Positions 1 to 64,000 of a stretch of DNA of 64,000 bases are shown piece by piece. The DNA is from Bacteroidales bacterium (GTDB taxonomy: Bacteria > Bacteroidota > Bacteroidia > Bacteroidales > Azobacteroidaceae): positions 1 to 64,000 of the forward strand of contig BHEP01000007.1 of assembly GCA_003851245.1 (NCBI GenBank). Direction: 5' to 3'. Each line of letters starts with the position of its first letter. Within the stretch, counting starts at the first letter, position 1. The position numbers and the translations under genes are program-made. The notes beneath the pieces were generated by a model. It saw nothing but the letters and a program-made list of their open reading frames with translations. It ran no database searches and had not been told where the DNA came from.

Positions 1-407
1 ACATTGACGACATCGAAGAGGCGATGGAAAATATGGCATACCAAGGAGAGTGGAAGCCTGTGTTTGAGCTCTTTGGCAAGCGTCTTGGCGATGCCAGTGT
101 AGTTCGCGAATTTATCGAAGGCGAAGCCCATGTAAAGGGCTTTATGCTTGCGCATATGAGCCAGACAAATCACTACATCATATATCCCGAATATGAGATG
201 GCTAAAGGCTATGCCGATTTTTATTTTCAGCCCAATGTATACCTTCATCCAGAGATGCTTTATAGCTATATTGTGGAAATAAAATACCTCAAAAGAGATG
301 CTAAAGATATTGATATTGCCAAAATGCAAAACGAAGCCAGCGAGCAGCTACTCCGATATGCTGCCGACCCCAAGGTGGGAGCATCCTTAGTTATCTCGAG
401 GGCATAG
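1..407 (+). pseudogene. C-terminal part of ATPase/PD-(D/E)XK nuclease-like protein (DUF1703-type), tail replaced
   Basis: The reading frame is open from the left edge, so the gene begins outside the window and the ATG at 24 is probably internal. The protein resembles the C-terminal nuclease-like region of the AAA-ATPase/DUF1703 family, which is present in many copies in Bacteroidales genomes. A stretch with YSYIVEIKYLK fits the PD-(D/E)XK core, with E and K as the conserved pair. After KVGASL the frame runs into VISRA and a stop. The related fragment at 1943-2183 instead continues for about 30 more residues. The end of this copy therefore looks replaced or truncated. The function of the family is uncertain; family assignment is from memory of the motif. 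Confidence 0.6.
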
Positions 408-534
408 CTTAAATAATGCCTACGGTAAGCGATTTGCAGAAGCTTCCTAAAAGCCAGATTTTTTGATACTGCTAAGGCAGACAAGGGCGAAAAAATTGCC
501 TTTGCAAATTTTAAAAAAATCTTATGCTGGGGAC

Positions 535-1593
535 TTAAAATGCCTCGCCTATTCTAAAATATAGGCCCCAATCATCCTTACCTGTTGCTACATCTATGCC
601 AACATTGATATTGCGAGATGGAATGGTTTTGTATCTGACGCCTACGCCAATGGCAGGAAGTAGACTGCTGCTCCCTTTTGGAGAATTGGTAATTGCGAGA
701 CCCGCAAATCCAACCAATCCAAACTTTTTGTAAAAATTCCATCTGTCTTCTGCTTGTATGGCATATACCTGCTCGTCTCTGTATTTTCCTTCGCTGTATC
801 CTCTGAGATCTTTTGATCCAACTACAGAAAGTCCTTCAAAAGGAATTTTGCTGCCAATGGCTGCTTTGGCAAAGATGCGGGCTGCTAAAACATTAAATTT
901 GTTGATAGAATGGTAGTAGTTGGTATAGAAATTAAGCTTGGTGTATGGATTTGCATTTTCTGACTTATTTAGGTAGTGATAGGTGGTAATGCTTGCATGA
1001 ATTCCTCTTGAGGGATTGTATATATTGTTTCGTGTGTCGAGCATGGCGTTAAAGCCAAAAGCATTTTGATTTTGCTTGGTATTGGCCGCAGAATCTATGG
1101 AAGACAAATCGAACTCGGTCTTGGCATTGGCGAGCTGCATATTTGCCCCCAAATAGAGTCTTTGGTACACTCTTCGATATCCCATAGCAGCCACAAAGTC
1201 TATTTTTGTATTGAATGGCACCTCAAAATCGCCCATTCCCGGCATACTCATAAAGGTCTGAAAATTGTTATTGGAATGCCCCAGGGCAAACTCAATTCTC
1301 CAATTGTCCTGATCTAAAAATAGGGATTGACCCACCACTCCAAACCAAGATTTGTTGGTCGAATAGCTTCCCACCATTGCTGTCATAGAAGGAGGAGATA
1401 CCTTATCTTCTTTTTTGAGATTGTAAATAGCCGCTGCCATGAAGCCTACACCGAAGCCTTTGGATAAGTTGAAGGATAGCATAGGAATGGCTGTGTAATT
1501 GACATTCTTGTCAATTGGTATGCTGTCTTGCGAAAAACTGTTTTGCAAAAAAATAATGCAAAAAATGATACTTAGTTTAATTTTGAAAGTCAT
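535..1593 (-). CDS. BamA/TamA-family (Omp85-like) outer membrane beta-barrel protein
   Basis: A 352-residue protein with an N-terminal signal peptide (about residues 1-21, cleavage after NSFS) and then alternating amphipathic beta strands to a C-terminal aromatic residue (GEAF). Around residue 262 it has LRGYSEGKYRDEQ, which matches the RGY-type motif of the Omp85/surface antigen D15 barrel. The usual POTRA domains are absent, so it is a barrel-only member rather than BamA itself. It probably sits in the outer membrane; its substrate is unknown. It stands alone between two fragments of the ATPase/nuclease family. No clear promoter of the TTTG/TAnnTTTG type was found upstream. Confidence 0.75.
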   Translation of the reverse strand: MTFKIKLSIIFCIIFLQNSFSQDSIPIDKNVNYTAIPMLSFNLSKGFGVGFMAAAIYNLKKEDKVSPPSMTAMVGSYSTNKSWFGVVGQSLFLDQDNWRIEFALGHSNNNFQTFMSMPGMGDFEVPFNTKIDFVAAMGYRRVYQRLYLGANMQLANAKTEFDLSSIDSAANTKQNQNAFGFNAMLDTRNNIYNPSRGIHASITTYHYLNKSENANPYTKLNFYTNYYHSINKFNVLAARIFAKAAIGSKIPFEGLSVVGSKDLRGYSEGKYRDEQVYAIQAEDRWNFYKKFGLVGFAGLAITNSPKGSSSLLPAIGVGVRYKTIPSRNINVGIDVATGKDDWGLYFRIGEAF

Positions 1594-1942
1594 TCTGTAA
1601 TATAATTATGTGCTTAATTTATAAGGCCTCTAAAATGAACTTTTTTTGACGCGCTCAAGACTGATGAAGAAGGGATTTTGCCTTTGTAAACGACCCTTTT
1701 GAATAAGATATTGGGGTGAAAATAGCAACAAAATTGTTATGTATATATCCTAATCAATGGTGAAGTTAGTAATTAATTTCTTTCTTAGAATTAATTTCAA
1801 GTAAAATTCACTATTTTATTGTAATTATGGCTTTTAAAATACTACAAATAGTTCTAATTTAGGTTTTAGTTCTTAACACTTGCATTGAGTCTCATTTTTC
1901 AATTATTATACCTGTTCACTTTTCGATTATTATATACATATG
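1594..1942. other. Noncoding AT-rich gap with a two-copy 24-bp repeat
   Basis: No gene is seen in this 349-bp stretch. Near its right end a 16-bp segment (TTTTTCAATTATTATA, 1895-1910) recurs with two changes at 1919-1934, a period of 24 bp. It lies directly before the point where homology to the left-hand ATPase/nuclease fragment starts. Confidence 0.5.
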
Positions 1943-2183
1943 CCTTCATCCCGAGATGCTTTATAGCTATATTGTGGAAATAAAATACCTCAAAAGAGAT
2001 GCTAAAGATATTGATATTGCCAAAATGCAAAACGAAGCTAGCGAGCAGCTACGCCGCTATGCTGCCGACCCCAAGGTGGGAGCCTCATTAGGCAATACCC
2101 AACTTAGATTGGTAGGTGTGATAATGAAAGGATGGGAGGTAATAGATAGTTTTGAGCTACCGCAACCCAAAGAAGAGGCTTAG
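1943..2183 (+). pseudogene. Second fragment of the ATPase/PD-(D/E)XK nuclease-like family (C-terminal end)
   Basis: Positions 1943-2093 repeat positions 242-392 with only a handful of mismatches. The frame then continues with GNTQLRLVGVIMKGWEVIDS and ends in PQPKEEA, which looks like the natural end of the family. It has no N-terminal part: the upstream sequence is unrelated AT-rich DNA, and the first ATG (1956) lies inside the conserved domain. It is therefore a 5'-truncated remnant, not a working gene. Together the two fragments suggest recombination between members of a multicopy gene family. Confidence 0.65.
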
Positions 2184-2276
2184 ACATTTTGCTAAAAAAA
2201 TGATACTCTACAGAATGATACTCAACATTGTCAAGTCGGCAATATGCTCTACTTAAGTAACTTTAAAAAGCTGAAA

Positions 2277-5108
2277 TCACTCCACTACCAGCCAAGTATA
2301 TCCTTGAGCAGGAATTTCAAGCTCGACTTCAATACAAGATTGATTATCCAAAAGATAGGTTTGAGGTTTTTGTTCCTGCTCCCTAACTGATGCTGTTTTA
2401 GATATTCCTGTGTAGTAGAGGGGTAGTTTGATGGTTTTTGTAATGCTTGTTTTTGTGGGATTATAAAGCATGACAAATCCTTTTTCTGCCAATTCGGGGT
2501 TGACGTGCATGATTCCATCATAATCTTTTCCGTCGGGTCGGCGAAGATGAACAATTTCGCTATTGAGTATATCCCTGTATTTTTTGTACCATTCTATAAC
2601 CTCAATAACCGTTTGCTTTGTTTCTGGACTGTCGTACAAACGATGTCCTCGATAACAAGCTTGTACGCCCGTACCATAGTTTTGTATTTGATGTGCCTTA
2701 TAGTCTTTCAGATGATCTTTTAGGGGCTCTAAGGTTGCGGCCGCTCCTCCTCCATGGTATTCGGTAAGCGGCACAAATGTCCAGCACATGCTAGGCAATC
2801 GTTCCCAAAGTCCATCATACATCACCTGTCGGCCTAATACCAACTGCCGTTCGCGAGGCAAAGACCAATTTACCTCACGGTAGCCAATACCTACTTTGGT
2901 ACTTCCATTTAATATATATCCAAAATCGGGCACGTTGGTATAAATTCCTTGTTCGCACATCCAGGTGTATAGATCTACAATTTGCTTGCGCTGTTCCCAC
3001 TGCGAATCAAGCAATCCTTTGTGGTGGGCATGCTCTGTTGAGGCGCATACATTGCCTGGGTATGAGCCATCATTCTCAAAGACAGTCATTCCTGTTTTCT
3101 CAAAGAAGCTCTTTATTTTTCTAAAATAATCAAAGCCCCATTCGCTCGATAGGCAGGGCGAACTGCCGAATATCATTCCTCCTCTTTTGCCCGTTTGGGG
3201 GTTTATTACATCTATACTATCACTTATCCAGCGGCTAGAGAGCAGGGAGTAGCCCCCAAGTTCAATGCCTTTGCTGTTGGCATATTGACGCATTTCTCGA
3301 AACTTTGCAATATTGTCCACACTTTCATTTTCCATACTAAGGCCTGAACCAAAGCTCAAAATAATCATCTCGTAACCTGTTGCCGCACATTGATCCACGG
3401 CCTCCCTTACCACCTTTGGATCGGAGGATGTGCAGTGCATAAAGATGGGGTTTTCGGTTACCCAAGGAGCTATTTTCTTGTACATTCGTTGCACAAACAA
3501 GCCCTTACGTTCGCGTTGTTCGCTATCGAAGGGCATCATCCAATTGCGAAATGTTGTAAAACCCTTACCCGAAGGGATAGATACATCGGGACCCATGGGT
3601 AATTTGATATTTAATAGGCAGGGGGTAAGCAGGGGGTAATTGCATTGCGAGGTATAACGAGGATCTACGTCCCAAAACTCTGTACGCTCGGATTCTTTCT
3701 CTGTAAACCCTAGAAAGGCCCAATCACTTTCAAGATGAATGTTGGGCTTTAAGAACTGATGGCTCTCTTTGGTTTCTACGGGAGAATCAGGTTCTACCAT
3801 AGCCAATTGCTCGAGATTAAACTCATCCAAATTAATCTCCATTCCTGTGTTGTTTTCTATTTCAATCCACTTGCTTATACATGGCAATCCATCATATAGC
3901 GCATAATTTATTTTAACCCTTACATTCTCCAAAACTTCTGGCCCCTTGAGAATAAATGTGAGTAAGCAACCCTCTTCAGGAGCTTTTTTGACAAGCGACC
4001 ATCTTTTGTTTGGCCAATTGATTCGTGGACTCAGCTCACCGACTTCAAAATCTACAACTTGAAACGAATTGGGCAAAGCCTGCATCTTATCTACCCAATC
4101 AAACATCGTATAGCCAAACTCTTCTTGCCCTGCCAGACCTCCTAGGGAGTATATTTTCCCATCAATTTTCAATATACCCTCACTGCTTACAGCCCGCAAG
4201 AGCGTTTGCCCTGTCATCTGATTTGAAAGATCAATGGTTGCCAAATTGGGAGTTATTCTAAACACCCGCGACACCAATCCATTGGTAAGTACTATGCTTT
4301 TTTGATCGTGGGTTTGCAAGACTTTTGCCTTTGCTCTTGAGGCATCCAACAGCCAGTCGTACCGAACATTGGGAAGAGGAAGTTGAATGGCACTTAGGCG
4401 AGAGACCTTGTCGTGAATATGCTTTTGGGCCTGTTTGTCGACCACTCTATTGGCCTGCACGTAATGAGCTTCCACAAGTTGGGGTTTAATTTCTGAGTAC
4501 GCAAACTGGGCATTCATCCAGTTGCCAAAATCGCCACTCGAACCATCGCCAGCATCTTGGCAAATCAAATCTATTACATTGATGCCTCGTAGGTCTAAGT
4601 TTACTGATTTTACTGCCTCATTCCCCCGCATGGTTCCACTATTAAAAACCTCCTTCCCATCGGCAATAATTTTGAACACAACACTCCCCTTCTCTACACT
4701 GCCATTGCCACTGCCAATACCTAAAAATTGTTTGCTCTTTTTAATATTGTCGGTTTGATAAAACATCATACTGCCATCGGTGAGAGGCACGGCAGAAATG
4801 TTGTCGGATTTATAATCAATATCATTGTCATTTACTCCCACCTTGCATTCAAAGTGCTGCACGTTATTTGCAAGAAATATGCGTATTTGAGAATTGGCAT
4901 AAACACCCACCCCATGATCGAAAGTTTGTCCCAAGACCTTGAACGGAGCTCCGTTTGCAGCCCTATTCTTGAGCGGCGAGGAATATTGTTGGTAAGCTCT
5001 GTCAAGTTCTAATTCGGATAGCTTGATTGTTGTACCTTGTCCTTTGAGCATAGCTACAGGACTCAAAAGGATGAATAAGGCGAGAATTAGTTTGATTTTC
5101 ATAAGCAT
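2277..5108 (-). CDS. NPCBM-domain glycoside hydrolase (alpha-galactosidase-like superfamily), secreted
   Basis: A 943-residue protein with a signal peptide (about residues 1-24). Residues about 28-205 form an NPCBM/NEW2-type carbohydrate-binding module (FDHGVGVYANSQI, VGVNDND). A beta-rich domain of about 250 residues follows, then a TIM-barrel-like region (about 500-800). The segment TVFENDGSYPG near residue 680 could hold a catalytic Asp as in GH36/GH27-like enzymes, and GYEMIILSFGSG looks like a barrel strand. A small C-terminal beta domain ends in YTWLVVE. The exact GH family and the substrate cannot be fixed by eye. It is the only evident glycosidase in the utilization locus and lies last in it, 126 bp after the thioredoxin-like gene. 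The overall layout follows clan GH-D enzymes, but the catalytic acid was not identified. Confidence 0.7.
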   Translation of the reverse strand: MLMKIKLILALFILLSPVAMLKGQGTTIKLSELELDRAYQQYSSPLKNRAANGAPFKVLGQTFDHGVGVYANSQIRIFLANNVQHFECKVGVNDNDIDYKSDNISAVPLTDGSMMFYQTDNIKKSKQFLGIGSGNGSVEKGSVVFKIIADGKEVFNSGTMRGNEAVKSVNLDLRGINVIDLICQDAGDGSSGDFGNWMNAQFAYSEIKPQLVEAHYVQANRVVDKQAQKHIHDKVSRLSAIQLPLPNVRYDWLLDASRAKAKVLQTHDQKSIVLTNGLVSRVFRITPNLATIDLSNQMTGQTLLRAVSSEGILKIDGKIYSLGGLAGQEEFGYTMFDWVDKMQALPNSFQVVDFEVGELSPRINWPNKRWSLVKKAPEEGCLLTFILKGPEVLENVRVKINYALYDGLPCISKWIEIENNTGMEINLDEFNLEQLAMVEPDSPVETKESHQFLKPNIHLESDWAFLGFTEKESERTEFWDVDPRYTSQCNYPLLTPCLLNIKLPMGPDVSIPSGKGFTTFRNWMMPFDSEQRERKGLFVQRMYKKIAPWVTENPIFMHCTSSDPKVVREAVDQCAATGYEMIILSFGSGLSMENESVDNIAKFREMRQYANSKGIELGGYSLLSSRWISDSIDVINPQTGKRGGMIFGSSPCLSSEWGFDYFRKIKSFFEKTGMTVFENDGSYPGNVCASTEHAHHKGLLDSQWEQRKQIVDLYTWMCEQGIYTNVPDFGYILNGSTKVGIGYREVNWSLPRERQLVLGRQVMYDGLWERLPSMCWTFVPLTEYHGGGAAATLEPLKDHLKDYKAHQIQNYGTGVQACYRGHRLYDSPETKQTVIEVIEWYKKYRDILNSEIVHLRRPDGKDYDGIMHVNPELAEKGFVMLYNPTKTSITKTIKLPLYYTGISKTASVREQEQKPQTYLLDNQSCIEVELEIPAQGYTWLVVE

Positions 5109-5130
5109 GTTGGTTTACCTAATTTGGACT

Positions 5131-5138
5131 CAAAGTTA
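5131..5138 (-). promoter_or_regulatory. Possible -7 element before the glycoside hydrolase gene
   Basis: On the minus strand this reads TAACTTTG, fitting TAnnTTTG of Bacteroides promoters, 23 bp before the start codon. A -33 match is poor (ATTG at a spacing of 22). It may give the hydrolase its own transcript in addition to readthrough. Confidence 0.3.
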
Positions 5139-5201
5139 ATGTTTTATTTTCAAAAGTATCCAATGTGGTGGCGAAATTAATGATACAATAATTTTAAAAC
5201 A

Positions 5202-5231
5202 AGGCATGCTATGCCTCTTGCTTTGAGCAAG
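5202..5231 (-). promoter_or_regulatory. Two abutting small perfect hairpins between the tlpA-like and hydrolase genes
   Basis: AGGCAT-GCT-ATGCCT (5202-5216) is followed without any gap by CTTGCT-TTG-AGCAAG (5217-5231). Both are perfect six-pair stems with three-base loops, three bases past the stop codon of the thioredoxin-like gene. No U-tract follows, so a role in mRNA processing or stability is as likely as termination. Confidence 0.5.
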
Positions 5232-5234
5232 TAT

Positions 5235-6758
5235 TTATGGCAAAGTCTCTTCTATCATTTTTTGCATTCTATCTGTCCCTGGGTATCCCGTAACCTTGTT
5301 TTTCAATACTCCCTGAGCATCATAAAACAAATACATAGGTAATCCCTCAAAACCAAAACTATCCAATACATAGTCCCACTCCTCGTCTGTTAGATAATAA
5401 TGCTCGCCGCTGATTGATTTAATTTTCTCGTCCCATGTTTTCTTGGTAGCCGCTCCCGAAACATAGACAAAAACCACCTCTTTATCTTGCATATCGTCCT
5501 TTATCTTTTTAGATTTTTGCATGCCATCTAGGCAAGGGCCACACCAAGTAGCCCAAAAATCTACCGCCACTGCCTTGCCCTTGTATTTGGATACAATGGC
5601 ATCCATGAGAGCTTCTTTGGGGACTGAAGGTGTTTGATTGACTATGGTATTGCCAATCTCTTCATTTATTTTTACTATCTCCTCATTCTTTTTAAAAAGA
5701 ATTTTTGTTATCTCTTTGTTCTTAAAATAGGCTTTGATATTTTCTTTTTGTTTCTCCGACAAGGGCTTCGTTTCGTCTATAAATTGCTTAGAATAAGCAT
5801 TGGCTGCCAACATTTCGTAAAACAAACCAGTATCAAAACCAACTAGATCGGCTATCTTGGTTTTTACTTCCTTGAGCCAGTCTTCAATAGGCGTATCTTT
5901 GATTGTAAGGATATTTAAGGTGTCTATTGTAAGAATGAATTGTAGTCCTCGAACATAAGCATGGTAATATAGATATTTCGGATTATTCAAATCAAAAATT
6001 TTCAAGAAGCTATAGTATGATCGTGTGGGCTCTTGCGGTATAAAATCACCCCAGTCTGCCTCTTGATTAAGGCCACGATAGTTCAGTTCTATACCGTCTT
6101 TATAAGTTAAAAGTCTTCCTGCGAAATAAATCATTTCAAAATGATTAAGAACAAAAAATTTAGCCTTTTCTGATAGGTTTGACCCTTCCAGCGCATATTC
6201 CGCTCTTCCCTCAAGCTGCTTTAGTTCGTTTTGAGCGTAATCCTCAGGACTCTTATCATAAAAAGGTTCTGCAGGAAATCGGTGTCCATAAAATCGCATC
6301 ATTACTTCTTCAATACTTACAGCATCACCATCAGTGAAGCTAAGACTACTTTGCACTTTGGCTTTTTTATTACCCAATTCATCAAAAACTACCTCTAATT
6401 TAACCTCTTCATTATCTACCAATCCGACAGAAATACCAGTATTGAATATTTCGGAATAAATGAGTCCTATAATATTGCATTCAATTGGAACTTCAAAATA
6501 AAAACTGCCATCGTCATTCAAGGGAGTTTCAAACAAACTTTCATCTGCTGTCACTGGATTTGGATACCACAAAGTTATAGATGGATTATCCTCTCCTTCT
6601 TTGACTTGAAAATTAATCACCTTGCCCACCACTTTGGCTGTTCCTGCCTTGATTTGAAGATCTGGCAAACGGTCTTTACTTGCAGAGGCACAAGAGAATA
6701 GTACTGTGCAAATTCCTAGAATAAGAATTTGTCTTGTAAATCTTGTCATGTTGTTCAT
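5235..6758 (-). CDS. TlpA-like thioredoxin-fold lipoprotein
   Basis: A 507-residue lipoprotein with lipobox LFSC (Cys 23). The N-terminal 370 or so residues are of unclear fold; they begin like the DUF4369-type domains often joined to Bacteroidetes thioredoxins (KVVGKVINFQVK). The C-terminal thioredoxin domain (about 380-507) carries VDFWATWCGPC near residue 404, with both active-site cysteines intact, and a late Gly-Pro-like loop (GFEGLPMYLFYD). It probably acts as a thiol-disulfide oxidoreductase in the periplasm or on the envelope. Position between susE-like and hydrolase genes suggests it is made with the glycan-uptake proteins, perhaps to keep Cys-containing partners correct, but that is inference. 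M4 is an alternative start. Confidence 0.8.
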   Translation of the reverse strand: MNNMTRFTRQILILGICTVLFSCASASKDRLPDLQIKAGTAKVVGKVINFQVKEGEDNPSITLWYPNPVTADESLFETPLNDDGSFYFEVPIECNIIGLIYSEIFNTGISVGLVDNEEVKLEVVFDELGNKKAKVQSSLSFTDGDAVSIEEVMMRFYGHRFPAEPFYDKSPEDYAQNELKQLEGRAEYALEGSNLSEKAKFFVLNHFEMIYFAGRLLTYKDGIELNYRGLNQEADWGDFIPQEPTRSYYSFLKIFDLNNPKYLYYHAYVRGLQFILTIDTLNILTIKDTPIEDWLKEVKTKIADLVGFDTGLFYEMLAANAYSKQFIDETKPLSEKQKENIKAYFKNKEITKILFKKNEEIVKINEEIGNTIVNQTPSVPKEALMDAIVSKYKGKAVAVDFWATWCGPCLDGMQKSKKIKDDMQDKEVVFVYVSGAATKKTWDEKIKSISGEHYYLTDEEWDYVLDSFGFEGLPMYLFYDAQGVLKNKVTGYPGTDRMQKMIEETLP

Positions 6759-6794
6759 AATGTTGTGTTTTTTATCAGCTAAGTATCCACAAAG

Positions 6795-6842
6795 ATAATA
6801 TAAATAAAGATTTAGACTAGCCTAAATCTTTATTTATATTAT
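6795..6842 (-). terminator. Long perfect hairpin between the SusE-like and TlpA-like genes
   Basis: Two perfectly complementary 21-bp arms (6795-6815 and 6822-6842) enclose the loop ACTAGC. The stem is nearly all A/T, and the 3' arm on the minus strand is rich in U. It lies 8 bp after the susE-like stop codon and may attenuate, stabilise or end the upstream transcript. Confidence 0.6.
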
Positions 6843-6850
6843 ATAATTTT

Positions 6851-7954
6851 TTATTGTTTATCAAATTTTATCTTCATAAGCTCCGTATCAATCCTTATCA
6901 GATACTTACCGGACTGCTCATCTTTGATCTTCCATTTTATATCATCGCCACCAGAATACACCTGCAGATCTTCGCTATCTATCGATCCATCGGCCACCAT
7001 GGGTCTGAATGTAGGAGCACCCCAGTCTCTTTCAATAGGTATTTTGAGGTCGCCCGCTTTTAATTCTACAGCTATAGTAAAAACGTTGGGCGTAGCAGGA
7101 TTCCACTGCATTTCTAAGGCTTGCCCAATATCCCATCCAATGGAAGTGGCATCGCCCACCAAAAACAGCCTTTCATAAGGCACAAGTTTATAAAGGATTC
7201 TAGCTTCTTTTCTGAATAAGGCAATGGCATAGGTACCTTCTTTTTCTATAGCAAACAAGTTGTCGGCCTCACTTTCAAGAGTTCGCTCTACCAATTCATT
7301 GTCTGTTGTGCCCCTATTCAAAGAAGGAAGCATTTCGCCAATGGTGGTAATAAACTTGAAACCGCCAGGCGTCAAATTTCCCCTCCAGTGGTAGAATACT
7401 CCATTCTCGGCCTCCGTCAGCCCTATTCCCTTACTTGGATTAAGTCCTGCGACAGTGGCATCGCCCAATAAGAATAGGGGTTTTGGGGCAACTATAAATG
7501 TTTTAGCCTCCACTTCGGCAATTGATATTTCGGGATACATAAATTTAGGACCATTTACTTTTGCTACCACTCTGGCTTGCAATTTTACCTCGTCGCCAGG
7601 GAAAGCTCCCCATTTATTGGTAATCAAATCGTTGAGCTCTTTGTGGGTATAGCTTACGGAGCGTTCTCCATCGGCAGGTATCTCTATAGGCTCCGTGGAG
7701 GTTTTAAAATCAGAACCAAAAATATCCAATCGAAATATATAAACGATGGTATTTTCTGCTCCCTTGTCTACACCCCTATTCCAAGAATATGTAATTGCCA
7801 CATCCTCTGGCAGCTCCTCATCCAAAAGAATGGACGCGCTAGTAGGCGTAAGAATCAAGGCGTCGGCATGTGCTCCATTGCTGTTGTCGTCGTCACTGCA
7901 AGCCATGAAAAATGTGGACATAAGCAGCAGCACTATTTTATAGATTGTTTTCAT
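6851..7954 (-). CDS. SusE/SusF-like surface lipoprotein
   Basis: A 367-residue lipoprotein with lipobox FMAC (Cys 19), followed by SDDDNSN, an acidic stretch like the lipoprotein export signals of surface-exposed Bacteroidetes lipoproteins. An N-terminal SusE-type immunoglobulin-like domain (LILTPTSASILLDEE) is followed by two related starch-binding-type modules. Their repeated signature is LFLLGDATVAGLN and LFLVGDATSIGWD. SusE/F proteins bind the target glycan at the cell surface next to the SusCD uptake complex. It follows susD in the same direction, which fits that job. The ligand is unknown. Confidence 0.85.
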   Translation of the reverse strand: MKTIYKIVLLLMSTFFMACSDDDNSNGAHADALILTPTSASILLDEELPEDVAITYSWNRGVDKGAENTIVYIFRLDIFGSDFKTSTEPIEIPADGERSVSYTHKELNDLITNKWGAFPGDEVKLQARVVAKVNGPKFMYPEISIAEVEAKTFIVAPKPLFLLGDATVAGLNPSKGIGLTEAENGVFYHWRGNLTPGGFKFITTIGEMLPSLNRGTTDNELVERTLESEADNLFAIEKEGTYAIALFRKEARILYKLVPYERLFLVGDATSIGWDIGQALEMQWNPATPNVFTIAVELKAGDLKIPIERDWGAPTFRPMVADGSIDSEDLQVYSGGDDIKWKIKDEQSGKYLIRIDTELMKIKFDKQ

Positions 7955-8010
7955 ATTGTTTGTTTTCTCATTGTTTATTTGTTGTCTATATTACGATAAG
8001 ATTCTATGAT

Positions 8011-8032
8011 AGGGGCTAATAGCTTAGCCCCT
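8011..8032 (-). promoter_or_regulatory. Strong hairpin between susD and the susE-like gene
   Basis: AGGGGCTAA (8011-8019), loop TAGC, TTAGCCCCT (8024-8032): a perfect nine-pair GC-rich stem in the 107-bp gap. No U-tract follows on the minus strand. It could protect the susCD message 3' end or partly reduce downstream expression. Confidence 0.6.
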
Positions 8033-8061
8033 TCATCCTTCTAAATTCAATATACGCAAGA

Positions 8062-10011
8062 TCAAAAGCCAGGCAATTGTCTTAGGTTGGGATTCTTATC
8101 AATTTGACCCTGATGAATGGGAGCCCAATAATTTCTCTTGGTAAATACCCTATTCATATAGGGTTTTCTCACAAAAAATGCTTGAGGGTTGTCGAGGTCA
8201 TCACTTTTTTGAGTTCCTGCATAGTTCATACCATAGAAGGTTCTGTTGAGGGTTTTTTCTCCTATCATCAAGCGCCTTAGATCGTCGTATCTGATTGAGA
8301 ACTCACAATTAAGCTCCACCCTACGCTCACGATAGATGGCTTCGCGCATGGCAGACTGCTTGCTTGGTGCAGGAAGCTGCCCTACATTGCTACCATAACT
8401 TGGCACGCCTGCTCGCTCTCTTATTTTATTGAGGTAGAACAATATTTCGGTACTATTGCCTGGGTTCGACTCATTCAAGGCCTCAGCATAATTGAGATAA
8501 GCCTCGCCCAAACGGTATAGAATACCTGGACGGTAGGCTCGTATATTGTTGCGAGGGTCGTGATCAGGATGCACTTTCTTTCTTAGCAAGTAGCCGTTTT
8601 GAGGAGCATCATGCGTGGGGCCTCCATCGGGAGAGCCCGAATAGAATTGGGTTTGCCTATTTTCTCTTCGCACCCAGCTGCCATTGTAAAGCACCGAAAG
8701 ATAGAATCGTGGCTCACGATTGCAATACATATTGTATGTTCCCTCCTGCGTGATTGGATTCTCAATATCGTCGCGACTGCCCTTAGATTCTATCCATTTT
8801 GTTTTCCTCATTTCGTCGGCAGTGGAGAATCCCTCTTCGGAGTATCCCGATGCAGGATTGATTATTGGGCTCCCATCGGCATTGTATCCCGTGATGGGCG
8901 ACTCTCCATTTGCCATAAAGAAGGCATCCACCAATTCTTGAGAAACACCCAATCCACCATTGCCACCCATACCACGAGGAGTGCCATGCTTGTCATACTC
9001 GTAAGAATCATCATTGCTGCCACCTCCATTGCCTGTGCTGGGGCGACCAAATAATATCTCCTTATTTCCCTCATCAAAGCGTTTGAAAGACATATTTTGA
9101 TAAGACATAAAAGGATCTATGGAGCCATCGCTATTGTATTCGTAGTACAATTGATGCCCATTGGCTTGGGCAAAATCTACAAGATATTTATTTGCCTGTG
9201 TTGCCTTATCCCATTTTGTTTGATCGTATGTGGTATTGAATATCTCTACCCCCTTATCATTGACATAAGCCTTATAATCAGGATTCCCATTTACTAGGGG
9301 GCTGGCAGCAAAGAGTAGCATTCGTGCTCTTACGGCCATACACATCACCGAAGTAATTCGTCCATATTTTCTAGCTTCGGTATAGGATGGAGGCAGTATT
9401 TTTGACACCTCCAGCAATTCGCCATCTATCCAGTCTATCACCTCGTCGAAAGGCGTTTGCCCTATCATAAGCTCATCGGTAGAAGCATCGATATCGGACA
9501 AGCCCGTTTGCAAGGGTATGGCTCCATAGTTGGAGACCATTATATAATAGTAATAAGCAATCAGGAAGCGACACTCAGCCTTCATATAGGCAACCTCTTG
9601 CTCCGATACCAGCTGTTGGGGATTGGCTTTTACATTGTTGATAAAAATGTATGCCGCCCTTATTTTGGGAGGAAAATCGCCCCAGTAGCCAGCCCCCCAG
9701 CCGCTCGAGGAATTCCAGTTGCCCTGTATCTTGTTCACTACATCCCAACCAAAGACCTCCCAGCCTCTTGAGGGAGAAAAATCGTCGGCTAGGCAATCTA
9801 CATGCTTAGCTTTATCTAAGTAAGGAATTGGTATCTTTGAGTATACCCCTGCCAACCAGTCTTCCGTACGGGTTTTGTCTCTAAACACCATTTCCAAGGT
9901 AAGCTCATCGTCGGGCGACTTGTCGAGGTAGTCGCAGGCAAAGGCAAGGAAGGGAAATAGGAGGATAAATAAATATCTGCTAAATTTAACTCTTGATATA
10001 TTTTGTTTCAT
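8062..10011 (-). CDS. SusD/RagB-family nutrient-binding lipoprotein
   Basis: A 649-residue lipoprotein with lipobox AFAC (Cys 26) and the typical start CDYLDKSPDDELTLEMVF. The N-terminal helical TPR-like part includes TEDWLAGVYSKIP, and the C-terminal RagB/SusD domain includes YRLGEAYLNYAEALNE and RERRVELNCEFSIRYDDLRR. It ends with PNLRQLPGF, a common SusD ending. It forms the lid of the SusC barrel at the outer membrane and captures glycans. The gene starts 19 bp after susC, as expected for a susCD pair. Confidence 0.95.
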   Translation of the reverse strand: MKQNISRVKFSRYLFILLFPFLAFACDYLDKSPDDELTLEMVFRDKTRTEDWLAGVYSKIPIPYLDKAKHVDCLADDFSPSRGWEVFGWDVVNKIQGNWNSSSGWGAGYWGDFPPKIRAAYIFINNVKANPQQLVSEQEVAYMKAECRFLIAYYYYIMVSNYGAIPLQTGLSDIDASTDELMIGQTPFDEVIDWIDGELLEVSKILPPSYTEARKYGRITSVMCMAVRARMLLFAASPLVNGNPDYKAYVNDKGVEIFNTTYDQTKWDKATQANKYLVDFAQANGHQLYYEYNSDGSIDPFMSYQNMSFKRFDEGNKEILFGRPSTGNGGGSNDDSYEYDKHGTPRGMGGNGGLGVSQELVDAFFMANGESPITGYNADGSPIINPASGYSEEGFSTADEMRKTKWIESKGSRDDIENPITQEGTYNMYCNREPRFYLSVLYNGSWVRRENRQTQFYSGSPDGGPTHDAPQNGYLLRKKVHPDHDPRNNIRAYRPGILYRLGEAYLNYAEALNESNPGNSTEILFYLNKIRERAGVPSYGSNVGQLPAPSKQSAMREAIYRERRVELNCEFSIRYDDLRRLMIGEKTLNRTFYGMNYAGTQKSDDLDNPQAFFVRKPYMNRVFTKRNYWAPIHQGQIDKNPNLRQLPGF

Positions 10012-10030
10012 GACTTAATGTGTTACGTAA

Positions 10031-13000
10031 TTAAAAATTGACTTGCAAACCAACAGAATAAGAGCGCATTATGGGGTATTTCAATCCATTGTTTTCGGGC
10101 GTATTGAGCTCGGGATCCCAGAGCTTAAATCCAGACATACACAATAGATTGGTGCCTCTTAGAAAGAACCTTGCACTCTGAGCAGGTCGTATAAGCTTCT
10201 TGGGTGCAGAATATCCTACCTCTAAGTTTTTTAGTCTTAGCATACTCATATCTTTGAGCCACCAGGTAGACTCTTGCGAGTTGTTGGCATTAGTGCCGAT
10301 AGACAGGCGCGGATAAAATACATCCTGACTTGGATTTTCTACCGTCCAGCTATCATAAGCGTTGGTGTATATGTTTCCTGTTGCGCCCTGTGTGGAGCCA
10401 GGCATAAAGAAGCCACCCCTACCAATGGTGCGGTAGGTCTTATCGCTGCCTTGAAAGAGGAAACCAAAGTCAAAGCTCTTATAATTCAGATTGACACCAA
10501 AGCCATATACCAATTGCGGATCCACGGTTCCTCCTATGGGAGACCTGTCTTTTTCATTTATCTCATTATCGCCATTCATATCTTTGTATCGTATATCTCC
10601 AGGACGAACAGCACTAAAGGTGTGCTTAGGCAGACCTTCTATCAATATGCCCTTGTCTACATCAATAAAATCGGCTTCGGTGAAAAGGCCTTCGGCAATG
10701 AGTCCAAATATTTGCCCTACGGGCAGACCTGTGGATGAGCGATTGGTGCCAATCACTCCCATATCCTCGTCTTGCTCTACGATTTTATTTTTGGCATAGG
10801 TGAGTGTGCCTCTAGCTGAAATAAAAATATCCTTGCTGATTCGCTTGTTTACATCCATCGTTATGTCAAATCCCTTATTATCGACTTTTCCAAAATTAGC
10901 CCAAGGAAGGCTTGCAAAACCTGCTGAATTGGGAAAGTTCTTGCGCTGCATAAAAATATCTCGTCGCCGCTCATCAAAAAAATCCACTTGTAGATCTATC
11001 ATATTCCATAAACCTAGTTCCACTCCTAGGTTGGTTTTTGCCACCGTTTCCCAGGTAAGTTGTGGCACTCCAATATCGCCCTCCCATTTTCCATTCCTAT
11101 GGAAGTCGGCTGTATTGCCCCAGTAATAACCGCCATTGCCGCCCTCATCTTCTATGGTTGTGACATAGGCAAATCGCCTACCATCGAGTTTGTCATTTCC
11201 TACCAAGCCATGGGAGAATCTGAATTTAATCTTGGAAAACGTCTTGTTGTAATCTTGCATAAAAGCCTCTTCCGACATAATCCATCCCGCAGCTACCGAG
11301 GGAAAGAATCCAAAACGCTTACCCTTGGCAAAATTTTCCGATCCATTGTATCCAAAGTTAACTTCGGCAATGTATTTTGAACTCAGAGTATATGAAAGTC
11401 GCCCTGCAAAACCCTGATTTCTATAAGGCAGCTTATCGCCATTGTCATAATCTCTTTGGTTGTATAAAACCAGTGCATCCAGAGCATGCTTGGAATTGAA
11501 TACCTGATTGTAGGTAATATTTCCTTCCAGATAGGTACTATTGTCGCCCCAGTGTTGGATTCTTTCATGTCCCAAAAACTCTTGACCATACGAACTTACA
11601 ATTAAATCCAATGCCCCCGTTTCGGGATCTCTGCCTGTTGCTACATTGTAGTAGTCGGGACTTTTTGAGCGTTTTACGCCATTGCGAGAGAAGCTATCGA
11701 AGGAAAATGAAACCTTAGTTTTCAATCCTGGCAGTATGGATTTCATGTCTTGCTCCACAGAAACCAAGGTCTCGAGCTTGCTTTGCGCATCTCTTTCATA
11801 GCCATCTTGCGTGGCTCGTGCCCAAGGATTTGTTCTTTCAGGAACCTTAGGAATTTGTCCAGAGGAGTATCTGACAGGGTGCACAAATGGAGGAGTAGAG
11901 AAGGCATCATTGAATAAATCGTCGATGCCGACAGCTGGACTAAAGCGTTTCTGCAAATATCCACCAAGATTGACCCTCAACAAGGTGGTAGACGTAAGAT
12001 CCATATCCACATTGGAACGTATATTGTACCTATCGAGCCTCAGCGAAGAGTCCCATTCTTGATTCTTATCGCGCTTCATGATACCATCTTCGTGATAATA
12101 GGCGGTTACAAAGGCATACCTCAAACGCTCATTACCACCCGATATATCTACCGACGCACGGCTGTTGTATCCATGCTTGTTGGAAATCTCATCCACCCAA
12201 TCTATATTTGGATAGAGGTCGTCATCGACTCCCAGACGGGTATTTTCAATCCTTTGCGGGTCATACAATAAGTTGATAGCTCCATTCTGCCTGCCAATAT
12301 CATTGAGCAATTGCATGTAGGGGGCGGCTCCTAGGAAACTAGGCATTTTAACAGCTTCGGTAATTCCATGCTCCATATTCACCCTAACGGAGGTTTTTCC
12401 TATCTTTCCTCTTTTGGTGGTAACGATAATAACTCCATTGGCTCCTCTTACTCCATAAATTGCCGTGGCGGAAGCATCTTTGAGCACCGAGAAACTTTCT
12501 ATCTCGCTTGCATCAAGGTTATTTAGCGATCTTTCTATACCATCGACCAGCACCAGGGGATTGCGAGCTCCTCCACCAGCGAAGGTACTGATACCTCTGA
12601 TCCAAAAGTCAGAATTGTCATACCCTGGCTCGCCCGATCGTTGCGCCCCAATGATACCACCTATATTACCCACTAAATTGTTGCTCAAAGAACGGGTAGT
12701 TCCAGATTGCAATCTACCAGGCTCAATAGTCGAAATAGAACCTACCACGGATGCTCTCTTCTGTGTGCCATAGCCCACAACGACCACCTCATCCAAGGCA
12801 TTGTCGTCTTCGAGCATGGTAATATTTATCATATCGTCCCTTCCGACTGCTACTTCTTGTTTGAGAAAGCCCAGGTACGAGAACTGCAAAACGGCTCCTT
12901 CGGGCACATCTACAATATACATTCCGTCGAAATTTGTGACGGCTCCTGTTTTTGTGCCTTTCACAAGTACAGACACGCCGATGAGCGTTTCGCCTTCCTT

Positions 13001-13417
13001 GTCGAGTATTGTGCCGGTGATGCGCCGTGTTTTGCGCTGCTGCTGCAGATCAGCTTCGTTTTTAGAAATAAATACCTGCCTATCGTTGATGACATACTTA
13101 TTTCCTGTGTTTTTGAACAATTCGTCCAGCACCTTATCTATGGTTTGCTTGCGAACTTTGATAGAAGTATTCTTGCGTACATCCAAATTCTCATCGAAGT
13201 AAAAGAATACATACTCGCTACTACTTTCTATTTCTGAAAGTACTTCCCTGATTGTAGTGTTTTTCAAGTCTAAACTCAAATAGCTTGTTTGAGAATAGCT
13301 ACTTTCTGAATAACAGACTCTTGTTCCTAATATTAGAAAGAGAACAGTTAACCTCATAATTTTAAGAGTTAATCCAGTACTAGCCCCCATAGAGCTCAAA
13401 TTACCAAAATTTATCAT
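10031..13417 (-). CDS. SusC/RagA-family TonB-dependent outer membrane transporter with N-terminal STN domain
   Basis: A 1128-residue protein. After the signal peptide comes an STN domain (about residues 45-115, TTIREVLSEIES). Next is a carboxypeptidase regulatory-like domain (about 130-205, ITGTILDKEGETLIGVSV), a TonB-box region DEVVVVGYGTQKR, a plug (about 220-340, LKDASATAIYGVRGANGVI) and the barrel, ending in VNF. It imports glycans with SusD and TonB energy. The STN domain lets such transporters signal to FecR-type anti-sigma factors, and a FecR gene and an ECF sigma gene lie directly upstream. The transporter is therefore probably both uptake channel and sensor. Alternative starts exist nearer the signal peptide (M10, M21). 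Confidence 0.95.
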   Translation of the reverse strand: MINFGNLSSMGASTGLTLKIMRLTVLFLILGTRVCYSESSYSQTSYLSLDLKNTTIREVLSEIESSSEYVFFYFDENLDVRKNTSIKVRKQTIDKVLDELFKNTGNKYVINDRQVFISKNEADLQQQRKTRRITGTILDKEGETLIGVSVLVKGTKTGAVTNFDGMYIVDVPEGAVLQFSYLGFLKQEVAVGRDDMINITMLEDDNALDEVVVVGYGTQKRASVVGSISTIEPGRLQSGTTRSLSNNLVGNIGGIIGAQRSGEPGYDNSDFWIRGISTFAGGGARNPLVLVDGIERSLNNLDASEIESFSVLKDASATAIYGVRGANGVIIVTTKRGKIGKTSVRVNMEHGITEAVKMPSFLGAAPYMQLLNDIGRQNGAINLLYDPQRIENTRLGVDDDLYPNIDWVDEISNKHGYNSRASVDISGGNERLRYAFVTAYYHEDGIMKRDKNQEWDSSLRLDRYNIRSNVDMDLTSTTLLRVNLGGYLQKRFSPAVGIDDLFNDAFSTPPFVHPVRYSSGQIPKVPERTNPWARATQDGYERDAQSKLETLVSVEQDMKSILPGLKTKVSFSFDSFSRNGVKRSKSPDYYNVATGRDPETGALDLIVSSYGQEFLGHERIQHWGDNSTYLEGNITYNQVFNSKHALDALVLYNQRDYDNGDKLPYRNQGFAGRLSYTLSSKYIAEVNFGYNGSENFAKGKRFGFFPSVAAGWIMSEEAFMQDYNKTFSKIKFRFSHGLVGNDKLDGRRFAYVTTIEDEGGNGGYYWGNTADFHRNGKWEGDIGVPQLTWETVAKTNLGVELGLWNMIDLQVDFFDERRRDIFMQRKNFPNSAGFASLPWANFGKVDNKGFDITMDVNKRISKDIFISARGTLTYAKNKIVEQDEDMGVIGTNRSSTGLPVGQIFGLIAEGLFTEADFIDVDKGILIEGLPKHTFSAVRPGDIRYKDMNGDNEINEKDRSPIGGTVDPQLVYGFGVNLNYKSFDFGFLFQGSDKTYRTIGRGGFFMPGSTQGATGNIYTNAYDSWTVENPSQDVFYPRLSIGTNANNSQESTWWLKDMSMLRLKNLEVGYSAPKKLIRPAQSARFFLRGTNLLCMSGFKLWDPELNTPENNGLKYPIMRSYSVGLQVNF

Positions 13418-13472
13418 ACATTTGTAATGATTTAATGATTTAACGTAATGCTACTTATTTTTTTGAATTGCA

Positions 13473-13502
13473 ATCGGGTGGTATTTGTCGATACCATCCG
13501 AT
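13473..13502 (-). promoter_or_regulatory. Hairpin between fecR and susC
   Basis: ATCGGGTGGTAT (13473-13484), loop TTGTCG, ATACCATCCGAT (13491-13502): 12 pairs with one G-T wobble. It lies in the 161-bp gap where a sigma-dependent susC promoter would also be expected. It may end the regulator transcript or be part of the susC leader or operator. Confidence 0.5.
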
Positions 13503-13578
13503 TATTTGGTTTTCTCGATCACTTATTTATTCCTCATAGGCAAATTTTTTTATTGTAATTTTTACTGGTGTTTAGATT

Positions 13579-14841
13579 TTATTTTTTAGATATATCATAT
13601 TTATTGTTGCCGTATTCAATGTGTATGGGCAGTGTAAATGCCAATCCATTCAAGACCTCCAACAAATCGTCCTTGAGATCCAACTTTCCAGAGCATTTGA
13701 GGCTGGCAATTTGAGGGTCGAAAGTAATTTCTTGCCCATAATGCCTAGCAAGACGCAGCAAGATAACCTCCAGATTTTCACTCTCGAAAGTATAAAAACC
13801 TTGCATCCACGAAGTATGTTTGCCAACATCTACTTTTGTTACTTTTTCTTTCCCCCCATTATATTCATACATCAGAGAGGGGCTCAAGTGAATATAGTGG
13901 CTTGTGTTTTTAGACCCTACATCTTTAGAAAGTATCTTGACAGCTCCCGATACCAAGACCACTTGTTTGTTATTGTCGCCAAGATAGGACATGACGTTAA
14001 ATTTAGTTCCCAAAACCTGAATATAGAGTTCCGAAGTGCGGACCACGAACGGGCGACTGGCATCTGCAAAGACCTCTACAAAGACCTCTCCATCGACGTA
14101 TATCTCTCTCTGCGCTTCTGCAAATTGCACTGGGTAAACAACTCTAGTACCAGCATTTACATGTATAACAGTGCCGTCATTCAATGTCAGCTTAGAACGT
14201 TTTCCCCTGGGTACAAGCAATTGATTGAAGGCCGCCGACTGGGTTTGGGGTATTGCTTTTTCGGCTGTTGTGATTTGCGTGGAATCGTAAGAAATATCAG
14301 GTTCTATTTCCGACAGAAAGATTGTATTTGTGCTCGACAAAACCAATTTAATATCTGACTGATCATCAACCGACAGGTTATTTTGTGATACATAGCTGCT
14401 TATATCCTGGTTGGCATCGGCCAAAATTGACGTTTGCTCCTGCACAAAAAACAAGGTAGTTGAAACTATCAATGCAATACTTGCTGCTACAGCCATTGCT
14501 ATGTAAAGCTGTTTTTTTCTTGACTTTCTCTTAGCATGGCTTTTATTACTTGCTGAATTCAGCCTTTGATTGATTTGATTTACCTTATCCCACAATACCG
14601 AAAGCTCCTGATCAGACAGACCTAGGTTTTTATTACTAATAAATTCTTTTTCAATAGATTCGAGAACAAATATAGCTGATTCAAATTCGCGGCGATTGAT
14701 GCTATTATTTTGTAGGAGAGTAGACCAAAATTCGGCACTTAGCCGACTAGGCTTTTTGAGAGAAGAGATAAAAAAGTCGTCTGCCAAAAAATCTTTGGCT
14801 GTAAAATTGGAGTAGTCCTTGTTAGAAAGCTGTTCTTGCAT
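13579..14841 (-). CDS. FecR-family anti-sigma factor
   Basis: A 420-residue single-pass membrane protein. A cytoplasmic N-terminal part of about 110 residues ends in a basic stretch (KRKSRKKQ). The transmembrane segment (about 112-130, AMAVAASIALIVSTTLFFV) follows. The periplasmic FecR domain has LLVPRGKRSKLTLNDGT and VLGTKFNVMSY. A C-terminal DUF4974-like domain (ENLEVILLRLARHYGQEI) completes it. FecR proteins hold their ECF sigma factor until the STN domain of an outer-membrane transporter signals substrate. The sigma gene is immediately upstream and the STN-bearing susC immediately downstream, matching that circuit. It is somewhat longer than common FecR proteins because of extra residues between the membrane segment and the FecR domain. 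Confidence 0.9.
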   Translation of the reverse strand: MQEQLSNKDYSNFTAKDFLADDFFISSLKKPSRLSAEFWSTLLQNNSINRREFESAIFVLESIEKEFISNKNLGLSDQELSVLWDKVNQINQRLNSASNKSHAKRKSRKKQLYIAMAVAASIALIVSTTLFFVQEQTSILADANQDISSYVSQNNLSVDDQSDIKLVLSSTNTIFLSEIEPDISYDSTQITTAEKAIPQTQSAAFNQLLVPRGKRSKLTLNDGTVIHVNAGTRVVYPVQFAEAQREIYVDGEVFVEVFADASRPFVVRTSELYIQVLGTKFNVMSYLGDNNKQVVLVSGAVKILSKDVGSKNTSHYIHLSPSLMYEYNGGKEKVTKVDVGKHTSWMQGFYTFESENLEVILLRLARHYGQEITFDPQIASLKCSGKLDLKDDLLEVLNGLAFTLPIHIEYGNNKYDISKK

Positions 14842-14936
14842 ATGATAGATGTACTTCTATATACAAAACAACATACTTTGACATTTATACTCACTTTTTT
14901 TGTAAAATAATCAAAATATTGTAAAATAAGCTGGAT

Positions 14937-15084
14937 GGAGGCATACCTAAAGGGATAAAATGCAATCGTATGCCCTTTCATATGCAGTATTTGCCCTTGT
15001 CGTAGCTGCCGTGTCCCTTTAGGGACTTACGCTCGGTAGAAACGCAAAATGCAAAATACACCGCATGCCTTTAGGTAGGCATCC
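14937..15084. repeat. Imperfect inverted repeat with three CCTTTAGG cores between sigma and fecR genes
   Basis: A 17-bp arm GGAGGCATACCTAAAGG (14937-14953) matches the reverse complement of 15068-15084 at 15 of 17 positions. Between them lies the palindrome GTCCCTTTAGGGAC (15013-15026). The core CCTTTAGG (either strand) thus appears three times in about 130 bp. The right arm overlaps the last codons of the sigma gene. It could be a protein-binding region or the remnant of a small mobile repeat. Confidence 0.4.
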
Positions 15085-15655
15085 TGTTTATTGAGGATTC
15101 TTTTATTTTCTTGATGGCTCTTTGAATAATATTCTGCACCGACTGGTAGTTCATACCCATAAGTACTCCTATTTCATCTATACTCATAGACTCTATAAAA
15201 CGGTAGTGAATGGCCTCTTTTTGGCGTTGGCTGAGCAATGCAAATACGTTTTGTACTTGCATTTTATAATTGCTCTCCGTTTCTTGGCTAATTAATTCTT
15301 CTTCAAGCGTCTTAGCATTTTCATCGTGCAGGTTCTCTAGGTCTTGGCTCAATGGATAGAGCTCTATTTTTTGCTTTTTAAAGGCATTAAACAGTTTGTT
15401 TCTAAGTGCTACGAAGAGATACAACTTTATGCTGTCGGTTGGTTTTAAGCCACACCTATTGCTATATAGATGCACAAAAATATCGTGAATGCAATCTTTT
15501 ATCAGTTCCCTGTCGGAACTTAGCTGAAGCCCTTGAAAAAACAAGGGCTTAGCATATTTTTGATAAATAAAGCTATAGGCAGTATCATCTCCGGCAAGGA
15601 AGCGACTCCACAGGGATATGTCATTATCAGAAATAGTATCTTTCTTTATAGGCAT
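15071..15655 (-). CDS. ECF RNA polymerase sigma factor (Bacteroides-type sigma-70)
   Basis: A 194-residue protein with a sigma-2 region (about 15-95, YQKYAKPLFFQGLQLS, CIHDIFVHLY) and a sigma-4 helix-turn-helix (about 125-185, IDEIGVLMGMNYQSVQNII). It belongs to the ECF group paired with FecR anti-sigma factors next to SusCD loci. It probably directs transcription of the susC-to-hydrolase genes when released from the FecR protein encoded next. It begins 32 bp after secG on the same strand, so it might also be reached by readthrough from the housekeeping operon. The last codons lie within an inverted repeat. Confidence 0.92.
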   Translation of the reverse strand: MPIKKDTISDNDISLWSRFLAGDDTAYSFIYQKYAKPLFFQGLQLSSDRELIKDCIHDIFVHLYSNRCGLKPTDSIKLYLFVALRNKLFNAFKKQKIELYPLSQDLENLHDENAKTLEEELISQETESNYKMQVQNVFALLSQRQKEAIHYRFIESMSIDEIGVLMGMNYQSVQNIIQRAIKKIKESSINRMPT

Positions 15656-15664
15656 AATACCGCT

Positions 15665-15683
15665 CTCCTACCGTTGCTAGGAG
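15665..15683 (-). terminator. Small hairpin between secG and the sigma gene
   Basis: CTCCTA (15665-15670) and TAGGAG (15678-15683) pair around a seven-base loop inside the 32-bp gap. It is too weak and lacks a U-tract for a confident terminator call, but is the only candidate separating the two units. Confidence 0.3.
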
Positions 15684-15687
15684 TTTA

Positions 15688-16029
15688 TTATTCGGCAGGA
15701 GTAGCCTCAGGAGCAGCACTTCCAAAAGGAGATACTGTATTGGGATCTACGGTATGTATGTTTTGTATTGTATTTTTCAATTCTGATTCTGAACCTGGTA
15801 TGGCATTTGTGGGCAAGAAAAAAGATCCTAAAATGCACAATACGGCAATAAACCCTCCCAAGCCCCATGTGGCTTTCTCTAGGAAATCTGTAGTTTTGCG
15901 AACCCCCATCACCTGATTGGATGAAGAAAAGCCTGCAGCAAGACCGCCGCCCTTGGAATTTTGAACTACCACAGCCAATATTAAGAATAATGAGGCAACT
16001 ACAATCAACACTGAAATAAATACGTACAT
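15688..16029 (-). CDS. secG: Preprotein translocase subunit SecG
   Basis: A 113-residue inner-membrane protein with two membrane segments (about 2-20 and 53-72). The conserved QNSKGGGLAAGF motif lies between them. SecG stimulates the SecYEG channel during protein export. The C-terminal 35 residues (ending PEATPAE) are a low-complexity tail typical of Bacteroidetes SecG. It is the last gene of the operon that starts at mtaB, 3 bp after the TPR-like gene. Confidence 0.93.
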   Translation of the reverse strand: MYVFISVLIVVASLFLILAVVVQNSKGGGLAAGFSSSNQVMGVRKTTDFLEKATWGLGGFIAVLCILGSFFLPTNAIPGSESELKNTIQNIHTVDPNTVSPFGSAAPEATPAE

Positions 16030-16032
16030 CTG

Positions 16033-16767
16033 TTATGTTTTTTTAACGTTAATAATCAATTTCTCCAAATAACGAATTTGGTCTGCAAAGTAAAGGTTTT
16101 TTTCTGGATATAACAAACTTAGCTTTCGAATTATTTCCAATGCCTTCTCATATTTTTTTTGCTTGAGGTATATTTTTGCCAGAGTTTGGGAAAAGAACGC
16201 ATCTTCTTCGGCATTTTTTTTGTCCTCAATTGCTGGGGGAACTTGCATTTCCGATTCTGGCTTTAGGGTGAAGTGAAGGGCATTATTCTCATCATTTTCA
16301 ATAAATTGATCAATCACTCCTTGGTGAATAAGGGGTTTTGCTTTATCCTTATCGCTTGCTTCAGCACTCAACATATAAGAGATATAATCGCTACCTATCT
16401 GAGTTTCTTGAGATTTTTCTTTCAAGGCATCTACCGTTTCAACTTTTTTGTCGCTTAGAAAAAATTCTACCAAAGAGAATGTTTTTTCTTTGGTGGTTTC
16501 ACCTTCTATATCAGACTGTAGGAATGAGGCATATTTTTCATTTTCAAGCAAATACAAAATCTGCTTCTGCTCGCTGGCATAAAATGCCAACTTGCGAAGT
16601 TCCGAAGCATATCGCAGATCTTTTTCTTTCTGAAGATTCATTAAATATAGCACACGAGCCGTCTGAAAATAAGGGTATTCTTCTACCAAAGCCTCTATTT
16701 GTCGGAGGTTTGAAATATCCAAGGATGCTGGATCCTTTATTAATGCAATGATTTCTCTTGCCCTCAT
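16033..16767 (-). CDS. TPR-like protein of unknown function
   Basis: A 244-residue, mostly helical, soluble protein without a signal peptide. It opens with REIIALIKDPASLDISNLRQIEALVEEYPYF in two parts (a helix, then a TPR-like stretch). A C-terminal TPR-like unit (LAKIYLKQKKYEKALEIIRK) completes it. The middle is charged and poorly conserved in appearance. Genes of this type occur between lptE and secG in Bacteroidales, so a link to envelope assembly is plausible but unproven. It begins one base after lptE ends. Confidence 0.7.
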   Translation of the reverse strand: MRAREIIALIKDPASLDISNLRQIEALVEEYPYFQTARVLYLMNLQKEKDLRYASELRKLAFYASEQKQILYLLENEKYASFLQSDIEGETTKEKTFSLVEFFLSDKKVETVDALKEKSQETQIGSDYISYMLSAEASDKDKAKPLIHQGVIDQFIENDENNALHFTLKPESEMQVPPAIEDKKNAEEDAFFSQTLAKIYLKQKKYEKALEIIRKLSLLYPEKNLYFADQIRYLEKLIINVKKT

Positions 16768-16768
16768 A

Positions 16769-17296
16769 TTACCAATTTCCTAAGGTTGCATTATAAATCT
16801 CGTCTGCCAAATCTTCCACTATTTCTCTTATCAAGCGATCTTGAACAGACTCTAGGAGTTCGGTACTAGGAAACTCCCTATAGCCCGAAAAGCTCTGATC
16901 CAAATCGTCCGTCGGCTTTTTATTGTTGGTATAGCGCAATTTTACGCTTATGGTCAAACGATTTTGTGAGGAAAAGCCATCGTCCTTAACTGCCGACTGT
17001 GTCAATTGATAGGATGTTATTTCTCCTTCCAAATGCAGGTCGCCATTGTTGGGCTGCATACGCAGGCGCGTTTGGGTGATGAATTTATTCTTCAATCCAT
17101 CGGTAAAAGTCTGAGATAAGGATGGGTAAACAACCTCCGCCTGATTAGGAAATAAATCTATAGTCATGGTCTTTACCAAATTATAATCGACCGAGGCTCC
17201 ATTAAACTTGTAAGAAACAGAACAAGACAGCAGTATCAAACAAGACAATACAGCATAAATGCACGACCTAAAAAAGTAGGTTTTATTCCAATCCAT
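16769..17296 (-). CDS. lptE: LptE-family lipopolysaccharide assembly lipoprotein
   Basis: A 175-residue lipoprotein with lipobox LLSC (Cys 25) followed by SVSYKFNGASVDYN, the usual start of Bacteroidetes LptE-like proteins. The body has the alternating strands and C-terminal helix (RLIREIVEDLADEIYN) of the family. LptE plugs the LptD barrel that inserts lipopolysaccharide into the outer membrane. The gene overlaps the end of the sigma-54 activator gene by 14 bp, so translation is probably coupled. The family in Bacteroidetes is very divergent from the enterobacterial one; identification rests on the lipobox, size and gene order. Confidence 0.8.
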   Translation of the reverse strand: MDWNKTYFFRSCIYAVLSCLILLSCSVSYKFNGASVDYNLVKTMTIDLFPNQAEVVYPSLSQTFTDGLKNKFITQTRLRMQPNNGDLHLEGEITSYQLTQSAVKDDGFSSQNRLTISVKLRYTNNKKPTDDLDQSFSGYREFPSTELLESVQDRLIREIVEDLADEIYNATLGNW

Positions 17297-18473
17297 ATTC
17301 TTTGATTTTTCTATAGAGCGTTCGCTCCGAAATTTTCAACTCAAGTGAGGCATCTCGGCGCTTCCCATGATTTCTGTATAAGGACTTTATAATCATTTCT
17401 TTTTCTACCTCTGCCAAGGATAAGCCTTTTTTATAATACGCATTCGATTCTTTTTCTTCTTTTCCTTCTACATCCTCCTCCTCATAGGTTTCAGTATAAT
17501 GCAAAACAGGGGTTTCGGGAAGTTCTGGTGATACTTGCCCCGACATCATATCGTGCACTATTTTTTTGAGTTCGCCGACATCTTTTTTCATATCAAATAA
17601 TACTTGGTAAAGAATTTCGCGCTCGCTATTGAAGGTTCTATGATCGGCATCTTCGGTACGCAATGCCGGAAGACGGGCAATATCAGGGTTTGTTAGGTAG
17701 GTTTTGAGCTGCGTGACACCTATCTCGCGGTCTTGTTCGATAATAGACATGCGCTCGGCAATATTTTTTAGTTCTCGGATATTTCCGGGCCACCTATAAT
17801 CTACCAGCACTACCTTGGCATCCTCGGTGAGCTGCACGGAAGGCATCTTATATTTTTCGGCAAAATCGCGGGCAAACTTACGAAAAAGAAGGACAATATC
17901 TTCCTTTCTATCCCTCAAAGCGGGTATATTAATAGGCACTGTGTTGAGTCTATAATAAAGATCTTCTCTAAATTTAGACTGCCTAATTGCTTGCAGCAGA
18001 TCAACATTGGTCGCAGCCACTATGCGAACTGCTGTCTTTTGAACCTTCGAGGAGCCTACTTTCATAAATTCTCCCGACTCCAAAATACGCAATAGCCTCG
18101 ACTGGCTAGACATGGGCAACTCCCCTATCTCATCCAAGAAGATGGTGCCGCCGTTGGCAACTTCAAAGTAGCCTTTGCGCTCGCCCAAGGCCCCAGTAAA
18201 AGAGCCTTTCTCATGACCGAAAAGCTCTGAGTCTATTGTTCCTTCAGGTATTGCGCCACAATTTACGGCTATGTATTGACCATGTTTTTTGCTGCTATTC
18301 TGATGTATCATCTGAGGGAAAATCTCTTTTCCTACACCACTCTCCCCTATTATAAGCACGCTAAGGTCGGTGGGCGCAATAAGCAGGGCCTTCTCCATTT
18401 CACGCTCCAACAAAGGACTGTTGCCAATAATACCAAAGCGGTGCTTTATATTTTGCAAATCTATTTTTGCCAT
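17283..18473 (-). CDS. Sigma-54-dependent transcriptional activator without receiver domain
   Basis: A 396-residue AAA+ activator. It starts directly with the ATPase domain (about 10-245): Walker A GESGVGKE, the sigma-54 contact loop GSFTGA (the usual form is GAFTGA) and Walker B TIFLDEIGELP. An acidic linker of about 80 residues follows. The C-terminal Fis-type helix-turn-helix is about 350-396 (KRRDASLELKISERTLYRKI). No N-terminal sensor or receiver domain exists, so control must come through another protein or expression level, as in PspF-like activators. It lies between the CorC-type gene and lptE, suggesting a connection to envelope state. Confidence 0.9.
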   Translation of the reverse strand: MAKIDLQNIKHRFGIIGNSPLLEREMEKALLIAPTDLSVLIIGESGVGKEIFPQMIHQNSSKKHGQYIAVNCGAIPEGTIDSELFGHEKGSFTGALGERKGYFEVANGGTIFLDEIGELPMSSQSRLLRILESGEFMKVGSSKVQKTAVRIVAATNVDLLQAIRQSKFREDLYYRLNTVPINIPALRDRKEDIVLLFRKFARDFAEKYKMPSVQLTEDAKVVLVDYRWPGNIRELKNIAERMSIIEQDREIGVTQLKTYLTNPDIARLPALRTEDADHRTFNSEREILYQVLFDMKKDVGELKKIVHDMMSGQVSPELPETPVLHYTETYEEEDVEGKEEKESNAYYKKGLSLAEVEKEMIIKSLYRNHGKRRDASLELKISERTLYRKIKEYGLE

Positions 18474-18500
18474 TATTTATTGTCTCTTATTATTACCCTC

Positions 18501-18525
18501 TATCTCTCTCTATCTCTCTCTATCC
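18501..18525. repeat. Tandem 10-bp repeat (TATCTCTCTC)
   Basis: Two and a half copies of TATCTCTCTC span the stop codon of the CorC-type gene and lie 28 bp or more before the start of the sigma-54 activator. Copy-number change would alter only the last residues of the former and the spacer of the latter. Confidence 0.6.
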
Positions 18526-19823
18526 TTGTCACTAATCACTCTTATTTTGTCTATACGGTTGTGATCCATAAGCAAAACTTCAAAAGTAAAATCTTCCCAC
18601 TTCGCTGTATCTCCCTTGCTAGGTATTTTTTCCAACTGATCCATTATAAAGCCACCCAAAGTAATGTAAGAAATAAAATCCTCATCCAAGACATCGTCAC
18701 TGAGTCCTACTTTTTCAAGAAACTCTACGAAGGGTATCTGCCCATCTACCACCAAACTGCCATCTGCTTGTTTGACGGAGCTGTATTCAAACTCATCGGT
18801 TTCGGAAATATCGCCTACCAAGGCATCCAAAATATCATTGATGGTAACAAATCCTTTTACGCTCCCAAACTCGTCGATTACCACTGCCTGATAATTCCTT
18901 TGCTTCTGAAAACCTTCCATAACAGCATAAGCCTTATTGGATGCAATAACTACCTGAACCTCGCGGGCTACTTTTTTTAAGTCCTTCAAGGCCTCATCAA
19001 TATTTTCTACAATAAGATCTTTCATGCACACAAAACCTACCACATCGTCCAAATTGCCATCGCACAAAGGGTAGACTGTATGCTTATTTTCCAATATTAT
19101 GCGTTTGTGCTCTACCCAATCGTCGTTTGTATCAAGCCACACGAGCTCATTGCGAGGGGTCATAAGTGTGCGTATCTGCCTGTCGCCCAAACTAAACACA
19201 TTTTCAATCAAGGATTTTTCTGTCTCCTCTATCACTCCTCCCTTGTGGCTCTCTGCAATAATTACCTTAAGCTCCTCTTCGCTGTGAATATCCTCCTGCT
19301 CATGCACAGGCTTAAGACCTATCATCTTTAATAAGATATTGGCCAAGCCATTGAGCAACCATATAAAAGGCCTAAAAATATAATAAAAAATCTGTAGGGG
19401 AACTGCCACAGCAAATGTCACTGGCACTGGCTTGCGTATAGCCAAAGACTTTGGCGCCAACTCCCCCAGCACAATATGCAAGATGGTAATGAGTAAGAAA
19501 GCCAGTGGAATGGACAAGGTCTTTGCCATTGAGGGGCTAAAGTCTAGTCCCAAAAGTCCAAAAATATCGAGTATAATCTCTGTAAAAACCTTCTCGCCAA
19601 CCCAACCCAGACCCAGCGATGCCAGGGTTATACCCAATTGTGTGGCGGCCAAATAGCCATCCAAATTACTAACCACTGTCTTGACGGCCTTGGTTACTGC
19701 GGCACTAGCATTTTTTTTAACCTCTATCTGAGAGGTTCGCACCTTAACGATAGCAAACTCTGCAGCAACGAAAAAACCATTGAGAAAAACCAAAAAAATG
19801 ATGAAAAGAAGCTCTAGTGTCAT
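18510..19823 (-). CDS. CorC/HlyC-family membrane protein (CNNM and CBS domains)
   Basis: A 437-residue protein. Residues about 1-195 form the DUF21/CNNM membrane domain with three or four helices (LELLFIIFLVFLNGFFVAAEF, the conserved GLGWVGE). A CBS pair follows (about 210-335: MTPRNELVWLD, VIDEFGSVKGFVT). The C-terminal CorC_HlyC domain is about 350-430 (GGFIMDQLEKIPSKGD). Members are implicated in magnesium or cobalt transport; older haemolysin names are misleading. The last six codons lie in a short tandem repeat. The start is 29 bp after the glycosyltransferase stop. Confidence 0.9.
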   Translation of the reverse strand: MTLELLFIIFLVFLNGFFVAAEFAIVKVRTSQIEVKKNASAAVTKAVKTVVSNLDGYLAATQLGITLASLGLGWVGEKVFTEIILDIFGLLGLDFSPSMAKTLSIPLAFLLITILHIVLGELAPKSLAIRKPVPVTFAVAVPLQIFYYIFRPFIWLLNGLANILLKMIGLKPVHEQEDIHSEEELKVIIAESHKGGVIEETEKSLIENVFSLGDRQIRTLMTPRNELVWLDTNDDWVEHKRIILENKHTVYPLCDGNLDDVVGFVCMKDLIVENIDEALKDLKKVAREVQVVIASNKAYAVMEGFQKQRNYQAVVIDEFGSVKGFVTINDILDALVGDISETDEFEYSSVKQADGSLVVDGQIPFVEFLEKVGLSDDVLDEDFISYITLGGFIMDQLEKIPSKGDTAKWEDFTFEVLLMDHNRIDKIRVISDKDRER

Positions 19824-19852
19824 AATTTATAAAATTCTTGTAAGGCATATTA

Positions 19853-20875
19853 TTAGGCCCTAAACTGTGCGAAAGTCTTAACTTTTCGTAAGTAAAAAGC
19901 AAATATAAGACTTTTTTGACTGATAAGGGCTGATAAATGAGGTAAACTTAACAATAAATTTTCTTTGCGCTGAAGCTTCAACGTCTTTATTCTTCCATAA
20001 AAAGCAAATCTTGCCCTTATCACCGCCCAAGCGTTGGAGGGCTGAAACTGCAGAAGAAAAACCAATATAGAAAGGTGATCTAAGAAGAAACGAACAAACA
20101 AAACTCTATTCAAAGCTGCAGCAGGCATATTCTTATAAATCATTGACAAATTGTTGCGGAAATTCAAAAATGTTTTGCGAGGAGATTCTTTCGACAAGGT
20201 GGCTCCTCCAACATGATAAACAAGGGAAGTCGGTAAGCAAACAATCCTATGGCCCCTATTTACCATGCGCCAACAGAGATCTATCTCTTCCTGATGGGCA
20301 AAAAAGAAATCGTCAAAACCCCCTACTTGCTTATAAATAGATGTTCGTATAAACAAGCATGCGCCACTTGCCCACAAAACATCGCAGGCATCATCATACT
20401 GCCCCCTATCTTCTTCTACAAAAGACAAAATTCGGCCTCTACAATAGGGGTAGCCATAAATATCCATAAACCCTCCGCTGGCTCCGGCATATTCAAACTT
20501 ATGCTTGCTGCGATACGACAAAATCTTGGGCTGAAGAGCCGATACTTCCTTATGAGACTCTAGGTATCCTATGCCATTTGTCAACCAATCTTCCGTGACC
20601 TCAATGTCAGAATTGATAATAACTGTGTAAGGATGCTCTATTTCTTCCAAAGCCCTGTTGTAGCCCCCTGCAAAACCATAATTTTTGTCTAGCTTAATAA
20701 TACGGAGATGCGGATAATTTTGCTCCAAAAACAATAAAGAATCGTCAGTAGAGGCATTGTCGGCAATTATAATATCTGCCATATCGCTGGGAGTATACTT
20801 CACCAAAAATGGTAGAAACCGCTCAAGCAGCTTCTGTCCATCCCAATTGAGTATCACTACTGCTACTTGTTTCAC
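19853..20875 (-). CDS. Family 2 glycosyltransferase
   Basis: The best start is GTG at 20875, giving 340 residues beginning (M)KQVAVVILNWDG. It overlaps the mtaB stop as GTGA and has GAGGAG upstream; the longer frame from 20953 would run far into mtaB. A GT-A fold is seen with IIADNASTDDS and the metal-binding INSDIE near residue 90. DVLWASGACLFIRTSIYKQVGGFDD and FFAHQEEIDLCWR follow, typical of rhamnosyl- and glucosyltransferase-like family 2 enzymes. A membrane-associated C-terminus is possible (FFLDHLSILVFLLQF). The acceptor is unknown. It sits in the same operon as lptE, so cell-surface glycan synthesis is likely. Confidence 0.88.
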   Translation of the reverse strand: MKQVAVVILNWDGQKLLERFLPFLVKYTPSDMADIIIADNASTDDSLLFLEQNYPHLRIIKLDKNYGFAGGYNRALEEIEHPYTVIINSDIEVTEDWLTNGIGYLESHKEVSALQPKILSYRSKHKFEYAGASGGFMDIYGYPYCRGRILSFVEEDRGQYDDACDVLWASGACLFIRTSIYKQVGGFDDFFFAHQEEIDLCWRMVNRGHRIVCLPTSLVYHVGGATLSKESPRKTFLNFRNNLSMIYKNMPAAALNRVLFVRFFLDHLSILVFLLQFQPSNAWAVIRARFAFYGRIKTLKLQRKENLLLSLPHLSALISQKSLIFAFYLRKVKTFAQFRA

Positions 20876-22215
20876 AACTCTATCTCCTCTTTCCTTGGTA
20901 ATAAAATCATGCTTACAGCCGAAACTGAAGAGTCGTAAGTGCCGACAACACATCTTTTGAGGCTATTGACAAAAGATTCATCATAGGGGCAATAAACTTT
21001 CACATAGTTGTCGCTAAAGCCAAACATCAATTCGCCATCACTGCTATGCTCAAAAAGTATTGTTTTTTCCCTGCCTTCTTGAGAATTATAAAACGCCAGC
21101 AACTTCTTTTCAGACAATATTGCAAGCCGCTTGCTTCGTTTTTGCTTGCTCTTTACATCCACCACATGCTCAATTTTCAAGGCCTGCGTACCTTCTCTTT
21201 CGGAATAAGTAAAAACATGCAGCTGTGAAATTTGAAGAGATTCTATGAAAGAGCAGGTCTGCTCGAAATATTCTTCCGTTTCTCCCCTAACTCCTACAAT
21301 CACATCTACCCCGATGAAAGCTTCGGGCATCAGCTCTTTTATTTTATAAACCTTAGACGCAAAAAGAGCTGTATCATATTTTCTACGCATGAGCGTCAAA
21401 ACCGAATCCGAGCCCGATTGCAAGGGTATGTGAAAATGAGGTGCAAATCGCTTAGACTGAGCCACAAAATTGAGTATTTCGTCTGTCAATAAATTGGGCT
21501 CTATCGACGAAATGCGGAAACGCTCTATGCCATCAACCTCATCCAAGGCTATGAGCAAATCTATGAGCTTATTGTCCGTGCTGCGACCAAAATCGCCAAT
21601 ATTAACCCCCGTGAGCACAATTTCTTTTACCCCCGAAGCTGCTACCTCTACTGCCTTTGCTACCAAATCCTCAATCTTGCCATTGCGACTACGCCCTCGG
21701 GCAAAGGGAATAGTACAGTAAGTACAATAATAATCGCAGCCGTCTTGAACTTTCAAGAAAGAGCGGGTCCTGTAGTCTTGCGAACAAGAATGCGTAAAAT
21801 CGCAAATATCTTTTACCGGACTTATGGCAAGTTTGTATCCTTGTTTGTCTGAAAGAGATAATCGTAAATGGAGCAAAATATCAATTTTTTGATTCGTTCC
21901 CAAAACTAAATCTACACCTTCAATAGAAGCAACTTCTTGCGGCTTTAATTGGGCATAACAACCTGTAACTACGACAAAAGCCTTGGGGTGATCTTTCTGA
22001 ATTTTGCGAATAAGATAACGACATTTTTTGTCGGCAACATCCGTTACCGAACAGGTATTGACAATACAAATATCGGCAATCTCTCCTGCCTCAACTTTGT
22101 GTATTCCCTCTGAGGCTAATTGCTGCCCAATGGTAGAAGTCTCGGCATAATTCAACTTGCAACCTAGGGTGTAGTATGCAGCCTTCTTATTCTCAAATAC
22201 TTGCGAATCTATCAT
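20872..22215 (-). CDS. mtaB: tRNA N6-threonylcarbamoyladenosine methylthiotransferase MtaB
   Basis: A 447-residue radical SAM enzyme if started at ATG 22215. The alternative ATG at 22251 would place a promoter-like TAACTTTG inside the coding region. The N-terminal UPF0004 domain has YTLGCKLNYAET and NTCSVTD with cluster cysteines. The radical SAM core has CDYYCTYCTIPFARGRSRN, containing CxxxCxxC. A TRAM-like C-terminus ends the protein. YTLGCKLN with the spacing of the cysteines points to MtaB, which adds a methylthio group to t6A37 in tRNAs reading ANN codons, rather than MiaB or RimO. It is the first gene of the operon running to secG. Confidence 0.9.
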   Translation of the reverse strand: MIDSQVFENKKAAYYTLGCKLNYAETSTIGQQLASEGIHKVEAGEIADICIVNTCSVTDVADKKCRYLIRKIQKDHPKAFVVVTGCYAQLKPQEVASIEGVDLVLGTNQKIDILLHLRLSLSDKQGYKLAISPVKDICDFTHSCSQDYRTRSFLKVQDGCDYYCTYCTIPFARGRSRNGKIEDLVAKAVEVAASGVKEIVLTGVNIGDFGRSTDNKLIDLLIALDEVDGIERFRISSIEPNLLTDEILNFVAQSKRFAPHFHIPLQSGSDSVLTLMRRKYDTALFASKVYKIKELMPEAFIGVDVIVGVRGETEEYFEQTCSFIESLQISQLHVFTYSEREGTQALKIEHVVDVKSKQKRSKRLAILSEKKLLAFYNSQEGREKTILFEHSSDGELMFGFSDNYVKVYCPYDESFVNSLKRCVVGTYDSSVSAVSMILLPRKEEIEL

Positions 22216-22276
22216 CTGTTTTTTATTGTTTTTGAATGCAAAGTTAGGCATTTTGACTCGTTTTGGAATGATTTTC

Positions 22277-22307
22277 TTTGAGAATAAGAATATAGTATCT
22301 AAATTTG
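22277..22307 (+). promoter_or_regulatory. Bacteroides-type promoter of the acyl-CoA ligase gene
   Basis: TTTG at 22277-22280 and TAAATTTG at 22300-22307 are separated by 19 bp, an exact fit to the Bacteroides sigma-ABfr consensus. The start codon is at 22333. Confidence 0.8.
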
Positions 22308-22332
22308 TCGCAATTTACAATACATAAAGACT

Positions 22333-23991
22333 ATGAATAAAGAAAATTTAATAGGGATCTTCGCCCGTAGTTTCAATAAAAACTGGGATCTTCCTGCTCT
22401 CTCTAATTTTGGAGAAGATAAAATATTTTTTTACAAAGATTTGGCCCTAGAAATAGAAAAACTTCATATGGTTTTTCAGCAACTAAATATTAAAAGAGGG
22501 GATAAAATAGCTCTAATTGGAAAAAATACCTCCTCATGGTGCATTTCTTATTTGGCTACAATAAGCTATGGAGCCATCATTGTGCCCATACTCCAGGATT
22601 TCAATCCTCAGGATGTTCATCACATTGTGAACCATTCGGATACATCCATACTTTTTGCTTCCGATCAAATTTGGGAGAGCCTTGATTGCAAGGAAATACC
22701 AAATCTAAAACTAGCATTTTCCCTCTCCGAAAATAGGCTCTTGTACAAAAAAGAAGGGGAGAGTTTTAATCTTACAAACCAAGAGGTAGAAGCCCGCATA
22801 AAGGATAAGTATCCCAAAGGATTTTCCAAAGAAGATATTAAGTATGCAGAAACCAATAAGGACGATGTTGTAGTAATAAGCTATACCTCAGGAACAACAG
22901 GTTTTAGCAAGGGAGTAATGCTAACTGGAAAGAACCTTGCAGGCAATATTACCTTTGCTACAGACCAAAATTTCGTACGCAAAAACGATCGTCTGCTGTC
23001 GTTTCTTCCTCTGGCCCATACCTTTGGATGTGCCTTTGAGTTCCTAACAGCAATCAGCATAGGAGCATTTACCACATTGCTAGGAAAAATGCCCTCCCCA
23101 AAAATATTGCTTGCTGCCTTCCAAGAGGTAAGGCCAGACCTAATAATTAGTGTGCCTCTAATATTTGAAAAAATATATAAAAATGCTGTGCGCCCTCAAT
23201 TACAGAAAAAAACTACCATATGGGCCCTAAAAATTGGCTTCCTAAGAGTGCTAATATATAAAAAAATAAGAAACAAATTAATGGCAAGTTTGGGAGGGCA
23301 ACTTAGAGAAGTAATCATCGGAGGAGCCTCTCTAAATGGAGAAGTAGAGAACTTCTTTCACGCCATAAAATTCCCTCTTACCATAGGATATGGAATGACC
23401 GAGTGCGCGCCACTGATAAGTTATGCCCCCAGCAATAAGTTCATTCCCTCCTCCTGCGGACGCATTGTCGATAATATGCAAGTAAGAATAGACTCCAAAG
23501 ACCCACACAATACAGCGGGAGAAATACAGGTTAAGGGAGCTCACGTAATGAAGGGATATTATAAAAACCAAGGCGCCACAGACGATATGTTTACCCACGA
23601 TGGATGGCTCAAAACAGGGGATCTGGGAACCATAGACAAGGATATGAATATTTATATAAGAGGGCGATCCAAGAGCATGATACTCACAAGTAGTGGACAA
23701 AACATATACCCCGAAGAGATAGAGGCCAAACTAAACAACCTCCCGTATATGATGGAAAGCCTTGTTATGTACCAAAACAACAAACTCATAGCCTCAGTAT
23801 TTCCAGATTATGAAGCCCTTGACAAAGAGGGGATAGACCATAGCGAGATTCCCGCAATTCTTGAAAAAAACAGAAAGGCTCTCAACGCCACAACGGCATC
23901 GTACGAAAACCTTGCAGAGATACAGCTCAACGCCATAGAATTTAAGAAAACTCCCAAAAGAAGTATCAAGCGATATCTCTACACAAAATAA
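22333..23991 (+). CDS. Long-chain fatty acid--CoA ligase (AMP-forming)
   Basis: A 552-residue member of the adenylate-forming superfamily. It has the P-loop-like ISYTSGTTGFSKGVM (about 182-197), the GYGMTECAPL motif (about 352), KTGDLGTIDKDMNIYIRGR (about 423-441), and a C-terminal region with QNIYPEEIEAKL and the probable catalytic Lys in KKTPKRSIKRYL. It activates fatty acids to acyl-CoA, in the cytoplasm or at the inner membrane. It is about 50 residues shorter than many Bacteroides ligases but all core motifs are present. It is divergently transcribed from mtaB and has a clear promoter of its own. Confidence 0.92.
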   Translation: MNKENLIGIFARSFNKNWDLPALSNFGEDKIFFYKDLALEIEKLHMVFQQLNIKRGDKIALIGKNTSSWCISYLATISYGAIIVPILQDFNPQDVHHIVNHSDTSILFASDQIWESLDCKEIPNLKLAFSLSENRLLYKKEGESFNLTNQEVEARIKDKYPKGFSKEDIKYAETNKDDVVVISYTSGTTGFSKGVMLTGKNLAGNITFATDQNFVRKNDRLLSFLPLAHTFGCAFEFLTAISIGAFTTLLGKMPSPKILLAAFQEVRPDLIISVPLIFEKIYKNAVRPQLQKKTTIWALKIGFLRVLIYKKIRNKLMASLGGQLREVIIGGASLNGEVENFFHAIKFPLTIGYGMTECAPLISYAPSNKFIPSSCGRIVDNMQVRIDSKDPHNTAGEIQVKGAHVMKGYYKNQGATDDMFTHDGWLKTGDLGTIDKDMNIYIRGRSKSMILTSSGQNIYPEEIEAKLNNLPYMMESLVMYQNNKLIASVFPDYEALDKEGIDHSEIPAILEKNRKALNATTASYENLAEIQLNAIEFKKTPKRSIKRYLYTK

Positions 23992-24026
23992 AGATACAAT
24001 AATTTGTGCTTTTTTTTGCCCAAAAG

Positions 24027-24057
24027 ATTGCCAATCAAAAGAAATGTTGTAAATTTG
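24027..24057 (+). promoter_or_regulatory. Promoter of the rplM-rpsI unit
   Basis: TAAATTTG at 24050-24057 with ATTG (one change from TTTG) at 24027-24030, spacing 19 bp. Transcription would begin near 24063, leaving a leader of about 120 bases before rplM. Confidence 0.7.
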
Positions 24058-24183
24058 CACGCCGATTATTATTCAATAACATTAAGTCTTTGATAATGAA
24101 CTTTTTATTCCAACTTTATAAATTAAAGTCAGAAAGTAAAAATCAAAGAAGGAATTATTAACAAATAAAAAAACAAAAAAGCA
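24058..24183 (+). promoter_or_regulatory. Structured leader of rplM (possible autoregulatory ribosomal-protein leader)
   Basis: TCTTTGAT (24087-24094) pairs with ATCAAAGA (24142-24149), enclosing a smaller stem ACTTT (24113-24117) with AAAGT (24125-24129). ATTCC (24107-24111) can alternatively pair with GGAAT (24151-24155). Two mutually exclusive foldings are what a leader sensing free L13 would show. Conserved L13 leaders have been described for Bacteroidia, but membership here is inferred, not tested. Confidence 0.5.
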
Positions 24184-24639
24184 GTGAATACTTTAAGTTA
24201 CAAGACCATTTCTGCCAACAAAGCAACAGTAGAAAAAGAATGGGTTGTTGTGGATGCGACAGGCCACCACTTGGGTCGCTTTGCTTCAAAAGTGGCAAAG
24301 ATTTTGAGAGGAAAATACAAACCCAACTTTACCCCTCATGTGGATTGTGGTGATAATGTTATCATCATCAATGCTGATAAAATTGAGATGACGGGTAACA
24401 AATGGAACGATCGTGTCTATTTGAGATATTCGGGCTATCCTGGAGGACAAAAAGGAACTACCGCCGCACAATTGCTAAAAAAAGGCAGCGACAGATTGTT
24501 CAAAAAAACCCTCAAAGGTATGCTTCCTAAAAATCGCTTGGGCGATAAAATATTGGGAAATGTATATATTTATGATGGTGAAAAACACAGTCATGAAGCG
24601 CAAAAACCAAGAAACCTAGACATTAACTCGTTAAAATAA
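24184..24639 (+). CDS. rplM: 50S ribosomal protein L13
   Basis: A 151-residue protein starting with GTG at 24184; no in-frame ATG gives a full domain. The L13 core is clear: WVVVDATGHHLGRFASKVAKIL near the start, the NADKIEMTG segment, and the signature LPKNRLGDKIL followed by NVYIYDGEKHSHEAQKP. It is a structural protein of the large ribosomal subunit. rpsI follows 6 bp later, as in most bacteria. Confidence 0.97.
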   Translation: MNTLSYKTISANKATVEKEWVVVDATGHHLGRFASKVAKILRGKYKPNFTPHVDCGDNVIIINADKIEMTGNKWNDRVYLRYSGYPGGQKGTTAAQLLKKGSDRLFKKTLKGMLPKNRLGDKILGNVYIYDGEKHSHEAQKPRNLDINSLK

Positions 24640-24645
24640 TAAGAA

Positions 24646-25032
24646 ATGGAAGTAATAAATGCATTGGGACGACGCAAGGCTGCTGTAGCTCGCGTTTACC
24701 TCAAACAAGGATCTGGAAAAATTATTATCAACAAGCGTGAGCTTGCTATATACTTTCCCTCTCCATTATTGCAATACGTTGTAAGACAACCACTTAACAA
24801 ACTAGGGGTAGTCGAGCAATACGACGTAATGATTAATTTAAATGGTGGTGGATTCAAAGGACAGTCTGAGGCTGCTCGCTTGGGTATCGCTAGAGCCCTA
24901 GTGAAAATCAATCCTGAAGACAAATCAGCACTTCGTGCAGAAGGTTTTATGACTCGTGATCCTCGTGAAGTAGAAAGAAAAAAACCAGGACAACCAAAAG
25001 CGAGAAAGAAATTCCAATTCTCTAAACGTTAA
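24646..25032 (+). CDS. rpsI: 30S ribosomal protein S9
   Basis: A 128-residue protein with NALGRRKAAVARVYLKQGSG at the start, GGGFKGQSEAARLGIARAL in the middle and the basic ending KARKKFQFSKR, whose last Arg reaches the P-site tRNA in known ribosomes. It is cotranscribed with rplM. Length is normal for the family. Confidence 0.97.
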   Translation: MEVINALGRRKAAVARVYLKQGSGKIIINKRELAIYFPSPLLQYVVRQPLNKLGVVEQYDVMINLNGGGFKGQSEAARLGIARALVKINPEDKSALRAEGFMTRDPREVERKKPGQPKARKKFQFSKR

Positions 25033-25083
25033 TACCCTATTCTTATATAGAATATTAATTGGCTATATGGGGATTTATAAAAA

Positions 25084-25120
25084 GGAGCTATAACAAATTC
25101 TAATCTATAGAATATGCTCC
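25084..25120 (+). promoter_or_regulatory. Two-tier hairpin in the rpsB leader
   Basis: GGAGC (25084-25088) pairs with GCTCC (25116-25120), and inside it ATTCTA (25097-25102) pairs with TAGAAT (25108-25113) around ATCTA. Another perfect palindrome GCTTATATATAAGC lies further on at about 25156-25169, within the 197-bp gap between rpsI and rpsB. This may be an S2 autoregulatory leader; no terminator-like U-tract follows. Confidence 0.4.
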
Positions 25121-25229
25121 GATTGTTTAGTATCTAAATCAATGGGACTTGCTATGCTTATATATAAGCAAACAACTACCTGCGGATTAAATTCAAACAA
25201 AGAAGGTAAACAAATTAAAAAAACAAAAA

Positions 25230-26204
25230 ATGTCTCAACTTAATTTTGACCAGCTATTAGAAGCTGGAGCACACTTTGGTCACTTGAAAAGAAAATGGAA
25301 TCCAGCAATGGCTCCATACATATTTATGGAACGCAATGGCATCCATATCATTGACCTATACAAAACAATTGCTAAGGCCGACGAAGCTGCCGCCGCATTG
25401 AAACAAATAGCCAAATCTGGTCGCCGAATATTATTCGTCGCCACCAAAAAACAGGCAAAAGAAACTGTTGCCGACAAAGCCTCTTCTGTAGGAATGCCCT
25501 ACGTAACAGAACGCTGGCCAGGAGGTATGCTTACCAACTTCCCAACAATTAGAAAGGCTGTAAAGAAAATGACCATCATAGACAAAATGGCTACCGATGG
25601 TACTTTCGATGCTCTTTCTAAGAGAGAAAAATTGCAGATAACTCGTCAACGCGCCAAATTAGAAAAAAACCTTGGTTCTATTTCTGATTTGAATCGCCTG
25701 CCTTCAGCACTTTTTATTATCGATGTTATGAAAGAACACATCGCTATAGCTGAGGCCAATCGCTTGGGAATACCTGTTTTTGCGATAGTTGACACAAACT
25801 CAAATCCTGACAAGGTAGACTTCGTTATCCCCGCAAATGATGACGCAAGCAAATCTATAGAAGTCATCATGACCGCCATGTGTGATGCTATTAAAGAAGG
25901 ACTTGAAGAAAGAAAGGTTGAGAAAATAGATACCAACACCAACAACGAAGAAGAAACAAACGCAGCTCCTCGCAGAGAGAGAAAGGCAAAAACTCTTAAG
26001 AAAGATACTACTATCAACACGCAAGCTACTGCTACAGAAGAAATAGTAGAAGCAAGCGCTCCTGAAGTTGCTCCCGAGGCTACACCTGAAGTTGCTCCTG
26101 AAGCTACTACCGAGGCTACACCTGAAGCTACTACCGAAGTAAAAACTGAGGAGGTGGAAGTAAAAGTTGATCAAGAAGTAAAAAGCGATGAAGCTCAAGC
26201 TTAA
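25230..26204 (+). CDS. rpsB: 30S ribosomal protein S2 with long C-terminal extension
   Basis: A 324-residue protein. Residues about 1-228 are a normal S2: LLEAGAHFGHLKRKWNPAMAPYIF, RWPGGMLTNFPTI, and IVDTNSNPDKVDFVIPANDDA. About 95 further residues form an acidic, low-complexity tail, including repeats of PEVAPEAT and PEATTE. The repeats are also visible at DNA level (about 26055-26150). Bacteroidetes S2 proteins often carry some extension, but this one is long. It probably protrudes from the ribosome; its role is unknown. tsf follows after a hairpin. Confidence 0.95.
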   Translation: MSQLNFDQLLEAGAHFGHLKRKWNPAMAPYIFMERNGIHIIDLYKTIAKADEAAAALKQIAKSGRRILFVATKKQAKETVADKASSVGMPYVTERWPGGMLTNFPTIRKAVKKMTIIDKMATDGTFDALSKREKLQITRQRAKLEKNLGSISDLNRLPSALFIIDVMKEHIAIAEANRLGIPVFAIVDTNSNPDKVDFVIPANDDASKSIEVIMTAMCDAIKEGLEERKVEKIDTNTNNEEETNAAPRRERKAKTLKKDTTINTQATATEEIVEASAPEVAPEATPEVAPEATTEATPEATTEVKTEEVEVKVDQEVKSDEAQA

Positions 26205-26230
26205 TATATAGATTTATCTCATTTAAGCAG

Positions 26231-26278
26231 ATGCCAATATGCCGAGGACTAGAATTATTTCGTTTGGCTTATTGGCAT
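26231..26278 (+). terminator. Hairpin between rpsB and tsf
   Basis: ATGCCAATA (26231-26239) pairs with TATTGGCAT (26270-26278), extended by GCC with GGC, and is followed by TTGTTTTT. It looks like an intrinsic terminator or attenuator that would lower tsf relative to rpsB expression. Confidence 0.65.
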
Positions 26279-26323
26279 TTGTTTTTACATTTATTATTCT
26301 AACATTATAAAAAATATACAATT

Positions 26324-27148
26324 ATGGCAGTTACAATGGCAGATATTACTCACCTTCGCAAAATGACAGGTGCAGGTATGATGGACTGTAAGAATGCTCT
26401 CAACGAGGCAAATGGTGATTATGACAAGGCAATAGAAATTATTCGCAAGAAAGGACAGGCTTTTGCTGCAAAAAGAGAAGACCGAGAGGCTTCCGAAGGT
26501 TGCTGTTTGGCTGTGTCTAAAGGAAATTTTGCTGCCATATTTGCCCTAAAATGTGAAACCGATTTTGTGGCTATCAATAGCGACTTTGTAGCTCTTACCC
26601 AATCTATACTTGACAAGGCTGTAGAAAACAAGCCCCAAGATGCAGATGCCCTAAAAGCAATGCAAATAGGAGCTAGCGATGTGGCTAGTCTTATAACCGA
26701 CAGGATTGGTATAACTGGCGAAAAAATGGAGATTGGTGCCTACGAATCTATACAAGCTCCTACCACAGTGGCTTATATTCATCCGGGCAACAAGCTTGCC
26801 ACCATTGTTGGATTCAACCAAGAGAATGTAGATACTCAAGTGGCTCGTGACATTGCTATGCAGGTTGCTGCAATGAATCCGGTGGCTTTGACCAAAGACC
26901 AAGTGAGTCCCGAAGTTGTAGCCAGAGAACTTAAAATAGCTAGAGAAAAAGCACAAGAGGCTGGCAAACCCGAAGCCATACTTGATAGAATAGCTGAAGG
27001 AGCCCTAAACAAGTACTACCAAGAAAATACCCTTTTGGCACAAGCTTTTGTAAAGGACAACAAAATGACAATAGAAGCATATTTGAAAAAACAAAATAAA
27101 GACCTCACTATTGTTGATTTCAAGAGGGTTTCTTTGAATATCGACTAA
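26324..27148 (+). CDS. tsf: Elongation factor Ts
   Basis: A 274-residue protein. The N-terminal UBA-like domain has ITHLRKMTGAGMMDCKNAL. The core has CETDFVA and the two dimerisation subdomains, with HPGNKLATIVGF and DIAMQVAAMNPVAL. EF-Ts exchanges GDP for GTP on EF-Tu. rpsB-tsf is the usual order. Length is normal for Bacteroidetes. The start ATG is unambiguous, but M4 is also possible. Confidence 0.97.
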   Translation: MAVTMADITHLRKMTGAGMMDCKNALNEANGDYDKAIEIIRKKGQAFAAKREDREASEGCCLAVSKGNFAAIFALKCETDFVAINSDFVALTQSILDKAVENKPQDADALKAMQIGASDVASLITDRIGITGEKMEIGAYESIQAPTTVAYIHPGNKLATIVGFNQENVDTQVARDIAMQVAAMNPVALTKDQVSPEVVARELKIAREKAQEAGKPEAILDRIAEGALNKYYQENTLLAQAFVKDNKMTIEAYLKKQNKDLTIVDFKRVSLNID

Positions 27149-27204
27149 GCTCAATATTAAATAATAAAGCTATCAAAACTCATAATAAATTTTGATAACT
27201 TGTT

Positions 27205-27255
27205 AAATACAAAAATCCCCAGGTAAATAAATTTTACCTGGGGATTTTTGTATTT
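27205..27255. terminator. Bidirectional terminator between tsf and maeB
   Basis: Perfect 23-bp arms (27205-27227 and 27233-27255) around a five-base loop, with the GC core CCCCAGGT and flanking A5/T5 runs, sit between convergent genes. Both strands read as stem plus U-tract. Confidence 0.9.
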
Positions 27256-27292
27256 AAACTTAGCCCTCAACCCTCATTGAGATTATATAAGA

Positions 27293-29581
27293 TTAAGCCT
27301 GCCTTGCTTTTACCTTCTCTTGCACTATGGCATCAATCACAGCCACAGTTGCAATATTAACAATATCACTAACCGAACTTTCAATATCGGTAAAGTGAAT
27401 AGGCTTATTTAGTCCCATCTGAATAGGACCTATCATTTGTCCACCTCCCATTTCTTGCAATAGCTTTTGTGCTGTATTGGCAGAGCTAAGATTAGGGAAA
27501 ATAAGGGTGTTCACATCTTTTCCTTTCAACTTGTTGAAAGGGTATTTTCTATCCCTCAAATCCTTATCGAGGGCAAAATTTACCTGCATCTCTCCATCTA
27601 TTGGCAAGTCGGGATAAAGCTCTTGCAACTTGCCTACAACCTGATGAACACTATGGGGACTACCAGTAGCATCGGCACCAAAATTTGAATATGAAACCAT
27701 TGCGATGACGGGAGTATGCGCAAAGAAAGAAACAGCATCTCGGGCCAAACAAGCTACATCAAATAAGACTTCCGCCGAAGGATGACGATTAATAAGTGTA
27801 TCGGCAAGGAAGAAAGTGCCCTTCTTGCCTGTCATAATGTGCATGGCACCAAAATGCTTGTACCCCTCTTTAATGCCTATCACTTCTTTGGCAACTTTGA
27901 TTGTTTCGGAATATTTGGTATAAACCCCTGTGATAAATGCGTCGGCATCGCCGGTTTCTACCATCATCATTCCAAAATAGCTGGGATCATACATCTTATC
28001 AATAGACTCATCGAGAGTAGCACCTTCCCTACCTCTTTTTTCTGAAAATGTTTTAGCATAGCGCTCTCTTCTGTCCTCTTCTCGGGCATGACGAAGGTTT
28101 ACAATCTCAAGTCCGGTAAGATCCAATTGCAATTCTTGCGCTAGTTTGCCTATCCTTTCTTCATTTCCCAATAGCACAGGAAAACAAATCCCTTCGGCCT
28201 TAGCTCTTACGGCAGCCTTAATCATATTTTCGTGATTTCCTTCGGCAAAAACTACTCTCTTGGGGTTTTGCTTAGCCATATCTTCAAACTGGCGAATAAG
28301 CTTATTGTCATATCCCATTAGATCCCTAAGACTCCTGGCATAAGCGTCCCAGTCACTGATATTCTTTCGGGCAACTCCCGAATCAATAGCTGCCTTAGCT
28401 ACAGCAATAGAAACGCAGGTAAGCAAACGAGGGTCTAAGGGTTTGGGAATGATATAATCTTTGCTGAAAACCAATCTATTGATACCATAAGCAGCATTTA
28501 CAACATCGGGCACAGATTCTTTTGCCAAATCGGCTATAGCCTTTACTGCCGCCAACTTCATTTCTTCATTGATAGTTTTTGCCCTTACATCCAAAGCTCC
28601 CCTAAAAATATATGGAAAACCCAATACATTGTTTATCTGGTTGGGGTAATCCGATCTGCCTGTAGCAAAAATAATGTCTTCTCTTGATGCTTTTGCTTTC
28701 TCATAAGAGATTTCAGGATTAGGATTTGCCAAAGCAAAGATAATTGGGCGATCATTCATGCTCTTTACCATATCCTCACTCAAAACATCGGCTACAGAGA
28801 GGCCCAAAAATACATCGGCTCCAAGCATTGCTTCTGACAAGGTATTGATATTTTTGTCGGTCGCAAAAGCTTTCTTCGAGTCATTAAGGTCGGTACGAGA
28901 GGTATTGATAACTCCCTTGCTATCGCACATAATGATATTAGCTTTTTTTGCCCCCAATGCCATGTATAATTTTGTGCATGAATTGGCCGCTGCCCCTGCC
29001 CCATTAACAACAATTTGAACCTCTTCGATTTTTTTACCTGTCAGCTCCAAGGCATTTAGTAGCCCTGCCGAAGATATAATAGCCGTTCCATGCTGATCGT
29101 CGTGCATTACTGGAATATCTAATTCTTCCTTTAGGCGTTTTTCTATTTCAAAACACTCGGGAGCCTTAATATCTTCCAAATTAATACCGCCAAAGGTAGG
29201 TGCTATTGCCTTAACGGTCTGAATAAACTTCTCCGTATCTGTTTCGTCTACCTCTATATCAAAAACATCTATGCCTGCAAAGATTTTAAAAAGAAGTCCC
29301 TTGCCCTCCATCACTGGCTTTCCTGCCAAAGCGCCAATATCTCCCAGCCCAAGCACAGCGGTACCGTTAGATATTACACCCACCAAATTGCCTTTTGCAG
29401 TATAATCGTAAGCAGCCTCAGGATTTTTCTCTATTTCCAAACATGGCTCTGCCACTCCCGGAGAATATGCCAGAGAAAGATCGGCCTGCGTGCTGTGAGG
29501 TTTAGTTGGAACTACTTCTATCTTACCTGGCTTCCCTTGTGAATGATACAACAAGGCTGCCTCTTTTGTTACCTTAGCCAT
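27293..29581 (-). CDS. maeB: NADP-dependent malic enzyme with C-terminal phosphotransacetylase-like domain
   Basis: A 762-residue fusion. The N-terminal malic enzyme part (about 1-410) has [35 protein letters not shown] and the NAD(P)-binding [16 protein letters not shown]. The C-terminal part (about 430-760) resembles phosphotransacetylase ([32 protein letters not shown]); in such fusions it is thought to be regulatory rather than catalytic. It converts malate to pyruvate and CO2 with NADPH formation. Both domains are intact. It is transcribed alone. Confidence 0.95.
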
Positions 29582-29620
29582 TTTATACTAATTTTATGAG
29601 TTGTTTGTTTTGTAGAATTA

Positions 29621-29654
29621 CAAATATAAGCTTTTATTCACCCGAAAACACAAA
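29621..29654 (-). promoter_or_regulatory. Possible promoter of maeB
   Basis: The minus strand reads TATATTTG (29621-29628), a full TAnnTTTG match, with TTTG at 29651-29654, spacing 22 bp, slightly longer than the usual 19-21. Confidence 0.45.
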
Positions 29655-29805
29655 AAAATCCAATAAAAACAAGTTCTTAATAAAATATTTACATTTTTTA
29701 GAAATATTATAGCAACAAGCAATATGTTAATTTCATATCTTTGCCACTATAATGGCATCCCTAATTCGAACATTTAGTTTCATAAAAAAATATTATAAGT
29801 AAAAA

Positions 29806-30716
29806 ATGAAAAAAATAAAAGAAATCACACTATTCACCAATGGCGACTCTAATGACCTCAGTGTTTTTTCAAACGTACCCTATTTTTTTGCTCAAACACT
29901 AATTTCAAAAGGAATTAAAGTAAACAGAGTTGATATCGGAATATCAAAAAAAATGGAGAACCCGATTTTCTTGAAAAGCAAACCATCAAACGTGAGGATT
30001 CAAATATAGAAAATGCAGATCTTGTTTTCGTTTTATTTCCAAGCATTACCCAATATATGAAAGAGCAGTATTCAAACAAAAATATTAACTACATCGGAAA
30101 TGTTATTAATGCAATGGAGCAACCCTCAAAAGCAAATATTACTGCTCAAAAAAACAAATCCAACAAGCTGCTTTTTATTGGCAATAAGGCATACAAAGAA
30201 GGTGCAGAATGCCTTATAAAAAGTTTCGCATCCCTAAAAGCGCACTATTACGACCTAACACTAGACATCATTGGAATGCAGGAAAGCGATTTTACAGAAT
30301 TGCCGCAAGGCGTTTGCTGTCACGGATATTTAAACAAGGGAAATGAAAACGATCTAAATATATTTTACGAGTTGATGCGCGAATCTAAGATATTTATCAA
30401 TACAACACCCAAATGGGGTGCTTTTTCTGCTACCTTAGAAGCCATGTATTTTTATACGCCAATTATTATAAGTCCTTACAAAGAATTTATTGAAACATTT
30501 GGCCCGCATATTGATTTCGGATATTTTTGCGAATTAAATCAAACAGTATTATTGACTGAAAATATAAAAATAATTTTAGACCTCCCTTACGAAAAATTCG
30601 ACAAATTATGTGTTAACGCACATTCGGCTGTCGCAGACTATAGTTGGGCTAATTATATTGACAAATTCTTAGAAAAAACAGAATCCCTTATAATAGAAAA
30701 AGAGATGCACAGATAA
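29806..30716 (+). pseudogene. Glycosyltransferase family 1/4, frameshifted at an A8 tract and probably internally deleted
   Basis: The first frame (29806-30009) encodes KKIKEITLFTNGDSNDLSVFSNVPYFF, in two parts a GT-B N-terminus, and stops early. A second frame reads ENADLVFVLFPSITQYMKEQY upstream of 30057 and on to 30716; GAFSATLEAMYFYTPIII is a donor-binding C-terminal motif. The frames are joined by a one-base shift at A8 (29946-29953): nine A's would restore one reading of about 304 residues. That is shorter than the usual 370-400 of such enzymes. The segment between VDIGIS and PDFLEKQTIKRED seems missing, so a deletion ending at the A-tract is likely. Sequencing error or slippage cannot be excluded. 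Confidence 0.75.
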
Positions 30717-30741
30717 GCTCCGTACATCTCTTTTTCTATTA
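30691..30741. terminator. Hairpin overlapping the end of the broken glycosyltransferase gene
   Basis: TAATAGAAAAAGAGATG (30691-30707) is the perfect complement of 30725-30741. The left arm encodes the last residues (IIEKEM), and the stop codon is in the 17-base loop. It lies between convergent genes and may stop transcripts from both sides, with the U-run inside the stem. Confidence 0.65.
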
Positions 30742-30780
30742 TTGGGCTTAATTAAACCTATTATTTTAAATACTGATACT

Positions 30781-31938
30781 TTAATCAAATAATTTCTGAA
30801 AGCGATTGAATATTTCTTTCTTTACCGATTCGTTAGGCTTGAAATTTTCGGAATTTTCTAAGTCTGCAAGTATTTTCGTCTCTCCCTCACTTAGCTTTCG
30901 AGGCACATAAACACTAATATTAATTAGCAAATCGCCTGTTCCATATCTATTTACACTAGGAAGCCCCTTATTTCTCAAGCGCAAAACCTTTCCTGGCTGA
31001 GTGCCTGGCTCTATCTTTATTTTTGCCTTTCCGTCAACTGTAGGCACCTCAATACTTCCTCCCATAGCGGCAGTTGAAAAACTAAGTAATAGATTGTATA
31101 TCAAATCATTTTCGTCCCTCAACAAGTCGGGGTGTTGCTCTTCCTCTACCACTATCAAAAGATCGCCATTGACACCGCCACGCCTAGCCGCATTGCCTTT
31201 GCCACTTAGAGAAAGTTGCATTCCTGCAGCCACTCCAGCGGGTATATTGATTGTTATCACCTCATCATCCTTGACAATACCTTCGCCATTGCATTTTTTG
31301 CACTTATTGGTAATTGTCTTTCCCTGTCCGCTACAAGACTCGCAGGTGTTTGCCGTCTGCATCTGACCAAGTATGGTGTTTACTACCCTTGTAACCTGCC
31401 CCGAGCCCCTACAAGTCTGACAAGTTGTAAAAGCATCCTTGCCCTCTGCTCCTGTGCCTGAACAGGGCTTACAACTAATATATTTTTTGACCTTAATTTT
31501 TTTCTCTACTCCCGTAGATACTTCTTTAAGAGTCAATTTTACCTTGACCCTCAAATCGGAGCCTCTATTTACCTTTTGAGACTGCTGTCTGCCACCTCCA
31601 AAACCACCGAATCCGCCTCCAAAATGACCTCCAAAAACATCGCCAAACTGTGAGAAAATATCGTCCATAGACATTCCTCCTCCTCCTCCTCCGTGGCCTC
31701 CTCCGGAAGCTCCACCAACACCAGCATGACCAAACTGATCATAACGCTGACGCTTTTCAACATTGCCCAGAATTTCATATGCTTCAGCTGCAACTTTGAA
31801 TTTTTCTTCTGCCTCCTTATTGTCGGGGTTTTTATCAGGATGATATAGTATAGCCTTCTTTCGATAAGCTTTTTTTATTTCGTCGGCTGAGGCATTTTTT
31901 GATACGCCCAGCACCTCATAATAATCTTGTTTTGCCAT
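30781..31938 (-). CDS. dnaJ: Chaperone protein DnaJ
   Basis: A 385-residue type I Hsp40. It has a J domain (1-70) with the HPD motif (YHPDKNPDN), a Gly-rich stretch (about 75-118), and four zinc-binding repeats [24 protein letters not shown] and CKKCNGEG. The C-terminal substrate-binding domains follow. It delivers unfolded proteins to DnaK and stimulates its ATPase. It follows grpE by 16 bp. No CIRCE element is visible upstream of the pair. Confidence 0.97.
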
Positions 31939-31954
31939 TATTTTTTTATCGAAT

Positions 31955-32518
31955 TTATTCAGCCACCACTACCTTGGCATGCCTTATTACCTTACCGTTT
32001 AACATATATCCTTTTTGAGTACAATCAATAACCCTCCCTTTGAGATCTTCTGAGGTAGCAGGAATCGTAGCGATAGCCTCAAAAAGATCATCGTCAAACA
32101 CCTTATCCTCCGTCTCTATAGATTTCAATCCCTGCTTGTTGATATAAGAAATAAATTTTTGGTAAATCAAATTAAGTCCTTCCGATACCGTCTCTGCACC
32201 CATGCTGGGGTTCATATTTGACAATGCGCGATCAAAATCATCGATTACAGGCAAAAGATCGCATAAAGTTCTTTCCCCTCCATTTCTAATTAGATCTGCC
32301 TTTTCTTTTAAGGTGCGCTTTCTATAATTGTCATATTCCGCCACCAAGCGCAAATGCGTATCTTTTATAGCTGATAACTTATCAGCCAAATTGTCAGCTT
32401 CATCTACTTCTTTAGAATCAGAGTCAGCATTTTCATGAATATTTGTCATGTTTTCAGATGAATTGTCAGCAGTCTGCATTTCTAATTCTGTATCCTTAAA
32501 TGTTTTGTTCTTTGTCAT
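31955..32518 (-). CDS. grpE: Nucleotide exchange factor GrpE
   Basis: A 187-residue protein. The N-terminal 55 residues are acidic and low-complexity. A long coiled-coil follows ([21 protein letters not shown]), then the compact beta domain ([23 protein letters not shown]). It releases ADP from DnaK. It is the first gene of the grpE-dnaJ unit, divergent from the PDZ-like gene. Confidence 0.95.
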
Positions 32519-32625
32519 TACAATATACTTTTTATTAATAACCTGTTAATGAGAAACTTAAGCCAAAATGAATAATCATCACTGAAGCCTTTCATTACAT
32601 TAGGTTCAAATATATTGCCATAATA

Positions 32626-32656
32626 TTTCTTATAATGAATATTAGTTGTAATTTTG
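32626..32656 (+). promoter_or_regulatory. Promoter of the PDZ-like protein gene
   Basis: TAATTTTG (32649-32656) fits TAnnTTTG, with TTTC at 32626-32629 (one change) at a spacing of 19 bp. The preferred ATG is at 32712. Confidence 0.6.
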
Positions 32657-32711
32657 TGTCCAATTAGTTTAAATTAATATATTTTAGAACATAAACTTGA
32701 GTAAAAAAAAT

Positions 32712-34151
32712 ATGAAATATTTTATATCATTTTTCACAGCATTTATGCTTATTCAGAGCAGTTTTGGTTTAACTACAGAGGGCTCCAAATCCCATAATTG
32801 CCGCTATGGATTTTCCTTTGAAATAAGTCAACAACGAAACTGGGCATATCAGCAAGCTCTAGTAAGTTCAATTATTCCACTCTCTCCTGCAAGTTTTAGC
32901 AAATTGCAAATCAACGACATCATTGAAACTATAAACGGAATAGCGGCACACAAGCTGACGGCAGAGGAAATTAGAGCCCTGCTTTTTGACAACACAAAAG
33001 AGAGTTTAAGAATGGAAGTTACCAATTTAGGGTATAAATCCAAAGAAATTTTGCTGCAACAAGATTGTAAGAAATCAAATTCCATAAACGAATCCGAACT
33101 GGCAGAGGCTTATTCTTTTTATAGTTTAGAAAACACAAGCACTCGCTCTTTTGTATGTCCTTTCAAAACATCTTTTCATGAAGACGTAAATTTACTCGCA
33201 TACTCCAGTTTTGGATTTTCCCCTGTAGACGAATCTAACACAAAACTAGAAAATTATATCAATCTGCAAATAAAATCAGAACTAGAAAAAAAGGGAATGA
33301 CCTATATAGAAAGAAATCCTGACCTTCTTATCAATACCTACTACTCCTACAAAAAAAATCCTAATTATGTGGGCAACAGCAATGCTGACAGATTTCCTAC
33401 TGAATATAGATTCAACATACATTCCAACAAAATGGAAAAGCTTCCCATCTATTTCAATCCCCTGATAAATTCTAAGGAGGCAGAGTTTATACTAAATCTT
33501 GGAGTACGCCTTGTTGACAAAAAAAAATCAAGCGCCAATAGACTATTTGTTGTCTGGGAGTGCGAGGCCAACGAATTGCTGCAATCCAATTTGAGCTTAG
33601 AAAACTATTCCCTTGTGCACATTCCTCTTATGTTCATGCAATATCCTTTTGCCAAAACCAAAGAAACGGCACAATTCAAATATACTAAAAAGAGGTATAA
33701 TTTTACTGGTATCAGCTACAATATAGACAACCTTAGAGAAATAAACGATGTAGACAAAATGTCGCCTGCCTACAAATCAAGACTACAAGCGGGAGATATT
33801 GTGCAAAAAATAAATGGACTTAAAATGAATGACAATCTGAAGGATGCCAGCAATGCCTACAAACAATTCATCTTTCAAACGATTATGCTCAGAGACTATA
33901 ATGTCAAGTTCACCAATACCGAAGGTTTTACAAACTGTATGTATTGGGATAAATTAAAATACTCTAAAATAGCTGACGCCTTTCAAAGACAAGAGTACAA
34001 AACAGAATTTTCATACCTATACTTCTTTGAGCCCTATATCAATCCTTCGGGAACAAACATCCTCAGCTTTCAAATAAAAAGAGATAAATCAGTAATGGAA
34101 GTAAGTCTTAGTCCTGCCATAAGAATAGAGGAATCTCTTGAAACATACTAA
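32712..34151 (+). CDS. Exported protein with two PDZ-like regions flanking a DUF4136-like domain
   Basis: The frame opens at TTG 32697, but ATG 32712 gives a clean signal peptide (MKYFISFFTAFMLIQSSFG), 479 residues in all. A first PDZ-like region (about 25-105) has PASFSKLQINDIIETINGI. The middle (about 145-320) resembles DUF4136 domains of envelope lipoproteins (NPDLLINTYYSY). A second PDZ-like region (about 325-420) has SPAYKSRLQAGDIVQKINGL. No catalytic residues are apparent, and the protein has no lipobox. A periplasmic binding or scaffold role is possible. Domain names are from pattern, so treat them as tentative. Confidence 0.6.
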   Translation: MKYFISFFTAFMLIQSSFGLTTEGSKSHNCRYGFSFEISQQRNWAYQQALVSSIIPLSPASFSKLQINDIIETINGIAAHKLTAEEIRALLFDNTKESLRMEVTNLGYKSKEILLQQDCKKSNSINESELAEAYSFYSLENTSTRSFVCPFKTSFHEDVNLLAYSSFGFSPVDESNTKLENYINLQIKSELEKKGMTYIERNPDLLINTYYSYKKNPNYVGNSNADRFPTEYRFNIHSNKMEKLPIYFNPLINSKEAEFILNLGVRLVDKKKSSANRLFVVWECEANELLQSNLSLENYSLVHIPLMFMQYPFAKTKETAQFKYTKKRYNFTGISYNIDNLREINDVDKMSPAYKSRLQAGDIVQKINGLKMNDNLKDASNAYKQFIFQTIMLRDYNVKFTNTEGFTNCMYWDKLKYSKIADAFQRQEYKTEFSYLYFFEPYINPSGTNILSFQIKRDKSVMEVSLSPAIRIEESLETY

Positions 34152-34159
34152 TTTCTAGC

Positions 34160-34189
34160 CTAAGATTTTTTTATACTAAAAAATCTTAG
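34160..34189. terminator. First of two hairpins between the PDZ-like gene and gapA
   Basis: CTAAGATTTTTT (34160-34171) and AAAAAATCTTAG (34178-34189) pair around TATACT. It stands a few bases after the stop codon of the PDZ-like gene. Confidence 0.55.
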
Positions 34190-34195
34190 CTTGGG

Positions 34196-34238
34196 ATAAT
34201 AAAAAAAGCTCAACAAATTGTTGAGCTTTTTTTATTAT
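34196..34238. terminator. Bidirectional terminator between the PDZ-like gene and gapA
   Basis: Perfect 21-bp arms (34196-34216, 34218-34238) with core GCTCAACAA and A7/T7 flanks. A symmetric stem plus U-tract serves both convergent genes. Confidence 0.9.
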
Positions 34239-34261
34239 AAAGTTTTATTAAAACTTATTTG

Positions 34262-35676
<1,415 letters not shown>

Positions 35677-36108
35677 ATGAAAATGATGAAAGAGTTTAGG
35701 GAGTTCGCAATGAAAGGAAATGTTGTGGATATGGCGGTAGGTATTATCATTGGTGGTGCATTTGGGAAAATCGTGAGCTCTATAGTATCTGATATCATTA
35801 TGCCTCCCATAGGTGTGTTAATTGGAGGTGTCAATTTTACAGATCTAAAAATAATAATTAAACATGCTGATATCGACAGTCTTGGCAACATTACATCACC
35901 TGCCGTAGCTATCAATTATGGGACTTTTATCCAAACAAGCCTTGATTTTATAATTATATCATTCGTAATATTTATGATGGTTAAGGGGATTAATTCACTA
36001 CGAAAAAGCGAAATAGAAACGCAAACTCCTATACCATCAGAGCCTACTCCAAGCAAAGAGGAGGTCTTATTGACTGAAATACGTGACTTGCTAAAAAATA
36101 ATAGGTAA
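35677..36108 (+). CDS. mscL: Large-conductance mechanosensitive channel MscL
   Basis: A 143-residue inner-membrane channel. The conserved start is [30 protein letters not shown], seen in two parts: the N-terminal helix and TM1. A periplasmic loop and TM2 follow ([18 protein letters not shown], about 88-105), then the cytoplasmic helix [14 protein letters not shown]. It opens under membrane tension to release solutes on osmotic downshift. Starts at M3 or M4 are possible. Confidence 0.96.
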
Positions 36109-36195
36109 TCAATAGATATTCAATAGATGTTCAAAAAACATGCACCAATATCCAAATTTAAATAAGACTTGTATAAACATAAAAAAAATATAATT

Positions 36196-36711
36196 ATGAA
36201 AAAGAAATCTGTTTTAATGATAGTGCTCAGTGCATTGCTGACTCTATCCTGCGGGACTCAAAAAGAAGCCAACAGTGAAAAAAATATGGCTCTTCAAAAA
36301 GAAGTGGAAGAAATGATACTCGCAAAAAAATATAGCATCAAAGCGAATTATGCTATGCCAATGAAAGGGAAACAAATATACCTTAGTTCGGCGTATGATA
36401 TGAGGATTCAGAATGATTCGGCATATGCCCACCTACCTTATTTCGGAGTGGCATATAGTGCACCAATGGGAAGCGAGGGAGGAATTAAATTTCAAGAACC
36501 CATGAAAAACTATAAGGCTAGCAAAAAAGATAAAAATGGAGAGTGGAATATTTCTTTCAAAGCAAATGACAAGAGCGGCTCTTATGACGTAAATATTAGC
36601 ATATACCAGAATGGGAAAGCCTCTATATACATCAATCCAGTACAACGACAAGCTATTAGTTTTTTGGGGGAACTTATATTTGACAAGAAACTTGATAAGA
36701 ATAACGATTAA
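36196..36711 (+). CDS. DUF4251 lipoprotein
   Basis: ATG 36196 gives 171 residues with lipobox LSC (Cys 19); the frame extends to a TTG at 36169 but would lack a proper signal peptide. The body matches the DUF4251 pattern: AMPMKGKQIYLSSAYDM, then AHLPYFGVAYSAPMGSEGG. Function is unknown; such proteins are small periplasmic or envelope lipoproteins of Bacteroidales. Its stop codon overlaps that of the convergent TPR gene in the sequence TTAA. Confidence 0.8.
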   Translation: MKKKSVLMIVLSALLTLSCGTQKEANSEKNMALQKEVEEMILAKKYSIKANYAMPMKGKQIYLSSAYDMRIQNDSAYAHLPYFGVAYSAPMGSEGGIKFQEPMKNYKASKKDKNGEWNISFKANDKSGSYDVNISIYQNGKASIYINPVQRQAISFLGELIFDKKLDKNND

Positions 36712-38888
36712 TCTTGTGCCGACATTTGCTTTATAATGCCGTAAGCCTTAACAATTCCCAGCTCGCCAGACTTGCTTAAATCTGAGATTCCCTTTTCTGT
36801 ATTTCCTAAAAACAGGTGAGTGAGTCCTCTATTGTAGTATGCCTCAGCAAATTCAGCATCTCTGAGTATCACCTCAGAATAGTCGACCAAGGCTGCCCTA
36901 AAGTCTTTTTGTGCGCAGCGAAGGTTGGCTCTATTGAAATAGGCGGTAATAAAATATGGATGCAAGGCAATGACTGCAGCATAATCTTTGAGAATCAGGT
37001 CGTACTCAATAGCATATTTAGTATCTGCTATTTTCTTTTCGGTTTCCTTATCTTCATTTTTTTTGCCAACAAAAGAAACTGTATTCTTGCCAATAACTTG
37101 GGCTCCTTTCCTGGTGAAATTAAGGTCCAAATCTTGACTGTTCTCTAAAGGATCGGACCCATAGCGCTCTAGCTGTATTTTTTTGTAAGTCACCACCGCC
37201 CGATTGAAATAAGCTAGTGCAAAATTTTTGTCTATATCTATACATCTACCAAAATCATTAATGGATTCGGTAAGGTCTTGGAGAAGCATAAAATCGATTG
37301 CTCTACCAAAATAGGCATAAGCATCCTGTGGATTCTCCACCAACTTTAGAGAAAAAGCATCTATAGACTTAAAATGGTCATCGGCTTGCTGGTCAGAAAG
37401 GGAAGCCTCCTTATTGATTAAGCGCAATTGCAAAGGTAGAATATTCTGCTTATTGAAGTCGGCAACAATTTTTTCAAAATGAGGAGCTACACTCAATTCT
37501 TCAACTTTTTCGTAGTATGAGAGGATAAACTGTGGTTCCAAATCAATTTTTACCTGCTTATCTTGTACTCTTCCCCGTATTTCATTCGTATATTTTGAAC
37601 TACTCTCTTCGCCCTTGTCATAAGTAACCAAACGATTGAATTTCTCTATCGACTTATCGGATTTCTCCCGCGTTTTTTCGCTTTTATCCTTGCCACCCTC
37701 TTTGCCTTCTTCTTTTTGAGCAATAGCAGTATTAGCATCTACACCTCCATTTTTTTTCTTCTCTTCACGTTCTTTTATTAGCTTTTGCTCCAGATTGTAG
37801 GCTAGCCAATAATCTTGATCAGCTCCCCTAGCATCACGAGCAGATTTTTTCATATTGGAACGCATATAAAATCCCGGAACAAAATTAGGATATTCCTCCA
37901 ACACAATATTTAGGTCTTGGATAGCTCCTCTGTAATCTGCTATTTCGGATTTTAGCGTAGCTCTATTGTATATTGCACTAAAATTGTCAGATTCATTTTC
38001 TATGACAACATCAAAATCTTCAATTGCCCTATTGTTATCGCCCACCTGAGCTCTCAATAAACCACGATTAAAACGGGCAACAGTATTGGTAGGCTCCATA
38101 GAAATTACGGAATTGTAGTCCGCCATGGTTCCTCTTAGATCATTGAGGTAAAACTTAACGAGTCCTCTATTGATATAAAAACCTATTTGGCGAGGGTCTA
38201 AACGAATAGCCTCATTAAAATCGGTCAGAGCTTCCTCATACTTTTCCATTTGAAAGAGCAGCATCCCTCTTTGAGCATAGGAAGTAGGATAAAACTTGTC
38301 TATTTCCAAACTTTTCTCATAATCTGCAAGCGCCAAGAGTGTATCGCCTCTTTCTGAATAGAGAGCCCCTCGGGTAAGGTAGCCGTGGGCAAAATTAGGA
38401 AAATGAAGCAACAACTTATCGAGTGTCAGCTTAGCCTCGGCATATTGCTTACCCTGAATGTGAGCAATCCCCTTATTTATAAGCATTTGCCTATCTTCTG
38501 GATTAAACTCTAATCCTTTTTCATAATCTTTAACTGCAGCCCCAAAATCGTGAAGGTTCTGGTAAGCAGCTCCCCTACTTTGATAGGCGTAAATTAAGAA
38601 GGCGTTTCTTTCCAAGGCCGACGATATATCGTCTACAGCGCCTTGATAATCCTCGAGGTTGAACTTTGCAATTCCTCGGTATAGATAGGGCTCTGCCAAA
38701 TAAGGCTTTGCCTTAACCACCTGGTTGAAATATTGAATAGACAGTATATAGTCCTCAAAATAGAGGGCATTTCGCCCTATTGCCAAAACTCTATCGGTAT
38801 TGACCTGTGCCGCAAGATTGCTCAAGACTGCCACTGAAAATAATATACAAAGGAAGATTCGCCTCACATCAATTTTGATTTTGCTCAT
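36708..38888 (-). CDS. Exported TPR-repeat protein
   Basis: The best start is ATG 38888, giving 726 residues and a signal peptide (MSKIKIDVRRIFLCILF, then SNLAAQ); a longer frame from 38978 lies inside the kinase gene. About ten tetratricopeptide repeats follow (repeated AY-NRG, ALADYEKSLEI, AIEDFDVVIEN). They fall in two blocks separated by a charged, Lys/Glu-rich linker (about 360-440). A second TPR block ends near SDLSKSGELGIVKAYGI. It is likely periplasmic and a scaffold. It overlaps the tyrosine-kinase gene by 20 bp, suggesting coupled translation and a role in polysaccharide export or assembly, which is inference. Confidence 0.8.
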   Translation of the reverse strand: MSKIKIDVRRIFLCILFSVAVLSNLAAQVNTDRVLAIGRNALYFEDYILSIQYFNQVVKAKPYLAEPYLYRGIAKFNLEDYQGAVDDISSALERNAFLIYAYQSRGAAYQNLHDFGAAVKDYEKGLEFNPEDRQMLINKGIAHIQGKQYAEAKLTLDKLLLHFPNFAHGYLTRGALYSERGDTLLALADYEKSLEIDKFYPTSYAQRGMLLFQMEKYEEALTDFNEAIRLDPRQIGFYINRGLVKFYLNDLRGTMADYNSVISMEPTNTVARFNRGLLRAQVGDNNRAIEDFDVVIENESDNFSAIYNRATLKSEIADYRGAIQDLNIVLEEYPNFVPGFYMRSNMKKSARDARGADQDYWLAYNLEQKLIKEREEKKKNGGVDANTAIAQKEEGKEGGKDKSEKTREKSDKSIEKFNRLVTYDKGEESSSKYTNEIRGRVQDKQVKIDLEPQFILSYYEKVEELSVAPHFEKIVADFNKQNILPLQLRLINKEASLSDQQADDHFKSIDAFSLKLVENPQDAYAYFGRAIDFMLLQDLTESINDFGRCIDIDKNFALAYFNRAVVTYKKIQLERYGSDPLENSQDLDLNFTRKGAQVIGKNTVSFVGKKNEDKETEKKIADTKYAIEYDLILKDYAAVIALHPYFITAYFNRANLRCAQKDFRAALVDYSEVILRDAEFAEAYYNRGLTHLFLGNTEKGISDLSKSGELGIVKAYGIIKQMSAQD

Positions 38889-41256
38889 CCACAAACTCAT
38901 CATTATTATAATAAGAATTGTGCTTATGATAGTAAGAACTTTTTCCGTAATAATTTCTACTGGCATAATAGTTTCCATCCAAGTCTACGTCATTGTATAT
39001 TATTGCCATTTTACCACTTGTTACATCTCCCTTAAATTCACTTATTGTATGTTTAAAAAAGTTTCTATTTGTCTTTTCATTTCTTACAACATATAATACA
39101 ACATCTGCTAATTTGGCAAGGAAATGAGCGTCAGAAACTAAGCCTACAGGACTACAGTCAAGAATTATATATTCATATTCTTTAGACAAAAAGCTCAGTA
39201 ACTTTTTTGTCATCTCGGAATTTATTAATTCACTTGGATTGGGGGGGATTGTTCCTGCGGGCAAAATGTCAAATCCAAAATCAGGATGAGAAATAACTAC
39301 ATCTGCTAAACTAGCCTTTCCAATGAGAAAGTTAGACAATCCTTTTTGAGTATCCAGATCCAAAGCCTTGGACAAAGCGGGTCGTCGCAAGTCAAAGTCA
39401 ATCATCAAAGTTTTTTTGCCTGTCATCTGATACGCTGAGGCTAGGTTGCAAGCGACGAATGTTTTTCCATCCCTAGGTTCGGTGGAAGTAATAAGCATTA
39501 CTATTGGGGAATCCCTCTTGGTAAGGTATATCATCCGCGACCTTAAGTGTCGGAAATTTTCGGCAAAACTTGATTTTGGATACTTATACAAAACCATCAT
39601 TTCTTTTCTTTCGGTATGCTCTATGGTACCTAATATTGGCAGTTCAGAAATTTTTTCTACTTCTGAGCGCGACTGTATGGATGTTTTTAGCAAAACTTCT
39701 TTCAAGAAAATGAAAATAATCGTTAATATAAGTCCTGTTACAACAAAATAAACGTAGGTGTTAGAAATATCCCCAGCATTCACAAGTCCTGTTGTCCTGG
39801 CATTATCAAGTACTAAGTTGTCGGGCATATTTGAGGCCAACTGTATTTGACTTTCTATCCTTCTTTGAAGCAAATAGGTATTGTAAGAGTCGTTAATTTT
39901 GAAATCTCTTTCATGCGTCAACAATTTTCTTTCTTTGTCGGGTAGGCTAGCAACTTCTGCGCTAAGCTTAGAATAGCGTTGATTGAGATCGGCCTCTTCA
40001 ATTCCAATAGAATTTTTCATAGAAACTATTGACTGATTTATACTAGATTTTATATCTGTCAATTGGAGTTTATATCGCTTATAAATAGGGTTTTCCGAAC
40101 CTAATCCCTTTATCTCAAAAAATATATCATTGTATTTGGAGACAAGCACAGCCAATTCTACATCTTGTATTCCCATAGAGGATGGGGGCACTAAATTTCC
40201 ATCTTCTTTTTTTAAGTTGTCTTGCAAAAATTTTGTATATTCCTTTCTAAGTCTTATTTCTGCTTTTTTCTTATCTAAATCTACCAGCTCGGTACTTGAA
40301 CGCAAAGAATTGTCCGAACTAAATATTCCCGCTTGCGACTGATAAGCATTGAGCTTCGACTCTGCGGAAGAGATAGAATCTTTAAGAATTAGTAGTTGTT
40401 CATTAATAAATTCTATGGCTCTTTCGGCAGTGGCATTTTTTCTTTTCAGATTGTCATCAAAAAACTCCTGATTCAATATTTTCAAGAAATCTATATCGCG
40501 CTGAGTTACTTTCCCTACAAGAGAAATTTCCATAACCGAAGCTCCATCTAGCAAAAAACTACAGTTCAGACGGTTGTTGTAATCTGCAATCTGCTGTCCC
40601 CTAGAAAGAAAATTGAAATTAAGCTCATATTTTACCGTATGTGGGAATTGATCAGTTTTATCTACCGTCACAAAAAACAAATTGTGCTGTAGTGACGTAC
40701 CATAGTTTCCTACAATACTAAAAGGGGCTATGTTTTTGGCCCCATCAAATGTAATTTCATAAGCAGTTGTATCTATTCCTCTAATTCTAAAATCAAGACT
40801 AGCTGCTTCTTCAGAAATAAAGTTGCTCTTAATCAGAATTGGTGAGGCTTTGTAGTAACTCACAGATTTCAACAAGCCCTTATGATAAATATCGGTTGAT
40901 ATATCTAACTTATCTACGGATTTTGAAATGAGATCATAGGAGCCATACATAATCATTTGATTATTGACATTCCTTAATCCTTGACTAACAGCAAACCCTG
41001 TTGTCAAATCGCTTACTTGCTGACCCTTATTCTCATTTATAAGAATAGTAGAGCTTGTTTTATAAGTTGGTGTCCATGTCTTATTCTTGAGCAATGCCAA
41101 TGAAAGTGATAGCAATATGACTACAAGGAATAAGTACCAGTATTTTAGTATCCTAAAAATCCAGAGTACAAGGTCGAAGGAAGAGGTATTTCCCGGATGT
41201 TGAAAATTAGTGTCGTCAATCGAAAAATTCGTTGATTTTGTATTTGTTGATTCCAT
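38869..41256 (-). CDS. Wzc-like polysaccharide co-polymerase and tyrosine autokinase
   Basis: ATG 41256 gives 795 residues (the longer frame uses TTG 41292). The Wzz domain has TM1 (about 36-56, YWYLFLVVILLSLSLALL). A long coiled-coil periplasmic part and TM2 (about 500-520) follow. The cytoplasmic BY-kinase domain has Walker A TSTEPRDGKTFVACN, Walker A' TLMIDFDLRRP and Walker B YIILDCSPV. The tail carries four YY doublets (NYYASRNYYGKSSYYHKHNS, then YY), the likely autophosphorylation cluster. It controls chain length and export of surface polysaccharide with the Wza-like proteins encoded just upstream. Confidence 0.93.
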   Translation of the reverse strand: MESTNTKSTNFSIDDTNFQHPGNTSSFDLVLWIFRILKYWYLFLVVILLSLSLALLKNKTWTPTYKTSSTILINENKGQQVSDLTTGFAVSQGLRNVNNQMIMYGSYDLISKSVDKLDISTDIYHKGLLKSVSYYKASPILIKSNFISEEAASLDFRIRGIDTTAYEITFDGAKNIAPFSIVGNYGTSLQHNLFFVTVDKTDQFPHTVKYELNFNFLSRGQQIADYNNRLNCSFLLDGASVMEISLVGKVTQRDIDFLKILNQEFFDDNLKRKNATAERAIEFINEQLLILKDSISSAESKLNAYQSQAGIFSSDNSLRSSTELVDLDKKKAEIRLRKEYTKFLQDNLKKEDGNLVPPSSMGIQDVELAVLVSKYNDIFFEIKGLGSENPIYKRYKLQLTDIKSSINQSIVSMKNSIGIEEADLNQRYSKLSAEVASLPDKERKLLTHERDFKINDSYNTYLLQRRIESQIQLASNMPDNLVLDNARTTGLVNAGDISNTYVYFVVTGLILTIIFIFLKEVLLKTSIQSRSEVEKISELPILGTIEHTERKEMMVLYKYPKSSFAENFRHLRSRMIYLTKRDSPIVMLITSTEPRDGKTFVACNLASAYQMTGKKTLMIDFDLRRPALSKALDLDTQKGLSNFLIGKASLADVVISHPDFGFDILPAGTIPPNPSELINSEMTKKLLSFLSKEYEYIILDCSPVGLVSDAHFLAKLADVVLYVVRNEKTNRNFFKHTISEFKGDVTSGKMAIIYNDVDLDGNYYASRNYYGKSSYYHKHNSYYNNDEFVDEQNQN

Positions 41257-41272
41257 TGTCAATAAATTTTGA

Positions 41273-42058
41273 TTAAAATAATGATAAAACAATAATAAAT
41301 AGGGAAATAGGGGCTATAAAAGTTCCCAGAAATGCAGAGACCGAATTTATCCTAAAGAAGGCCTTGGAGTTGTTGGGTATATATAATACATCGTTGGGAA
41401 GTAAGTAATAAAACTCGTCATTTATGATAGAAGCCTTAGTCAGATCAACGTCTTTAACCACATCGTTCCCTTGAGCATCTTTCCTAATGATTTTAACCTT
41501 CCTCAAGTCTGCGATAAAGGAGATTTCTCCTATTTGAGCCAAGGCTTGAAAAATAGTTAGATTGTCCTTGTAAAGATAAAATTTACCTTTCCCATTGTCG
41601 CCCAAAACAAAGTAATAGTCATTGCATAATACAATCCTCACTTGGGCATCGCTGGTTATTTTCTTAAACTCTTGAGACAATAAGGATTCAGCCTCTTTTA
41701 TAGTCAAGTCTACGAGTTTAACTCTACCCAATGTTGGAAGAGCTACACATCCATCATCAAAAATTACAAACGGGCTTAGGCTTCCTATAGCAGTAAGGTT
41801 CATACCTACATTGTACAAACTTTGAATTTCATCATTTACGGTCAATAAGGTATAAGCTATTTCATCACCAATTCTCAATTTGTAAGGTTCCAAATATTGC
41901 GATGTAGGATAAAAATCTTGTTTTTGATCTTGTAGCAACTGCCTGCTTTTGCTTGTGATGCAAGATGAAAATAAGCTTAAAAAAAGGACTAAAAGAATCA
42001 GGCCAGAGAGAGTCCTTTTTATACCAATGGCATTAATATTTTTAGAACTACACATCAT
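41273..42058 (-). CDS. Polysaccharide export lipoprotein (Wza-like), copy 2
   Basis: A 261-residue lipoprotein with a late lipobox FSSC (Cys 33). A polysaccharide export domain (LRIGDEIAYTLLTV) and a SLBB-like region (YFVLGDNGKGKFYLYKDNLTI in two parts) follow. The C-terminus has a hydrophobic helix (FLGTFIAPISLFIIVLSLF), as in Bacteroidetes export proteins. It probably forms the outer-membrane outlet for exopolysaccharide together with the co-polymerase. It overlaps copy 1 as ATGA; the two are clear paralogues arising by duplication. Confidence 0.88.
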   Translation of the reverse strand: MMCSSKNINAIGIKRTLSGLILLVLFLSLFSSCITSKSRQLLQDQKQDFYPTSQYLEPYKLRIGDEIAYTLLTVNDEIQSLYNVGMNLTAIGSLSPFVIFDDGCVALPTLGRVKLVDLTIKEAESLLSQEFKKITSDAQVRIVLCNDYYFVLGDNGKGKFYLYKDNLTIFQALAQIGEISFIADLRKVKIIRKDAQGNDVVKDVDLTKASIINDEFYYLLPNDVLYIPNNSKAFFRINSVSAFLGTFIAPISLFIIVLSLF

Positions 42059-42846
42059 TTGCTAATTTTTAAAATTAAAATTCCCAAAGAAACAGTAGTA
42101 GTCACAAGGGCAAAAATAGATCCGAATGAATTAAAACCCCAAAATTGTTTGGACATAGGTTCAATATAAATTACATCATTGGCTTGAATGTAGTATAAAT
42201 CTGAATTTATAATTGTAGTATTCGTCAAATCCAATGTGCGTATTTGTGTGCCTTCTTGCGTTTGTCTAATTACCTTTACTTGGGATCGATTCCCGTATTC
42301 GTTGATGTCGCCGCTTTCAGCCAAAGCTTGAAAGATTGTAATTTTTTCTTTTCGCATTGGAAAACTAGCGGCCCTGGATTCCCCAATAACACTAAAATAT
42401 CGATTTTTTAGGTAAACCAGCACAAAGCAATCTTGAATAATCTCTTTATGCAATATATATTCAACAATTTCGCGAACTTCCTGAGGCGTTTTATTCAAAA
42501 CTTCTATCTCCCCAACATAGGGAAAATGAATCTTACCACTGGGATCAACTATAAAAGAGCGAAGTTTTGCCTTCTCATCTATTGCGGCTCCCAAATTGGC
42601 GTGAATAGGTGAGAATAAACCAAATAAGTTTGATGTTTTTTTATCAAATGTACTAGTAAGAATAAGTATCTCCAAAACATCGCCTTGTATAAAACGATAT
42701 TGATAGTCTATGTCGGCGGGAGCAATCAGTTCTGACCACTTCTTATAACTTGTCTTTGTCAGCAAATTTGTTTGTTTGGTAGTCAAGCACGAGCTAAAAA
42801 CAAAACATTGCAAGACAATAAAAAACAATAATTTCTTTATTTTCAT
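42055..42846 (-). CDS. Polysaccharide export lipoprotein (Wza-like), copy 1
   Basis: A 263-residue lipoprotein with lipobox FSSC (Cys 20). The export domain has YRFIQGDVLEILILTS and GKIHFPYVGEIEVLNKTPQEV in parts. A SLBB-like segment (RYFSVIGESRAASFPM) and a C-terminal hydrophobic helix follow. It matches copy 2 throughout: same length, IFQALAESGDI against IFQALAQIGEI, and the DLTNTTIINSDLYY pattern. Both are retained intact, so they may form a mixed channel or serve different polymers. Confidence 0.88.
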   Translation of the reverse strand: MKIKKLLFFIVLQCFVFSSCLTTKQTNLLTKTSYKKWSELIAPADIDYQYRFIQGDVLEILILTSTFDKKTSNLFGLFSPIHANLGAAIDEKAKLRSFIVDPSGKIHFPYVGEIEVLNKTPQEVREIVEYILHKEIIQDCFVLVYLKNRYFSVIGESRAASFPMRKEKITIFQALAESGDINEYGNRSQVKVIRQTQEGTQIRTLDLTNTTIINSDLYYIQANDVIYIEPMSKQFWGFNSFGSIFALVTTTVSLGILILKISK

Positions 42847-42856
42847 TTCTTTATCT

Positions 42857-43414
42857 TCATTTCCCTATACTTCTATATTTATACGAACAATTAACATCCC
42901 CCTTGATCATTTTATTAAGCTTTGATTTTATCAATTGTTTTCTTATTCCTGAAATGCCATCTATAAATAACCTTCCCTCCAAATGATCATACTCGTGCTG
43001 TATCACTCTAGCTAGGAAGCCCTCAAAAACGGACTCGTGAGCAACAAAGTGCTCATCAAGATAAGATACCCTAATTTTATTTTTTCTAATCACTTTCTCA
43101 TGAATGGCAGGGAGTGACAAACAGCCTTCTTCCTGCTCTTCATCTTCGCCAAAACACTCCAATATATTAGCATTTATCATAACCATCTTTAGTGATTCAA
43201 AATCAGGATCCTGATCTGCCAAAACACTCAAGTCAAGCACCAGCAACCTATCCGCAATACCTACCTGCGGAGCTGCCAAACCGATGCCATCTGCATGATA
43301 CATCGTTTCAAACATATTAGCAATCTTTGCTTGCAAAGCAGCACTATTGGAATCTACATTTTTGCTTACCTGCCTCAATATTGGCTGTCCATACAAATAT
43401 ATGGGAAGAATCAT
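42857..43414 (-). CDS. def: Peptide deformylase
   Basis: A 185-residue metalloenzyme. Motif I is GIGLAAPQVGI (about 43-53), motif II EEGCLSLP (metal-binding Cys, about 96-103) and motif III QHEYDHLEGRLF (HExxH, about 139-150). It removes the formyl group from new proteins. It overlaps the ruvX stop by four bases and is followed 10 bp later by the export gene. Its location inside the polysaccharide region is probably a matter of conserved ruvX-def pairing. Confidence 0.96.
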   Translation of the reverse strand: MILPIYLYGQPILRQVSKNVDSNSAALQAKIANMFETMYHADGIGLAAPQVGIADRLLVLDLSVLADQDPDFESLKMVMINANILECFGEDEEQEEGCLSLPAIHEKVIRKNKIRVSYLDEHFVAHESVFEGFLARVIQHEYDHLEGRLFIDGISGIRKQLIKSKLNKMIKGDVNCSYKYRSIGK

Positions 43415-43827
43415 ACTCTTAACGTTTCTAAATAAGTTTGTAATATAATAACTGCACTCACCTCATCTACTAGCGCCTTGTCTTGCCTTCGCTTTTTTTT
43501 TAGCCCTCCCTCCAGCATTGCCCTATGAGCCAAAACCGAGGTGAAGCGCTCATCAACCATAAAAATGGGTATCTGAGGAATTGCCTTCGTCAAGCTTGCC
43601 TTAAAGCGCTCAACATTTTTCATATTTTCTGAATACTCATAGTTCATTTGCCGAGGCTCTCCTAAGACAAACAAATCGACATTTTCTTTTTCAATATATT
43701 TTTTTAAAAACAAAATAATTTCACTCGATGCCAAACTTGCCAAACCTCCTGCAATTATCTGCAAAGGATCCGACACTGCCAAGCCTGTTCGTTTGCGCCC
43801 ATAATCTATTGCGATAATTCTTCCCAT
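43411..43827 (-). CDS. ruvX: Putative pre-16S rRNA nuclease RuvX (YqgF)
   Basis: ATG 43827 gives 138 residues starting MGRIIAIDYGRKRTGLAVSD, the expected start of the RNase H-like fold; the frame extends upstream into the previous gene but that part is not conserved. FVLGEPRQMN and VDERFTSVLAHRAM, then KALVDEVSAVIILQTYLE, complete the family pattern. It trims 16S rRNA ends. On the minus strand it lies 23 bp after the FemAB-like gene. A TATCTTTG at 43835-43842 is close to the start codon but lacks a good -33. Confidence 0.93.
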   Translation of the reverse strand: MGRIIAIDYGRKRTGLAVSDPLQIIAGGLASLASSEIILFLKKYIEKENVDLFVLGEPRQMNYEYSENMKNVERFKASLTKAIPQIPIFMVDERFTSVLAHRAMLEGGLKKKRRQDKALVDEVSAVIILQTYLETLRV

Positions 43828-43850
43828 ACGACAACAAAGATAATTAAAAA

Positions 43851-44846
43851 TTATATTGAAGCCCTGTAAAGTGGGAAAAATGAAGACTTTTGCTTGCATT
43901 TTGTCAATTCTTGATAGCAAACAGAATCTACTACCCATTTCCAAACACAAAAATCATACCGAAGACTTGTCATTCGAGATTTAAACACAAATAAACCATC
44001 TTTTTCAGAATTAGCCCCTCCCCCAAGGTGCAATGTTTTACAATTATTGTCGGTGCCTATCTGACGTGCGTAATCAATTAACAACTTCAATGGAGAATAG
44101 ATCCTATATTCTGCGACAATAGCTCCTAAATGGTAAGTCATCAAGTTGTTGCAAATAATAAAAATACCCCCGGCGATGACGATTCCATCTTTCTCACAAA
44201 AAATGAGAATACTTTTAAAAGTCTGAATATTCAATAGGGTTTCAAAATACTGCTTGGAAAAATAATAATCAGGGGCGGCTTGCAAATTATCCATAGCGGA
44301 ATAATATAGCTTAATAAAAACCTCCACATCCTCTGGTTTTGTTCCCAGTCTGATATTTATTTTTTTTGACTCCTGCTTATTCAAATGTCTCTGCACCGAC
44401 TTGCTGTAGGCATAAAACTGCTGCTCTAAACTCAAACTTAGATCAATTGCTGTAGTTTGATTCAGACAAACAAGCTCGCCTCTCTCAAATTTGTCGGCAC
44501 CAAAAATTAAGGGGTGAATACGAGAAAAAGCACTTATAACCTTCTCTTTTTTGAAGTATTCTTCTAGTAGCCTGAATGCTTCCGAAAATGGATAGTCAGA
44601 ACTGTGCAGCAAACCAACATAACCGTAAACAGAACTAACATCTAACAAATCACTGTCGGGAATTTTTCTGAAGATAAGTGGCAACAAAAGAGTATGCCCA
44701 TTTTCTTTAAACACTAGAAGGCGACCTTCGCCAGAATTGTCCAATAAATGATATTCTGCAGTATGATAAAAATCGAAGGTGGCCATCTCTTCTAGCTCAA
44801 AATTCCAAGCCTGAACATCCGATGCAAGTATTATTTCTAAATCCAT
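43851..44846 (-). CDS. FemAB/GNAT-fold acyltransferase-like protein
   Basis: A 331-residue cytoplasmic protein with two GNAT-like halves. MATFDFYHTAEYHLLD and an inner SKSVQRHLNKQES match the FemAB-like pattern. AGGIFIICNNLMTYHLGAI and a closing LHLGGGANSEKDGLFVFKSR fit the acyl-transfer half. Such proteins occur in exopolysaccharide operons (like exosortase-associated acyltransferases) and may add an acyl or amino-acid group to a sugar precursor. The substrate is unknown. It follows the sugar transferase gene by 2 bp. Confidence 0.75.
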   Translation of the reverse strand: MDLEIILASDVQAWNFELEEMATFDFYHTAEYHLLDNSGEGRLLVFKENGHTLLLPLIFRKIPDSDLLDVSSVYGYVGLLHSSDYPFSEAFRLLEEYFKKEKVISAFSRIHPLIFGADKFERGELVCLNQTTAIDLSLSLEQQFYAYSKSVQRHLNKQESKKINIRLGTKPEDVEVFIKLYYSAMDNLQAAPDYYFSKQYFETLLNIQTFKSILIFCEKDGIVIAGGIFIICNNLMTYHLGAIVAEYRIYSPLKLLIDYARQIGTDNNCKTLHLGGGANSEKDGLFVFKSRMTSLRYDFCVWKWVVDSVCYQELTKCKQKSSFFPLYRASI

Positions 44847-44848
44847 AA

Positions 44849-46246
44849 TTAATAAGCATTTTTATCACCCTTAAACATGCTAATAATAGTTACCACTACA
44901 ATTTTTAGATCCAACAAGAAAGACCAATTCTCAATATACCAAACGTCATATCGCACCCTTCCTTCCATCTGCTGCATAGATTTGGTCTCGCCTCTATAGC
45001 CATTCACCTGAGCCCAGCCTGTTATTCCTGGCTTTACCAGATGGCGCACCATATATTTATCGATAGCTATGGAATACATCTGCGTGTGCTTTAGCATATG
45101 AGGCCTAGGCCCTACCACACTCATATCTCCTTTTAAGACATTGTAAAACTGTGGTATTTCGTCTAAGTTGGTTTTTCGTAAAAAATTGCCTATCCTAGTA
45201 TTTCGGGGGTCATTTTTCTGAGCTTGTTTGTGATCTGCATGATCATTGACATGCATAGACCTAAATTTTTGGCAATAGAAATCTCTGCCATAAATACCTG
45301 TTCGCAATTGCTTGAATATAATAGGCCCTGGCGAACTTAATTTAATGAATAAGGCAGACACTATATATAAGATAGGATATACAGAAATTAGAAAACAAAA
45401 AGAAAAGATAATATCAAAGGATCTTTTAAGCATTCTGTTATAAATGTTTTGCAAAGGCTCCGTGCGTAAGGCCATCACTGGCAAGGTTTCTATATTTTCT
45501 AATGTAAGACTTTTCTTTACATAACGATGAAATTCGGGGACGAGATAAAACCGCAACATGTTTTTTTCTGCGAAATTTAGTATGCGCAATATTTTTTCAT
45601 CCTGAGAATTAGGAAGGGTACAATAGATGTCGTCGACCTCATTGCTTGAAATAAATTGCTCTACCTCATGTGTCATTCCTAAATAATTGGGTAGCGTGTT
45701 TTTTAGCAATACATTATCATCAAAAAAACCCAAGACTCTATAACCATAAGAAGAGTCTTTTGCCATCTCTGCATAAAGATCCATTCCATTTTTGCCTGCC
45801 CCAACAATAATTACTTTCTTAAAATTTCGACCCACACTCCTATACGATTTCAAACTCTCTCTGGCAAAAATTCGCCACATCGTAAAACTGAAAAGCAAGA
45901 AGAAATAATAATAAGCAAAAAAATTTAAAGGAAAGATATCTAAGCCCAAAAAGAACAAACTTGAAATAAATATACAACCATGTAAAGACAGAATGTAAAG
46001 CGATTTTTGCACTACCTTGTCTGTATACATTATTGGAAGATAGATCCTAACAGGAAAAAAATAAAGGGAGAAAAAATAACATAAATTGAGTAAAAAGATA
46101 ACAATTTTAAACTTGCTTAAAAGCTCTACTGGTAAGCCAAATCCTCCAAAATAATAAACCAAGAAAAATACCAAGTTCAGGACTAATACATCTCCTAAGA
46201 CTATTAGCCACTTGATTAAAAATCCATATCCTGTACATTTTCTCAT
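44849..46246 (-). CDS. Undecaprenyl-phosphate sugar phosphotransferase (WcaJ-like)
   Basis: A 465-residue membrane protein. Four hydrophobic helices (about 10-125) precede a CoA-binding-like nucleotide domain (VIIVGAGKNGMDLYAEM). A further membrane helix (about 275-300) follows, then the bacterial sugar transferase domain with LDEIPQFYNVLKGDMSVVGPRPH, in two parts, and GWAQVNGYRGE. It transfers a sugar-1-phosphate from a nucleotide sugar to the lipid carrier, starting the polymer. It heads the gene run through femAB-like, ruvX, def and the export genes. Confidence 0.93.
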   Translation of the reverse strand: MRKCTGYGFLIKWLIVLGDVLVLNLVFFLVYYFGGFGLPVELLSKFKIVIFLLNLCYFFSLYFFPVRIYLPIMYTDKVVQKSLYILSLHGCIFISSLFFLGLDIFPLNFFAYYYFFLLFSFTMWRIFARESLKSYRSVGRNFKKVIIVGAGKNGMDLYAEMAKDSSYGYRVLGFFDDNVLLKNTLPNYLGMTHEVEQFISSNEVDDIYCTLPNSQDEKILRILNFAEKNMLRFYLVPEFHRYVKKSLTLENIETLPVMALRTEPLQNIYNRMLKRSFDIIFSFCFLISVYPILYIVSALFIKLSSPGPIIFKQLRTGIYGRDFYCQKFRSMHVNDHADHKQAQKNDPRNTRIGNFLRKTNLDEIPQFYNVLKGDMSVVGPRPHMLKHTQMYSIAIDKYMVRHLVKPGITGWAQVNGYRGETKSMQQMEGRVRYDVWYIENWSFLLDLKIVVVTIISMFKGDKNAY

Positions 46247-46290
46247 ATTATTCTCTTCGTATACAAAAATAAGCTATTAAAAGCAGTAAA

Positions 46291-46321
46291 ACAAAAAAGG
46301 CTCCCAAAATATGAGAGCCTT
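46291..46321 (-). terminator. Terminator after the OmpA-family gene
   Basis: The minus strand has AAAGGCTC and GAGCCTTT arms (46314-46321, 46295-46302) around an 11-base loop, followed by more T's and GTTTT. It lies 37 bp after the stop codon. Confidence 0.8.
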
Positions 46322-46357
46322 TCCGTTTTTTTTTGCACTTTTGTGCTTTTACGCTTT

Positions 46358-47527
46358 TTATTGTGCAGTCATAATAACAACACGGTTCCAATTGTTTTCT
46401 GGATAAGGCTGTTCGTCAGAACCTTTCCATTCAACAACAATTTTTTCAGAAGGAATATTGTACTTGGCAGACAATTCTTTTGCAACAGCCTTAGCTCTTT
46501 GCTCAGAAATCTTCAAGTTATAACCCCCAGAACCTGTCTTTTTGTCGGCGTAACCAACAACCTTAATTTTTTCTCCTGTGTTCTTCATGAACTGAGCTGT
46601 GTTATAAACACTAATCTGTTGGTTAGCATCAATCTTAGCACTGTTCAATCTAAAGAATACAACATTTGGAACATAATTTATAGCAGAAGTAGTTGAAGGA
46701 GCAACTTTTGGACATTCTGGGCAACTTACTGGTCTCTTTGACAAAGCATCATTTTCAGAACGAAGACCATTGATTTTGCCATTCAAGTCATTAATCAAGT
46801 TGTAGTCCATGGGTTCTACTACTTCAAAGTTGGTCTTGCCCAATTTGAAAGTAAATCCCAATGTTGCAGCTGTGATACCTTCGTATTCTGCATTTTGAGT
46901 AATTCTGTCGAAGTAATCTGGCACCAATGCGCCTGCCAAATCTAAATCTAAATTAACTCTCTTACTCAAACGAAAGCCAAACATCAAACCAGTATTCATG
47001 CTTATAACATTTGAATAACGGCCATAGTTGTAAGGGAGATCTAAGTCAGAAGGTATTGTTTGGTCATTTTGCATTCTATGTGCAAAACCTAATCCTAAAT
47101 AAGGAACAAAGCTGAAAAACTTGTTCTCATTATATTTACCCCAATAGTTGGTTAGATCCCACATAGCATCCATATGGACATTGTAGTATCTGTCGTGTTG
47201 CATGAAATTACCATGATTTTCAACTCCATGTAAGGAACCTCCCTGCCCTTTTAAGCGCACTCCCCAATAAGGACTAAACCATTTACCTACAGATAGCGTT
47301 GGTGCAACAGTCATTCTGTTCATCAACTCACCATCCATGTCATGATCTCCAAAAATCGTTTGTGCCCCAACTCCCAAATGTATAAACCAGTTGTCACCAG
47401 CTTTATTACGTTTGAAACTAGTCTTGTAGCCAGCATCTTGACTCGCAGTAGGAGCCTTAGCATCCTGAGCAAATGCATAAGCGGTGAAGCTTAACAGTAA
47501 ACTTGCAAGGAAAATTTTTACTTTCAT
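46358..47527 (-). CDS. OmpA-family outer membrane protein
   Basis: A 389-residue protein with signal peptide (cut after AYAFA). The N-terminal eight-strand barrel (about 40-235) is followed by a short linker with two close Cys (VSCPECPKV). The OmpA-type peptidoglycan-binding domain is about 280-389 (VVFFRLNSAKID, ISEQRAKAVAKELSA). It ties the outer membrane to the cell wall and is probably abundant, given the near-perfect promoter upstream. It lies between two polysaccharide gene groups but is transcribed alone. Confidence 0.93.
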   Translation of the reverse strand: MKVKIFLASLLLSFTAYAFAQDAKAPTASQDAGYKTSFKRNKAGDNWFIHLGVGAQTIFGDHDMDGELMNRMTVAPTLSVGKWFSPYWGVRLKGQGGSLHGVENHGNFMQHDRYYNVHMDAMWDLTNYWGKYNENKFFSFVPYLGLGFAHRMQNDQTIPSDLDLPYNYGRYSNVISMNTGLMFGFRLSKRVNLDLDLAGALVPDYFDRITQNAEYEGITAATLGFTFKLGKTNFEVVEPMDYNLINDLNGKINGLRSENDALSKRPVSCPECPKVAPSTTSAINYVPNVVFFRLNSAKIDANQQISVYNTAQFMKNTGEKIKVVGYADKKTGSGGYNLKISEQRAKAVAKELSAKYNIPSEKIVVEWKGSDEQPYPENNWNRVVIMTAQ

Positions 47528-47602
47528 AATTGAAATATTTAGTTATTATTAATAATTTACAATTTATTTGTTAATTCGTTTATGTACCCAACAATAAGGG
47601 CT

Positions 47603-47634
47603 CAAATTTAAGTATAAAATAAAACATATCCAAA
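47603..47634 (-). promoter_or_regulatory. Promoter of the OmpA-family gene
   Basis: The minus strand reads TTTG (47631-47634), 20 bp, TAAATTTG (47603-47610): an exact consensus match. It leaves a leader of about 70 bases. Confidence 0.85.
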
Positions 47635-47666
47635 AAAAAGACACAAAAAATGAATTTATAAGGTAC

Positions 47667-47763
47667 GAGTCCACTCCTAAAAGTCTTTTTCCGAGGAAAC
47701 AACCGACTCACAAGTCTTGTAGAGGAATCTAAACTGGCCAAAAGGCCTTTTAGGAGTGGACTC
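47667..47763. repeat. 97-bp element with perfect 17-bp terminal inverted repeats
   Basis: GAGTCCACTCCTAAAAG (47667-47683) is the exact reverse complement of 47747-47763. The 63-bp interior contains small palindromes: GGCC-AAAA-GGCC next to the right arm, and ACAAG-TC-TTGT. It encodes no protein. It may be a small mobile repeat, a structured RNA, or the end of the gmd-side transcript. It stands 33 bp upstream of the ompA-type promoter. Confidence 0.6.
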
Positions 47764-47894
47764 AGATATATATATATTTACATAAAAATGAAGACTTGTA
47801 TATACATGATAACATTTTTTCAATAACATTAACCTACAAACTAGTCATTGAATATCATATCAAAAAGCGTGCCGTTGTATCAAAATATGTAAAA

Positions 47895-49046
47895 TTATTC
47901 AAAATGATCTAAAATTATATAGCCTCCCTCTTTCAAGTAAGCCTCTTTTTTCATCTCGCGAATATCAGATTCCATCATATCTTTGACCAGCAAGGGTAAA
48001 TCATAATCTGGAATCCAACCCAATTTAGTCTTAGATTTGGTAGCATCTCCAATAAGCAATTCTACCTCCGTGAGTCTAAAATATTGAGAATCGACCCTAA
48101 CAACAACCTCTCCTAGTCTTTTCTTAAATGATTCCAGACAGGACACACCCATCTTCTCTTCAAAAAGAGACTCCTTGATTCCTGCTATAAATCCTTTTTC
48201 TTCTAAACCTACGCCTTTAAATTCAATTTCAACACCGACTTCCAAGAAAGACATGCGAATAAAGTCCCTAATAGTTGTGGTTACTCCTGTAGCAATAACA
48301 TAATCGTCAGGGGCATCTTGCTGCAAAATGAGGTACATAGCTTTTATATAGTCTTTGGCATGCCCCCAGTCTCTTTTACTGGACAGATTGCCCATAAAAA
48401 CTTGATCTTGCATTCCCAAAAGAATACGAGAAACGGCCCTTGTCACTTTTCTTGTTACGAAAGTTTCCCCTCGCAAAGGAGATTCGTGATTAAAAAGAAT
48501 GCCGTTGCTTGCGTGCATCCCATAGGCTTCCCTATAATTGACGGTAATCCAATATGCATACATTTTAGCCACAGCATAGGGACTGCGTGGATAAAATGGG
48601 GTTGTTTCTTTTTGTGGGACTTCTTGCACCAAGCCATACAATTCGGATGTTGATGCCTGATAAATTCTTGTGTTTTGAATCAGGCCCAAAAGTCTAACGG
48701 CCTCCAAAATACGCAAAGTACCTAATCCATCAACATTTGCAGTATACTCTGGAGTATCGAAACTTACTTTTACATGACTCATTGCTGCCAAATTATATAT
48801 CTCGTCGGGCTTTACCTCGCCAATAATTCTGGTTAGATTCATTGAGTCTGTTAAATCGCCATAGTGAAGAATTAAATTTCTTTGTTCTACATGAGGGTCT
48901 TGATAAAGGTGGTCTATCCGGCTTGTATTAAAAGAGGATGCCCTCCTTTTAATACCATGCACAATATAGCCTTTTTTGATTAAAAACTCGGCCAAATAGG
49001 CACCATCTTGTCCTGTAATTCCTGTTATTAAAGCTACCTTTCCCAT
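47895..49046 (-). CDS. gmd: GDP-mannose 4,6-dehydratase
   Basis: A 383-residue short-chain dehydrogenase-type enzyme. It has [49 protein letters not shown] and the catalytic [10 protein letters not shown] (YxxxK). It turns GDP-mannose into GDP-4-keto-6-deoxymannose, the first step to GDP-L-fucose. The next enzyme, fcl, is encoded 3 bp upstream in the same unit. Length and motifs are normal. Confidence 0.97.
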
Positions 49047-49049
49047 TCT

Positions 49050-50102
49050 TTATATTTCTTTATTACTTAAATACCATTTATATAATTTTTCAATCCCCTC
49101 AACAATACCTATTTTATGATGCCAGCCCAAATCATGCAACTTACTAACATCGCACAACTTACGCATAGATCCATCGGGCTTGTCTGTGTTAAAAATAAAA
49201 TTGCCCGTAAAGTTAATAGTTTTTGAAATAAGAAGCGATAATTTTTCAATAGAAATCTCTTCTCCCGTACCTATATTGATGTGGGTGTTTATATTATCTG
49301 CATGCTCCATCACATAAACAGAGGCATCTGCCATTTCTTCACTCCACAGAAACTCCCGCATAGGCTTTCCAGAGCCCCATATTTCGACCGTATTATCTAA
49401 GACCCCATATTTTTTCAAAATAGCCAAAATATCTTGCTCGCTGGAGTTTCCATCAACCTTTTCTATTGGATACATATTCAAATCAATGCGTATACGCAAC
49501 CAGCCTTGCTCATTCAAGCATTTTGCTAGGTAAACCTTGCGCATCAATGCGGGTAAAACGTGCGACTTCTCAAGATCAAAATTGTCATTTGGCCCATACA
49601 GATTGGTGGGCATCACAGACAAAAAATTTGTCTTATATTGAATATTATAACTCTCACACATTTTTATGCCTGCAATCTTTGCTATGGCATAGGGTTCGTT
49701 GGTATACTCCAAGGGGGAGGTAAGCAAGCAATCTTCGGACATAGGCTGGGGTGCATCTTTGGGATATATACATGTTGAGCCTAGAAACAATAGTTTTTTC
49801 ACCCCATTGACATAGGAGGCATGAATAACATTGTTTTGTATCATCAAATTCTCATAAATAAACTCTGCCCTATATACATTATTAGCTACTATACCGCCTA
49901 CTTTTGCTGCTGCCAAGAAGACGTACTCAGGTTTTTCTTTTTCAAAAAAAAAATTAACTGCCGATTGTTGAAGTAGATCCAGCTCTTTGTGAGTTTTTAA
50001 AACGAAATTTGTGTAGCCCTTATGCTTCAAATTGCTTAAAATTGCTGAGCCTACAAGTCCTCTATGACCCGCAATGAAAATTTTAGCATCTTTTTTAATC
50101 AT
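49050..50102 (-). CDS. fcl: GDP-L-fucose synthase
   Basis: A 350-residue SDR enzyme. It has IFIAGHRGLVGSAIL at the N-terminus, FLGSTCIYPKDAPQPMSED, and YAIAKIAGIKMCESY with the YxxxK pair. It epimerises and reduces the gmd product to GDP-L-fucose for surface polysaccharide or glycoprotein. With gmd it provides a complete GDP-fucose route from GDP-mannose. It is preceded by an 80-bp gap with A/T-rich direct repeats. Confidence 0.96.
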   Translation of the reverse strand: MIKKDAKIFIAGHRGLVGSAILSNLKHKGYTNFVLKTHKELDLLQQSAVNFFFEKEKPEYVFLAAAKVGGIVANNVYRAEFIYENLMIQNNVIHASYVNGVKKLLFLGSTCIYPKDAPQPMSEDCLLTSPLEYTNEPYAIAKIAGIKMCESYNIQYKTNFLSVMPTNLYGPNDNFDLEKSHVLPALMRKVYLAKCLNEQGWLRIRIDLNMYPIEKVDGNSSEQDILAILKKYGVLDNTVEIWGSGKPMREFLWSEEMADASVYVMEHADNINTHINIGTGEEISIEKLSLLISKTINFTGNFIFNTDKPDGSMRKLCDVSKLHDLGWHHKIGIVEGIEKLYKWYLSNKEI

Positions 50103-50182
50103 ATCGTTTTTATATTTTTATATTGCGACTAGTACTACTAGAGCAATAGTTATTTCTTTACTGCCTCTTTACTGTCTCTTTA

Positions 50183-51328
50183 TTATTTCTTTATTATTAT
50201 TTCTTTTATCAAATCACTTATTCTTTTTATTTCTAAGTCTGTCAAATTGGAACTCGAAGGCAGGCACAAACCTTTCTCAAAAAGAGATTCTGCAACAGCA
50301 TCTCCATAAAAAGGACATTCAGCATAAAGGGGCTGAAGATGAAGGGGCTTCCACAAGGGGCGAGATTCTATATTGTTTGATAGCAAGTGATTGCGCACAG
50401 CTTCCCGCTCTTGATAGCTTCTAAAGACAAGTGTTGTCAACCAATAATTGGAATTGAAGTTGTTGGGCTCATCTTGAAAGGTTAAAAAAGGGTAAGCAGC
50501 CAATTCCAACCTATATAATTTGTTGATGCGCCTTCTTTTTTCAACATAATCGCTCAAAGACAAGACCTGAGCCTGCCCTAATGCTGCCGAAATATTGCTC
50601 AAACGATAGTTGTAGCCCAAAAGTGAATGTTCGTAGTGAGGGGCTGCGTCACGAGCCTGACCAGCAAAAAAGCGAACCTTATCTGCTGATTGCTCATCGG
50701 GACAGACTAAGGCTCCGCCTCCCGAAGTCGTTATTATCTTATTGCCATTAAAAGAAAAAACACTGTAATCGCCCATCGCACCACACATAATCTTGCGCCC
50801 TTCGACAGCAATATATGAGCCCAATGCCTCTGCAGCATCTTCCAAAATAGGTATTGCGTATTTTTTTGCGATAGCTATTATTTCCACCATTTTTGCTGGC
50901 ATTCCATATAGATCAACAATCAAAATTGCTTTGGGGGCTTTTCCTGTCTTTTTAATCCTATCTTCTATAGCCTCTGTCAAGAATACGGGCGACATATTCC
51001 AGGTATCCAACTCGCTATCCACAAACACGGGCTTTGCACCGAGGTAAGTGATAGGATTTGCGCTTGCTACAAAAGTAAAGCTCTGACAGATTACTTCATC
51101 GCTGCTACAAACCCCTAATTGCAACAAGCCCAAATGAATGGCAGCAGTCCCCGAACTAAGAGCCACCAATGCCTTATCCGTTTGCAAATAAGTTTTTAGA
51201 TTCCGCTCAAAACCATCAATTTGAGGCCCTACAGTACTAAGCCAGCCTTGTTCAAATGCCTGGTTAATAAAATCCTGCTCCTTGCCGTTGATGCTTGCTA
51301 TAGAAAGATGAATGCGACTATGTTCCAT
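50183..51328 (-). CDS. DegT/DnrJ/EryC1/StrS sugar aminotransferase
   Basis: A 381-residue PLP enzyme from ATG 51328; ATG 51343 (5 residues longer, overlapping the sugar transferase end) is the alternative. It has LSSGTAAIHLGLL, LEDAAEALGS (cofactor-binding Asp) and SFNGNKIITTSGGGALV, with the PLP Lys in GNKIIT. It adds an amino group to a 4-keto sugar nucleotide, most likely the product of the CapE-like dehydratase encoded nearby. Similar to PglE-like enzymes by motif. No N-acetyltransferase partner is visible in the window. Confidence 0.9.
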   Translation of the reverse strand: MEHSRIHLSIASINGKEQDFINQAFEQGWLSTVGPQIDGFERNLKTYLQTDKALVALSSGTAAIHLGLLQLGVCSSDEVICQSFTFVASANPITYLGAKPVFVDSELDTWNMSPVFLTEAIEDRIKKTGKAPKAILIVDLYGMPAKMVEIIAIAKKYAIPILEDAAEALGSYIAVEGRKIMCGAMGDYSVFSFNGNKIITTSGGGALVCPDEQSADKVRFFAGQARDAAPHYEHSLLGYNYRLSNISAALGQAQVLSLSDYVEKRRRINKLYRLELAAYPFLTFQDEPNNFNSNYWLTTLVFRSYQEREAVRNHLLSNNIESRPLWKPLHLQPLYAECPFYGDAVAESLFEKGLCLPSSSNLTDLEIKRISDLIKEIIIKK

Positions 51329-51329
51329 T

Positions 51330-51944
51330 TTAGTTGAATCCATTAAATTTTGAAACTATACCGCCACCAGCATTATTGATACCCTCTCGAACAAAAACTT
51401 TTTTTATCGTCAAAATAAGAATTTTAATGTCTAAAAAAAAATTTAAGTGATCGACATACCACAGGTCAAGTACAAATTTTTCTGCCCACGAAATAGAATT
51501 TCTACCATTAACCTGTGCCCAACCACTCAAGCCTGGCAGCACTGCATGCCTACGCATTTGATCCTGGCTATAAAGAGGTAAATATTCTACCAAAAGCGGA
51601 CGAGGACCTATAAAACTCATTTCTCCTCGTAAAATATTAAGTAATTGGGGGGCTTCATCTAAGGAACTAGAGCGCAAGAAGCGACCAAAACTTGTGAGTC
51701 GCTCTTCGCTTGGAAGTAGAGTTCCTGAAGAATCCTTTTTCTCACTCATACTCTTAAACTTATAAATTGTAAACTCACTGGCATGTAGGCCCAATCTTTT
51801 TTGACAAAAAAACGGATTGCCTTTATTTTGAAAAAAAACCAACATTAATACCACAAAAAATACGGGCAACAAAAATATGCCACCTAAGACTGCAAATAAA
51901 ACATCTATTATTCGCTTAAAATAATGCTTGTAAAGCAGTTGCAC
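51330..51944 (-). CDS. Small initiating sugar transferase (PglC-like)
   Basis: A 204-residue monotopic-type phosphoglycosyl transferase. One N-terminal hydrophobic hairpin (about 12-35) precedes the catalytic domain: FCQKRLGLHASEFTIYKFKS in parts, SLDEAPQLLNILRGEMSF and IGPRPLLVEYLPLY. It transfers a sugar-1-phosphate to undecaprenyl phosphate. Its size and the adjacent aminotransferase match PglC in diamino-sugar pathways. It is the second initiating transferase of the window, unlike the large WcaJ-like one. Confidence 0.9.
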   Translation of the reverse strand: MQLLYKHYFKRIIDVLFAVLGGIFLLPVFFVVLMLVFFQNKGNPFFCQKRLGLHASEFTIYKFKSMSEKKDSSGTLLPSEERLTSFGRFLRSSSLDEAPQLLNILRGEMSFIGPRPLLVEYLPLYSQDQMRRHAVLPGLSGWAQVNGRNSISWAEKFVLDLWYVDHLNFFLDIKILILTIKKVFVREGINNAGGGIVSKFNGFN

Positions 51945-51963
51945 GATTATAAAAAAATAAATA

Positions 51964-52965
51964 TTAAGATAATATATCTTTTTTGATCATATCTAAACTC
52001 ATCAGAAGCTTTTTTGTAGACTCTAAATCCAAACTCTTGTATGCTTGAGACTGAAAATCTGATCTCATTTTTGAACCTAAGGAAAAAGAATCCAAACTTG
52101 CAAAATGTGGCCTTATACGAAAATAGTTGCCAAAAATTATCGTTCTGTCCAGTTCTTCGTCACTAAGAAGTGATTCGCTAAGCTTCTCGCCTCCTCTTAC
52201 TCCTTCTATTCTAATCTTTACTGAAGAATTATAGAGTTCAAGAAGAGCTTGGGCGAGTAAACCCAAACGCACACAAGGCGATTTTCTCAAAAAAATATCG
52301 CCGTTTTCAGCATGTTCAAAAGCCGCCAATATAAGATCTATTGCCTCGTCGACAGACATCATAAAACGGGTCATCTGAGGATCTGTCAAACAAATATCTG
52401 ACCCAAGTTTTATTTGCTGAATAAATCTGGGAATAACCGAAGCCCTAGAAACCAACACATTGCCAAAACGAGTGCCACACAAAGCCGTAATTGATGTGGT
52501 GCCCAAGGTCTTACTTTTTGCCAACATCAACTTTTCCATCATCGCCTTTGTCGTTCCCATAGTGCCTGTAGGATATACCGCTTTGTCGGTACTCAGCACA
52601 ATTGCTTTGCGCACACCATGCCTTATTGCAAGACTCAGCACATTATCAGCGCCTATAACATTGGTTTTGAAGGCTTCCATAGGGAAATTTTCACAACTCG
52701 ACACTTGTTTCATAGCCGCTGCATGAAAGACGTAATCCACTCCTTGCATTGCCAATTCTAAGCTAGATATATCGCGAACATCGCCTATAAAGAAAACAAT
52801 CTTAGAATTATTCATCTCCATACGCATATCTTCTTGCTTTTTTTCATCGCGACTAAAAATGCGTATCTCCCTTATAGAAGAATTTGCCAAGCGTTTGACT
52901 AATGCACTACCGATGGTGCCGGTACCACCAGTAATGAGAATGATTTTATTCTCAAAAAGAGACAT
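51964..52965 (-). CDS. CapE/FnlA-like UDP-N-acetylglucosamine 4,6-dehydratase (5-epimerising type)
   Basis: ATG 52965 gives 333 residues starting MSLFENKIILITGGTGTIG; an earlier ATG at 52983 overlaps the dehydrogenase gene. It has EIRIFSRDEKKQEDMR, VFHAAAMKQVSSCENFPMEA and STDKAVYPTGTMGTTKAMMEK, close to the CapE/WbjB pattern, where Met stands in the usual catalytic Tyr position. It makes a 4-keto-6-deoxy sugar nucleotide. The usual CapF and CapG partners for UDP-FucNAc are not present here, so the product probably goes to the aminotransferase. Confidence 0.85.
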   Translation of the reverse strand: MSLFENKIILITGGTGTIGSALVKRLANSSIREIRIFSRDEKKQEDMRMEMNNSKIVFFIGDVRDISSLELAMQGVDYVFHAAAMKQVSSCENFPMEAFKTNVIGADNVLSLAIRHGVRKAIVLSTDKAVYPTGTMGTTKAMMEKLMLAKSKTLGTTSITALCGTRFGNVLVSRASVIPRFIQQIKLGSDICLTDPQMTRFMMSVDEAIDLILAAFEHAENGDIFLRKSPCVRLGLLAQALLELYNSSVKIRIEGVRGGEKLSESLLSDEELDRTIIFGNYFRIRPHFASLDSFSLGSKMRSDFQSQAYKSLDLESTKKLLMSLDMIKKDILS

Positions 52966-52969
52966 TGTA

Positions 52970-54274
52970 TTACAAGCGTCCATCTACTAATTCCTTTTTT
53001 AGAAAACCTTTAACATCATATAAAATTCCTTCCTTGTTTTTTGCAGCTTTTAAGTCCAATGATTCAAAAGCTTTATGAGCTACCGCAAGAATTATTCCAT
53101 CATATGTCTGAGCTTTCCACTCATTATCTATTTCTATGTTGTACTCTCTTTTTACTTCTACAGGATCGGCCCAAGGGTCGTACACCTGCACTTCAATACT
53201 AGAATGATAAGATTGAATACCTCGAACTATATCTATTACCTTAGTATTTCTACAATCGGAGCAATTTTCTTTGAAGGTAAAGCCTAAAACAAGAATTTTA
53301 GCTCCCGCCACTCCGAGGCCCTTACGTATCATTAATTTTATAAACTGACTAGCAACATACTCTCCCATACCATCATTCACACGCCTACCTGCAAGGATTA
53401 TTTCGGGGTTGTAGCCTACCTCCCTGGCTTTTTGCGACAAGTAATAAGGATCAACTCCAATACAATGCCCTCCAACCAAACCTGGCCTGAAAGGCATAAA
53501 ATTCCATTTTGTGCCCGCAGCTTCTAATACCTCTAGTGTATCTATATTTAATAAATTAAATATTTTTGACAGCTCATTAACAAAGGCTATATTTATATCC
53601 CTCTGCGCATTTTCTATCACCTTTGCGGCTTCTGCCACCTTGATACTTGGAGCCAGATGCGTACCTGCCTCAATTACAGACGCATAGAGGGTATCTACTA
53701 TTTGCGCTATGGCGGGAGTAGAGCCTGAGGTAACTTTTTTAACTTTCTCTATGGTATGCAATTTGTCGCCTGGATTGACTCGCTCGGGCGTATAACCCGC
53801 AAAAAAATCAATATTGTATTTTAAACCACTTATTTGTTCTATCAAAGGAACGCAAAATTCTTCGGTTGCCCCCGGATATACTGTAGATTCAAAAATAACA
53901 AGATCGGCCTTCTTCAAGCAAGAAGCTACCGTTTCACAGGCCATTTTAAGATGGCTTAAATCAGGAGATTGATATTTATCTACTGGTGTGGGAACTGCCA
54001 AAATAAAAATATTTACCTCTTGCAAACAGGCAATATCTGAACTGACATACAAACCTCTCATAGTGGTAGAAGAGGGATCTAATCCTATATGAGAATCTAC
54101 TAAAACGGAGGCCAAGAGGTCGTCGGAAAGCTCCAAAGTCCGGTCTTTGCCTGCTTGCAACTCTCGCACTCTTTGCGCACTTATATCAAATCCTATTACG
54201 GGATATTTTGTTGCAAACAATCTTGCTAAAGGTAAACCAACATAACCAAGTCCTACAACTGCTATTTTATTCAA
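52970..54274 (-). CDS. UDP-N-acetylhexosamine 6-dehydrogenase (TviB/WbpO-like)
   Basis: A 434-residue NAD-dependent nucleotide-sugar dehydrogenase. The Rossmann start is [33 protein letters not shown] and [11 protein letters not shown] follow, and the catalytic Cys is in [17 protein letters not shown]. The third domain has [18 protein letters not shown] and YDPWADP. It oxidises C6 of a UDP-HexNAc to the uronic acid, giving an acidic sugar for the polymer. [11 protein letters not shown] favours TviB/WbpO over UDP-glucose dehydrogenase. Confidence 0.9.
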
Positions 54275-54304
54275 TTTGAAAATATTTTGTTTGCCATATT
54301 AAAC

Positions 54305-54826
54305 TTACAAATCTATAAGACCCTCTGGAAGTAGCACCTGCAAATGCTTCTTGTCCTTATCTATATCCAATACTATTTCGCTTACTGCAGGAATTAATAC
54401 TTCGCCAAACTCATTTTCTACTACCAAAAGCACATTCATTGTAGATTCGTCTACATCTTTTATAAGCCCCAAAGAACCTAGCTCTCTATCGAAAACTTCA
54501 AAGCCTATAATATCTTCCCAGCCAGAGACCTGAGAAATTTCAGATTCTGCAAGATTTTCCTTGGAAACATAGACATCCAAATTATTGAAAAGACGTGCCT
54601 TGTTATCAGAATCAAATCCTTTTAATTTTATATAAGCGTTGCCCCCTACTTTCTGCCTAAATGCCTCTACGCGAAATGGAACCATGATGCCATCAAGTTC
54701 ACATAATAAAAATGTAGCCTTGTCGAGCTCCCAAGAGGAATGCTTGCAAGCAAAAGATAAATCACCTTTCACTCCATGGGGTTTATTAAATTGACCTACC
54801 CTTAATAGTTCTGTTCGTTTTATCAT
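54305..54826 (-). CDS. rimM: 16S rRNA processing protein RimM
   Basis: A 173-residue protein with N-terminal RimM domain (LRVGQFNKPHGVKGDLSF) and C-terminal PRC-barrel (ESEISQVSGWEDIIGFEV, then VLIPAVSEIVLDIDKDKK). It helps S19 binding and maturation of the 30S head. It follows murA by 33 bp. Length is normal. Confidence 0.95.
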   Translation of the reverse strand: MIKRTELLRVGQFNKPHGVKGDLSFACKHSSWELDKATFLLCELDGIMVPFRVEAFRQKVGGNAYIKLKGFDSDNKARLFNNLDVYVSKENLAESEISQVSGWEDIIGFEVFDRELGSLGLIKDVDESTMNVLLVVENEFGEVLIPAVSEIVLDIDKDKKHLQVLLPEGLIDL

Positions 54827-54859
54827 TCTTAAAGATAATTTGATTTACAATCTGCCCTT

Positions 54860-56164
54860 TTATGTTCTTGTAATGCTGGCTCCTAAGGATTTCAAACGAG
54901 TCTCTATACTCTCGTAACCCCTATCTATTTGTTCTATATTATGAATTTCACTCTTTCCATCGGCACTCATTGCTGCTATTAAAAGAGCTATTCCTGCCCT
55001 AATATCTGGAGACGACATCACTGATGCCCGCAGATTAAAACGCCTTGCCGACCCAATGATAGTGGCTCGGTGTGGATCGCAAAGAATTATTTGTGCTCCC
55101 ATATCTATTAGTTTGTCTACAAAAAACAAACGACTTTCAAACATCTTTTGATGAATCAAAACACTACCCACCGCCTGGGTAGCCACAACCAAAAACACAC
55201 TCAGCAAATCGGGTGTCAGACCCGGCCAAGGTGCATCCGAAATGGTAAGTATGGATCCATCAATGAAAGTGTCTATCTCATATTTTTCTTGTGAGGGAAT
55301 AAAAATATCATCCCCCCTCTGTTCTATACGAATACCCAAACGCTTAAATGAGTCGGGAATTACTCCCAAATTATCATAAGATACATTTTTAATGGTCAGC
55401 GAAGAAGCTGTCATCGCTGCCATACCTATAAAACTTCCAACTTCTATCATATCGGGCAGCAAACGATGTGCGCATCCCTTGAGACTCGAAACTCCCTCTA
55501 TCTTGAGTAGATTAGACGATATTCCTTCTATTTTTGCTCCCATGGCACACAGCATCTTGCATAATTGCTGAATATACGGCTCGCAGGCTGCATTATAAAT
55601 ACTCGTTTGACCCTCTGCCAAAACCGCTGTCATCAGAATATTGGCAGTCCCTGTTACCGAAGCCTCATCAAGAAGCATATAAGTGCCCTTAAGTTTTTGT
55701 GCGGCTATTTCATACACTTGTTTCTTAGAACAGTAATTAAAGCTTGCTCCTAGTTTTTCTAGGCCTATAAAATGGGTGTCCAAACGTCGCCTACCTATTT
55801 TATCGCCCCCTGGCTTGGGGATAAGTGCGCGTCCAAAACGAGCGAGCAAGGGACCAACAAGCATTATAGAACCGCGCAAAGAGGTGCATTTTTTTATAAA
55901 AACTGAGGTCTCCATATAATCTAAATCCACCTTGTCGGCCTGAAAGGTATATGTCCCCTTTTCTGCACTACTTACCGTAACCCCCATATCCCTAAGAAGA
56001 CCTATAAGATTATTAACATCCAAAATATCAGGGACATTACTAATAATCACTTTTTCTTCTGTCAACAAGCAAGCACAAATAACCTGCAAGGCCTCGTTTT
56101 TGGCTCCTTGTGGGGTAATTGACCCCGAAAGTTTATGTCCTCCTTCAATAATAAATGATGCCAT
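54860..56164 (-). CDS. murA: UDP-N-acetylglucosamine 1-carboxyvinyltransferase MurA (Asp variant)
   Basis: A 434-residue EPSP synthase-fold enzyme. The substrate Lys-Asn pair is in PQGAKNEAL (Lys 22, Asn 23). The active-site loop reads PKPGGDKIGRRRLDTH, with Asp 121 where the E. coli enzyme has the Cys 115 of PGGCTIG. DMIEVGSFIGMAAM and DIRAGIALLIAAM are also present. It adds enolpyruvate to UDP-GlcNAc, the first committed step of cell-wall synthesis. The Asp form is active in known cases and resists fosfomycin. The gene is followed by rimM and preceded by a DUF4290 gene. Confidence 0.96.
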   Translation of the reverse strand: MASFIIEGGHKLSGSITPQGAKNEALQVICACLLTEEKVIISNVPDILDVNNLIGLLRDMGVTVSSAEKGTYTFQADKVDLDYMETSVFIKKCTSLRGSIMLVGPLLARFGRALIPKPGGDKIGRRRLDTHFIGLEKLGASFNYCSKKQVYEIAAQKLKGTYMLLDEASVTGTANILMTAVLAEGQTSIYNAACEPYIQQLCKMLCAMGAKIEGISSNLLKIEGVSSLKGCAHRLLPDMIEVGSFIGMAAMTASSLTIKNVSYDNLGVIPDSFKRLGIRIEQRGDDIFIPSQEKYEIDTFIDGSILTISDAPWPGLTPDLLSVFLVVATQAVGSVLIHQKMFESRLFFVDKLIDMGAQIILCDPHRATIIGSARRFNLRASVMSSPDIRAGIALLIAAMSADGKSEIHNIEQIDRGYESIETRLKSLGASITRT

Positions 56165-56178
56165 CTTATTTATAATTC

Positions 56179-56769
56179 TTATTTCCTCTTGGGAAAGTTT
56201 TTATGGTTTCGACGAGAGGCATATTCTTTTGTCTCCGCCACCACAGGTATTTCTTGATTCCAAATAATTGCTCCCTTAGAAAGCTCTGCAAGATCCTTGA
56301 AAATGCGAGCATCATCAGCCAAATCCTTATTCCAGGCGAGAATTGTTTTTTTCATGTGACTTGCCAAAAGTCCTATCAATTGATCGCGTTCTGCACCCTC
56401 GGGATATTCTGCAGCGATTTTTACCATGTTTTCTAGGTTTCTACCATAAAGCCTAGAACTCATACCCTTTTGATCATAAGGGAGCCTGGGGGGGCGAGCA
56501 TATAGATCCTCCTTCTTAACAATTTCATAAGGATATTCAATATCCAATTTGAAGTCGGCCATAATTGCTAAATGATCCCACAAAATATGCTTGAAATCAT
56601 TGACATCTCGCAGGTGTGGAAACATATTGCCCATAATATTTATTATGGTATTAGCACAATGCTTACGCTCTTGGGCATCTTCGACAGTGATACAATGGTC
56701 TACCATATTTTGTAAGTTTCGCCCATATTCGGGCAAAATGAGTAGCTTCTCTTGTGAATTATATTTCAT
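56179..56769 (-). CDS. DUF4290 protein
   Basis: A 196-residue, helical cytoplasmic protein without signal peptide. It has LPEYGRNLQNMVDHC and its echo SRLYGRNLENMVKIA, pointing to two halves. ERDQLIGLLASHMKK and the basic end NHKNFPKRK match DUF4290 proteins, which in Bacteroidetes precede murA. Function is unknown; the conserved link to murA suggests a cell-wall related role. It starts the DUF4290-murA-rimM unit. Confidence 0.88.
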   Translation of the reverse strand: MKYNSQEKLLILPEYGRNLQNMVDHCITVEDAQERKHCANTIINIMGNMFPHLRDVNDFKHILWDHLAIMADFKLDIEYPYEIVKKEDLYARPPRLPYDQKGMSSRLYGRNLENMVKIAAEYPEGAERDQLIGLLASHMKKTILAWNKDLADDARIFKDLAELSKGAIIWNQEIPVVAETKEYASRRNHKNFPKRK

Positions 56770-56837
56770 TTAATATATTGTTTTTAATTTTATTGTGAAT
56801 TTAAATAATTTAGTAATTATCTGAGAACAATTGTGGA

Positions 56838-57518
56838 CTACTTTCGCTTAGACTGAGTTGTCATAAATTCTTTTAAATAGAAGGGCTCAAAATAAGCTGT
56901 ATCTACAAAATTAGCCTGTGCATATGCGGCCTCTGAAAGTGCAAGCATATTCTCCGCTCTGGGTAGAACATCCTCTATATAACGTACAGAATTAGAAAAA
57001 ATTACATCCTTGCATTTACTGGCACCATCGCCAAAAAGAAGCATGCTGCCTTTACTATAATACTCCTGATAAGTATTTTCATCTACAATATCTGCCGCTA
57101 CATCCCTACATATCTTAGCCGACTTATCATATATCTCAGCATAAACCTCCATACGCCTAGCATCAATCATTGGACAAAAATAATCTGCCTCGCACCCCTT
57201 TCGCAATACTGTGTCAAACAATAAGCCTAAGGTAGGAATGCCTATCATTGGAATTTCCAATCCATAGCAAAGTCCTTTTGCCTGAGAAACTCCTATGCGA
57301 AGACCAGTATAAGAGCCAGGGCCGCTGCTTACTGCCACCGCATCTAGCTTCATAGACCTATGTTTTATCTCCGACAGGGCTTCTGAGACAAACAATCCTA
57401 AAGATGAGGCATGAGAAAGTCCCTCCGTATTTTCTCTACTAAAAACAAGTACTCCATCCAAGGAGAGTGCCAAAGAACAAATGCTTGCGGATGTTTCAAT
57501 ATTTAGAATACAAGCCAT
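56838..57518 (-). CDS. tsaB: tRNA threonylcarbamoyladenosine biosynthesis protein TsaB
   Basis: A 226-residue ASKHA-fold protein: ILNIETSASICSLALS at the start, VSSGPGSYTGLRIGVSQAKGLCYGL in two parts, and the MIDARRMEVYAEIY stretch. It pairs with TsaD to make t6A37 in tRNA, the substrate of MtaB encoded earlier in the window. It is divergent from yicC. A TAAATTTG element at 57559-57566 on the minus strand may be its -7 box, although no -33 was seen. Confidence 0.93.
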   Translation of the reverse strand: MACILNIETSASICSLALSLDGVLVFSRENTEGLSHASSLGLFVSEALSEIKHRSMKLDAVAVSSGPGSYTGLRIGVSQAKGLCYGLEIPMIGIPTLGLLFDTVLRKGCEADYFCPMIDARRMEVYAEIYDKSAKICRDVAADIVDENTYQEYYSKGSMLLFGDGASKCKDVIFSNSVRYIEDVLPRAENMLALSEAAYAQANFVDTAYFEPFYLKEFMTTQSKRK

Positions 57519-57609
57519 ACAAAAGAACTTTTTGATAATACATTTTAAAATTCAAGTGCAAATTTACAATATAAAGCCAATTAAAGCGCATTCTTATCAA
57601 ATAAAAAAC

Positions 57610-57617
57610 TAATTTTG
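57610..57617 (+). promoter_or_regulatory. Possible -7 element of yicC
   Basis: TAATTTTG, a TAnnTTTG match, lies 17 bp before the yicC start codon; a -33 TTTG at the right distance is not present. Confidence 0.35.
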
Positions 57618-57634
57618 CAGAAAAAAATGCAAAA

Positions 57635-58507
57635 ATGATTCAATCAATGACTGGGTTCGGCAAGGCCAAAGCCGAACTTTCAAAGAAAAATATTTCTATA
57701 GAGATAAAATCTCTAAACAGCAAGCAATTTGACTTAAACACGAAAATTCCAAGTGTTTATAGAGCCAAAGAAATTGAAATAAGAACTTTTTTACTCCAAA
57801 AAATACAAAGGGGGAAGGTAGATTTTTCTATACAAACAGAGCATATCGGCAAAAATAGCTCCACGCAAATAAACCATTCTGCAGTAGAAAATTATTGCAA
57901 ACAAATTAAAGATAGTGCAGAAAAACTGGATATAGAACTCCCCTCTGATTGGTTCTCTATATTATTGAGACTACCCGACACATTCCAAACGGAGCTCGTA
58001 GAACTCGACGAAGAGGAATGGAAAATTATCTTCAGGACAATAGAAGATGCCCTTGTCAATTTTAAAGAGTTTAGAGTTCAAGAAGGGAAGGTGCTGGAAA
58101 AAATATTCTCGGAAAAAATAAATAATATTGCCAAACTCTTAAAAGAAGTTGAAACTTACGAAACCGAAAGAATAGATAAAGTGCGCAACAAAATTCAAGA
58201 CGCACTGCTAAAACTAAAGATTTCAGATATAGACCAAAATAGATTTGAACAAGAGCTTGTCTACTACATAGAAAAGCTCGATATCAACGAAGAAAAAGTA
58301 CGCCTAGAAAATCATCTCAAATATTTTCTTGAGACTATGACCAAAGAAGAGGCACAAGGCAGAAAATTGGGATTTATAATCCAAGAAATTGGAAGAGAAA
58401 TAAACACCCTGGGATCGAAATCAAATCACTTAGAAATGCAAAAAATAGTCGTGCAAATGAAGGACGAACTAGAGCAAATAAAAGAACAAATACTAAATGT
58501 GCTGTAA
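57635..58507 (+). CDS. YicC/YloC-family endoribonuclease
   Basis: A 290-residue protein with the classical start MIQSMTGFGKAKAEL and IEIKSLNSKQFDLNTKIPS (parts of the N-terminal domain). A helical middle leads to the DUF1732 end, including RLENHLKYFLE, KLGFIIQEIGREINTLGSKS and MKDELEQIKEQILNV. YicC proteins cleave RNA and affect small-RNA levels and sporulation or stress traits in other bacteria. It heads the yicC-gmk-nadD run. Confidence 0.93.
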   Translation: MIQSMTGFGKAKAELSKKNISIEIKSLNSKQFDLNTKIPSVYRAKEIEIRTFLLQKIQRGKVDFSIQTEHIGKNSSTQINHSAVENYCKQIKDSAEKLDIELPSDWFSILLRLPDTFQTELVELDEEEWKIIFRTIEDALVNFKEFRVQEGKVLEKIFSEKINNIAKLLKEVETYETERIDKVRNKIQDALLKLKISDIDQNRFEQELVYYIEKLDINEEKVRLENHLKYFLETMTKEEAQGRKLGFIIQEIGREINTLGSKSNHLEMQKIVVQMKDELEQIKEQILNVL

Positions 58508-58523
58508 GATACGAAAAAAACAG

Positions 58524-58531
58524 TATTTTTG
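58524..58531 (+). promoter_or_regulatory. Possible -7 element of gmk
   Basis: TATTTTTG fits TAnnTTTG and lies between yicC and gmk; the -33 region falls inside yicC and was not confirmed. Confidence 0.3.
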
Positions 58532-58579
58532 TAATTCGCTTTTTATTTTGCGAGGTGCATGGAACAAGTAAAAAATACA

Positions 58580-59155
58580 ATGAACAAATCTGAAGGTAAG
58601 ATAATTATTTTTGCAGCTCCTTCGGGATCTGGAAAATCTATAATGATAAAGCATTTGCTTGAAAATAAATTGAACCTAGATTTCTCTGTCTCTGCTACCA
58701 GCAGGGAGGCTAGAGGCCAAGAGAAAGATGGAATAGATTATCATTTTTTAAGCCCTGAGGCTTTTAAAAAGAAAATTTCTGATGGCGAATTTCTTGAATC
58801 TGAAGAAGTTTATAAGGATCAATTTTATGGAACCCTAAAATCAGAAGTTGATAATATTTTGAGTAAGGGGAAAAATCTTGTGCTCGATGTAGATGTTGTT
58901 GGTGCATGCAATATAAAAAAGATATATGCTGAAAAAGCCTTGTCTATATTCATTAAAGCACCAAGCATCGATGAGCTAAGAAAACGCTTAGAATTGCGAG
59001 GCACAGAGTCTCCCGAAAAGATAGAGAAAAGAATAAACAAAGCCAGTTCAGAGCTCACTTACGCACCTCTTTTTGATGTTATAATACACAATGACAAGCT
59101 TGAAGTAGCCCAGAACGAAGCATTACAAACTGTAACTAAATTTTTAGAATTATGA
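58580..59155 (+). CDS. gmk: Guanylate kinase
   Basis: ATG 58580 gives 191 residues, starting MNKSEGKIIIFAAPSGSGKS; an upstream ATG at 58559 would add seven residues. The P-loop is APSGSGKS. The GMP-binding lid has TSREARGQEKDGIDYHF and EEVYKDQFYGT, and LVLDVDVVGACNIKK follows. It makes GDP from GMP and ATP. Its stop overlaps the nadD start as ATGA. Confidence 0.95.
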   Translation: MNKSEGKIIIFAAPSGSGKSIMIKHLLENKLNLDFSVSATSREARGQEKDGIDYHFLSPEAFKKKISDGEFLESEEVYKDQFYGTLKSEVDNILSKGKNLVLDVDVVGACNIKKIYAEKALSIFIKAPSIDELRKRLELRGTESPEKIEKRINKASSELTYAPLFDVIIHNDKLEVAQNEALQTVTKFLEL

Positions 59156-59736
59156 GAGTAGGTGTTTTTCCAGGATCATTCAACCCAATACATATTGGAC
59201 ACCTGGCTATTGCAAATTTTATTTGCGAAATGGACAATTTTGATGAAATTTGGTTTCTCGTAACCCCGCTAAACCCTCTAAAAACAGCGGATGAGATAGC
59301 AGCCAATGATGTACGCGTACAGATGGTAGAAAAATCAATTGAGGGATACGATAAATTTAAGGTCTGCACCATTGAATGGGACATGCCTAGACCCAATTAT
59401 TCTATAAATACTCTACAGAAATTAAAAATGACTTTCCCTGAAAATGATTTTGAATTAATCATTGGAACAGACAACTGGGCAATTTTTCACAGATGGAAAG
59501 ACTTCCAAAGAATATTAAACAACTTCAAGGTAATCATATATCCTAGGGCGGGAAATTATAAGATTGATCTTTCGCATCCCAATGCAAATGAATGCCAAGC
59601 TCCCATGATTGATATATCCTCAACATTTATCCGCAAACAATTGAAGAAAGGCAAGGATATGCGCTTCTTTATGCCCCACGGAGTAGCCGAAATGGTAGTG
59701 ATTGAGAGAGATGAAGAGCCCACTAAAGAAGAATAG
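59152..59736 (+). CDS. nadD: Nicotinate-nucleotide adenylyltransferase
   Basis: A 194-residue enzyme of the nucleotidyltransferase fold. It has GVFPGSFNPIHIGHLAIA (GSFxPxHxGH), FLVTPLNPLK, IGTDNWAIFHRWKDF and MIDISSTFIRKQLKKGK. It makes deamido-NAD from nicotinate mononucleotide and ATP. Translation is probably coupled to gmk. A tRNA gene on the opposite strand follows 23 bp later. Confidence 0.95.
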   Translation: MRVGVFPGSFNPIHIGHLAIANFICEMDNFDEIWFLVTPLNPLKTADEIAANDVRVQMVEKSIEGYDKFKVCTIEWDMPRPNYSINTLQKLKMTFPENDFELIIGTDNWAIFHRWKDFQRILNNFKVIIYPRAGNYKIDLSHPNANECQAPMIDISSTFIRKQLKKGKDMRFFMPHGVAEMVVIERDEEPTKEE

Positions 59737-59759
59737 GAGGCAAGAATAGCCAGTAATTG

Positions 59760-59834
59760 TGAGTTGTACTGGGCTCGAACCAGTGACCCCTACCCTGTCA
59801 AGGTAGTGCTCTGAACCAACTGAGCTAACAACCC
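59760..59834 (-). tRNA. tRNA-Val (anticodon GAC)
   Basis: On the minus strand the sequence folds as a cloverleaf: acceptor GGGTTGT with ACAACTC (one G-U pair), D-arm TTAGCTCAGTTGGTTCAGAGC, anticodon stem CTACC/GGTAG with loop TTGACAG (anticodon GAC) and T-arm CTGGTTCGAGCCCAG. The discriminator is A and CCA is not encoded. It is 75 bases long, between nadD and lysS. Confidence 0.93.
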
Positions 59835-59862
59835 ATAAAACACTTTTTAGAAAGTGACGCTG

Positions 59863-59870
59863 CAAAATTA
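59863..59870 (-). promoter_or_regulatory. Possible -7 element of the tRNA-Val gene
   Basis: The minus strand reads TAATTTTG, 28 bp before the mature 5' end. TTTG further upstream is at a spacing of 24, so the match is partial. Confidence 0.35.
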
Positions 59871-59920
59871 AGTAAAAAGATTGAGATATACACACAAAGA
59901 AACGAAAAAAACGAAGAGAA

Positions 59921-61660
59921 ATGAATTTACTTGAGTTAAGCGAACAGGAGATATTTCGTCGAAAAAGCTTGGAGGAAATGCGCAATATGGGCATAAATCC
60001 ATACCCCGCAATGGAATACATAACAAATGCCTTTTCTGTTGACATTAAAGATGAATTTAAAGATGAGGCTCCCCATCAAAATGTAGCTGTTGCTGGACGC
60101 ATAATGAGTCGCCGCATTATGGGAAAAGCCTCTTTTATAGAACTTCAAGATAGCAAGGGCAGGATTCAGATATACATCACCCGCGATGACATATGCCCCG
60201 AAGAAAATAAGGATCTATACAATACAACATTCAAAAAATCATTGGATATTGGCGACTTTGTTGGAATTGAGGGCTTTGTTTTTAGAACCCAAATGGGAGA
60301 AATATCCATTCATGCACAAAAACTCACCATCTTGGCAAAGGCCTTGCGCCCCCTGCCAATAGTAAAGGTTAAGGATGGAGTCACCTTTGATTCTTTTGAA
60401 GACCCTGAGCTTCGATTTCGCCAACGATATGTAGACCTTATTGTAAACGATGGTGTAAAAGATATTTTCGTGAAACGAACCAAGGTATTTAATGCCATGC
60501 GCCAGTTTTTCAATAGCCGCGACTATATAGAAGTGGATACCCCCGTTTTGCAAAGCATTCCCGGAGGCGCTGCTGCACGCCCTTTTACAACCCACCACAA
60601 TGCCTTAGATATTCCTTTATATCTTAGGGTTGCTAATGAGCTATACCTAAAGAGGTTGATAGTGGGAGGTTTTGAGGGCGTATACGAGTTTTCCCGCAAC
60701 TTTCGCAACGAGGGCATGGACAGGACGCACAACCCCGAATTTACCTGCATGGAAATATATGTAGCCTACAAAGACTACTTATGGATGATGTGCTTTGCCG
60801 AAGAGCTCCTCGAAAAAGTAGCTTTGGAGGTTTTGGGAACTACCAAGGTGCAGGTGGGCGACAACCTCATAGATTTCAAAGCCCCATATCGCAGAGTAAC
60901 CATGATAGACGCTATTGCCGAGCATACAGGAATAGACATCGCCAAGATGAATGAGTCGGAACTTAGAGACGTCTGCAAACAAATAGGCGTAAAACAAGAC
61001 GATACAATGGGTAAGGGCAAACTTATAGACGAAATATTTGGAGAAAAATGTGAGGGCAAATATATACAACCTACCTTCATAACCGACTACCCAAAAGAAA
61101 TGTCGCCCCTATGCAAAGAACATAGAGACAACCCAGAACTCACCGAGCGCTTTGAACTAATGATAAACGGCAAAGAATTGGCAAATGCCTACTCTGAATT
61201 AAATGACCCCATTGACCAACGCTCGCGCTTTGAAGAGCAGCTAAAACTATCGGAAAAAGGAGACAATGAAGCCATGTTTATAGACCAAGATTTCTTAAGA
61301 GCCTTGGAATATGGAATGCCCCCTACATCGGGAATGGGCATTGGAATTGATAGATTGGTGATGCTTCTGACTTCGCAGACTTCTATACAAGAAGTTCTTT
61401 TCTTTCCGCAAATGCGCCCCGAAAGAGTGCAAAAAAGAGACCCTATAAGCAAATATATCGAACTAAACATCCCCGAATCATGGGTGGCTCCCATACAAAA
61501 AGCGGGATACCATGGTCTCGAAGAATTGTCGCAAGCAAGCCCCAATAAAATAAGACAAGAACTTTGTGAGCTTAACAAGAAACACAAGCTAGAACTTGCC
61601 AACCCTGCCATCGAAGAGGTGGAGCTCTGGATACTAAACTCAAAAAATGCCAAATTATGA
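59921..61660 (+). CDS. lysS: Lysyl-tRNA synthetase (class II)
   Basis: A 579-residue enzyme. An OB-fold anticodon-binding domain (about 50-150: [21 protein letters not shown] in parts) precedes the class II core. Motif 2 is [19 protein letters not shown] near residue 262, and motif 3 is [14 protein letters not shown] near 471. About 70 extra residues at the end ([19 protein letters not shown]) form a helix-hairpin-helix-like extension, as found in Bacteroidetes LysS. It charges tRNA-Lys. It is followed by gpsA with an overlap of four bases. Confidence 0.96.
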
Positions 61661-62652
61661 AACCGCTAGGTAAAATAGCAATCATTGGTGGTGGAAGTTG
61701 GGCTACTGCCATAGCTAAAATTATTCTGACTATCCAAGAAAATATTCTGTGGTACATGCGTAGAGATGATAGAATTGAAGAGTTTATACAACTGGGGCAC
61801 AATCCGGCCTACCTTACAGGTATAAAATTTGATGTCAATAAAATACTCTTCTCCTCAGATATTAATAAAATTGTCGATGAGGCTGATATTCTTATATTTG
61901 CAACCCCATCGCCATACTTAAAAGATCATCTTAAAAAACTTGAGAAAGACTTGAGCAACAAACTTGTAGTCTCCGCAATAAAAGGTATAGTGCCCGACGA
62001 AAATATGATTGTCTCGGAATATCTCTCCAAATTTCATGCAGTTCCTGCACAAAACCTGTGCGTGCTAGGCGGCCCCTGCCATGCCGAAGAGGTCGCCTTA
62101 GAAAGACTGTCGTACCTTAGTGTGGCCTGCGAAAATGCCGATAAGGCAAATATAATTGCCGATTTATTCAAAAATAATTTTGTGAAAACCTCTATCAGCA
62201 GCGATGTGATTGGCGTGGAGTATGCCTCGGTACTAAAAAATGTGTATGCCATAGCATCGGGCATTTGCCACGGACTCAAATATGGCGATAATTTTCAAGC
62301 CATATTCATATCCAACTCTATCTCTGAAATGGATAGGTTCTTAAATGCTGTTAAACCCTGCGAAAGAAATATCTGCGATTCGGCATATCTGGGCGATCTA
62401 CTGGTAACTGCATACTCCCGATTTAGTAGAAACAGAATTTTTGGCACCATGATTGGCAAGGGATATTCTGTAAAAACTGCCCAGCTAGAAATGGAAATGA
62501 TTGCCGAAGGATACTATGGAACAAAGTGCATCAAGGAAATAAACGAAAAACACAATGTAAGTATGCCTATACTAGACACAATATACGATATATTGTACGC
62601 AAAAAAATTGCCGCAATTTGCTATAAGAAAACTAACAGAGACTTTTAAATGA
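61657..62652 (+). CDS. gpsA: Glycerol-3-phosphate dehydrogenase (NAD(P)+)
   Basis: A 331-residue enzyme. The Rossmann start is [32 protein letters not shown] and [18 protein letters not shown] follow, then [19 protein letters not shown] with the catalytic Lys. It reduces dihydroxyacetone phosphate to glycerol-3-phosphate for phospholipids. Overlap with lysS (ATGA) and pgi (ATGA) suggests one transcript for all three. Confidence 0.95.
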
Positions 62653-64000
62653 ACAACAAAACGATGAAAAAAATAAAAATAGACATCAACAAAGCTCTGG
62701 AGATAATTTCCAAAGAGCAAATTTATGCGCAGGCCAAAAAAGTACAGCAATGTATAGAAACACTACATTCAGGAACAGGTAAGGGAAATGATTTCTTAGG
62801 ATGGCTCAGTCTTCCCTCCTCCATCACGGAAGATGAAATTGTCGATATTGAAAATACTGCCCAAAACCTGAGGACATCATGTGAGGTCGTCGTGGTAGTA
62901 GGCATTGGAGGAAGCTACCTCGGAGCCAAGGCTGTAATTGACGCTCTCACAGGTTCTTTTGAGCAGTTTTCTACAGACAAAAAAAATCCCCTCATTGTAT
63001 ATGCTGGTCATAATATCGGCGAAGACTACCTATATGAGCTAACATCTTTTTTGAAAAACAAGAAATTTGGAATCATCAACATTTCTAAATCGGGCACTAC
63101 CACTGAACCTGCCTTGGCTTTTCGTATCTTAAAAAAAGAGCTCGAAGCTACGCTTGGTAAAGCTGAATCTAAGAAAAGAATTATTGCCATCACCGACAAG
63201 TCAAGAGGAGCTTTGTGCAGTTTGGCACAGCAAGAAGGCTACAAAACATTTGTTATTCCCGACAATGTTGGCGGCCGTTTCTCTGTTCTCACGCCCGTAG
63301 GCCTATTGCCCATAGCAGTGGCGGGCATAAATATCCGCCAACTCATACAAGGAGCAGCGGATATGGAAAAAAATACTGGAGTAGAAATACCGTTTGCCGA
63401 CAATATTGCAGCAATATATGCTGCTACCAGAAATGAATTGTACAAAAGTGGCAAGAAAATAGAAATATTGGCTAATTTTCACCCCAAATTTCATTTCGTA
63501 TCAGAGTGGTGGAAACAACTTTATGGAGAAAGTGAGGGAAAGGAACACAAGGGTATTTTTAATGCCTCGGTAGATTTTACAACCGACCTACATTCCATGG
63601 GTCAATGGATTCAGGAAGGCGAAAGATCGATTTTTGAAACAGTTATTTCCGTTGCCAATCCAAACCATAAAATGGAAGTGCCTACTGACGAAAAAGACCT
63701 CGACGGTTTGAATTTTCTAGCTGGCAAAAGAGTTGATTATGTCAATAAAATGGCGGAGCTAGGAACACTACTAGCACATGTGGACGGAGGTGTGCCCAAC
63801 ATAAAAATAGAAATTCCACAACTTAATGAATATCACCTAGGTCAATTGCTGTACTTCTTTGAGAAAGCTTGTGCCATCAGTGGCTATCTCTTGGAGGTTA
63901 ATCCCTTTGATCAACCTGGAGTAGAGGCCTACAAAAAAAATATGTTCGCCCTACTCAACAAACCTGGCTTTGAAGAGGAAAGTAAGGCCATCAAAACTAA
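62649..64000 (+). CDS. pgi: Glucose-6-phosphate isomerase (cut off by window end)
   Basis: The frame begins with ATG 62649, overlapping the gpsA stop; ATG 62664 is an alternative. It is open to the window edge, about 450 codons, so only a few residues can be missing. It has [19 protein letters not shown], the phosphate-binding [16 protein letters not shown], and [34 protein letters not shown] and [16 protein letters not shown] near the end are also family patterns. It interconverts glucose-6-phosphate and fructose-6-phosphate, feeding glycolysis and, here, sugar-nucleotide synthesis. Confidence 0.95.

Follow-up and report, generated by a model that had tools for sequence, protein, structure and literature searches.

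The locus considered here, a 97-bp stretch with exact 17-bp inverted ends lying between two genes of a 64,000-nucleotide piece of Bacteroidales DNA (the window, meaning the whole piece analyzed), raises the question of whether it is a small nonautonomous mobile repeat, a structured RNA or an unusual termination stem, these being the three readings offered in the initial annotation. The comparisons described below indicate that it is almost certainly an old, gene-less MITE copy, which shares its ends with an IS1182-like DDE transposon and would have been moved in trans, leaving a 6-bp duplication.

The arms and the 63-bp core between them are as first described (Table 1), and the positions of the ORFs and of the promoter agree with the proposed setting after the gmd unit and upstream of the promoter of the OmpA gene. 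The claim that nothing else in the window resembles the element is likewise borne out, as a search of the window for exact 17-bp inverted repeats with loops of 40-400 bp recovers this one alone, versus none in each of 30 Markov-shuffled windows, and a third match of the 17-bp arm within 3 mismatches is absent from the window. The small palindromes noticed in the core do exist, but the majority are absent from other copies of the element. Neither the 97-bp element nor the related elements of 53-298 bp contain a transposase. Elsewhere in the window, 27203-27257 is a perfect inverted repeat of 25 bp around a 5-nt loop; this one and the comparable hairpins at positions 6795-6842, 30690-30742 and 34196-34238 are probably terminators.

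Table 1. Coordinates of the element and its surroundings in the window, of related sequences elsewhere in the same genome, and of insertion sequences (IS) with comparable ends
Feature	Position	Strand	Remarks
97-bp MITE copy (whole element)	47667..47763	+	full-length copies elsewhere in genome, similarity ending at element ends
Left terminal inverted repeat GAGTCCACTCCTAAAAG	47667..47683	+	order-wide conserved end; consensus GAGTCCACTCCGAAAAG
Right terminal inverted repeat	47747..47763	-	exact reverse complement of left
63-bp noncoding core	47684..47746	+	ACAAGnCTTGT palindrome kept in all own-genome copies and in G042
Left flank AGGTAC, probable decayed 6-bp target duplication	47661..47666	+	4/6 bases match right flank
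Right flank AGATAT, probable decayed 6-bp target duplication	47764..47769	+	fits A....T
Bacteroidetes-type promoter of OmpA gene, TTTG-N20-TAAATTTG	47634-47603	-	outside element
OmpA-family outer-membrane gene, downstream, start 47527	46358..47527	-	ORF; name by sequence and initial annotation
GDP-mannose 4,6-dehydratase (gmd), upstream, stop 47895	47895..49046	-	ORF; name by sequence and initial annotation
Second copy, window's genome	C32:16995-17092		92% identity to window copy
Third copy, window's genome	C26:25113-25210		89% identity to window copy
Fourth copy, window's genome	C1:25804-25901		86% identity to window copy
Transposase remnants, window's genome	C36:9378-9617; C1:25212-25454; C13:14729-15226		
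Parent IS in L145 (G290:C36)	730-2652		1923 bp; ends GAGTCCACTCCGAAAAG and GAGTCTCCTCTGATAAC, perfect AAGATT duplication, 579-aa transposase
1829-bp IS with such ends	L179		AATGAT duplication
Related IS, three identical-scoring copies in single-contig genome G394	L175/L184/L188		duplications AAAGAT, AATATT, ATAGAAT
1296-bp element, left end as in L179	L186:849-2144		truncated transposase ORF

In the genome from which the window comes (2.94 Mb in 118 contigs) the element is one of four copies, the remaining three being situated at other intergenic sites and showing 86-92% identity to it over the aligned length. When the four are aligned together with their flanks the similarity ends at the element ends; the other copies have mismatches in their arms, unlike the window copy. 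A whole-element search of 149 genomes recovered, besides the window's own, one genome of the same family (G042) with a 98-bp copy at 75% identity, and the element is thus not a single unconserved copy. The target-site duplication sought in the flanks is perfect in the C26 copy (ATTGTT) and is present in 6-bp form in the wider family; the window copy itself shows it at only 4/6 bases, as does the C32 copy (ATAATC/GTAATT), and the flanks of the C1 copy agree at 2/6. The window element is a relic, the flanks of which have decayed. A lone terminal repeat, carrying one mismatch, lies beside an ATPase-like gene in the same genome (G000:C42:20201-20217); a partner end was not found for it, and it is a broken element.

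The ends define a family that extends across the order. A search of 393 genomes from the order, allowing at most one mismatch, detected GAGTCCACTCCGAAAAG in 79, which belong to 63 of 206 genera; the highest counts were 201 and 195 ends in a genome. The reversed pattern, run as a control on the same genomes, gave 2 hits in total. A contig scan with GAGTCCACTCCNAAAAGNCYTTTT recovered 67 loci, all from Bacteroidota, with Bacteroidales, Bacteroidia or Bacteroidetes in nearly every title; viral contigs gave no match. The elements bounded by these ends are mostly 95-230 bp in length, gene-free and intergenic, with several unrelated types of core: none of 82 lies inside a long ORF, versus 1411 of 2340 (60%) random segments. 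An exact 6-bp duplication flanks 43 of 95 non-redundant elements, as against 1.6 expected in shuffled pairings (the largest shuffle giving 7), and a 7-bp duplication flanks 7 of the 95. The duplications follow the consensus A....T, the left site beginning with A in 86/95 and ending in T in 89/95. Near-identical copies (e.g. 97-98%) occupy different sites. In separate observations, the end sequence was found at about 150 to 345 copies each in G149 (CAJAXK, bin-499), G153 (JAUVJB), G235 and G357, and many cores in bin-499 and other end-rich genomes are imperfect palindromes of the GCCACAAAGGCACAAAG / CCTCTGTGCCTCCGTGG type. At L043:716-944 a MITE with an ATTTAGT duplication lies beside an older, diverged end, apparently as a nested insertion.

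The transposase was reached by way of loci that have one end only. The source is an IS of 1.8-1.9 kb with MITE-like ends, 6- or 7-bp duplications and a DUF772/DDE transposase of ~560-590 aa, and autonomous elements sharing the ends of the MITEs were found at L145, L146, L179 and L175/L184/L188, the stretch common to the parent IS and the MITEs being only about 20 bp of the end. The element at L186 is an apparent deletion derivative and possibly an intermediate between IS and MITE. The end is present in 11 of 13 transposase-carrying genomes versus 68 of 380 without the transposase (Fisher p = 7e-7, with genomes treated as independent). On the opposing side, many MITE-rich genomes showed no close transposase at the threshold applied, and no intact copy of the transposase was found in the window's genome; of the remnants there, the one on C13 begins about 100 bp inward of the end GAGCCTACTCCGAAAAG, which occupies C13:15323-15339. 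Another genome of the same family (G033) has a full-length relative of the transposase, at 46%, with the end GAGTCCCCTCTGAAAAC. Two other candidate sources were discarded: the insertion sequences at PF01609 (DDE_Tnp_1) loci in four genomes have different ends, and long end pairs in G153 and G151, considered as candidate insertion sequences, have no transposase between them.

Sequence profile comparisons of the L145 transposase recovered the Pfam DUF772 domain (PF05598, 1.2e-8, 35.3 bits against a cut-off of 23.1), with DDE Pfam models remaining sub-threshold. Three residues, D160, D371 and E487, are invariant in three aligned transposases, where they stand in motifs characteristic of this class of enzyme, and form a candidate catalytic triad recognized by motif only. 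The protein resembles the IS1182 family (NCBIfam NF033551) in a near-full-length transposase alignment (residues 22-528) that takes in DUF772 and the DDE-like region; however, it differs in scoring 94.6 bits, far below the 270-bit equivalog cut-off, and is therefore IS1182-related rather than a recognized member. The only ISNCY model that matched was NF033593, at 26.6 bits versus a cut-off of 325, and a plasmid search with the transposase recovered only distant haloarchaeal transposases at 25-29% identity (NZ_CP024045.1 and others). A candidate family for the parent IS is the ISDol1 subgroup of ISNCY, which we take to be similar in IS length and in its 6-7-bp duplications; our literature search found no paper with both ISDol1 and IS1182, and the mention of ISDol1 that it found was without its features. 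Tentatively, and with somewhat less than even confidence, we suggest that the parent transposase represents a Bacteroidales IS group of its own, apart from IS1182 and the described ISNCY subgroups, in which one conserved end drove MITEs of unrelated cores to swarm throughout the order, at over 100 copies in a genome, and in many cases to persist after the transposase was lost.

To judge from these sequences, the transposase of a full-length 1.8-1.9-kb IS, supplied in trans, would have bound the GAGTCCACTCC ends and carried the element to an AT-rich A....T site between genes, with production of the 6-bp duplication. In the window's genome the source IS has by now broken down into fragments and, given this decay, the four copies left there are probably relics that no longer move.

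The alternative that the element encodes a structured RNA or a cis-regulatory leader draws on the fold of the transcript, a long stem containing hairpins whichever strand is read, which for each strand is stronger than that of shuffled sequences (z about -4.8 and -5.0), and on the fact that all four copies in this genome lie between co-directional genes in one orientation relative to them. However, any inverted-repeat element would fold likewise, and the strength of the fold follows from the element being of that kind. The orientation in the wider family, at 17 to 16, shows no bias; the consensus structure of the copies has an unfavorable covariation term (+2.2), with a double change in 1 of 35 pairs; Rfam gave no match at the gathering score or at E <= 1; and the dispersed copies bear target duplications. 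Moreover, the element lies upstream of the OmpA promoter and is consequently not part of the OmpA leader. These observations speak against the structured RNA first envisaged and render it highly improbable. The termination stem proposed alongside it fares no better: the element does have a long GC-containing stem and begins 132 bp past the gmd stop, as might suit an unusual terminator of the gmd transcript, but the region of the loop spans 63 nt, a T-tract beside the stem is absent, the terminator scan was empty, and family copies occur between convergent and divergent genes as well as between co-directional ones. We accordingly regard a terminator as very unlikely indeed.

A third alternative begins with a MITE and has it later co-opted, as an insulator, as a stabilizer of an mRNA 3' end or as an upstream element of the OmpA promoter. 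The position of the element, upstream of that promoter with its edge 32 bp away, the stable stem expected in a gmd read-through transcript and the still perfectly matched 17-bp arms would be compatible with such a role, whereas the arm mismatches of the other copies and the balanced orientation of the family members argue against it. Co-option thus appears unlikely, albeit less so than the RNA and terminator readings, and we infer that the element lacks a host function. The reading as a MITE copy sharing its ends with an IS1182-like transposon is the one that the dispersed copies, the order-wide family with its 6-bp target duplications and the autonomous parent with the same ends strongly favor, and the small nonautonomous mobile repeat of the initial annotation is upheld.

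Thus, the odd inverted repeat of the window proves to be an ordinary transposon relic. For a repeat that is abundant across Bacteroidales there are now ends, a target rule and a source transposase, with which annotators can mask or date copies, and, since MITE-rich genomes occur both with an intact transposase and without one, how MITE swarms arise and disappear can be tested in bacteria. A published description of this MITE family was not found, the five papers with the end string being non-bacterial as far as their titles and abstracts indicate; the family is new as far as the literature search reached, although its kind is well known. In Porphyromonas gingivalis, MITE239, MITE464/PgRS, MITE700 and BrickBuilt have ends matching those of IS5-family IS, GAGACC.TTGCA or ACGTCAGTTCGA (PMC4596501). 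Like these, the elements described here are short, noncoding and intergenic Bacteroidales elements, the inverted ends of which are common to transposase-bearing IS; unlike them, they are typified by the ends GAGTCCACTCCGAAAAG, a 6-bp A....T duplication and a parent with an IS1182-like DUF772 transposase.
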